Positions 1-35,932 of a stretch of DNA of 35,932 nucleotides are shown here, piece by piece. The notes beneath the pieces are model-generated. The model did not search any database, had not been told where the DNA came from, and saw only the letters and a list, made by a program, of their open reading frames with translations. Within the stretch, counting starts at the first letter, position 1, and every line of letters starts with the position of its first letter. Where the stretch lies: assembly GCA_003216455.1 (NCBI GenBank), contig QCIV01000010.1, forward strand, positions 1 to 35,932, given 5' to 3'. The stretch is from Prochlorococcus sp. AG-402-N17. GTDB taxonomy: Bacteria > Cyanobacteriota > Cyanobacteriia > PCC-6307 > Cyanobiaceae. The position numbers were made by a program, and so were the translations under genes.

Positions 1-1749
1 AAATGGTTCAAAGAAGGGAAACTGAATATTACATATAATTGCTTAGATAGACACATTAACAGAGGGCTTGGAGGAAAGATTGCACTTATATGGGAAGGTG
101 AACCCGGGGATTGCAAAAAATATACTTACGAAGAACTTCTAAAAGAGGTATGTAAAGCGGCTAATGCATTAAAAGCAATTGGTATAAAAAAAGGAGATTT
201 GGTATGTATTTATATGCCTATGATTCCTGAAGCGATGTTTGCAATGTTAGCTTGTGCAAGAATTGGCGCGCCTCATTCGGTTGTCTTTGGAGGATTTTCT
301 TCGGAAGCCTTAAAAGATAGGTTGATTGATGGAAACGCAAGATTTGTTATTACTGCTGATGGTGGCTTTAGAAAAGATAAAGTGATTGAACTTAAGCAAG
401 CAGTTGATGCGGCAATTGAAAGTGGGGCAGATAAAGTTGTTGAAAAAGTAGTTGTTGTTCAACGAACCAAAAAAAATATTTCGATGGTTGATGATAGAGA
501 TTTATGGTGGCACGAATTATTAAAAGATCAAAAAGATCAGTGTGAACCAGAAATTATGAATAGCGAAGATAGACTTTTTATTCTTTATACTTCAGGCTCT
601 ACTGGAAAGCCCAAAGGTGTAGTTCACACTACAGGTGGTTACAATCTTTGGTCCCATTTGACATTTAAATGGATTTTTGATTTAAAAGATGACGACATTT
701 ACTGGTGTACTGCTGATGTTGGTTGGATTACAGGCCATAGTTACATAGTTTATGGGCCTTTATCTAATGGTGCTACAACCGTAATGTATGAGGGAGTGCC
801 AAGACCCTCAAATTTAGGGGCTTTTTGGGAAATTGTTCAAAAATATAAGGTTTCTATTTTTTATACTGCACCCACCGCAATAAGAGCATTTATGAAGTCT
901 GGGCGTGAAATCCCTGATAAATATAATCTTGAAAGTCTTAGACTTTTGGGCACAGTTGGAGAACCAATTAATCCTGAAGCATGGATGTGGTACAAGGATG
1001 TTATCGGCAAAAATAAATGCCCTATTGTTGATACTTGGTGGCAAACTGAGACTGGTGGTGTGATGATCAGTCCCTTGCCTGGAGTCGTTGCTACAAAGCC
1101 AGGTTCAGCTACTTTCCCTCTGCCAGGAATCGAAGTTGAAATCGTCGATAAGAATGGAGATAAGGTTAAGGAGAACGAGGGTGGCTATTTAATTATTAAG
1201 AAACCATGGCCAGGAATGATGAGAACAATTCACGGAAACTCAGGGAGATATTTGGAGAGTTATTGGGAATATATTTCCTTTAAAGGAGAAAGAAATGTTT
1301 ATTTTGCTGGAGATGGAGCACGCATTGATGAAGATGGATACATATGGATTATGGGAAGAGTTGATGATGTCATAAGTGTTTCAGGACATCGTTTAGGAAC
1401 AATGGAAATAGAATCTGCTTTGGTAAGTCATAAATCAGTTGCAGAGTCTGCAGTCGTTGGCAAAAAAGATGATTTAAAAGGTGAAGTTATAGTCGCTTTT
1501 GTATCTTTAGAGAAAGACGTGAAAAGTTCTTCAGAATTAGTAGAGAATTTAAAGAAACATGTTGTTAGTGAAATTGGAATTATCGCAAAGCCTGAAAAAA
1601 TTATAATTTCTGACTCTCTTCCTAAAACACGTAGTGGAAAAATTATGAGACGTATTTTAAGATCTTTGGCTGCTGGAGAAAAAATTAGCGGTGATATAAG
1701 TACTCTTGAAGATAGTTCTGTTTTGGAAAAGCTGAAAGAATTATCCTAA
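1..1749 (+). CDS. acs: Acetyl-CoA synthetase, 5'-truncated by the window edge
   Basis: AMP-forming acetate:CoA ligase, which activates acetate through acetyl-AMP to acetyl-CoA in the cytoplasm. The frame is open from base 1, so the first in-frame TTG at 199 is not the real start; residues before it ([21 protein letters not shown]) are typical Acs N-domain sequence. The 582 visible residues include the ATP/AMP loop [10 protein letters not shown] (about visible residue 197), the GWITGH segment, the adenylate-binding WWQTETGG, the hinge segment [13 protein letters not shown] and the C-terminal [11 protein letters not shown], whose Lys (visible residue 547) matches the Lys that is acetylated in characterised Acs enzymes. 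From that alignment about 60-70 N-terminal residues are missing. The TAA stop lies within a 4-bp overlap with the convergent DUF1350 gene. Confidence 0.97.
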
Positions 1750-2468
1750 TCAGATTCATCAATTAAATTGGAAATTTTTTTTATAGTATTTCTTTTGAAT
1801 TCATCATCGGCCCAGTCTCCCAAAAAATTTTCTCTTAGTCCTGCGCTTGCAATTATAGTATGTGTACCTTTTAACATAACCCCCTTAGAATTATCTTCTT
1901 TTCTTGCTTTCAGACAAGAAAATAATTTATCTGTTTGATCTAATTCGTCTGAGTTGAATTTTATTAGAAAGTTATTTTTTTGATTATATGTTTTTTCAAT
2001 TAATCGCAAAGTTCTTTCAGGGCTTGGACTGAATTCACTTTTGAATTCTAATTTTTGAGAAATTTGTTTCAATAATGGAATAGATTTGTTAGCACTGAAG
2101 TTATTAAAACTTATTGATATGAATTTTTCGCAATTTCTTCCACCATCAGGGGAAATTAGATGAAGTTTGCAGCCTAGGCTATGACCAATTCTTATTGAAG
2201 GAATTGATGCTCCTATTCTCTTGGATAAAGATATTCGGCAATTCTTAAAATCCCTCCATGCTTTAATAGCAAGTTGTTGGTGATCGAATTGTGGAGTGTA
2301 TTTATACGCATGTACTGCATAGTTTTTATTAATTAAACTCTCTATGAATCTTCTATAAGTTAAATCTGGTTTAGAAGCTAGATAACTTCCACCAATAAAT
2401 TCCACAATTTTTTTAGGATTTGAAGGCCAATAACAAAAATTATTAAATTGATATTTTGTATAAGTCAT
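1746..2468 (-). CDS. DUF1350 family alpha/beta-hydrolase-like protein
   Basis: A 240-residue protein resembling the DUF1350 family of cyanobacteria and chloroplasts, whose function is not established. It starts with ATG at 2468. GHSLG at residues 95-99 is a classic nucleophile elbow (Ser97). His203 in [11 protein letters not shown] and an Asp among residues 174-180 could complete a Ser-Asp-His triad, so a hydrolase, lipase-like or thioesterase-like activity is plausible but unproven. The N-terminal pattern [20 protein letters not shown] is the most family-like part. There is no signal peptide or membrane helix, which suggests a soluble protein. It is convergent with acs and overlaps it by 4 bp (sequence CTAA, TAA on one strand and TAG on the other), so they are not co-transcribed. 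The 116-bp gap up to 2585 serves divergent transcription of this gene and the exonuclease. Confidence 0.75.
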
Positions 2469-2584
2469 CTTTCACAAATTAAAAATGTTTCAAAATTATT
2501 TTCTAATCATATTTTTTAATTTATATTAATTTAAGAGAAATTTTTATTAAATGCGTCAAGATAAACGAAAGAGTTTTCAGCTAA

Positions 2585-3364
2585 TTGGAACTATCTAACA
2601 AAAAAAAATTAAATCAATTGGATATTCTTCAGGATCAAGTTATCAGTTATCCATCTGAAGATAGTGTTGCTAATCAAAATAAAAAAATTGAAAAAATTTT
2701 GATTCTTGATACTGAAACGACAGGTTTAGATGAAAATAAAGATGAAGTGATAGAGATAGGTTGTATTTTGTTTGATGTATCTTTTAAATGTGTACTTTCA
2801 CAGGTCTCATTCTTATTCCCGGTTAATAATAATGAGGCAGAATATGTTAATGGCATATCTGCAGAAGTAACTAATATCTTTCAACCATGGGAAGATGGAT
2901 TGAATTTCTTTTTAAAACTTGTTGACTGTTCGGATTTCATTGTCGCGCATAATGTAGAGTTTGATAAGAAATGGTTTGGGAAAGGAAGATTACCTAAACT
3001 TAATAAAAAATGGATATGCAGTTTAGAAGATATTAATTGGTCTTTTCAAAAATCACTAAAAAATAGACCCTCAGTAACTGATCTAGCTTTATCTTTTTCA
3101 ATACCAGTTTGGAATGTACATAGAGCTTTATCTGATTGTTTTTACATATCTGAGGTCTTCAAAAAATGTGATAATTTAGAGGAACTTTTACTTAAAGCTA
3201 CTGAACCGAGGTTTTTATACAAGGCACTGATTAGTTACGAAGATAGGTCTTTAGCTAAAAATGCTGGGTTCAGATGGAATAGTCCTGTGCAAGGAGCTTG
3301 GTCAAGAAAATTAACTACTGATGAGGCAAAAAATCTTGATTTTAGAGTAGAGATTTTGAATTAA
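2585..3364 (+). CDS. DnaQ-like 3'-5' exonuclease with C-terminal DUF5710-like module
   Basis: DEDDh-type 3'-5' exonuclease. Exo I is DTETTGL at 42-48 (Asp42, Glu44), Exo II is AHNVEFD at 121-127 (Asp127), and Exo III is HRALSD at 179-184 (His179, Asp184), so the metal-binding set looks complete. It may act as a proofreading or repair exonuclease, or on RNA; it is not obviously the replicative epsilon subunit, since it carries an extra tail. Residues about 211-257 (SYEDRSLAKNAGFRW, then AWSRKLT) resemble the small DUF5710-type module seen attached to DNA-processing enzymes. The start is TTG at 2585; no in-frame ATG lies upstream before a stop. The first 35 residues are polar and probably flexible. 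It is transcribed alone, divergent from the DUF1350 gene and convergent with the DUF3721 gene. Confidence 0.88.
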   Translation: MELSNKKKLNQLDILQDQVISYPSEDSVANQNKKIEKILILDTETTGLDENKDEVIEIGCILFDVSFKCVLSQVSFLFPVNNNEAEYVNGISAEVTNIFQPWEDGLNFFLKLVDCSDFIVAHNVEFDKKWFGKGRLPKLNKKWICSLEDINWSFQKSLKNRPSVTDLALSFSIPVWNVHRALSDCFYISEVFKKCDNLEELLLKATEPRFLYKALISYEDRSLAKNAGFRWNSPVQGAWSRKLTTDEAKNLDFRVEILN

Positions 3365-3394
3365 TATTTAATAAATTTTTGCTTAAGAAAATAT

Positions 3395-3817
3395 TTAGTG
3401 CATCTTACAAGGCATCCATTTATTGCCCATTTTATGTGCTCCAACACATCCGTATTTTGAGGCAGCTTCTTCAGCCTCTTGTTTAGTGTTAAATAGATCT
3501 GACATCATATTTTCCTTATTTGAATTTGAAATTTGTTTGGAATGATTATGATGATTGTTATGATAATTAGGTGAATACTCCCATATTCCCATAGTAGTCA
3601 GACCAGCAGAGATAATTCCCATCCCAACTACTGATAAATTGACTATTCCCATTGCTACTGCACCAAAAGAAAATACACCCATTGGGACTACTCCTATACT
3701 TATTACTCCCATTGGCACTATGCCTATTGAAACTATACCAAGAGGCGCTATTCCAATAGCAATTTTTTTTGGTTTTGTACCGCAATGCTGATTCTCTTTA
3801 CTTTTATTAATTCCCAA
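3395..3817 (-). CDS. Five-residue hydrophobic/glycine repeat protein with C-terminal DUF3721-like domain
   Basis: A 140-residue protein of unknown function in two parts. Residues about 18-78 are a nearly uninterrupted five-residue periodicity x-x-[SMF]-G-[IV] (APLGI VSIGI VPMGV ISIGV), about twelve units. This is unlike the A(D/N)Lxx pentapeptide family and could form a beta-solenoid or lie in a membrane. After a His/Asn-rich linker (NNHHNHS), the last 35 residues read as DUF3721: FNTKQEAEEAA followed by CVGAHKMGNKWMPCKMH, with Cys and His spaced for possible metal or disulfide chemistry. The start is TTG at 3817, with a weak AAGAA upstream; the 98-bp gap to hisS is a divergent promoter region. 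The repeat is directly visible; the domain name is recalled, and the function is not known to me. Confidence 0.72.
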   Translation of the reverse strand: MGINKSKENQHCGTKPKKIAIGIAPLGIVSIGIVPMGVISIGVVPMGVFSFGAVAMGIVNLSVVGMGIISAGLTTMGIWEYSPNYHNNHHNHSKQISNSNKENMMSDLFNTKQEAEEAASKYGCVGAHKMGNKWMPCKMH

Positions 3818-3915
3818 TAGTTTTTCTTAATGTTAAATTAAAATTGTCTCACAGAATAACTAATCAAAGATTAATTTCTAGATGAATTAAAAATTTTGAA
3901 TTATTTTTTAGAACT

Positions 3916-5196
3916 TTGAATAACTTAAAAAATCTAAGAGGAACAGTAGACTTATTGCCTGATCAATTAATAAAGTGGCAAAATGTTGAGAAAATTGTAT
4001 TGGAACAGCTTTCAAGAGCATCCATCAAAGAAATAAGAACACCAATACTGGAAATGACCGAGTTATTTATAAGAGGAATTGGAGAAGGAACGGATGTTGT
4101 AAGTAAGGAAATGTATACATTTCTTGATAGAGGGGAGAGATCCTGTACGCTCAGACCCGAAGGAACAGCCTCAGTAGCACGAGCGTTAATACAAAATGGA
4201 ATATCTTCTTATCCTCTTCAAAAACTTTGGTACATGGGTCCTATGTTTCGATACGAAAGACCTCAAGCAGGCAGACAAAGACAGTTTCATCAGTTAGGCG
4301 TTGAGTTTATAGGGCATGATTCAGTTAGAAGTGATGTTGAAATTATTGCTTTAGCTTGGGATATCTTAGGAAAATTAGGAATAAAAGCACTCAATCTTGA
4401 AATAAATACTTTAGGTGATACAAATGACAGATCAAATTTTCAAAAATCCTTTTTAAAATGGCTAGAAATAAATAAAGATTCTCTAGATTTAGATTCTCAG
4501 AATAGGATTACTAAAAACCCTTTGAGGATTTTGGACTCAAAGAATATTCAAACAAAAAAAGCTCTTGAAAATGCACCAAGATTATTTGATTTTTTGTCTG
4601 AAAAAAGTCATAACAGATATTCAGACTTAAAAAAACAATTAGAGGTTTTAAAAATACCTTACGTGGAAAATTTTAATTTAGTAAGAGGTTTAGATTATTA
4701 CACCCATACTGCTTTTGAAATAACAAGTGGTGCTTTAGGTTCCCAAGCTACAGTTTGCGGTGGAGGAAGATACGATGATTTAATAAAACAAATGGGAGGG
4801 CCAAATACCCCGGCAATTGGATTTGCTATTGGTCTAGAAAGATTAATTCTACTAGCAGGAAAAGATCTTGAAGTTCCAAGAAATACTGATATTTATATTA
4901 TTAATCAAGGCTTAATTGCTGAATACTTAGCTTTGGATTTATCTAGAAAATTAAGAAATTATGATTTGATAGTTGAGTTGGATTTAAGTGGAGCCTCATT
5001 TTCTAAACAATTTAAAAAGGCAAATAAACTAAAATCTAAAAGTATTATTGTAATTGGTGATGATGAGGCAGTTAAAGGTGAATTTATTATAAGGCTCTTT
5101 GATCAATCAGGTAATGGAAATGAAGAAGAGATTATATCTTTTGAGAATGATATTGAATTGGAAAAATGGATAAATAATAATTTACTTGCGAAGTGA
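3916..5196 (+). CDS. hisS: Histidyl-tRNA synthetase
   Basis: Class II aminoacyl-tRNA synthetase that charges tRNA-His. The 426 residues are the usual bacterial length. Motif 1 lies around residues 41-65 (RTPILEMTELFIRG), motif 2 is FRYERPQAGRQRQFHQLGVE at 111-130, the histidine-specific HisA motif is RGLDYYTHT at about 257-265, and motif 3 is GFAIGLERL at about 302-310. A C-terminal anticodon-binding domain follows (from DIYIINQGL onward). The start is TTG at 3916 (LNNLKNLRGTVDLLP); GTVDLLP is the conserved N-terminal signature, so the start is well placed. The TGA stop overlaps the ATG of the next gene (TGATG), which suggests translational coupling. Confidence 0.97.
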   Translation: MNNLKNLRGTVDLLPDQLIKWQNVEKIVLEQLSRASIKEIRTPILEMTELFIRGIGEGTDVVSKEMYTFLDRGERSCTLRPEGTASVARALIQNGISSYPLQKLWYMGPMFRYERPQAGRQRQFHQLGVEFIGHDSVRSDVEIIALAWDILGKLGIKALNLEINTLGDTNDRSNFQKSFLKWLEINKDSLDLDSQNRITKNPLRILDSKNIQTKKALENAPRLFDFLSEKSHNRYSDLKKQLEVLKIPYVENFNLVRGLDYYTHTAFEITSGALGSQATVCGGGRYDDLIKQMGGPNTPAIGFAIGLERLILLAGKDLEVPRNTDIYIINQGLIAEYLALDLSRKLRNYDLIVELDLSGASFSKQFKKANKLKSKSIIVIGDDEAVKGEFIIRLFDQSGNGNEEEIISFENDIELEKWINNNLLAK

Positions 5197-5486
5197 TGCT
5201 CTTCAAGTTTGTGATAATTTTTCTTTTTATATTTATTTTTTTTTATTTAAGGAACTTTCTTAAATCAAATAGAAAACAAAAAGTTTTGAATGCTAAAAAA
5301 TTAACAACTTTCAATAAAAAGAATTTTAATAACTGGATGAATTTAACTAAAAAAGAAAGATATAACTTATCCAAACAAGATTCTGTTAACTATATGGATA
5401 GAAGAAAACTTTTATTAGACGAAATTAGAAATGAATATAAGAAAATATCTGGAAAAAATCCTGAGGGGAATATTAAGAAAAAATAA
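5196..5486 (+). CDS. Small single-pass membrane protein with basic cytoplasmic tail
   Basis: A small hypothetical protein of 96 residues from ATG 5196, or 97 if GTG 5193 is used. The ATG overlaps the hisS stop by one base (TGATG), which is why I prefer it. The first 20 residues (FKFVIIFLFIFIFFYL) form one hydrophobic helix. The rest is highly charged and Lys-rich, with a helical motif NWMNLTKKERYNLSKQDS near residues 46-63. It is probably anchored in the membrane with the basic part in the cytoplasm. It lies between hisS and a small Trp-containing protein, two bases from the latter, and is probably part of a three-gene transcription unit. I recognise no family. Confidence 0.7.
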   Translation: MLFKFVIIFLFIFIFFYLRNFLKSNRKQKVLNAKKLTTFNKKNFNNWMNLTKKERYNLSKQDSVNYMDRRKLLLDEIRNEYKKISGKNPEGNIKKK

Positions 5487-5488
5487 TT

Positions 5489-5788
5489 ATGGAAAATTAC
5501 TGGACTTCTAATAAAACCATAAATGGATTGAGACATTTTGTTTTAGTTAATGAGACTAAAGAAAAAGGAAATGTTAGTTTTTTAATGGTTTCCGTCCTTG
5601 ATTCTAAAATTAACTTAACAACTACATACGAAGAATTAATAAATAGTGGAAATTGGCACAAGGGTTGGATCAATCTTTCAAAGCATCAATCTATTACAGA
5701 AGAATACGTTAACTTTAAATCCATCAATAGAGGAGAGGGTATTGATGAGATATTCATTAATGAAGATTCTTTATTTAATATTTCTTAA
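5489..5788 (+). CDS. Small tryptophan-containing conserved protein (TIGR02450-like)
   Basis: A 99-residue soluble protein. The opening YWTSNKTINGLRHFVLVN, and NWHKGWINL near residues 54-62, resemble the small Trp-rich family known from cyanobacteria and some proteobacteria (TIGR02450), in which a WTS or WTA start and a W-x-x-GW pair are typical. The function of that family is unknown. It begins with ATG 5489, only two bases after the previous stop, so it is very likely co-transcribed with hisS and the small membrane protein. No signal peptide, membrane helix or catalytic motif is seen. Family assignment is from recall of the pattern, so it is moderate. Confidence 0.62.
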   Translation: MENYWTSNKTINGLRHFVLVNETKEKGNVSFLMVSVLDSKINLTTTYEELINSGNWHKGWINLSKHQSITEEYVNFKSINRGEGIDEIFINEDSLFNIS

Positions 5789-5925
5789 TTTGATATAAAT
5801 CTTTGAGATCTCTCTCTCTTTGTAAATACAAGGTTTTTTGTTACTTAATAATTATTTAAAAGTTTTACCCCTTTCAAAAAAATAAAATTAACGTTATTAA
5901 GGATTAATAATATTTACTTAATTCA

Positions 5926-6159
5926 ATGTTAGGGGATATGTGGAGCTCATCTGAGTTGACCGCGGAAAAACTAGGAATAACTGAAATTAAACTTTCTTTT
6001 TTACGTGAAAATGGAATACTCAAGCCTGGGATTCATTGGAAAAGCTCTCCACTCGGTCAGAAAAAACCTTGGAAACCTAGAGCCCTTTACAATATAAAAA
6101 TGTGCAGACAAATAATTAATAAGTTTTATTCTGAAGAAAACAATAATATCGCAGCCTAA
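5926..6159 (+). CDS. Small basic protein with a possible helix-turn-helix (excisionase/MerR-like)
   Basis: A 77-residue protein of unknown function. SSELTAEKLGITEIKLSFLR (residues 8-27) followed by NGILKPGIHW looks like a winged-helix or excisionase-type DNA-binding fold: helix, turn, recognition helix, then a short wing. WKPRALYNIKMCRQIIN forms a final basic helix. ATG 5926 and ATG 5938 are both possible; the second (MWSSSELT) would give 73 residues. It stands alone, with a 137-bp AT-rich leader containing TATTTA-type elements, and ends in a palindrome that serves as its terminator. The DNA-binding role is inferred only from the helix pattern. Confidence 0.6.
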   Translation: MLGDMWSSSELTAEKLGITEIKLSFLRENGILKPGIHWKSSPLGQKKPWKPRALYNIKMCRQIINKFYSEENNNIAA

Positions 6160-6182
6160 AAACTAAATATATTTAGTTTTTA
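6157..6182. terminator. 26-bp perfect palindrome shared by two convergent genes
   Basis: TAAAAACTAAATA followed immediately by its exact reverse complement. The left end is the TAA stop of the gene at 5926-6159 and the right end is the TAA stop (read as TTA) of the minus-strand ORF at 6180-6356. It has A-runs on one side and T-runs on the other in both directions, as in a bidirectional intrinsic terminator, although the stem is AT-only apart from two G-C pairs. Confidence 0.65.
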
Positions 6183-6356
6183 TTCAATTAGGTTCTCATC
6201 CTTACACTCAATTAGAGTGTTTTGCAAAGTTGGATATAAGTTAATCATATTTATGTATTGTTTTGATTTTCTGTAAGATTTTGCAGCCTTTTTATAATGA
6301 ACTTCAGATTTCATTTCTAGTGAAAATTTTCTAGAAGACTCTTGAGAAGTAGTCAT
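6180..6356 (-). CDS. Small 58-residue hypothetical protein
   Basis: A short minus-strand reading frame beginning MTTSQESSRKFSLEM and ending ENLIE. It is hydrophilic and Lys/Ser-rich, with a central basic helix HYKKAAKSYRKSKQYINM. No family is recognised. Support for a real gene is indirect: the stop codon falls exactly at the edge of the palindrome at 6157-6182, placed as expected for a terminator shared with the convergent gene, and the frame fills a space that would otherwise be empty in a compact genome. No strong ribosome-binding site is seen before ATG 6356 and an in-frame ATG also occurs at codon 15. It could still be a chance frame. Confidence 0.5.
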   Translation of the reverse strand: MTTSQESSRKFSLEMKSEVHYKKAAKSYRKSKQYINMINLYPTLQNTLIECKDENLIE

Positions 6357-6686
6357 AATAATAGATGTCTTATTTCATATTTAATAAGTGTTTGAGAATG
6401 AGGCAATAAATAAGATGGTTTAATGAAACAAAACATCGTTTAATGTCAGCAAAATGAAATTTATTAAAATTATTTGGATTGGAAAATAATAGTTTATTTT
6501 AGGAAACTTTTATCTCTGAGAATAATTTTTCTTCATTAAATCTACCTTCTTTGCTCTTGGATGGCCTTATGAAGATTTTTTGTTTAGTAATTACTAGAAT
6601 TACTAACCTTTACAATTTTGTTATTAATTCAACTGTTTGGTGAAATATAAAGTATTCTCAAAACGTTTAAGCTAATCAATTCCTAA
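6357..6686. other. 330-bp noncoding leader/upstream region of pcb
   Basis: No reading frame longer than about 15 codons lies here on the plus strand. It holds an 11-bp near-direct repeat (ATGGTTTAATG at 6415-6425 and ATCGTTTAATG at 6435-6445), a 9-bp-arm dyad at 6584-6606, and a TATAAA at 6646-6651 that could be the -10 element of a promoter giving a leader of about 30 bases. No convincing -35 is seen. The length is large for this genome and fits a strongly and conditionally expressed antenna gene. Confidence 0.5.
6584..6606. promoter_or_regulatory. Dyad element upstream of pcb
   Basis: TTAGTAATT, five bases, AATTACTAA: perfect 9-bp arms about 80 bp before the pcb start and about 40 bp before the candidate -10. 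It also contains the inner palindrome AGTAATTACT. It may be a regulator site, or a hairpin if transcription begins further upstream. The symmetry is seen; the role is inferred. Confidence 0.4.
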
Positions 6687-7745
6687 ATGCAAACCTATGG
6701 AAATCCAGATACTACCTATGGATGGTGGGCTGGTAATTCAGGTGTAGCGAATCGCTCAGGAAAATTCATTGCTGCTCATGTAGCTCATGCAGGATTAATT
6801 GTTTTCTGGGCGGGTGCATTCACCCTTTTTGAACTTTCACGATTTGACCCAAGCGTCCCAATGGGGCATCAACCTCTAATCGTTCTTCCTCATTTAGCAA
6901 CTCTTGGAATAGGGTTTGATGCTAATGGTGTTGCTATGGGAGATACTAAACCTGTTCTAGCGATAGCAATAGTTCACTTAGTTTCTTCTATGGTTTTAGC
7001 AGCCGGGGGACTTTTACATTCTTTACTTCTTCCTGGAAATCTAGAAGATTCTGATGTAGCAAGAGCCAGAAAATTCAATATTGAATGGGATAATCCAGAC
7101 AAATTGACATTTATTCTTGGTCACCATCTAATTATTCTTGGTTTCGCAGTTATTGCTTTTGTCGAATGGGCAAGAGTTCATGGAATTTATGATCCAGCTA
7201 TTGGTTCAGTAAGACAGGTTGAGTATGAATTAAATTTAGCCAAAATTTGGAATCATCAGACAGACTTTTTGACTATTGATAGTCTTGAAGAAGTAATGGG
7301 AGGTCATGCTTTCCTTGCTTTCGTTGAGATTACTGGTGGTGCTTGGCATATTGCTACTAAGCAAGTTGGTGAATATACCAAATTCAAAGGTAAAGGCCTT
7401 CTCTCCGCAGAAGCTGTTCTTTCATGGTCACTAGCTGGAATAGGCTGGATGGCTATTATTGCAGCCTTCTGGAGTGCAGCTAACACAACAGTTTATCCAA
7501 CTGAATTCTTTGGTGAACCACTTGAATTGAAATTTAGTATTTCTCCATATTGGGTAGATACTGTTGATCTTCCTGACGGTGAGTACACTTCAAGGGCGTG
7601 GTTAGCTAATGTTCATTACTATTTCGGATTCTTCTTTATTCAAGGTCATCTATGGCATGCTTTAAGAGCACTAGGCTTTGACTTCAAGAGAGTTACAAAT
7701 GCTATCAGTAATATTGATAGTGCTACAGTTACTCTTAAAGATTAA
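6687..7745 (+). CDS. pcbA: Divinyl chlorophyll a/b light-harvesting antenna protein Pcb
   Basis: Integral thylakoid antenna protein of the PsbC/IsiA/Pcb superfamily. In Prochlorococcus it binds divinyl chlorophylls a and b and feeds energy to the photosystems. The 352 residues have the expected six hydrophobic spans and lack the large lumenal loop of CP43. The start [17 protein letters not shown] is diagnostic, as are paired histidines in the helices ([70 protein letters not shown]) that ligate chlorophyll. Only one copy is present here, as expected of a high-light clade genome with a single pcb. It is flanked by a long regulatory upstream region and a good intrinsic terminator, so it is a single-gene unit. 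The A suffix is by analogy and is less certain than the family. Confidence 0.96.
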
Positions 7746-7769
7746 TTCTCAAATTTTCTTACCAATATT

Positions 7770-7798
7770 AAAAGGCTCCTATTACAGGGGCCTTTTTT
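7770..7798 (+). terminator. Intrinsic terminator of pcb
   Basis: Stem AAAGGCTCCT, loop ATTAC, AGGGGCCTTT with one G-T pair, followed by a T-run. It begins about 25 bases after the pcb stop. This is the clearest GC-containing hairpin and T-tract in the window. Confidence 0.85.
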
Positions 7799-7838
7799 AT
7801 TTGAAAAATTTTGTTTATTAATTTAGATTTAGAATTAT

Positions 7839-9227
7839 ATGTTTTTGAAATCATTGAATATTTTTTCGATACAGAATAAAGATATTTTTTCAAATTCTCT
7901 ATTGATAAGTTTTTTGGGATTATTAATTATATTTTTTTTGTTGATTTTTGGGAGAAAATTTAAACTAGCTGTTCAACTCGAGAGATTTGGATTACCGATA
8001 GCTGTCATATCAGGAATTTTAGGTATATCTATAGGCCCATTTGGAGCGATACACTTTTTGCCAAAAGAAACAATCAATGTTTGGAGTAATTTTCCTACTC
8101 CTCTTTTATCATTAGTTTTCGCAACTTTAATGATGGGAAGACCTATCCCAAATATAAATGGTTTAGTTAAACCAATTTTTAATCAGTTTCTATTGGCTCT
8201 TTCACTAGGTTTCGGACAATTTTTTGTCGGTGGTCTTGTTGTTAAATATTTTCTGCCTCCATCAATGGATGCAAACCCTCTAATGGGTTGTTTAATAGAG
8301 GTAGGTTTTGAGGGTGGTCATGGAGCTGCATCAATAATCGGTGAAAGTTTTAATAAACTCGGTTTCCCAAATGGTTTAGATCTTGGTTTGGCTATGGCCA
8401 CAATGGGTCTTTTATCCTCTTCAATATTGGGTAGCATATTTATTTTTCTTGGAAGAACTTTAGGCCTTTCAGATACTGAGGAAATTATTGAACAAAAAGA
8501 TACTCTAAATGGAAAAAATAAGATTGGAATTTTTGCAGATTTAAGAATTTTAATAATAAATCTTGGATTCTCTGGTTTGGCAATTTCTTTTGGTGTTTTG
8601 CTACTTAAATTTTTGAGGTATATCTCAAGTTCTTTTGGTGATTTTTCGAAGGAAATTATTTTTTCACTACCAGTATTTCCTTTTATCCTTATAGGTTCGC
8701 TCCTTATTAGATATATTTTAGAAAAAACCAAAAATACAGAATTTATTTCAAATATTCTGCAGAGAGAGATTGGTATTTTATCCACAGACTTATTGATTTT
8801 TACAGCTATGGCAAGTTTAGATATTGCAGTCGTTTTTGATAATTGGAAACTTATTTTAGTGTTTACTATTTTCGGTTTATTGTGGAATTTAATCTGCATT
8901 GCTTATTTCGCATACTTTATTTTTGATGATTATTGGTTTGAAAAAAGTTTGATAGAGTTTGGAAATTCTACAGGTGTAGTAGCTTCTGGGTTACTTCTTT
9001 TAAGGCTTTCAGATCCTAAAAATATTTCTAAGACTTTACCAATTTTTACGTCAAAACAGCTATTTGCTCAGTTAATTCTTTCTGGGGGACTATTCACAGT
9101 TCTTGCACCATTAATGATTTCTAAAATTGGGTTAGATTATTGGACAGAAATTTGTGCCCTAATTACATTCGCAATTCTTTCTATCGCATTGATTTTTAAT
9201 AAAGTAGAGATGAAAAAGTTTCAATAA
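7839..9227 (+). CDS. GltS-type sodium/glutamate symporter-like transporter
   Basis: A polytopic membrane protein of 462 residues with about ten to twelve hydrophobic helices. The signature EVGFEGGHGAASIIGE (around residues 153-168) corresponds to the GGHG re-entrant region of the GltS (ESS) family, sodium-coupled glutamate symporters. A second, less conserved GNSTGVVASGLLLLR segment in the C-terminal half matches the inverted-repeat topology. It starts at ATG 7839. It is somewhat longer than E. coli GltS, with a charged loop near residues 210-225. The substrate cannot be told from sequence: glutamate, another anionic compound, or a purely organic acid are all possible. It probably shares a transcript with the small gene 38 bp downstream. 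Confidence 0.75.
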   Translation: MFLKSLNIFSIQNKDIFSNSLLISFLGLLIIFFLLIFGRKFKLAVQLERFGLPIAVISGILGISIGPFGAIHFLPKETINVWSNFPTPLLSLVFATLMMGRPIPNINGLVKPIFNQFLLALSLGFGQFFVGGLVVKYFLPPSMDANPLMGCLIEVGFEGGHGAASIIGESFNKLGFPNGLDLGLAMATMGLLSSSILGSIFIFLGRTLGLSDTEEIIEQKDTLNGKNKIGIFADLRILIINLGFSGLAISFGVLLLKFLRYISSSFGDFSKEIIFSLPVFPFILIGSLLIRYILEKTKNTEFISNILQREIGILSTDLLIFTAMASLDIAVVFDNWKLILVFTIFGLLWNLICIAYFAYFIFDDYWFEKSLIEFGNSTGVVASGLLLLRLSDPKNISKTLPIFTSKQLFAQLILSGGLFTVLAPLMISKIGLDYWTEICALITFAILSIALIFNKVEMKKFQ

Positions 9228-9265
9228 GAACCCTAGAATGGTAAAAAGCCTAAAATTTTATTTTA

Positions 9266-9523
9266 ATGTCATTTACACCCTACGATATTCCACCTCAAGA
9301 AAATAAAGGGAAGTGGTTTAGGAGTCATTTACTTGGAAGGGAAATCGAACTTGGTGAATTGTATAGTCTTGGATCAAATGATTTAGATTTGCTTATGGCA
9401 GAGACTGCAGAAATTAGAAGCGATCTTGATTTTAAGGAAAAAAATATAGGTAAATTTAGGACTGCAGGATATTTTTTGGAGTTAGCACGAATAATTGAGA
9501 AAAGGAAATTGTTGGAAAGTTAA
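9266..9523 (+). CDS. Small conserved cyanobacterial hypothetical protein
   Basis: An 85-residue soluble acidic/helical protein beginning MSFTPYDIPPQENKGKWF. It contains GREIELGELYSLG and a helical C-terminus (FRTAGYFLELARIIEKRK). No catalytic or metal-binding motif is visible and I recognise no named family. It sits 38 bp behind the GltS-type gene on the same strand and converges with the GST gene, sharing the 4-bp TTAA in which both stops lie. Confidence 0.65.
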   Translation: MSFTPYDIPPQENKGKWFRSHLLGREIELGELYSLGSNDLDLLMAETAEIRSDLDFKEKNIGKFRTAGYFLELARIIEKRKLLES

Positions 9524-10179
9524 TTAGATGGGAAATAATTCTTCCTAGAATATGGTTCCCATAATTCGTATTTATGCATTAAGGATTTAAATTCTCTATT
9601 TTTCTCAAATGATTCTAACCAGTTTTTTATTGAGGATTCAAAATAATTTGTTCTTTTTTGACTTTCACAAGCGATTCTAAATTGTCTTACAAAAGGCCAA
9701 ATAGACCAATCAGCGATTGTGGGGCTATCTCCAAAAAAGTATTTGTTTTCTGAAAGAAGTTCGTTCCATTTCTTTATAAATTTAATCGCATTTGTGAAAT
9801 GAAATTCTTCATCACTATTCTTATATCTTGTGGCATATTTAAATCGATCTAAATGATATTTGAATTCGTTATCATTTTCATTTATTATTTCAAAAATAGC
9901 TTCTTTTTTGTCGTCAGGAAAATAAATTAATTTGATGTTTTCCTTTTTTGACTCTAGGAGTGCCCACTGGATAATTTCAAGACTTTCTTCAATAACTTCA
10001 CTATTTTTTTTTATAAGTATTGGAACCGTTTTCGTCTCTGAATTATTTAAAAAATCAAGAGGTTTATTTTTTAAATCAATTTCTCTTATCTCTACTTTTA
10101 TTTCACAAATTAATAGGGCCCATCTTGCACGAATTGCATATGGACATCTTCGAAATGAATATAAAATATCGTTTTTCAT
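9520..10179 (-). CDS. Glutathione S-transferase family protein
   Basis: A 219-residue cytosolic GST-like protein. The N-terminal thioredoxin-fold half (residues 1-75) has YSFRRCPYAIRARWAL with Cys12-Pro13-Tyr14 at the active-site position, as in omega/lambda-like or stringent-starvation-type GSTs, then the cis-Pro segment TVPILI and the glutathione gamma-glutamyl site EESLEIIQWAL. The all-helical C-terminal half includes FFGDSPTIADWSIWPFVRQF, the usual N-capping region. A Cys rather than Ser/Tyr at the active site points to thiol transfer or dehydroascorbate-reductase-like chemistry rather than classic conjugation. The start is ATG 10179, divergent from the GIY-YIG gene across 74 bp. Confidence 0.82.
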   Translation of the reverse strand: MKNDILYSFRRCPYAIRARWALLICEIKVEIREIDLKNKPLDFLNNSETKTVPILIKKNSEVIEESLEIIQWALLESKKENIKLIYFPDDKKEAIFEIINENDNEFKYHLDRFKYATRYKNSDEEFHFTNAIKFIKKWNELLSENKYFFGDSPTIADWSIWPFVRQFRIACESQKRTNYFESSIKNWLESFEKNREFKSLMHKYELWEPYSRKNYFPSN

Positions 10180-10253
10180 ATTGTAAAAACTTTAAATTTC
10201 CCTAATTCTTTTAGTATTATCTAAATAGGAACAGTATTAATTTTACAACGCAA

Positions 10254-10796
10254 ATGCCGGGATATGTTTACCTTATTAGAGTAGGAGATCTTTATAGGAT
10301 TGGGAAAACGGATAATCTTGAAAAGAAAATTAAGAAATTAAAGCCAGATGAATTATTAACATCAATTATGACAAAGGAGCCAGAAACTCTTGAAGCAAGA
10401 TTACTGAGAAAATATAAGTCGCAAAGAATTCCTGAAACTGGTTATTTAAAGCTTTCTAAAAGACAAATTAGAGAATGTAAAAAGCAATTTGAATTAAAGG
10501 GTAGCTTACCTCACACTTTAGATGCTGAAGTTTCCATAACTCTATTTGCATCTTTTTTATTGTTTTCATTAAGTTCCCTTATTTTTAATTATTTAAATTT
10601 TGGATTTGTAAAATCTATATCTTATTCTTTCGGAATGGCATCTTTACCAATGGTTATATTATTTATTACAGGTAGTTTTGGCGGATACTTTTCTGAAGAT
10701 TTATCTCTTTTTTCATTGTTAACTAATCGAATAAAAGGTTTATTTATTGCAATTGCGATGCTTTCAATGGCTTACTTAATTTTCAATTTAGGTTAA
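10254..10796 (+). CDS. GIY-YIG-like domain fused to membrane helices
   Basis: A 180-residue protein. Residues 3-70 match the GIY-YIG fold of the T5orf172/Mug113 type: GYVYLIR (3-9, GIY position), YRIGKTDN (14-21, YIG position), Glu47 in TLEARLLRKY as the candidate metal-binding Glu, and GYLKLSKRQ closing the domain. The conserved Arg after the YIG motif is replaced by Lys25, so nuclease activity is doubtful. From about residue 89 to the end there are three hydrophobic segments (ITLFASFLLFSLSSLIF, ASLPMVILFITGSFGG, GLFIAIAMLSMAYLIF), so the protein is likely membrane-anchored. The fusion is uncommon. It starts at ATG 10254; the stop is shared in TTAA with the convergent SDR gene. Confidence 0.7.
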   Translation: MPGYVYLIRVGDLYRIGKTDNLEKKIKKLKPDELLTSIMTKEPETLEARLLRKYKSQRIPETGYLKLSKRQIRECKKQFELKGSLPHTLDAEVSITLFASFLLFSLSSLIFNYLNFGFVKSISYSFGMASLPMVILFITGSFGGYFSEDLSLFSLLTNRIKGLFIAIAMLSMAYLIFNLG

Positions 10797-11500
10797 ATTT
10801 CATAATTACAATTTAAGGCAATTTCAAATGGAACTGATTGGGTAGGTAACTTAAGAATAGTAGAGCATATTTCAGCAATATCTTCAGGTTGTGTCATGCT
10901 TGATTTGTCTAGGGAAGAGATATTTTGGGCCATTTTTGTATTAACCCAGCTTGGGCAAATTGCTGAAACCCTTATATTTTTATCCCAACCTTTATTTTTC
11001 ATCGTTTGGCATAATCCCATCAGAGCAAATTTTGAAGAAGAATAAGCGGCTAAATCACCTTTAGATCTTTTCCCACTCATTGAAACTAAAACAATAATTC
11101 TTCCTCTGCGAGAAGTACATAAATGATCCCAAGAAAGCCTACATAAATTCCAAATTGCCAAAAAATTGATATTTAATGTATTTAAAATATCCTCTTCATC
11201 ACCATCTTTATATAAGAAAGGAACTTTTGATAATACTCCAGAACAATTTATTACTGAATCAAATCCTCCAAATTCATCTTCGGTATTCTTTATCCAATTT
11301 TGGGCAGTAATTTTTTTTAATGCATCATAGTGGTTTATTATAATTGTCCCTTCTGGCCATTTTTTTGGATCAATAGCGCTTCCTTTTAAGGATTCTAAAT
11401 CTCTTATTCCAACACTAATTCTATTGCCTTCTTTTAATTCTTTATGAGCAATATTTAGTCCAATACCTCTACTGGCTCCACTTATTAGTATGGTTCTCAT
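10793..11500 (-). CDS. Short-chain dehydrogenase/reductase
   Basis: A classical SDR of 235 residues. The NAD(P) motif is GASRGIG (8-14), the NCSG segment (85-88) stands in place of the usual NNAG, the catalytic Ser is 140 in VSMSGKR, and Tyr153/Lys157 sit in AAYSSSKFAL. The adenine-region Arg after the first beta strand suggests NADP. The substrate is unknown. The start ATG 11500 lies seven bases after the stop of the lycopene cyclase gene on the same strand, so the two are very probably one operon with crtL first. That context allows a role in pigment or isoprenoid metabolism, but this is inference only. Confidence 0.85.
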   Translation of the reverse strand: MRTILISGASRGIGLNIAHKELKEGNRISVGIRDLESLKGSAIDPKKWPEGTIIINHYDALKKITAQNWIKNTEDEFGGFDSVINCSGVLSKVPFLYKDGDEEDILNTLNINFLAIWNLCRLSWDHLCTSRRGRIIVLVSMSGKRSKGDLAAYSSSKFALMGLCQTMKNKGWDKNIRVSAICPSWVNTKMAQNISSLDKSSMTQPEDIAEICSTILKLPTQSVPFEIALNCNYEI

Positions 11501-11507
11501 TTTTAAA

Positions 11508-12791
11508 CTATATATTTGGAAATATTATCCTAAGTAACATTTTAAATTCTCTACCATGCATAATCATGAGACCTTTTTTTACACTCCATGGAGCCTTTAT
11601 AAACATTATGCACATCGCATATACAATCTCTTTTAAAGAAAGAGTATCAGTTAGAAAACCATACCATTGATTTTTAGGTAATTGGAAAAAACTACCAAAA
11701 AATTCTCTTAGTAGTTTCTCGTCAAACCTCATGAGTTTTTCTAATCCAAATTGGTAAAGTGATTTCTTCCGAATTAATTCTTTTGACCATAAAGTTTCCC
11801 AACCTTTTCTAGCAATATGATAGGTACTTAGATTTTTATTTTTAATTGCTTCTGAGACTGCCTTAGCGACAAGTGGAGCTCTTCTTAAAACATTACCAAT
11901 TAAATATCCAGATGCAGGATGTACCATTGAAGCAGCACCACCATATCCAAGTATTTGTTGTTTGAAATCTGGGATTGGCATATTCATAGGGAGAAATAAG
12001 CCAAGCTCTTCGTGCTGCATGCTTGTGATTGATATATTTCGATAAGAAAGCCTCTTCTCTAGTCTTTCTTTTAAATTTTCCATTGTTAGAGGATTTACTA
12101 AACCAAGAGATGTCTCTTCAAGAAAATATTTACCATCCCCCATATCCATTGCATAAAGAAAAGTGGGCGGTTCTTTTTTTTGCTCATCGTTAAGATGATC
12201 ATTTCTATAGTCCATCAATACAAACTGCCCTTTCTTAAGTGGAGGTTTACTAAAATTACCTACTATTCCATAACAAGTTTGGACTGCTAAGGGACCACAC
12301 GATTTTAATTTAAGAAAAACAGGATCATATCCTGTTGCATCTACTACTAATCTTGCAGAGTAAGTCTTGCCATCTTTTGTGGTTACAGTACTTTTGTATT
12401 TTTCATAATGTATTTTGTTTGCAAAGCCTTGATGCCATTTAATAAAAGACTTATTGCATTCATTAAACCAATAATTGTGGAGTTTCTTCTTATCAAATAG
12501 TCCATAATCTAGTGAATGTTCCGTGGCTTTATTCTCGTCGTCCTGTTCTTCTAAAGCGCCATGCCCAAAAAAACTTACAGTATTCTTCCATCTATATTCA
12601 AGTAAACCCTGAAGCCCTAGTTGATCAACTTCTTTCCCCCAAATGCCATATGTGTTTGGCCAAGGTTCATCTGGTCCATTTGGAGAAAGCACTTCAACAT
12701 CTAATTTTTCCTTCCCTAAAGCTGAGGCAATTGCCATACCTGCAGGCCCTGCACCCAAAACAAGAACATCTGGCATATTTTCTTTTGACAT
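11508..12791 (-). CDS. crtL: Lycopene cyclase of the plant/CrtL type, probably epsilon type
   Basis: FAD-dependent lycopene cyclase. It converts linear lycopene ends to rings; Prochlorococcus carries a beta- and an epsilon-type paralogue, the latter giving the alpha-carotene that accompanies its divinyl chlorophylls. The 427 residues open with the dinucleotide fold VLVLGAGPAGMAIASAL (10-26), then PNTYGIWGKEVD, RLVVDATGYDP (family FAD motif), a central FLYAMDMGDG and FLEETSLG pair, IPDFKQQILGYGGAASMVHP, and ASGYLIGNVLRRAP. These are all characteristic of CrtL/LCY. The start is ATG 12791. The gene is probably first in an operon with the SDR. I favour the epsilon paralogue from its neighbourhood near pcb, but the ring specificity cannot be read reliably. 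Confidence 0.88.
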   Translation of the reverse strand: MSKENMPDVLVLGAGPAGMAIASALGKEKLDVEVLSPNGPDEPWPNTYGIWGKEVDQLGLQGLLEYRWKNTVSFFGHGALEEQDDENKATEHSLDYGLFDKKKLHNYWFNECNKSFIKWHQGFANKIHYEKYKSTVTTKDGKTYSARLVVDATGYDPVFLKLKSCGPLAVQTCYGIVGNFSKPPLKKGQFVLMDYRNDHLNDEQKKEPPTFLYAMDMGDGKYFLEETSLGLVNPLTMENLKERLEKRLSYRNISITSMQHEELGLFLPMNMPIPDFKQQILGYGGAASMVHPASGYLIGNVLRRAPLVAKAVSEAIKNKNLSTYHIARKGWETLWSKELIRKKSLYQFGLEKLMRFDEKLLREFFGSFFQLPKNQWYGFLTDTLSLKEIVYAMCIMFIKAPWSVKKGLMIMHGREFKMLLRIIFPNI

Positions 12792-13016
12792 TAAATATAA
12801 ATCTTATGATTAAAGAAATTTATGGAACAAATTATTACTTCTGCGCCTAGGGTTTTATATTCCATCCAATATTTATAATGAGAGTAGATTAATAATAATC
12901 AAATTACTCAAATACTAGTGACTAAGTTTTCGGTGTTTTAACAATAATTTATAAGATTACAAAATAAAAAAAACTTTATTTATTTTTTTATCATAAAAAA
13001 AAATATAGGAAATTAA

Positions 13017-14018
13017 ATGATTAAAAATAAAAATATTTTAATTACTGGAGGTAATTCAGGAATAGGTTTTTTTGCCATTATTAATTTACTGAAGACGAAA
13101 AATATTTTATATATTGTAATAAAAAACGAATTTAGAAAGAAAGAATTTCTCAAAAAAATTGAGAAATATTTTGATAAAAATTACCTTATTAAATTTTTAA
13201 ATATTATTGAAAATTGTGATCTTTCAGATCTAGAGAATATTAACAAAATTAAAGATTACTTTATTAGTAAAAAAATTTTTTTAGATGTTGTTGTTTTAAA
13301 TGCAGGATTGCAATATACAGGCTCTTTTTACCCTAAAGTATCAAAACAAGGCATAGAACTAACTTTTGCGATAAATCATCTTGCACATTTTTACTTGGTA
13401 AATGTACTGAAATATTTTATTAGAGATAAAGAAGAATCTAGAATCATTATTACATCATCGGATGTTCACGACCCCAAAAGTTCAGGTGGCAATATAGGAA
13501 AGAAAGCGGGACTTAATAACCTAGTTGATTTTAGAAAAAAAGTAACTGGGCAATTTTTAAATTTTAATGCTGATGAAGCTTATAAAAATAGTAAGTTATG
13601 TAATATTTTGTTTGCTAAAGAACTTAAAAAAAAATTAAAAATGTCCTCCAGTAAAATTTCTGTAATAACTTGGGCTCCCGGCCTCGTAATACCAAATGAT
13701 GATTCTGGTTTTTTTAGATACAGTAAACGTTTTAATCTCTTTGGATATTTAATTTTTTCTAAAGCTGCAAAAAATATTTTAGGAATTTCTGAAAGTATAG
13801 AAAATGCTGGAAAAATTCTTTCTGAGATTGTCCTTGATTCAAATTTAAATAATGTTGGTTTCATATATTTAAGTAATAAACTTATAGCTAGAAAAAAACA
13901 TAAATTAGTTGAAAGTAACGCTAGTGATGAAGCAAATAGTGATGAGTTGGCTTCAAAACTTTGGATTTTAAGTGAAGATATTTGCAGATCATTTGGATTT
14001 GTTACTCTCAATATTTAA
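13017..14018 (+). CDS. SDR family protein resembling light-dependent protochlorophyllide reductase
   Basis: A 333-residue SDR. GGNSGIG (11-17) is the NADP motif, LNAGLQ is the usual NAG strand, ITSSDVHDP contains the catalytic Ser region, and Tyr189/Lys193 (AYKNSKLCN) form the active site. Two features recall POR: the insertion GGNIGKKAGLNNLVDF after the Ser strand, and the C-terminal SDELASKLWILSEDICRSFG, close to the POR ending. It is much more AT-rich and divergent than a housekeeping POR would be, and the POR catalytic Cys is not evident, so it is probably a paralogue of other function. AGGAAATTAAATG gives a fair ribosome-binding site. The last 30 bp overlap the convergent mscS-like gene. 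Confidence 0.75.
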   Translation: MIKNKNILITGGNSGIGFFAIINLLKTKNILYIVIKNEFRKKEFLKKIEKYFDKNYLIKFLNIIENCDLSDLENINKIKDYFISKKIFLDVVVLNAGLQYTGSFYPKVSKQGIELTFAINHLAHFYLVNVLKYFIRDKEESRIIITSSDVHDPKSSGGNIGKKAGLNNLVDFRKKVTGQFLNFNADEAYKNSKLCNILFAKELKKKLKMSSSKISVITWAPGLVIPNDDSGFFRYSKRFNLFGYLIFSKAAKNILGISESIENAGKILSEIVLDSNLNNVGFIYLSNKLIARKKHKLVESNASDEANSDELASKLWILSEDICRSFGFVTLNI

Positions 14019-15026
14019 GGTTTGTGTTGGGAATGCAAACTCTATATTATTGACTGCAAATTCCTCAATAATTTTTAAATTAATAGATTGTTGAGCTTCC
14101 ATTGCAGCAAGATAATTATTAGTTGGTATGTAATAAACAAGTTCGAAATTTAGACTGAAGTCACCAAAATCTGTGAAATGACACCTATCAAAAGAAGCAT
14201 CTTTTGTCTCTTCAACTATTTTTTTTATTATTATTGGAATCAATTTCATATGTTTTGGAGAGGTTTCATAAACAACTCCTAATTTATGCACTAACCTTCT
14301 TTTTTTCATTTGTGCGTAATTTGAAATTATTCCATTTGTAAGGGCGCTGTTGCTCATTACTATTACTTCTCCATTGATACTTCTTATTCTTGAGGATCTT
14401 ACTCCTACCCTCTCAACCATTCCAAGGACGCCATCAGATTTTATAAACTCACCTTTTTGAAAAGGTTTATCAAGCAAAATTGTTATATATTCAAAAAACT
14501 CCTGAACAGGATCTTTCAAAGCTAATCCTGCTCCAATACCTCCTGCACTGAGTAGAGCCCAAATAGCAGTCATTTGAACACCTATATTTTGTAAGAAAAA
14601 GATTGAACCAATAGTCCATGTTAATGCTTTTATTAAAGGAGTAAGTGAAGATATCATTGAACTTATTGAGGGATCATTAATTTTCGATGTCGATTCTGTT
14701 AAAAATCTTATTAAAACTTTGTTGAGAGCTTTTATAATTATTATCAATATAAATAATTTCTTTATATTCAATAATACAGAGATAAAAGTTATTTCATCAG
14801 CAAAAAAATAGTCAATTGACAAATAAAATGAGAGGAGAAAACCTATTGGTTTAATAATTCCAGAGATGACCTCAAAAATAAAATCATCAAAATTTGTTTT
14901 TGTACGTTTGGAGATCTTTTTGAAGAATATTTTTGAAAGTTTAGAAATTATTAGCGACAATAAAATTCCAATAAAAAAAATAGATATTGCCAGAAGGAAG
15001 TTTTCAGTAACTAATTTCATATTCAA
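13989..15026 (-). CDS. MscS-family mechanosensitive channel
   Basis: A 345-residue inner-membrane protein. N-terminal helices (residues 8-32, 52-70, 85-105) precede the pore-lining TM3-like segment AIWALLSAGGIGAGLALKDP and the beta domain with FQKGEFIKSDGVLGMVERVG and RSINGEVIVMSNSAL, both MscS signatures. The C-terminal alpha/beta domain follows. The role is release of osmolytes on hypo-osmotic shock or ion conduction. ATG 15026 is used here; ATG 15020 would remove two residues. The 30-bp convergent overlap with the POR-like SDR gene is the longest such overlap in the window. Confidence 0.9.
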   Translation of the reverse strand: MNMKLVTENFLLAISIFFIGILLSLIISKLSKIFFKKISKRTKTNFDDFIFEVISGIIKPIGFLLSFYLSIDYFFADEITFISVLLNIKKLFILIIIIKALNKVLIRFLTESTSKINDPSISSMISSLTPLIKALTWTIGSIFFLQNIGVQMTAIWALLSAGGIGAGLALKDPVQEFFEYITILLDKPFQKGEFIKSDGVLGMVERVGVRSSRIRSINGEVIVMSNSALTNGIISNYAQMKKRRLVHKLGVVYETSPKHMKLIPIIIKKIVEETKDASFDRCHFTDFGDFSLNFELVYYIPTNNYLAAMEAQQSINLKIIEEFAVNNIEFAFPTQTLNIESNKSK

Positions 15027-15098
15027 ATAGAATTTAAAAATTTATCTTTAATAAAATTTTAAATTATCTCTAGATAACAAACCAGTCTTGATTTTTCT

Positions 15099-15668
15099 TT
15101 ACCTAATTATTATATTTCTAATTTCTTTAAATTCTTTTCTATCCGCAGTTTTGCATAATTCAAAAATTATTGATTCAGTAGTAGTTAAGATTGCCCCCTT
15201 CTGAATCATTCTCTGCAATGCTATTTCATGATCTACCCTATTTCGACTGCTCATAGCATCTGATACGAGAATAACTTCAAATCCTTTTTGTAAACAATCT
15301 AAGGCTGTTTGTTGAATACAAATATGCGTTTCGATACCACAAACTATTAAATTTGTAATTTTCTTATTTTTAAGTTCTTCTAAAAATTCTTGAATGTTAG
15401 CCATGCTAAATTCCATTTTCTCAATTTTTTTAAATCCATTTTTGGGCAATAATTCAGGTATCGTTGCACCCAATTTGTACGGGTTCTGTTCAGATAAAAA
15501 AATGTTTTCTTCTAAAATTTGGTAGGCATCTATAAGCTTTTTAATGTTTTTGATTATTGAATCCTTTTTAAATATTGCTCTTATAATTTTTTCCTGAACA
15601 TCTATGATTAGTAAAGCATTCACTTTTGGTGATAGTTTGTCAGAAGATTTTTCATGCCCCTTCATCAT
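15099..15668 (-). CDS. Isochorismatase-family cysteine hydrolase
   Basis: A 189-residue hydrolase of the isochorismatase/nicotinamidase fold. The triad can be placed: Asp23 in LLIIDVQEK, Lys84 in KKIEKMEFS, and Cys117 in GIETHICIQQTALD, with the conserved cis-peptide region just before it. SDAMSSRNRVDHEIALQRM is the typical C-terminal substrate-loop region. Members of this subgroup (YcaC-like) often have unknown substrates; nothing here indicates isochorismate itself. The start codon is ATG 15668; a second ATG is adjacent. It is divergent from the Fur-family gene across 114 bp. Confidence 0.85.
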   Translation of the reverse strand: MMKGHEKSSDKLSPKVNALLIIDVQEKIIRAIFKKDSIIKNIKKLIDAYQILEENIFLSEQNPYKLGATIPELLPKNGFKKIEKMEFSMANIQEFLEELKNKKITNLIVCGIETHICIQQTALDCLQKGFEVILVSDAMSSRNRVDHEIALQRMIQKGAILTTTESIIFELCKTADRKEFKEIRNIIIR

Positions 15669-15755
15669 TTGTATTTAAAGATATATTCAACATAGTATTT
15701 TGAACAACTTTAGTAAACATTTTAAATCAAAAAGTTGTTTTACTCTCATCTAGAG

Positions 15756-15770
15756 TTATTATTGAGAATA
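15756..15770. promoter_or_regulatory. Possible Fur box in front of the Fur-family gene
   Basis: TTATTATTGAGAATA contains TATTGAGAATA, a short dyad (TATT/AATA) that resembles the core of cyanobacterial Fur sites read in either direction. It ends 13 bases before the start codon, a position suited to autorepression. It is short and AT-rich, so chance is possible. Confidence 0.35.
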
Positions 15771-15782
15771 GCTGTGGGTTAA

Positions 15783-16238
15783 TTGTTGTCATTATCCTCT
15801 CAATACAATGTCATCACATCTCCTCTTGGAGACGGTTTACATAAAGATGGGAAGAGGTTAACTCCTCAAAGGCTTAAGGTTCTTAATTTATTTGAAAATA
15901 TTGGTTCTGGAAAACATCTTAGTGCTGAAGAGGTACATGAAAAGTTAGTTAAATCAAGCTCCAAAGTTTCACTTGCAACAATTTATAGAACTTTAAGACT
16001 TCTAGTGCAAATGGGTTTACTTCATGAATTAGAACTCAGTGAGGGAGGACACAGATATGAGTTGCTTAGTAATGACACTCCTGATCATCATCATTTAATT
16101 TGTATTAGGTGTGGTAGAACAGAAGAATTCGAAAATGATGAAGTTTTAGAAGCAGGTAAAGTTGCAGCAAAAATTAATGGGTTTAAACTAATTGAATCCT
16201 CTTTAAACGTAAGAGCTATATGTCCCAATTGCATTTAG
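15783..16238 (+). CDS. fur: Fur-family metal-responsive regulator
   Basis: A 151-residue Fur superfamily repressor. A winged helix occupies residues 24-90 (RLTPQRLKVLNLF; the recognition helix is SLATIYRTLRLL), followed by the dimerisation domain with metal ligands: His102-104, Cys107 and Cys110 in HHHLICIRCG, and a second pair Cys147/Cys150 in ICPNC, which would build the structural zinc site. The first 20 residues form an extra N-terminal tail. Starts are TTG 15783 or TTG 15786; no ATG is available before codon 76. Fur and Zur cannot be separated safely, although HHHLICIRCGRTEEFE is Fur-like. It ends 6 bp before the convergent radical SAM gene. Confidence 0.88.
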   Translation: MLSLSSQYNVITSPLGDGLHKDGKRLTPQRLKVLNLFENIGSGKHLSAEEVHEKLVKSSSKVSLATIYRTLRLLVQMGLLHELELSEGGHRYELLSNDTPDHHHLICIRCGRTEEFENDEVLEAGKVAAKINGFKLIESSLNVRAICPNCI

Positions 16239-16244
16239 CAGATT

Positions 16245-17177
16245 TTAACTTAAAGTGCCTCCGCAACTTGATCCTGCACCTGCAGTACAGGCAAAACAAT
16301 GTTCTTTTACAGCTACCCTGTAGTCAAAAGTAAATGACTCATCCAATAGATCAAAAAGTGTCTTTGGTCCTTTATTCTCTCGGAAATTTATCTGTTGATT
16401 AAAGTCACAATCATAAATTTCTCCAAGCCAATTTACACTAATGGTTTTTTTGCACATAAGATTTTCTAAATTATTTTCATTAAAATTTTCTTTTAGTAAT
16501 TTGTAATAAATATTTAGCTTCCCTTCTCTTTTTAGAGATTCTTCATATCTATTTATTGGCATATTAGTTATTGTGTATAAATTATTAAAAACAATATTAT
16601 ATTTTTCGAATAGTATTTTTTTATAATCTTTTTCCAATATTTTCTGAGAAGGTGGAAGAATTGGGCTTACAGGATTGTAAACAAGATTCAATTGCAATCC
16701 ATTTTCTTTCTTTCCATAGCCTAGATCATTAAGAATTTTTATAGCATTAATACTTTTTTCAAAAACCCCAAGACCCCTTTGAAACTCAACATTATCTTTT
16801 TCATAACATGGTAGCGAAGCAGTAACTATTACTTTATTCTTTGCAAGAAATTGAGGAAGATCTTCATAACCTTCTTCAAAGAAAATTGTTAAATTGCATC
16901 TATCAATAATATCAACTTGTTTTGTGCTCAAACTTGCTATTAGGTTTTTAAATTCTGGGTGAAGTTCTGGCGCACCACCTGTTATATCTAAAGTCTTGAT
17001 TTTGTACTTATCAATTATTTTTGGAATGAGAGATATTATTTCATTGGACATCTTTTCAGTCCTTAGAGGACTTGAATTAACATGACAATGCTTACAAGCC
17101 TGATTGCATTTATAACCTATATTGATCTGCAATGTTTCTATAGGTTCTTTATATATTGAGGGGAATTTTTCTTTCAT
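16245..17177 (-). CDS. arsS: ArsS-like radical SAM/Cys-rich protein
   Basis: A radical SAM enzyme of 310 residues. The [4Fe-4S] ligands are Cys24, Cys28 and Cys31 in CNQACKHC, followed by TGGAPELHPEF, the SAM-binding GGE-like motif. The C-terminal part has the family-specific CFACTAGAGSSCGG (Cys294, 297, 305), and CDFNQQ upstream provides another Cys. This arrangement defines the radical SAM/Cys-rich subfamily that includes ArsS, implicated in arsenosugar synthesis; some relatives carry selenocysteine in the tail, but here all positions are normal codons. The usual partner methyltransferase ArsM is not in this window. It lies 40 bp downstream of stpA on the same strand and may be in its transcript; the C-terminus faces fur. 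Confidence 0.82.
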   Translation of the reverse strand: MKEKFPSIYKEPIETLQINIGYKCNQACKHCHVNSSPLRTEKMSNEIISLIPKIIDKYKIKTLDITGGAPELHPEFKNLIASLSTKQVDIIDRCNLTIFFEEGYEDLPQFLAKNKVIVTASLPCYEKDNVEFQRGLGVFEKSINAIKILNDLGYGKKENGLQLNLVYNPVSPILPPSQKILEKDYKKILFEKYNIVFNNLYTITNMPINRYEESLKREGKLNIYYKLLKENFNENNLENLMCKKTISVNWLGEIYDCDFNQQINFRENKGPKTLFDLLDESFTFDYRVAVKEHCFACTAGAGSSCGGTLS

Positions 17178-17217
17178 AAATCCATTATTTATAAATTGTC
17201 ATTTAAAAATTCAAAAG

Positions 17218-18438
17218 TCAACTATTTTTTTTAAAGTTTGATCTCTTTTTAGCAAGTTCAATAAACCAACTTATATATTCTTTGGGACCATTTTGAAAAA
17301 CTAAGTCAAACTTTAAGTTGTCATAAAGATCACTGATCCCTGTTAAACCAGTTTTTTTTGTAGAAGGTCTTTCAACTTCACCAGAACTACTATCTACAAA
17401 AATTATTTTATTATTAATACCAAATTCATTCCCTAAAATTTGTATAAATTCTAAAAAAGATCTGTCACTTCCTCCTCTCAAATAATTCCTTTCACCATTA
17501 TCTTTTTTTGATGTTATTGTGTCACCAACTCCTACAATCAAAGGCATATCTTCTTTTTGAATAGTACTTTTGCATAAATCAATTTTTCCCGTAATAGAAT
17601 TTGGAGAATTCCTAAAATTAAAATTACTTCCAAAAGGAGCTTTACCTGTTTTATCCTCAATAAATTTATTTAAAAGAAATAAGACTCCAGAATCTTTAAC
17701 TGCACCTCTAATAAGTAATTGTATGTCTGTTGATCCAATATCATCTTTAGAAGAAAGTTTAATTCTTTCTTTACCATTTTTATTTCCTAAATTTGGTGAA
17801 ATATGCAGGAAAAATGAGTTTTTGAGGCCTTCGGATTCAGCCTTAAAGATGATTTCATTCATCATTTTTTCAAAATTAATTTGAATAAGCTTTCTTTTAT
17901 CAGAATCATTTTTAACTAAATCAAATAGACTATTGAAATTAATCGTTGGCGAGAAGCGTGTTTCGCATATTGATTTTACTGCGTGAAAATTGATATCTTC
18001 TTGGCTAAGTTCAGGAAAAATATTCTTAACTATAAAATTAAACTTTGGTTTTATTAGACTAGGAACTTTAGATAAAAAATTTAGTTCTTTTTCTGAGACC
18101 CCTTCAAAACTTATTTCACCATTGTTGTCTTGATACTCTACGCCACAGGCTGCTAAACCTCTTAAATATAGCTCTTTGTTTTTTGGCTCAGTAGTGCTTC
18201 TTAAACTCCTTTCTATTATTCTGTTAACCCCTCTTGGACCTTCATGTTCCCCGCAAGTTAATACAAAGAATTCTTCTGCAAATTCTTTTACTGCATAGAT
18301 ATATTTTGATTCTAATTCTCTAGTCATTGGATCTTTAACTAAAGGGATACAAACTCCGTCAATGTCTTGAATAATTAAAATATTTTTAGCTGAAATTAAT
18401 TGTTTTTGTGCCTTTAAATTACTTGCCAAAAATTCCAT
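17218..18438 (-). CDS. stpA: Glucosylglycerol-3-phosphate phosphatase-like protein
   Basis: Resembles StpA/GgpP, which removes phosphate from glucosylglycerol phosphate in the last step of compatible-solute synthesis. The 406 residues follow the Synechocystis protein from memory: IIQDIDGVCIPLVKDP (Asp25, Asp27, the HAD-type nucleophile motif), FVLTCGEHEGPRGVNRI, LRGLAACGVEYQD, NSFFLHISPNLG, STDIQLLIRGAVKDSGVLFL, then IVGVGDTITSK and RGGSDRSFLEFIQ with the metal-binding Asp. The synthase partner is not in this window, so in this organism the substrate could differ. The start is ATG 18438. It is divergent, over 165 bp, from a GpsA-like gene, which may be functionally linked, and is followed by arsS. 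Confidence 0.87.
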   Translation of the reverse strand: MEFLASNLKAQKQLISAKNILIIQDIDGVCIPLVKDPMTRELESKYIYAVKEFAEEFFVLTCGEHEGPRGVNRIIERSLRSTTEPKNKELYLRGLAACGVEYQDNNGEISFEGVSEKELNFLSKVPSLIKPKFNFIVKNIFPELSQEDINFHAVKSICETRFSPTINFNSLFDLVKNDSDKRKLIQINFEKMMNEIIFKAESEGLKNSFFLHISPNLGNKNGKERIKLSSKDDIGSTDIQLLIRGAVKDSGVLFLLNKFIEDKTGKAPFGSNFNFRNSPNSITGKIDLCKSTIQKEDMPLIVGVGDTITSKKDNGERNYLRGGSDRSFLEFIQILGNEFGINNKIIFVDSSSGEVERPSTKKTGLTGISDLYDNLKFDLVFQNGPKEYISWFIELAKKRSNFKKNS

Positions 18439-18603
18439 ATTTATAATTATTTCTTTTTTAATTTAATTTCAATACCTCGATAAAATTATAAATTAAAAAA
18501 TTCAATATTTATAATAAATAATTTGCTATGGTCAAAAATTGCTTTAATGTAGAAAAATGTTGGTCTTGGTAAGAAATTAAAAAAATTATAAAGAATTTCC
18601 AAA

Positions 18604-20112
18604 ATGCAAAATAATTTTATAGAAAACATAAATGATAAAAAATATTTTTATTCATTGATTGAAGATATAGAGAAGATGAAAGTTGGATTTTACAGTGTCG
18701 GTTTATATCCTGCATCATTAGCATACAACTGTGCCATGCATGGAAAATCAAATAATATTCTCTTAGCTCCTAGGGAAGATAGAGATTTGTTAGGTGCTTT
18801 CTCAAAAGATGTTCTTTCTGATATGGATAATGAGATTATTGAAAAGATTAAGAGAATGGGACATTATTCTTCAGAGGGAAAAAGAAAGTATTTTGATCTA
18901 GAAGATCTTCTCTTGAAATGTGAGATAGTTATTCTTGCTTCAAACAGTAATCATATACAAGATGATGTTAAACATGCTTTAGAACTCAGAAAAACTTTAA
19001 AAAGAGAAAATGTGGTTCTTGGCTGTCTTGTAGGTTCCTTTTGCATTAATAAAAAAAATAAAAACCCTTTTATTCTTTGTAATAAATATCCAAATTTAGC
19101 TTTTTTTACAGGATTTCACCGTCATGGAGCTTTAAGAAATCCTAATGATAGTTTTACAGCAAATTTCTGTCATCCTGATGCTCTAACTGCTTTAATAGGA
19201 GCTCGTATTTTAAATCAATTGTCGCCGAAAATTCAAGTTTCTCCTGGAGTTCATAATATTGAATGTCAATACATAAAATCAATAAAAAATATCTCATCGA
19301 TATTTGCAGGTTTTGTAAATAACTTTCATTCCGATAAGCCAGGAATGCTACCTACCATTAATACGATTTTGTTAACACAATGTTTGGATCAGGCCGCATC
19401 AGTATCATTACAAGTTAGAAAAGAAAATAAATTAGACAATAAATATCTTTCATTAAAGGAACTTGGATATGGTGAAGAAATAATTAGTGCAAAGGAAAAA
19501 ATTAATGATAAATTTTACGAAAAAGGAGATTATACTTTTTCACAATTAAATGCTGTTAAGGCTGATGTTTTAGGGAGCATGACTCTGCCAACTGAAGGAA
19601 AACCAACAAGAAATTTCCAGGCAGGACAAGTTTTATCAGATATGCTTTTGCAACTCAACAGATGTCCAAAAAATGTCTCGGAATTTTTAAATTGGTGCAA
19701 TAAATACTCTCTCAGTCAAGGAGGTTTAGAAGGTCTAAAATCCTTAAAATTTTGGCCAGATATTTATAAAGAATTTAAAATCAAAAATAATAATTGTTCA
19801 ATGATTAATCTGATTTATTTATGCTTTAATGCTAATTCAGAAGAAAAAAAAGAAATTTATAGAGTTTTAATTAGTTCAGAAGAAATCACTAATTTTTGCC
19901 AAGAATCTGTGAAATCTGAATTATCTTTAGAGCTAAATGAAAAATTAAAAGGAGATTATCTTTTTAATGATATTGAAATCTTTTACAAGAAATTTTTTAT
20001 TGACAAAGAGGCATATGATCTTAAAAATAATGATTCAAGTAATCAAATTTCAAAAAAAAATCCTAGCTACATTAATGTATTGAATATCATAAATAATTAT
20101 TTTAATAATTGA
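18604..20112 (+). CDS. Glycerol-3-phosphate dehydrogenase (GpsA)-like Rossmann protein
   Basis: A 502-residue protein not placed in a named family with certainty. Residues 25-120 look like a dinucleotide-binding Rossmann domain: KMKVGFYSVGLYPASLAYNC in place of GxGxxG, a charged turn at NILLAPREDRD, and CEIVILASNSNHIQDD, which corresponds to the AD.(I/V)(I/V)(A/L)V strand of GpsA. Later, ECQYIKSIKNISSIFAGF (220-237) matches the GpsA catalytic segment E..ALKN..A.AAG, with Lys228-Asn229. The glycine motif is altered, so it may not be an active dehydrogenase. A C-terminal extension of about 150 residues is poorly conserved and Asn/Lys-rich. It is divergent from stpA, whose pathway uses glycerol 3-phosphate. 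Function is inferred. Confidence 0.55.
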   Translation: MQNNFIENINDKKYFYSLIEDIEKMKVGFYSVGLYPASLAYNCAMHGKSNNILLAPREDRDLLGAFSKDVLSDMDNEIIEKIKRMGHYSSEGKRKYFDLEDLLLKCEIVILASNSNHIQDDVKHALELRKTLKRENVVLGCLVGSFCINKKNKNPFILCNKYPNLAFFTGFHRHGALRNPNDSFTANFCHPDALTALIGARILNQLSPKIQVSPGVHNIECQYIKSIKNISSIFAGFVNNFHSDKPGMLPTINTILLTQCLDQAASVSLQVRKENKLDNKYLSLKELGYGEEIISAKEKINDKFYEKGDYTFSQLNAVKADVLGSMTLPTEGKPTRNFQAGQVLSDMLLQLNRCPKNVSEFLNWCNKYSLSQGGLEGLKSLKFWPDIYKEFKIKNNNCSMINLIYLCFNANSEEKKEIYRVLISSEEITNFCQESVKSELSLELNEKLKGDYLFNDIEIFYKKFFIDKEAYDLKNNDSSNQISKKNPSYINVLNIINNYFNN

Positions 20113-20203
20113 TTATTTGTTGAATTTACAAAAAACTAAGTTTTTCATTTATTTACTAATCTTGATTGCAGGGTTAGAATTATTATGGTTTTAAAAGGTT
20201 TTT

Positions 20204-20863
20204 TTGAAAAAGGAATTATCACATCGTTCTCATGAACTGAAAGCTCTTGGTTGGAATCAAGAAGAATTAACAAGATACGAAGATTTATGGGAATACAGTC
20301 AAAGATGGGGATTAATAAATTTAGAAAGAGAAGACAGACAGTTTTTAAAAAAAGCAGAAAAGTTACTCCCAAAGATCCAAAATAAAAAGATATCCATTAA
20401 AAAAACTATTCAAGAAAAATCATATTTTTTATGGTTAAATTTTTACCTCGATGAAATTAATATTTTTAGTAATTCTAATCTTCCAAAAAATAAATATGGT
20501 GTTTGGACACTCTTAATTGAAGAGGAAATAAAACTTCTTAAGGAATTACAACCAGTTTTGGGTCTTCCAGATACTTTAAAAGCTAAAAATCTATTCGAAA
20601 ATAGAAAGGAGCTCATAAATAAGGCTTTTAGCGAATTTGACGCTATAAATAACGATAAGGCTTTCAATTTTGATGAGGTTCTAAAAAACTCTGAAAAAGA
20701 TGTTGGTAAGAATTGGAAATCTATTACTGAAAAAGATCCTGAGGCTAATAAAACTTTTCCAATAATTGATTCTGTAAATATTGAGAAACTCAGATCTGCG
20801 ATAAAAGATGATTTGAGTTTATATATGAATGATAATTACCCTTCATTAAAAAAGGATTTATAA
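20204..20863 (+). CDS. Hypothetical charged helical protein
   Basis: A 219-residue soluble protein with no recognised family. The N-terminal part (ELKALGWNQEELTRYEDLWEYSQRWGLINLERED) is Trp-rich and helical, a recurring feature in small cyanobacterial proteins; the middle is Lys-rich and the C-terminal half (DDLSLYMNDNYPSLKKDL) is acidic. The start is TTG at 20204 with AAAAGG about six bases upstream; there is no in-frame ATG upstream before a stop. It follows the GpsA-like gene by 91 bp on the same strand and precedes metY by 71 bp, a gap that includes T-runs (20871-20890) which may end its transcript. Nothing indicates its role. Confidence 0.65.
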   Translation: MKKELSHRSHELKALGWNQEELTRYEDLWEYSQRWGLINLEREDRQFLKKAEKLLPKIQNKKISIKKTIQEKSYFLWLNFYLDEINIFSNSNLPKNKYGVWTLLIEEEIKLLKELQPVLGLPDTLKAKNLFENRKELINKAFSEFDAINNDKAFNFDEVLKNSEKDVGKNWKSITEKDPEANKTFPIIDSVNIEKLRSAIKDDLSLYMNDNYPSLKKDL

Positions 20864-20919
20864 ATATTTATCTTTTTTTTGTTTTTTTTTTGGACATTTT
20901 TAAGTTAAATAGATAATAG

Positions 20920-22263
<1,344 letters not shown>

Positions 22264-22276
22264 TTAAGGAGATTTA

Positions 22277-23167
22277 TTGGCTTTAATAATTCCTAGCAAC
22301 TATCACAAGATAAGTGATGTTGAGAAAAATCATATATCCTGGATCGAACCAGAATTAGCGAAAAGACAGGATATACGTCCTCTTAGGATTGGGATATTGA
22401 ATATCATGCCTCTTGGCAAGCAGTATGAATTTAACTTACTTCATCCACTTGGGTTATCCCCTCTTCAAATAGAACCAGTTTGGATAAAGCTTAAAACTCA
22501 TACTTATAAAACTTGGGATCTTAATCATCTAAATAATCTATACATAACCTGGGAAGAGGCAAATAATCCAGAACCGTTAGATGGAATTATTATCACAGGA
22601 GCACCTATTGAGCACTTAGCCTTTGAGGATGTTAAGTATTGGGATGAATTTGTGAAAATTGTAAATGAAGCTAGAAATTCTTGTGCGAGTACTCTTGGAT
22701 TATGTTGGGCTGGCTTCGCACTGGCTTATTTAGCAGGAGTTGATAAGAAAGTTTTTGATAGGAAATTATTTGGGGTATTCCCTTTAAAAAGTCTTGTTCC
22801 TGGACATCCTTTGATGGGTACACAAGATGATGAATTTATTTGTCCACAAAGTAGATTTGCAGGATTACCAGATTTAGATATGGAGAAGGCCCAAAAAGAA
22901 GGGAAATTGAATTTGTTAGCTCATGGAGAAAAAGTAGGATATACAATATTTGAATCTAATGATCAAAAACAACTTATGCATTTAGGTCATCCTGAATATA
23001 CAGTGCATAGAATTATTAGTGAAATAGAAAGAGACAAAGAAAAGGGAGATGTCCCTCCTCCTGAAAATTTTGATCTAAATAGTTCAAAAACCACTTGGAG
23101 ATCTCATAGGAATTTGCTTTTTCAGCAATGGCTTTGGTTTTGTTATCAACAAGTTAGCCTTAATTAA
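22277..23167 (+). CDS. metA: Homoserine O-acyltransferase (MetA), predicted acetyl-CoA specific
   Basis: Activates homoserine for homocysteine synthesis. The 296 residues contain the catalytic Cys143 in LGLCWAGFALAYLAG and the His238/Glu240 pair in HLGHPEYTVHRI, typical of the MetA family. Although many members are called succinyltransferases, the residue that sets acyl-CoA choice (111 in E. coli numbering, Gly for succinyl, Glu for acetyl) is Glu112 here, within GAPIEHLAF. That predicts acetyl-CoA use and matches MetY next door, whose substrate is O-acetylhomoserine. Start TTG 22277 follows a strong AAGGAG at 22266-22271. The stop lies 6 bp from the convergent sulP gene. Confidence 0.93.
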   Translation: MALIIPSNYHKISDVEKNHISWIEPELAKRQDIRPLRIGILNIMPLGKQYEFNLLHPLGLSPLQIEPVWIKLKTHTYKTWDLNHLNNLYITWEEANNPEPLDGIIITGAPIEHLAFEDVKYWDEFVKIVNEARNSCASTLGLCWAGFALAYLAGVDKKVFDRKLFGVFPLKSLVPGHPLMGTQDDEFICPQSRFAGLPDLDMEKAQKEGKLNLLAHGEKVGYTIFESNDQKQLMHLGHPEYTVHRIISEIERDKEKGDVPPPENFDLNSSKTTWRSHRNLLFQQWLWFCYQQVSLN

Positions 23168-23172
23168 CTTTT

Positions 23173-24738
23173 TTAATGAGAACTTTCAATACCCCCTAGT
23201 CTCTCAAATAAGTTAAGACTTTCTTTATTTAGCCCTACAATTTCAACTTTAGAACCACCATTCTGGAATTTTCTAATAATTTGCTCAAGAGCAACAACAC
23301 CACTTTGATCCCAAATATGAGCCAAAGACATATCAATTGCAACATTTTCTGGATGTTCATGGATATCAAATCCTTGTAAAAAATAAATTTTACTTACAAA
23401 AAATAATTGTCCTTTTACTTTGTAGGTAGTCAAATTATTTTCTTTCACTCTTGAGACAGTGATAACTTTTGCCACTTTTCTGCTGAAAAGAATTGCAGCT
23501 AATGCAACTCCTGCAATAACTCCAAGTGCAAGATTATGAGGTTTTGTAAGCATGGTAACTGCAAAAGTTATAAGCATGACTGCAGTATCGCTTTTAGGTA
23601 TCTTTCTAATATTTTTTAATCCATTTATATCTGCTGTACTTATTGCGATCGTTATCATGATTGCGACTAAAGCAGCCATTGGTATTGCTCCAATCCAAGA
23701 TTTCAAGAGAATGATCATAATTAGGAGAGATATACCTGAGGAGAGGGTTGACAATCTAGATTTGCCGCCATTTTCAGTATTCATTACAGATTGTCCAACT
23801 AGGGCACACCCTGCCATTCCGCCAAATAAGGATGCTACAATATTTGCGATTCCCTGTCCTCTTGCTTCTTTATTTTTATTAGAACTTGTATCAGTTACAT
23901 CGTCTAAAATGTCTTGAGTTAAAAAGGTTTCCATTAAACCCACGAGAGATATTGCGAGTGAGGTCGGTAAAATTATCCCTAGTGTTTCAAGACTAAAAGG
24001 TACCTTCCCATTTTCTATTGATCCAAAAGGAAGAGAAATACTTGGTAATCCATCAGGTAATTTACCTAAATCGCTAACTGATGGGACATCTAGATTAAAG
24101 AATATACTTATGAGAGTAATTACTATTATTGCGATAAGTTGAGATGGGATTACTTTTGTGATTTTTGGAAGCCCATAGATAATTATTAATCCTAGGATTA
24201 CAAGAATCCAAACTACTGGAATCTGAGAGTTAACTGGATATTGACTTAAAGTTTGTTCAATTAATCCTTTTGATTCTTTAATACCTATCCCTAACTGAGG
24301 TAGTTGTGCTTGAAATATTAAAAGTGCTAGTGCATTTACAAATCCACTTAATACTCCTGTTGGTACGAATCGCATTTGGTAGGCCAGTCTTAAATATCCC
24401 CAAAGAATTTGGAAAATGCCAGTTAATATTCCAGCTGCAATAAGATACGGGAGTCCTAATCCAGGAGCTTGTGATTCTCCATAAGCAACAAGTCCAGTCA
24501 TCAAAAGAGCTGTGGAACCTGTAGCTGAAGTGATCATTCCCCTTCTTCCTCCAACAATCGCAATTGTTATAGATAAGCAAAATGCACCAAAAAGGCCAAC
24601 TTTAGGATCTACACCAGCTATACCTGAAAAAGCAATTGCTTCTGGGATCATTGCAAAAGCAACAACTAAGCCAGAAAGAATATTTGATTTTGGATCATCT
24701 AACCAATTTTTAGATAAATATCTTGAGAAATTTGACAT
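23173..24738 (-). CDS. SulP-family anion transporter with STAS domain
   Basis: A polytopic transporter of 521 residues. Residues 1-430 have about ten to eleven hydrophobic spans with SulP features (NWLDDPKSNILSGLVVAFAMIPEAIAFS at the start, broken here as NWLDDP then GLVVAFAMIPEAIAFS, and AGCALVGQSVMNTENGGKSR). Residues about 440-515 form a STAS domain (VAIDMSLAHIWDQSGVVALE). SulP members carry sulfate, bicarbonate (BicA) or other anions in cyanobacteria; the neighbours metY/metA favour sulfate, but marine picocyanobacteria also have BicA-like members. The start is ATG 24738. The FAD oxidoreductase gene is 30 bp upstream on the same strand. Confidence 0.87.
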   Translation of the reverse strand: MSNFSRYLSKNWLDDPKSNILSGLVVAFAMIPEAIAFSGIAGVDPKVGLFGAFCLSITIAIVGGRRGMITSATGSTALLMTGLVAYGESQAPGLGLPYLIAAGILTGIFQILWGYLRLAYQMRFVPTGVLSGFVNALALLIFQAQLPQLGIGIKESKGLIEQTLSQYPVNSQIPVVWILVILGLIIIYGLPKITKVIPSQLIAIIVITLISIFFNLDVPSVSDLGKLPDGLPSISLPFGSIENGKVPFSLETLGIILPTSLAISLVGLMETFLTQDILDDVTDTSSNKNKEARGQGIANIVASLFGGMAGCALVGQSVMNTENGGKSRLSTLSSGISLLIMIILLKSWIGAIPMAALVAIMITIAISTADINGLKNIRKIPKSDTAVMLITFAVTMLTKPHNLALGVIAGVALAAILFSRKVAKVITVSRVKENNLTTYKVKGQLFFVSKIYFLQGFDIHEHPENVAIDMSLAHIWDQSGVVALEQIIRKFQNGGSKVEIVGLNKESLNLFERLGGIESSH

Positions 24739-24768
24739 TTTAAGTTTCTTTATAATTAAAAAGTTACC

Positions 24769-26049
24769 TTATAAAGGAGGTAAAATACCTTGTGGGTCAA
24801 AAATATTCTTTAAAGTTTTTAATTCATTAATTCTATTTCCAAAAGCTAGTGTAAGTTCTTCCTCATGAGAATTTAAATGATTATGCAATTGGGCTAAATG
24901 AATATTTGGATAAAACCTTTTTAGGTTATTCCACGATTTATAAATCCAGTCCAAAGCGACTTTTTTTTCTTGAAGGTCATTTTTTTTCCATGATGCATAT
25001 ATCCATGGTTTCCAAGTACTTTTTCTATGAACAAAAAAGCTTGAGCCATGATTTAACTTTTTTGTTTTGCAACCTAGTTGTTGAGAAGCTACATAACAGG
25101 AATTATTAGGTTTATTTTCCATTATTTCATTCAAACATTTTATGAAACTTGGGATATGATTTTTTAAATCTTCTCCAAGAAGACTAATTACTTCAGAATG
25201 GTTATTTGCATTAAGCTCATATAAATTTAATTCCTTTGGGAAGAAATTTATTTTGTTAAAGTTCTCATAAAATTGGTTTTTTAGAGCAGGAAATTCATCT
25301 AGAAGCTTTAAGTATTCTTCTGTTCTTTTATCCTCAAAATTATTTTTAAGTTCAGCAAAAATATATATATAAATTTTTTGGGCATAAATCCATTGAAGAC
25401 TAATATTTTCTGGAAATTCCTCTGATAGTTTTATTATTTCTGAAAGTTCATTTAGATTTACAAATCCCTCAATAACCTTAATTGGATTAGATTGGATAGT
25501 CTTAAGTTCTATTTCGGTAATAATTGAGAAAAAGGGTGCTGCGCCTTTAATTGCTTCCCAAATCAATCGTTCTTCTGGATTTATTTGATTTTTTTTTAAA
25601 GAAATAAATTTGCCATTACCCAAGAAACCTTTTATTGATTCAATATTATCAATGGCTAATCCATAGGCTCTGCTGAGTGGGCTTACTCCACCAGTAAGTA
25701 TATAGCCTGCTCCAGGAAGTTTAGAAAGTCCGATTGGAAAACTTCGATTTTGTTTTTGTAAATGATTTACTAGATCCCCCATTTTTACTCCCCCTCCAAT
25801 CGTTACTAAATTGGTTTTTCTATCTAGGTGAATTTTGCTATGATTTTTTCTTAGATCAAGAGTTGTAAAACCATTTTTTGCGCAGCTAGAAGTTGTACCT
25901 CCACTACATACGCATAGGTGTTCGAAATTTTCCTTAGAATAGTTATTCTCATAAAACAAGGAATCATTCACTTCATAAATTAATTTTTTTAATTTTGCAT
26001 CCTTTGAGTTGATATTTGGAACTTCAAGCAAGTTATTATTATTTTTCAC
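24769..26049 (-). CDS. FAD-binding oxidoreductase (GlcD/berberine-bridge type)
   Basis: A 426-residue FAD-linked (type 4 PCMH) oxidoreductase. The first half contains DRKTNLVTIGGGVKMGDLVNH and GAGYILTGGVSPLSRAYGLA, which together form the FAD pyrophosphate-binding fold, and NIESIKGFLGNGKFI. The C-terminal part (LHNHLNSHEEE followed by FGNRINELKTLKNIFDPQGILPP) is the usual ending of this class. The substrate is not predictable. The covalent-FAD Cys/His pair of berberine-bridge enzymes is not clear. The start is GTG 26049; the stop is 30 bp before sulP, so the two may be co-transcribed. It is divergent from the CbiX gene with only about 41 bp between start codons. Confidence 0.78.
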   Translation of the reverse strand: MKNNNNLLEVPNINSKDAKLKKLIYEVNDSLFYENNYSKENFEHLCVCSGGTTSSCAKNGFTTLDLRKNHSKIHLDRKTNLVTIGGGVKMGDLVNHLQKQNRSFPIGLSKLPGAGYILTGGVSPLSRAYGLAIDNIESIKGFLGNGKFISLKKNQINPEERLIWEAIKGAAPFFSIITEIELKTIQSNPIKVIEGFVNLNELSEIIKLSEEFPENISLQWIYAQKIYIYIFAELKNNFEDKRTEEYLKLLDEFPALKNQFYENFNKINFFPKELNLYELNANNHSEVISLLGEDLKNHIPSFIKCLNEIMENKPNNSCYVASQQLGCKTKKLNHGSSFFVHRKSTWKPWIYASWKKNDLQEKKVALDWIYKSWNNLKRFYPNIHLAQLHNHLNSHEEELTLAFGNRINELKTLKNIFDPQGILPPL

Positions 26050-26090
26050 TACATTATATTGTTCTTTACTATCATGGTATAAGTAATAAC

Positions 26091-27230
26091 TTGAATTTGG
26101 ATAATTTAGATTCGAAGTTAAATAATCAAGTCGCGATACTTATCTGTGGGCACGGAAGTAGAAATAAACTAGCCATTACTGAATTTCAAGAATTAACTAA
26201 GTTCATCCAAAAAAGATATCCAAAAATTTTAGTTGAATATGGTTTTTTGGAATTCGCTAAACCTTCACTTGTTGATGCTCTAGACAAGTTAAAAGATCTT
26301 TCTATAAAAAAAGTAATTGCGATACCTGCGATGCTTTTCGCAGCGGGCCATGTAAAAAATGATATACCTAGCTTGCTTATGAATTATTCAAGTAAAACAG
26401 GTATTGAAATAATTTATGGAAGAGAATTAGGTATTAATAATTTAATGATTAGTGCAGCTTGTGAAAGAGTAAAAGATGTATTTAAGCAAAATAATACTCT
26501 CAAACCTCAAGAATCATTATTAGTTGTTGTTGGTAGAGGCTCTTCTGACCCAGATGCGAATTCCAATGTTTCAAAAATTACGAGAATGATTGTAGAGGGT
26601 ATTGGTTTAGGGTGGGGGGAAACAGTTTTTTCTGGAGTAACTTTCCCTCTTGTTGAACCTGGCTTGAAAAATGTTGTAAGACTTGGTTATAAAAATATAA
26701 TTATTTTCCCTTATTTCCTTTTCTCAGGTGTTCTTGTCACAAGAATAAAAAGGCAAAGTGATTTAGTTGCGATCAATAATCCAAATATTTCATTTATACA
26801 TGCAAAATATCTTTCGTCACAGTCTTATGTGGTCGACACTTTTGTAGAAAGGATTGAAGAGATTCTTAATAACGAAGGTAAGAATTTTATGAATTGCTCA
26901 ACTTGTAAATATAGATCAAATTTGTTTGGTTTTGAAAAAGAAGTTGGAATGTTGCAAGAAAGTCATCATGACCATGTAGAGGGCTTGGGGATCAGCTGTA
27001 ATTTATGTGATCCTGAATGTAATGGTGCTTGTGAAATACAAAATCCAACTCATAATCAAGAAGAATCGAATCTTGGTGAAGGTGAATACTTAGAACATGA
27101 ACATATAGAGGCTCATCACCATCATCATCACCATAGTATTTATCCAAATTCAAAACACCCTTTGGGACCTGTCACGCTTCGCTTGCCTAATGAAGATCAA
27201 ATCTTAAGAAAATCCGTTGAAAATAACTGA
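26091..27230 (+). CDS. cbiX: CbiX/SirB-type sirohydrochlorin chelatase, long form
   Basis: Inserts cobalt (or iron) into sirohydrochlorin on the way to cobalamin or siroheme. It has two CbiX halves: ILICGHGSR (His21) with IAIPAMLFAAGHV, and LLVVVGRGSSDPD with IIIFPYFLFSGVLVTRI. The C-terminal extension has MNCSTC, the MxCxxC iron-sulfur motif described for long-form CbiX, then CNLCDPECNGAC, and a run of eight histidines in HHHHHHHHS. The histidine and Cys tail may store or deliver metal. I place the start at TTG 26091 (TTG 26097 also fits), because the frame upstream runs into the neighbouring coding sequence and has no ribosome-binding site. Divergent from the FAD oxidoreductase. Confidence 0.86.
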   Translation: MNLDNLDSKLNNQVAILICGHGSRNKLAITEFQELTKFIQKRYPKILVEYGFLEFAKPSLVDALDKLKDLSIKKVIAIPAMLFAAGHVKNDIPSLLMNYSSKTGIEIIYGRELGINNLMISAACERVKDVFKQNNTLKPQESLLVVVGRGSSDPDANSNVSKITRMIVEGIGLGWGETVFSGVTFPLVEPGLKNVVRLGYKNIIIFPYFLFSGVLVTRIKRQSDLVAINNPNISFIHAKYLSSQSYVVDTFVERIEEILNNEGKNFMNCSTCKYRSNLFGFEKEVGMLQESHHDHVEGLGISCNLCDPECNGACEIQNPTHNQEESNLGEGEYLEHEHIEAHHHHHHHSIYPNSKHPLGPVTLRLPNEDQILRKSVENN

Positions 27231-27249
27231 ATCACATGTCTCTTTCTCG

Positions 27250-27271
27250 ACTAAGTCTTAATAGACTCAGT
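27250..27271 (+). terminator. Hairpin after cbiX
   Basis: ACTAAGTCT, loop TAAT, AGACTCAGT: nine-pair stem with one mismatch, 20 bases after the cbiX stop. It is followed by TATATA rather than a T-run, so it is a weak or processing-type terminator at best. Confidence 0.4.
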
Positions 27272-27319
27272 ATATATAAGTATTCCTAATATAAAATCTT
27301 AAAAGTATTTTGAGCTAGA

Positions 27320-27361
27320 TTTTCCACAATTTATAGGTTGTTTTCCACGTCCAAATCCACA
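27320..27361 (+). other. Cluster of three DnaA-box-like nonamers
   Basis: TTTTCCACA at 27320-27328, TTTTCCACG at 27341-27349, AAATCCACA at 27353-27361, all in the same direction, the first two 21 bp apart. TTTTCCACA is the box form reported for cyanobacterial origins, but dnaA or dnaN, which normally mark the origin, are not present here. Confidence 0.4.
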
Positions 27362-27583
27362 TTGGATTAGAAATTCCAGCAGTTTTTAAAAAAAACAGGA
27401 CTTCAACATTATTGTTGACTTTTCTTTAAGATCTAATCAATTTCCTAATTTAAAAAGTAAATTTTTTAAAAACCAACTTATTACATGAGTCTCATTTGAT
27501 AATTTGAAAAGTTTACATACAGATTTTTTTTGATGTTTTTAGAAAAAAGTATCATTATATTCGTGTAAGAAAAAAGTAGATTT

Positions 27584-27841
27584 ATGGATCAAATCAGCCA
27601 ATCAAATTTAACTGATAAGAAACTTGTCGAGTGTTCATCAAATAAAGTCTCTTTAGAGACAGAGCTTTCAGAAACTCTTTATAACACTATGAAAGATTTC
27701 GTATTAAGTAACCCAACTTGGGATCAATATAAGCTTATAAATTCAGCATTAGCTACTTTTCTCGTTCAAAACGGATGTACAGATAATTATGTATCAGAAA
27801 TTTATTTAAATCAATTATTTATACCTTCTAAGTCTTTTTAA
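27584..27841 (+). CDS. DUF2811 family protein
   Basis: An 85-residue cyanobacterial protein of unknown function. KVSLETELSETLYNTMKDFV and NPTWDQYKLINSALATFLVQNG match the DUF2811 pattern: an acidic strand, then a long helix, then a helix ending in LFLxxNG. It is soluble, with no signal peptide. It starts at ATG 27584 after the long noncoding region and overlaps the convergent GMC oxidoreductase gene by 14 bp at its 3' end, so the last residues are encoded opposite the other gene's stop. Confidence 0.75.
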   Translation: MDQISQSNLTDKKLVECSSNKVSLETELSETLYNTMKDFVLSNPTWDQYKLINSALATFLVQNGCTDNYVSEIYLNQLFIPSKSF

Positions 27842-29468
27842 TATTTGAACAGGCCCTTCTACTCAAAGCCATCATTGTAAGTGTAGGGCTTTGCCAAGAT
27901 GATGTGGGCCAGCATGCTCCATCTAGTACAAGCACATTCCTGCATCTCCATAATCTATTAAATTTATCAACTACGCTATTTTCTTCATTCATCCCCATTG
28001 GTGCTCCCCCTACTTCATGGATGTAATATCCAGGAGGAGGAGGACTATGTGAAAGTGCGATCAAATTTTTAGTAAATAAACTCCCTAATGGGATATTCAT
28101 TAGTTCATCAATATTTTTCATTTCTCCATTTGCAGCTTTTATTGATTTTCGTATTGTGTTTTCCATATGTTTTGCCATATTTAACTCATTCTCGCTCCAT
28201 TCGAATTCAATGTAGGGAATTGGGATACCCCACTCATCTGTTTTTTTTGATAGAGAAACTGAGTTTTTCTCTCTAGGAAGGACCTCGCCATGAGCGATAA
28301 GAAAACCAATGGATTTGTTTTTGTCCTTTTGCAAAAACTTAGGTATTCCTAATCTATCAATTGCCCCCCAGATTCCATAGCCTCTATGGAAATTCATGTC
28401 GTCAATTTCTGGTAAATTTGAACCAAATGGAATAAAGAAGCTACCTGCTCCAGAAAGATCGGGAGGATTATCTAATGGTTTATCTGAGCTTTTTGTTTTT
28501 GGGACTGAAAAAAATCTACAGATAGATACGTGATCCATGAGGTATTTGCCTAATTTCCCAGAATTATCTTTAAACCCTGAGGAATTTGATTTGTATTCTG
28601 AGTTAAGGAGTATTCTCAGCGTTGAAATTGTTGATGCGCAGAGAAGTATTAAATCACAATTCAATAATTCTTTTTGTCCATTTTCTAGGTTTACGATCGT
28701 TAGTTTTGAGGCAAGCTCTGTTGCCTTGTTAATCTCAAAAGACTCCACTAGGTAATTAGAGATTATTTGTACATTTCCAGTATCTAAAGCTTTTTTTAAA
28801 GAGCTTCCTAAGCTAGAGGACTTGGGCCATTTTTTTTCTTTTACTGATGAATTACGGTCAAATCCTCTTGATTGGATAAATGGATAGTTTAATTTTGATT
28901 TTACTTTGCTGCCAAAAACATTTTCGTTTTCTGTAAGAGGTATTTCACCAATATATTTACCATTTGGGACTTCTTTAATGTCATCTTTTCGTCCATAGAT
29001 GCCGCAGAAATTTTCAATGAAATCATAGTAAGGGGATAGTTCATCGTATGAAATAGGCCAGTTTGGCCCGAATCCGTCTTTTTTAGCCGGATGAAAGTCT
29101 TCTGAGGAAAGTCTTAATGTTATGCCTCCCCAAGTTAATGATCTCCCCCCATATTGTTTCCCTTGAGTCCAAAGAAATGGTTTTTTTATTGGGAAGTCAT
29201 AAGGATGCTTCAATTCATTTGAATATAAGTCAGGATTATTTTTCCAATAACCAGGATGTTGGCATTGATTGGCATGTTTTTTTGTTAAGACTCCTGATAA
29301 TCTTTTTAATGTACTTTTTGGCTCATGATTACTAGCTTCACGCCTTTTAACTTGAGGCCCTGCTTCTATCACTAAAACTTTGATCCCTTGTTCTGCCAAT
29401 GTAAGTGCTGCTATTCCTCCTGTAGCTCCAGAACCAACAACAATTGCATCATAAGGACTTATATCCAA
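27828..29468 (-). CDS. GMC-family FAD oxidoreductase
   Basis: A 546-residue glucose-methanol-choline type flavoprotein. The N-terminal FAD motif is VVGSGATGGIAALTLAEQG followed by VLVIEAG, then KQYGGRSLTWGG, the second family signature. The C-terminal region has YYIHEVGGAPMGM with the catalytic His, and LVLDGACWPTSSWQSPTLTMMALS with the conserved ending. The substrate is unknown; the subgroup with WGG and the CWP insert is common in cyanobacteria. There is no signal peptide. The start is TTG 29468 with AGG three bases upstream. It is alone on its strand and overlaps the DUF2811 gene by 14 bp. Confidence 0.88.
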   Translation of the reverse strand: MDISPYDAIVVGSGATGGIAALTLAEQGIKVLVIEAGPQVKRREASNHEPKSTLKRLSGVLTKKHANQCQHPGYWKNNPDLYSNELKHPYDFPIKKPFLWTQGKQYGGRSLTWGGITLRLSSEDFHPAKKDGFGPNWPISYDELSPYYDFIENFCGIYGRKDDIKEVPNGKYIGEIPLTENENVFGSKVKSKLNYPFIQSRGFDRNSSVKEKKWPKSSSLGSSLKKALDTGNVQIISNYLVESFEINKATELASKLTIVNLENGQKELLNCDLILLCASTISTLRILLNSEYKSNSSGFKDNSGKLGKYLMDHVSICRFFSVPKTKSSDKPLDNPPDLSGAGSFFIPFGSNLPEIDDMNFHRGYGIWGAIDRLGIPKFLQKDKNKSIGFLIAHGEVLPREKNSVSLSKKTDEWGIPIPYIEFEWSENELNMAKHMENTIRKSIKAANGEMKNIDELMNIPLGSLFTKNLIALSHSPPPPGYYIHEVGGAPMGMNEENSVVDKFNRLWRCRNVLVLDGACWPTSSWQSPTLTMMALSRRACSNIKKT

Positions 29469-29575
29469 AACCTAGTTCGTAATTTGCTATTTCAATAAAT
29501 ATAGCATTCAGTAAATAATTAATTTTTAGATTTCAGCTTAAGAAGTTAGAATTTATTGAAATACTACTCATTCAA

Positions 29576-30049
29576 ATGAGATTTATAATTTTAACTTTTT
29601 TAATAGTTGTTTTAACCCTCCCTTCTAGAAGCTTCGCTGCGTTGGATTATGGTAAACAATCTTTGGTTGGGGCTGATTTTTCTGGATCTGATTTAAAAGG
29701 AGCAACTTTCTATTTGACTGATTTACAAGACGCAAATTTGTCAGGTTGTGAGCTCCAAAATGCGACTCTTTATGGAGCAAAATTGAAAGATACTAATTTA
29801 AGTAACTCCAACTTAAGAGAAGTAACTTTAGACTCAGCTGTGTTAGATGGAACAGATTTATCAAATTCTAACTTGGAGGATTCTTTTGCTTATAGTACCC
29901 AGTTTGAAAATGTAAAAATACAAGGCGCAGACTTTACAAATGTTTTTTTGCCAAAAGATATTATTAGGAAATTTTGTGAGAGTGCCACTGGAACTAATCC
30001 AATTACAAATAGAGAAACAAGAGAAACTTTAGAGTGCGATTACATTTAA
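29576..30049 (+). CDS. Exported pentapeptide-repeat protein
   Basis: A 157-residue protein. Residues 1-21 form a Sec signal peptide (FIILTFLIVVLTLPSRSFA) with cleavage after AFA or FAA near residue 21-22. Residues about 32-120 are pentapeptide repeats of A(D/N)Lxx type (GADFSGSDLKGATF, LQDANLSGCELQNATL, LDGTDLSNSNL), which form a right-handed quadrilateral beta-helix. The C-terminal tail contains two Cys (FCESATG and LECDYI) that could form a disulfide after export. The location is likely the thylakoid lumen or periplasm, as for other cyanobacterial lumenal pentapeptide proteins. It ends 2 bp before the convergent gene. Confidence 0.86.
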   Translation: MRFIILTFLIVVLTLPSRSFAALDYGKQSLVGADFSGSDLKGATFYLTDLQDANLSGCELQNATLYGAKLKDTNLSNSNLREVTLDSAVLDGTDLSNSNLEDSFAYSTQFENVKIQGADFTNVFLPKDIIRKFCESATGTNPITNRETRETLECDYI

Positions 30050-30051
30050 AT

Positions 30052-30444
30052 TTATGCACATACAAGTTCTTTTTTAATCTTTCTTTGTTTATAAAGTGAT
30101 CTTCCAATAGGCCAACCTAAAGTAGATAAATGTTTCATTAAAGAACCTGAGTATTGGAAATAAAAATTGTCTGAATATTGGATGCCAAGTTCTTTTAGGG
30201 TGGCTACTAATAAACAGAGATCTTTCTTTTTGCCTTTTTTCATATCCAATAATATCAATGCTTCACTTGATAATTTTTTTTCTAGAACCTTATCATTTTC
30301 AGCAAAACCAACTTGAAGTGAATTAAATTCATCAGAATAAAGAGTATAAATTATTCCATTTTTGAATTTATCTATAGAAGTATCTACATTAAATCTTGAT
30401 GATATTAATGTTTTGTATCCTTTAATGATTTTTCTGTTATTCAT
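30052..30444 (-). CDS. Hypothetical protein with GIY-YIG-like pattern, partner of RHH gene
   Basis: A 130-residue protein of unknown function. The stretch GIIYTLYSDEF followed by LQVGFAENDKVLEKKL has the spacing of GIY and YIG motifs in the T5orf172/Mug113 group, as in the gene at 10254-10796, and TLKELGIQYSDNFYFQYS could be the remaining helices. The catalytic residues are not conserved, so any nuclease activity is doubtful and the fold itself is a guess. It is the second gene of an operon: its ATG 30444 is 2 bp after the stop of the RHH protein, which suggests coupled translation and possibly a joint function. No signal peptide or membrane segment. Confidence 0.5.
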   Translation of the reverse strand: MNNRKIIKGYKTLISSRFNVDTSIDKFKNGIIYTLYSDEFNSLQVGFAENDKVLEKKLSSEALILLDMKKGKKKDLCLLVATLKELGIQYSDNFYFQYSGSLMKHLSTLGWPIGRSLYKQRKIKKELVCA

Positions 30445-30446
30445 AA

Positions 30447-30944
30447 TTATTTGATTTCATCCTGAGCTAATTCGTATTTCTCCAATAGATTGTTTACTTC
30501 TGCTAGTGCAATCCTCTTTTGACAGGCCGAGTCATATCTATTTACTGCTATTGAAGGTATTGAACCTTTGCTTTTCATTTCCCTTATACCAGTTTCTAAA
30601 CATTGAAAAGCAACACTTGATAGATCTCTTCCTTCTGCTGCTGCCCAAACTTTCAAAAGATAAGTAAGATTTGATGGTACTGAAATCTGTACTTTGTTTG
30701 AATTTGAAGTATTTAATGCAATATCATCGAGACTAATTTCTTTAGAGGAAATAGTTTCTTTAACCTTTTTCTTCAAAAATTTTACTTGGCTTATAGCGTC
30801 CTCTTTATTCTTTATTTTTTTTTCTATTTCAAATAACTCTTCTTCAGAATTAATTAAAGCTTCTAATGCCCATTTAGCATCATCTTTCGCAACCGCGGTT
30901 CTATCAAGCCATTCATCTCTTATTTTTGACCAATTACTAGGCAT
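30447..30944 (-). CDS. Coiled-coil protein with ribbon-helix-helix DNA-binding domain
   Basis: A 165-residue protein. The N-terminal half (residues 20-70) is a charged coiled coil (EELFEIEKKIKNKEDAISQV). Residues 84-125 fit a ribbon-helix-helix (MetJ/Arc/CopG) domain: strand KVQISVPSN (84-92), helix LTYLLKVWAAAEG, turn RD, second helix LSSVAFQCLETGIREM. The Leu-rich C-terminus is another helix. RHH proteins are dimeric repressors that read the major groove with the strand pair. Immediately upstream of ATG 30944 lies an unusually ordered palindromic array, consistent with autoregulation. The next gene follows by 2 bp. The size is larger than typical antitoxins, which argues against a simple toxin-antitoxin reading. 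Confidence 0.68.
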   Translation of the reverse strand: MPSNWSKIRDEWLDRTAVAKDDAKWALEALINSEEELFEIEKKIKNKEDAISQVKFLKKKVKETISSKEISLDDIALNTSNSNKVQISVPSNLTYLLKVWAAAEGRDLSSVAFQCLETGIREMKSKGSIPSIAVNRYDSACQKRIALAEVNNLLEKYELAQDEIK

Positions 30945-30974
30945 AATCTTTATGCGATAATTCTATGATATATA

Positions 30975-31034
30975 AATCTATATAGATTGTCCATATATTC
31001 TAATTAGAATTAATATAGATTTAATACAGATTGT
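30975..31034. promoter_or_regulatory. Phased palindromic operator upstream of the RHH gene
   Basis: Two perfect 14-bp palindromes, AATCTATATAGATT (30975-30988) and ATTCTAATTAGAAT (30997-31010), with centres exactly 22 bp apart. Half-site cores TAGA at 30983, 31005 and 31016 and CAGA at 31027 are spaced 22, 11 and 11 bp, one or two helical turns, all on the same face. The array lies 31-90 bp before the start and overlaps AT-rich -10-like words on the minus strand, as expected of an autorepressor operator. Confidence 0.6.
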
Positions 31035-31221
31035 ATAAAATTTAAATTGTATTTTTAATAATTCCTCATCTTAGAAATAATCTTTTACAATAATTGAAAC
31101 TGCAGAATCTATCCAATGTAATCTTAGAGGTATTTTTTCGTTAATTGAAAACGATATACTTGATAATTCAATCTTTTTAAATTTTTGTTATTTGTTTATT
31201 AAATTAAAAACTTCTGAGCTT

Positions 31222-31611
31222 TTAATCTCTTTCAATAAGTTCAATTTTATAACCATCAGGATCCTCAACAAAAGCTAAGACAGTAGCACTGTTTTTCATT
31301 GTTTTAGGTTTGGTTGTTATTTTACAACCATTATTTTCTAATCCTTGGCAAATTAGATGAATATCTTTTACTCCAATAGCTATATGACCATATTTATCTC
31401 CAAGCTCATAGTCTTCAGACTTTTTGTCCCAGTTATAAGTTAATTCAATTACTGTGTTTTCTTTTTCTGAGCCATAACCAACAAATGCCAAAGTAAATTT
31501 TCCATGAGGATAATCCTTTTTTCGTAATAAATTCATTCCTAATCTATTGACGTAGAAATCAATGGATTTATCTAAATTTCCAACCCTCAACATTGTATGT
31601 AAGATACGCAT
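31222..31611 (-). CDS. gloA: Lactoylglutathione lyase (glyoxalase I)
   Basis: Converts the hemithioacetal of methylglyoxal and glutathione to S-lactoylglutathione in the cytoplasm. The 129 residues match the short, E. coli-like form. Metal ligands can be placed: His5 (ILHTMLRV), Glu56 (TVIELTYNW), His76 (YGHIAIGV), Glu124 (YKIELIE), the same set as in bacterial GlxI, which favours nickel or cobalt. FVEDPDGYKIELIE is the C-terminal signature. Start ATG 31611. It is separated from the RHH operon by 187 bp with no gene and is divergent from the Tic20-like gene. Detoxification of methylglyoxal is the expected role. Confidence 0.94.
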   Translation of the reverse strand: MRILHTMLRVGNLDKSIDFYVNRLGMNLLRKKDYPHGKFTLAFVGYGSEKENTVIELTYNWDKKSEDYELGDKYGHIAIGVKDIHLICQGLENNGCKITTKPKTMKNSATVLAFVEDPDGYKIELIERD

Positions 31612-31717
31612 TTTGAATTATGAACCTGAATCAATTATCTAATATTTAATAACCATCTGCCAAAGTTGATTTTTTCGAAAGTAAGTCTTTTTATTAAGTT
31701 CAAAAAATTAGGTTAAA

Positions 31718-32179
31718 ATGTTAATACGAAATTTCAATAATATATTGAATCAAATATTCCAGAGACTCTCATCAGTATTTTTGTATACTTTGCCATTAAA
31801 GGCATCAATACCTTTTGGATATTATTTGTTTTATAAATATTCATTTTTAAAAATACTATTATTACTAACTTTACCGATAGCAATAATTGAAAAATCTTTG
31901 CCTTTTGGTAGTTTTTTATTATTTATAATTTTGTTTGCTGGATTAGCAAGAAATCCAAATGTTCCCTATTTCGTTAGATATAACGCATGCCAAGCATTAC
32001 TTATTGATATTGCTTTGATAATAATTTCATATCTCTTGAGAATATTCCCCATAGTTGAATTAGGCTCAATAATTTTTATATTTACACTATGTATTTTTAT
32101 TTATTCGATTTCTCAATGTATTTATGGAGTTGAACCTGAAATTCCCTTAATTAGTAAATCTGTAAGAATGCAAATTTAA
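31718..32179 (+). CDS. Tic20/Ycf60-like membrane protein
   Basis: A 153-residue protein with four hydrophobic helices: about residues 33-52, 60-85, 95-120 and 125-145. RLSSVFLYTLPLKASIPFG at 16-34 and RNPNVPYFVRYNACQALLIDIALII near 85-109 (read in pieces) match the cyanobacterial Tic20 family, whose plastid members are part of the protein import channel of the inner envelope. In cyanobacteria the function is unclear. The Asn-Arg-Tyr-Asn pair VRYNACQA is the most conserved part. The start is ATG 31718, divergent from gloA with 106 bp between. It is alone on its strand. Confidence 0.78.
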   Translation: MLIRNFNNILNQIFQRLSSVFLYTLPLKASIPFGYYLFYKYSFLKILLLLTLPIAIIEKSLPFGSFLLFIILFAGLARNPNVPYFVRYNACQALLIDIALIIISYLLRIFPIVELGSIIFIFTLCIFIYSISQCIYGVEPEIPLISKSVRMQI

Positions 32180-32206
32180 AAAGATTTATAGATTTACTGA
32201 CTTTCT

Positions 32207-32536
32207 TCAGCACTCATTCAGAATAGATTCCCATCTTTGTTGACTTGCCTTTATTGCTTGCATTGGCGGATTAGCCCCCTCTATTTCAAAGGCTTTAATT
32301 AATGATTTATTAGCTAATAGACCTAATCTTGCGGCCTCTCTTTGCCTAGAGCATACTTTTTTTCTTGATCCCTCTTTTAAACTATTTTCGATTTCTTTAA
32401 GAATCTGGCTTGCTTCATTCGACTTAGAATAAAAATCATTCATGTAAACATCAAGTGCCGTATCAGCAAAGATTTCAACTGGAGAGATGATACCGACTAA
32501 GCACATTATAAAACTTACAAATACAAATATTTTCAT
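32207..32536 (-). CDS. Small exported protein with C-terminal helices
   Basis: A 109-residue hypothetical protein. Residues 1-24 form a signal peptide (IFVFVSFIMCLVGIISPVEIFA) with probable cleavage after FA near residue 24. The mature part is helical and charged, with two Cys (about residues 62 and 109) which might pair. I recognise no family; the pattern NEASQILKEIENSLKEGSRKK then REAARLGLLANKSLIKAFE resembles small periplasmic or lumenal four-helix proteins. It lies 7 bp after the membrane-protein gene on the same strand, so the two are likely co-transcribed. Confidence 0.65.
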   Translation of the reverse strand: MKIFVFVSFIMCLVGIISPVEIFADTALDVYMNDFYSKSNEASQILKEIENSLKEGSRKKVCSRQREAARLGLLANKSLIKAFEIEGANPPMQAIKASQQRWESILNEC

Positions 32537-32543
32537 AAGAATC

Positions 32544-33128
32544 TCAAGTAAATTTTTTGTCCGATCTCTTTAATACTAAATAAAAGGTAAGAACGCTAAT
32601 TGTTCCAGATGGGCCTATTAAAACATGCCAAAATTGATCGCCACTAATTGAGAGCCTTGTGCCAAAGAAAGTCGTAAAAATAATGCCAAATATTGGGTAA
32701 AGAATAAAAAGCCAATCTTTAAAAACTCTTTGCCAATATATAATTAGAATGATACTTATTATTACTTGAAAAAGGAGAGCAATAGTTTTATCAAATAAAA
32801 AATATGAGATAATTGAACATAAAGAAATGCAAAAATTAGTTTTTTGAATAAATTTATTTTTTATAACTGATATTGATAAACAAGTTAGACCTAAAGATAG
32901 GAAAGAATAAAATAACCAATTAAATAAAGAGGAGTGATCTACATAAATCCAAGATGTTTGGGTATGATCTATCATTTCAAAAATCGATGCCAATCCTAAA
33001 AAAATAAAACCGAAAGGTATCAATTTGTTTTTGCTTAGATGTTTGAATTTATTGATCGATCTAATACCTAATAATATTGGGATGATTGCCGCTTGAAAGT
33101 GGGCAAATAATAAAATTGAAAAAAACAA
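32544..33128 (-). CDS. Polytopic membrane protein with conserved-looking intramembrane His/Asp/Glu
   Basis: A 194-residue protein with about six to seven hydrophobic helices. The polar residues are not scattered: Glu51, Asp54, His55 (FEMIDHTQTSW), His65 (YVDHSSLF), and Asp164, His168 (GDQFWHVLIGPSGT). Such an arrangement is reminiscent of membrane hydrolases or metal-dependent desaturases, but I cannot assign a family. The start is TTG 33128, as an in-frame TGA lies just upstream. It probably heads an operon with the exported 109-residue protein 7 bp downstream. The gap to the small gene above is 52 bp. Confidence 0.6.
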   Translation of the reverse strand: MFFSILLFAHFQAAIIPILLGIRSINKFKHLSKNKLIPFGFIFLGLASIFEMIDHTQTSWIYVDHSSLFNWLFYSFLSLGLTCLSISVIKNKFIQKTNFCISLCSIISYFLFDKTIALLFQVIISIILIIYWQRVFKDWLFILYPIFGIIFTTFFGTRLSISGDQFWHVLIGPSGTISVLTFYLVLKRSDKKFT

Positions 33129-33180
33129 AATAAATTCTCAAACTTAACTCACCTAATTTAAATAAAAAAACAGTTTCTGG

Positions 33181-33381
33181 TCACCTGAGTAGAGAAAGGT
33201 ACCATTGGCCGATTACTATAATCAAAATTGTAAAAACAAAAGGGAAAGCAGGATATCGTGTTTGAAAATTAGCAGGTGGCCAAGGAGACCAAGATATTAA
33301 TCTTCCTTGCGGTTCATTTGAAATAACTTTTTTTTTCGATTTTTTGGATATTAAATTATCTGTGGCAAATCCTTTACTCAT
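33181..33381 (-). CDS. Small membrane protein of unknown function
   Basis: A 66-residue protein. The N-terminal 45 residues are basic and Pro/Trp-containing (KKSKKKVISNEPQGRLISWS, then PWPPANFQTRYP), followed by a single hydrophobic helix (AFPFVFTILIIVIGQWYLSL) near residues 45-64, so it is tail-anchored. Small tail-anchored proteins of this type are common next to photosystem or thylakoid genes in cyanobacteria, but no family is recognised. It starts at ATG 33381 and ends 52 bp upstream of the next gene on the same strand. Confidence 0.6.
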   Translation of the reverse strand: MSKGFATDNLISKKSKKKVISNEPQGRLISWSPWPPANFQTRYPAFPFVFTILIIVIGQWYLSLLR

Positions 33382-33454
33382 AATCTAAATAGAATTTATC
33401 CTAACAAGAACGTTTCAAAAAGGCGTTTATATTATTCGGTTCTTTTTATTTGAA

Positions 33455-33541
33455 CGGAGGGGGTGGGATTCGAACCCACGGTGCCCTTGCAGACACGCTA
33501 GTTTTCAAGACTAGAGCCTTAAACCACTCGACCACCCCTCC
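33455..33541 (-). tRNA. tRNA-Ser (UGA)
   Basis: Read on the minus strand it begins GGAGGGG, has a D-arm, the anticodon arm CTAGT-CTTGAAA-ACTAG with anticodon TGA, the long variable arm GTGTCTGCAAGGGCAC typical of class II serine tRNA, the T-arm GTGGGTTCGAATCCCAC, and the matching acceptor CCCCTCC with discriminator G. About 87 nt; CCA is not encoded. All stems pair well. Type and anticodon are therefore clear. Confidence 0.96.
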
Positions 33542-33704
33542 AAAGGGTTATTCAGTTTAATTGAACTTAAAAACTATAACATAAGAAATTAGTCACAGTC
33601 TATAAATTCAAAGATTAAAAAATTATTTCAAGAAACTAGTTTGAGAACTGAATTTTATTAAAAATGACGGGTTAAATCGTTATAACAGTCTTTTATTAGT
33701 CACA

Positions 33705-33741
33705 TTTAGTCCACAAATTTAGTCCACAAATTTAGTCCACA
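33705..33741. repeat. 13-bp tandem repeat TTTAGTCCACAAA, 2.8 copies
   Basis: TTTAGTCCACAAA at 33705-33717, again at 33718-33730, then TTTAGTCCACA at 33731-33741, in the 221-bp gene-free gap between tRNA-Ser and the TPR gene. A degenerate fourth copy (TTAGTCACA) may precede it. It resembles neither a strict DnaA box nor a promoter. It may be a regulator site, an integration-related repeat beside a tRNA gene, or replication slippage. Confidence 0.75.
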
Positions 33742-33762
33742 TCAAAAAATCCTAAGTGAAAT

Positions 33763-34191
33763 TTATTCTTTTAGGTTTTTAAATCTTTGATTTAATCTAA
33801 ATATTTCTTTCAAAGAGTTTAGATTTTTTTGATGACTCTCATTCTCTGGTTCTAAGTCAATTAATTTTTTGCAATCCTTTATTGCTTCTTCATACTGAGA
33901 AAGAACTGAGTGCGCTAAGTAGCGATAATAATAAATAGATCCATTTTCAGGATTTAGTTCAATTGCCTTATTAAAATCTATGATGCTTGATAAATATTGA
34001 TTCAGTTGCATCTTTACAAGTCCCCTTAACTCAAAAGCTTCACTTAAACGAATTTCAGAAAGAGGGAGTTCGAATGATAATGCCTCATTTATATGTGCCA
34101 GGCAACTTAAATATGCATCAATTTCATAGAAATGAACCGCCTTGGTATAAAGATCCTTAAATTGAAAAAATTTATTCATAATAAAAGTCAT
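33763..34191 (-). CDS. Tetratricopeptide-repeat protein
   Basis: A 142-residue soluble protein of about three TPR units: YTKAVHFYEIDAYLSCLAHINEAL, AFELRGLVKMQLNQYLSSII then DFNKAIELNPENGSIYYYRY, and YEEAIKDCKKLIDLEPENES. The consensus W/L-G-Y-A-F-A-P is visible in A-x-x-L-x-P patterns. It is likely a protein-protein interaction adaptor; no catalytic domain. ATG 34191 (MTFIMNKF) or ATG 34179 (MNKF) may be the start. It is the second gene of an operon: 5 bp after the stop of the 75-residue gene. Confidence 0.85.
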   Translation of the reverse strand: MTFIMNKFFQFKDLYTKAVHFYEIDAYLSCLAHINEALSFELPLSEIRLSEAFELRGLVKMQLNQYLSSIIDFNKAIELNPENGSIYYYRYLAHSVLSQYEEAIKDCKKLIDLEPENESHQKNLNSLKEIFRLNQRFKNLKE

Positions 34192-34196
34192 TATTT

Positions 34197-34424
34197 TTAA
34201 ATTGAATTAAAGAAATCAGCAAATATGAAATACCCTTCACTTCCTGCCTCAAATGGATAGGAATCATTTAAATAATCTCCCCATTCTTCTCTAATCGATT
34301 TACGTATTTCAGGGGAAAGTTCTTTCCACCTCTTTTTCAGGTCATCTTTTGAATGGTGGATAGATAATGTTAATCTGATACTTTCAATTTGTGAGATTTT
34401 TCTTGGAGGAAGGTCTTCGATCAT
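34197..34424 (-). CDS. Small acidic/helical hypothetical protein
   Basis: A 75-residue protein. Helical N-terminal part PRKISQIESIRLTLSIHHS, then a central KKRWKELSPEIRKSIREEWGDY and a less charged C-terminus (YPFEAGSEGYFIFADFFNS). It is not recognised as a family member. It lies directly ahead of the TPR gene, separated by 5 bp, and is divergent from the partial RHH/SepF-like/TPR gene across 248 bp. It may be a partner or regulator of the TPR protein, but there is no direct evidence. Confidence 0.6.
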   Translation of the reverse strand: MIEDLPPRKISQIESIRLTLSIHHSKDDLKKRWKELSPEIRKSIREEWGDYLNDSYPFEAGSEGYFIFADFFNSI

Positions 34425-34496
34425 TACTAAAAATTTTAAATAAAAATAAAATTACCCAAAGGTGAATAAAAAATCATTAAAGGACAAGAAACGTTG

Positions 34497-34538
34497 GAGT
34501 CCTTATTACGATATAAATTAAAAATAGAGTCCTTCTTA
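34497..34538. repeat. Direct repeat GAGTCCTT(A/C)TTA with an inverted copy nearby
   Basis: GAGTCCTTATTA (34497-34508) and GAGTCCTTCTTA (34527-34538), 30 bp apart; AAGGAC at 34480-34485 forms an inverted half. They lie in the divergent gap between 34424 and 34673, 40-180 bp from both starts, so they may be regulator sites. The repeat is seen; the role is not proven. Confidence 0.45.
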
Positions 34539-34672
34539 TAAAAGTCAATCTTTGTTTTGGAATGAAAACGGGAAAATAGTTGCAAGAACAAAGTATATAA
34601 AAATTGACCTAAAAATTTTATGCGTTTAAATTATTGATAGAGGGACTAATTCCTCGCTCTCATGAGATTTTA

Positions 34673-35932
34673 ATGCCAAAAGCAATTCCTAAAGGTGGAA
34701 AAAGAATAATCCAGGTTAAGGTAAATTTTAATGAGCCAGAAAAGGAATGTTTAGATAAATTAGTTGAATTTTATAAATCTTTTGATGCGTCTTCTACTCC
34801 ATCTTCTACATTAAGAAAACTATTAATTAATTGGAAAAACTTAGAAAAATATGTTGTAAGTATCGATGAAATTAGATCCAAAATAAGTGATTTTTGTAAA
34901 AATAATAAAAATAAATTATCTAATGATATTTTAGAAAAACTTTACTCACTTATTGAGATTGCTGATGCTTTAGCGGAAGAATCAAATGATGTTGATAAAT
35001 TTACTAAGCGAAAAGTAATTAATAATATCTCAGAAAATAAAAGTACTGAAGAGCTAATTGAGAGTAATGCGAAAATTGTTATTTTAAAACTATTTGAAGT
35101 AGATGAGGGAAATATAATTATTGATCATCTTCAAGAAGGTAATTCCGTTATTTGCGATTTCAGTGAATTTAATTTTGGTGAGAATGGAATTTCTGATGAA
35201 TTTAGTTTTCTAAAAGGAGGCATTTATGGAATAAAGGCTAAAACTGAAAAGATAAGTAGAGACATATTTATTTTTACTCCAAATAAAACAGAGATTGAGA
35301 ATCTCTCAAAAAAAAAATCAAATTCTCATTCAGTAAATAAATTAGCAGCAATACTTAGTCAAAAAAAAGGCAAAGAAAAAAATTATCCGAATCAATACAA
35401 TAAACAAATTCCTTCATTAGAGCGTTGCTTATTGATGACTGCAGAAATAGATCTAGATAAGGATTTAAACAATGATTTAGATGCTCTTAGAAAATTTAAT
35501 AAATCAAATAATTCAGATCTTCAAAATGAGAAAAAACTTTTGGAGTGGGCACTTACCAAATATGAGAGAAATTTATTAGATGCATCCCTGATAGATTTAG
35601 ACAATGCTATTAAAATCAATCCACTTTATTCAAAAGCTTATTATTGGCGAGGTAATGCAAAACAAAAATTAAATTTATGTGAAGAAGCACTAGAAGACTA
35701 TGATGAAGCAATAAAATTGGAACCTAAACTAGCGCTTGCTTATTGTAATCGAGGAGTAGCAAATTCTAATTTAGGTCGAGATGAAGAGGCAATAAAAGAC
35801 TTTGATGAAGCAATAAAATTGGATCCTAAACTTGCCTATGCTTATGTTAATCGAGCATCAGCAAAGTACAATTTAAGTAGATATGAAGAAACAATAAAAG
35901 ATTGCGGTGAAGCAATAAAATTAGATCCTAAA
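34673..35932 (+). CDS. RHH, SepF-like and TPR multidomain protein, partial (3' end beyond window)
   Basis: An open frame of 420 codons with no stop before the window edge. Residues 10-54 read as a ribbon-helix-helix: strand RIIQVKVNFN, helix EPEKECLDKLVEFYKSFD, second helix SSTLRKLLINW. After a charged helical stretch, residues 134-208 resemble SepF/DUF552: AKIVILKLFEVDEGNIIIDH, LQEGNSVICDF, FLKGGIYGI, and DIFIFTPNK, which follow the order of SepF (IADHL, VVVNL, FLSG, YA, IF..TP). SepF is an FtsZ-binding division protein; here the usual N-terminal membrane helix is replaced by the RHH. A Lys/Asn-rich linker (205-290) leads to TPR units from about residue 290, with 102-bp DNA periodicity. Start ATG 34673; weak ribosome-binding site. 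Confidence 0.75.
   Translation, partial: MPKAIPKGGKRIIQVKVNFNEPEKECLDKLVEFYKSFDASSTPSSTLRKLLINWKNLEKYVVSIDEIRSKISDFCKNNKNKLSNDILEKLYSLIEIADALAEESNDVDKFTKRKVINNISENKSTEELIESNAKIVILKLFEVDEGNIIIDHLQEGNSVICDFSEFNFGENGISDEFSFLKGGIYGIKAKTEKISRDIFIFTPNKTEIENLSKKKSNSHSVNKLAAILSQKKGKEKNYPNQYNKQIPSLERCLLMTAEIDLDKDLNNDLDALRKFNKSNNSDLQNEKKLLEWALTKYERNLLDASLIDLDNAIKINPLYSKAYYWRGNAKQKLNLCEEALEDYDEAIKLEPKLALAYCNRGVANSNLGRDEEAIKDFDEAIKLDPKLAYAYVNRASAKYNLSRYEETIKDCGEAIKLDPK

Follow-up and report, generated by a model that had tools for sequence, protein, structure and literature searches.

A SepF fold behind a ribbon-helix-helix-like part on a tRNA-Ser-bounded island of Prochlorococcus

Genes and features at the contig end

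The window, by which we mean the whole stretch of DNA analysed, is the entire contig QCIV01000010.1 (35,932 bp, C10 below) of Prochlorococcus sp. AG-402-N17, whose assembly holds 1.14 Mb in 36 contigs and is 67% complete. A preliminary description of the sequence had pointed to a forward-strand frame of 420 codons from ATG 34673, in which a ribbon-helix-helix (RHH), a SepF-like division domain and TPR repeats follow one another. This frame is confirmed and runs to 35932, the end of the contig. The order of the three domains is real in this protein; the RHH and SepF parts are kept together in two other genomes, and the TPR array is found in the AG-402-N17 copy alone. The two relatives come from Prochlorococcus sp. 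AG-686-O05 (contig QCVV01000001.1, locus L055) and AG-355-N16 (contig QCEF01000019.1, locus L056), names of a form used for single-cell genomes. Features of the locus are collected in Table 1. Far from this locus, at 3395-3817 on the reverse strand of the window, a 140-aa open reading frame with a regular hydrophobic repeat was also observed (GIVSIGIVPMGVISIGVVPMG).

Table 1. Features around the fusion gene in the window (strand "." where a feature has no direction)
Feature	Position	Strand	Basis
tRNA-Ser(TGA), island boundary	33454..33542	-	tRNA search; repeats of its 5' end
Small TPR gene separate from the fusion gene; neighbouring gene in each of the three loci	33763..34191	-	locus comparison
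75-aa gene, conserved neighbour	34197..34424	-	no informative profile match
Putative operator pair AGTCCTT-N23-AGTCCTT	34498..34534	.	common to three loci; overlaps putative divergent promoter
Putative divergent promoter TTGACT-N16-TATTTT for 75-aa gene and TPR gene	34521..34548	-	consensus match only
Putative RHH-SepF gene promoter, TTGACC and TTTAAAT	34604..34631	+	consensus match only; L055 and L056 arranged similarly
Imperfect inverted repeat GAGGGACTAATTCCTC, after putative -10, related to AGTCCTT site	34640..34655	.	counterparts in L055 and L056
RHH-SepF-TPR gene	34673..35932, continues very probably in C20:2-1258	+	open frame; Pfam; contig comparison
Putative ribbon-helix-helix DNA-binding domain, residues ~10-56	34700..34840	+	model of relative's aligned N-terminus; residues invariant in 3/3
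Helical linker, residues 61-130	34853..35062	+	secondary structure of low-confidence model
SepF-like domain, residues 135-208	35075..35296	+	PF04472; PDB profile; Foldseek
A10 run at SepF/TPR junction	35308..35317	+	sequence; L055 (AG-686-O05) protein ends here
TPR array start, unit ~102 bp, left border approximate	35579..35932	+	TPR_1 matches; AG-402-N17 copy only

Domains of the fusion protein

SepF elements had been described at residues 134-208, and comparison of residues 125-215 with SepF bears this out by a significant match: residues 135-208 match PF04472 with 43.1 bits over a cut-off of 27 and an E value of 4.9e-11 (Pfam). A profile of the three fusion proteins searched against the PDB found solved SepF structures with E values from 1.1e-8 to 9.4e-7, among them 8hzt (1.1e-8) and 3zih (4.4e-8). 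Residues 1-227 were modelled by AlphaFold at low confidence (mean pLDDT 42.9). Rows 1-22 of the Foldseek search with this model were all SepF entries, the best target-normalised TM being 0.80 (6scs); for two of these rows (3p04) the title names no more than a C. glutamicum 'BCR' protein. With SepF (PF04472; C. glutamicum 6scp, B. subtilis 3zih) the fusion proteins share the core fold, the FxxGG core in the form FxxGG(I/T)Y, the final beta strands and the aromatic residue at the FtsZ-contact position.

The main departure lies in helix alpha-2, which according to passages of two structural papers contributes to the dimer face and to the FtsZ groove of SepF (PMC7118173, PMC8178401). The alpha-2 signature of SepF is lost in the three fusion proteins, where the invariant Arg is replaced by D/E/Q, the invariant Asp by S/N/E and the invariant Ala position is occupied by N/N/A, and a 2-residue insertion is present. 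This comparison was made with 45 SepF sequences of the genus Prochlorococcus (26 distinct, from part of the genomes) and those of B. subtilis and C. glutamicum. The position of C. glutamicum F131 is occupied by F/Y/Y and that of K125 by K/E/K in the window, L055 and L056 proteins, respectively; in C. glutamicum SepF, which binds the FtsZ C-terminal peptide with an affinity of ~15 uM, joint mutation of K125 and F131 is reported to abolish FtsZ binding (PMC7118173). Since these positions retain an aromatic residue and K/E/K, the FtsZ-contact sites are not clearly destroyed and FtsZ binding may persist. The domain of the fusion proteins is a SepF fold without membrane anchor, for which FtsZ binding is possible.

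The N-terminus is Lys/Pro-rich and continues into the RHH-like part; judged by eye, the amphipathic membrane-targeting helix of SepF is absent. The earlier proposal of a DNA-binding module where SepF has this helix holds to that extent, the position being taken by an RHH-like part and a helical linker (longer in the L056 protein). An ordinary sepF is also present in AG-402-N17, elsewhere in the genome. It possesses the N-terminal helix, starts MSLISRLKAVV and adjoins a YggS-like gene and proC (gene names from reading translations), whereas the fusion gene lies outside the sepF neighbourhood, is rare and is island-borne in two of three genomes. In genome G129 a second SepF match was detected besides the fusion, while an ordinary sepF was not matched by the profile search in genome G137 (63% complete).

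Additional SepF matches were observed more widely: in a count from the listing, more than one match was present in 36 of the 292 genomes of the phylum, namely three in G274, G718, G769 and G836 and two in the others. Genome G107 carries a 64-residue stand-alone SepF-like open reading frame (L035:7428-7622, forward strand; PF04472, 47 bits), which matches phages weakly (4 records). It stands tail to tail, 13 bp apart, with a tyrosine recombinase-like gene (L035:7636-8913, reverse strand; PF00589, 24.3 bits, just under the cut-off of 27.1), and is thus a second link of SepF-like sequences with mobile-element genes.

The N-terminal RHH assignment of the preliminary description is borne out by the modelled fold of the L055 relative and not by curated RHH profiles, none of which in Pfam or NCBIfam exceeded its cut-off for any of the three fusion proteins. 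For the AG-402-N17 N-terminus not even a weak RHH match was found in these two collections; over the expected N-terminal stretch, sub-threshold matches were to DUF6290 in the L055 protein and to a NikA-like family in the L056 protein, both RHH families. PHROGs gave the window protein a weak match to an Arc-like family (E 0.036), located at residues 54-149, outside the putative RHH. The N-terminal sequence profile returned five weak rows and no RHH protein from the PDB (Bloom syndrome protein, UPF0297).

The 62 N-terminal residues of the L055 protein were modelled alone, with a mean pLDDT of 69.4 and blocks of 80-88 at residues 21-50. Helices are formed by residues 21-33 and 38-47, and DSSP assigns no strand, as can be the case when just one half of an intermolecular ribbon is modelled. 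Foldseek matches of this model are mostly proteins that we recognise as RHH (TacA, Arc, MatP, CopG, KacA, AtaR, AmrZ, NikR, PutA), mainly repressors and antitoxins. The first ten Foldseek rows have probabilities of 0.84-0.93 and E values of only 0.29-0.77, and VIA-align listed the same class, with Z of 5.0-5.6 over its first 22 rows, values below 8 not being decisive by themselves. No variation occurs among the three fusion proteins at residues K10, R11, Q14, V15, K16, V17, S45, L47 and R48. Judged from the modelled fold of the L055 relative, the N-terminus is a putative ribbon-helix-helix. With RHH repressors such as Arc, CopG, AmrZ and NikR it would share the predicted fold, the invariant basic or polar N-terminal residues and operator-like repeats at its own gene; it differs from them in falling below all curated profiles and in being followed by a SepF fold. 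In NikR, the second part is an ACT-like domain.

The C-terminus was correctly read as TPR: it matches TPR_1 in three stretches (Pfam, 81.1 bits over a cut-off of 27.8). TPR arrays are common in the genus, the C-terminal part being matched in 120 of 265 genomes (E 1e-8). DNA homology of the window to L055 (72% over 33455-35322) ends at the L055 stop codon, next to the run of ten adenines (A10), which is one of two runs of at least 10 A or T in the window. One possibility is that the RHH-SepF part is real and the TPR array a separate gene, joined to it only because the length of the A run is wrong or a read was chimeric. A change of A10 by one or two A would end the product at 220-222 aa, close to the 218 aa of the L055 protein, and the TPR fusion is absent from both relatives. 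We nevertheless regard such an artefact as very improbable. Past A10 the frame is open for 38 codons to the first ATG (chance ~0.045) and GC by codon position is 0.38/0.30/0.16, which suggests a true TPR extension; moreover, contig C20 (L069) of the same assembly carries on the TPR frame and then holds island pieces in L055 order.

C20 opens inside an in-frame TPR array (2-1258, 418 codons), the DNA of which is up to 85% identical to window 35680-35932. Further along, C20:1407-1455, 2133-2286 and 5548-5797 match L055 8923-8975, 9280-9433 and 9848-10096 in the same order, the last pair with 82% identity over 250 bp, and C20:1453-3230 matches L056 4199-2431 at 73%. From this array and the L055-like order of pieces, C20 very probably follows C10, although no exact overlap between the ends of the two contigs was found. 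The missing 3' end is to that degree recovered, and the full fusion protein would very probably comprise at least 838 aa, C10 and C20 being joined with a gap between them.

Island, relatives and operator-like sites

The 5' 44 bp of the tRNA-Ser gene (window 33499-33542) are exactly repeated at C20:5619-5662. In L055, the tRNA-Ser gene at 6792-6881 has a perfect 44-bp repeat at 9919-9962, a spacing of 3,080 bp, and the 7-kb L056 contig contains no tRNA. The RHH-SepF gene is located on a tRNA-Ser-bounded island in two of the three genomes. The visible part of the AG-402-N17 island amounts to ~8.1 kb plus the gap between C10 and C20. Beyond this repeat, the 5' end of tRNA-Ser was observed once more at C20:5790-5835 (L069:5790-5835; 48 columns, 96%), which gives the impression of tandemly stacked islands.

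Location at a tRNA gene and direct repeats of part of the tRNA are shared with the tycheposons of Prochlorococcus, which passages of their description characterize as tRNA-bordered elements of 4-200 kbp with a tyrosine recombinase (PMC10872708). The islands studied here differ in that the one in L055 measures only ~3.1 kb and in that no tyrosine recombinase was identified by Pfam among the visible genes of the AG-402-N17 island, which has a gap in a genome 67% complete. The sole PF00589 match in this genome is at C6:23192. Cargo observed on C20 includes a GIY-YIG gene, matching PADLOC PD-T4-3 with E 1.6e-20, and a Cas4-like PD-(D/E)XK nuclease (L069:3275-4081 and 4092-4916), with a possible function in phage defence.

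Two of the loci have a divergent gene order and the remaining one is RHH-first, and L056 has a different divergent gene. The product of the 75-aa gene has no informative match in Pfam, PADLOC or PHROGs; its family occurs in eight of 265 genomes, in five of which no RHH-SepF was found. Family members were located at L216-L219 and L221, and the relative in L216 adjoins a gene reading like a serine recombinase.

In a profile search of the genus (E 1e-6), 220 of 266 genomes were matched and RHH+SepF was found in three of the 266 among the matches listed. Among the rows listed, in order of E value, only those of these three genomes (322-374 bits) cover the RHH part, and the other listed rows (up to 42.6 bits, none starting before profile position 65) were counted as ordinary SepF. 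The count of three is a lower bound because many genomes are incomplete. At the family level (E 1e-11), two of 400 genomes sampled contained RHH+SepF. Identity to the AG-402-N17 protein is 54% for L055 and 35% for L056. Between AG-402-N17 and L055, dN is 0.35 and dS 1.32 (dN/dS ~0.27), with the lowest dN (0.29) in the SepF part.

The combination of RHH-like domain, helical linker and SepF fold is retained in three genomes. An assembly error that joins separate genes, raised earlier as an alternative, is refuted for the RHH+SepF part by its recurrence in two further genomes, and the fusion is real. No matches to the window protein, A1, the G107 minigene or A5 were found in viral_contigs, none to the window protein in a phage search and none to the L056 and window proteins in plasmid searches; no PADLOC model matches any of the three RHH-SepF proteins. 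Open-literature searches (titles, starts of abstracts and a few passages) returned no protein in which SepF is joined to an RHH or other DNA-binding domain.

The word AGTCCTT repeated at a spacing of exactly 30 bp is the sole 7-base word and spacing common to the three intergenic regions, and none of 2000 first-order shuffles gave any shared word and spacing. The two copies are located 175/145, 171/141 and 172/142 bp upstream of the start codon in the three loci. One copy lies within, or at the border of, the -35/-10 spacer of the putative divergent promoter, and the other downstream of its -10; in the window, AGGACT is found inside this spacer. The promoters themselves are putative, assigned from their match to the consensus. 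The exact pair was found in three of 265 genomes, which are the carriers of the gene, and solely at the RHH-SepF gene; a reversed-pattern control had one match in each of three other genomes. As the pattern was derived by inspecting these same three loci, the informative part of this result is its absence elsewhere. With up to 3 mismatches the pattern occurs 4 times in the window compared with 4.2 expected, so that only the exact pair is informative, and the at least 120 stretches matched in viral_contigs were taken as chance in a very large collection. A riboregulator reading of the inverted repeat was dropped, as its RNA hairpin was not clearly stabler than shuffles (z -0.89, -0.42 and +0.90).

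Gene switch or division partner

Taken as a whole, the preliminary interpretation finds partial support; it had foreseen neither the tRNA-Ser-bounded island nor the operator-like sites, nor that the TPR array would be restricted to one copy. In our reading, the protein is probably an autoregulator of a tRNA-Ser-bounded integrative Prochlorococcus island in which the SepF fold has been reused for multimerisation. The RHH domain would bind AGTCCTT/AGGACT. At the inverted repeat directly following the -10 it would repress the promoter of its own gene, and from the two AGTCCTT sites 30 bp apart, one within the -35/-10 spacer or at its border and one past the -10, it would repress the divergent transcript. 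Known SepF proteins make dimers and polymers. In the fusion protein, the SepF-fold domain would hold RHH dimers together and lead to cooperative binding at separated sites, with the surface of helix alpha-2, used by SepF for dimers and FtsZ, apparently remodelled. The TPR array added C-terminally in AG-402-N17 is perhaps a protein-docking arm, and slippage on A10 is a candidate source of two products, which could be the short ancestral and the long TPR form. Weighed against the autoregulator reading are the individually weak RHH structural matches of the L055 model (E >=0.29, Z <=5.6) and the small size of the family: three members are known, one of which, L056, differs in its divergent gene and lies on a contig without a tRNA.

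Another possibility, which we consider unlikely, is that the protein is an adaptor between DNA and the divisome, in which the RHH holds a site on the island and the SepF domain binds host FtsZ or SepF, timing or placing division. The SepF fold itself, an aromatic residue at the FtsZ-contact position in 3/3 proteins and a basic one in 2/3 are consistent with it, as are the presence of MatP among the RHH fold matches of the L055 N-terminal model and the report that SepF is an essential component of the early divisome of cyanobacteria, which lack FtsA (PMC8178401). Against it stand alpha-2, which is part of the FtsZ groove and of the dimer face and has gained a 2-residue insertion and lost its invariant residues, the occurrence of the exact site pair at a single place per genome, the absence of the membrane helix and the finding of the gene in only 3/266 genomes, among the matches listed.

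E. coli MatP, an RHH protein of the Ter region, links to the divisome through ZapB and ZapA. The fusion protein would resemble it in having an RHH-type DNA-binding domain possibly tied to the division machinery, and would differ in that its division partner would be the fused SepF. Sites for MatP (matS) and for SlmA are scattered, whereas the exact site pair of the fusion is single in each genome and located at its own gene. In Haloferax, the RHH protein CdrS has a gene of its own adjacent to ftsZ2, and SepF is reported to decrease when cdrS-ftsZ2 is repressed (PMC8406309). A more specific form of the adaptor, to which we give rather little credence, would be an island-encoded, sequence-specific bridge in a single polypeptide from the island's own DNA to the host FtsZ ring, a fused equivalent of MatP-ZapB-ZapA-FtsZ in which A10 slippage sets the ratio of bare to TPR-armed protein. 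If true, such a bridge between DNA and FtsZ would serve to position division or set its timing, or to keep the island at midcell.

It is improbable, in our estimate, that the protein acts by dominant interference, its SepF-like part co-assembling with host SepF to poison or delay division for the island while the RHH merely autoregulates dose. A host SepF is present in the same genome, the G107 minigene beside a recombinase-like gene places a SepF-like sequence near mobile-element genes for a second time, and operator-like control suits a costly product, yet the dimer-forming alpha-2 surface is strongly unlike that of host SepF, and a partner antidote was not recognised. Alternatively, the protein might resemble RHH antitoxins, its C-terminal SepF-like part neutralising a toxin encoded nearby, such as the 75-aa gene product. 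This would fit the antitoxins AtaR, TacA and KacA among the best fold matches and the small conserved neighbour gene, but we give it the least credit of all, because the 75-aa gene occurs in five more genomes in which RHH-SepF was not found, its product lacks informative Pfam, PADLOC or PHROGs matches, and the gene order varies (divergent in 2 loci, RHH-first in 1), unlike that of a fixed toxin-antitoxin pair.

Reuse of SepF for multimerisation in an autoregulator fits better with an exact site pair found, in 265 genomes, only at the protein's own gene, the lack of a membrane helix and the altered alpha-2. The conserved sites suggest that the protein mainly switches island genes, and a possible connection to cell division has less support; judging from sequence, a regulator with SepF multimerisation is the better supported reading and a DNA-to-FtsZ tether the bolder one.

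SepF is regarded as a dedicated anchor of FtsZ to the membrane. Here, selection has maintained the fold C-terminal to a DNA-binding-like domain in an island-encoded protein, whose gene lies beside a conserved and specific DNA site. This raises the question of whether a transcription factor can take over the SepF fold for its multimerisation or whether the island reaches the divisome. Within the literature searched, either answer would add something new on SepF and on how islands of Prochlorococcus are regulated.
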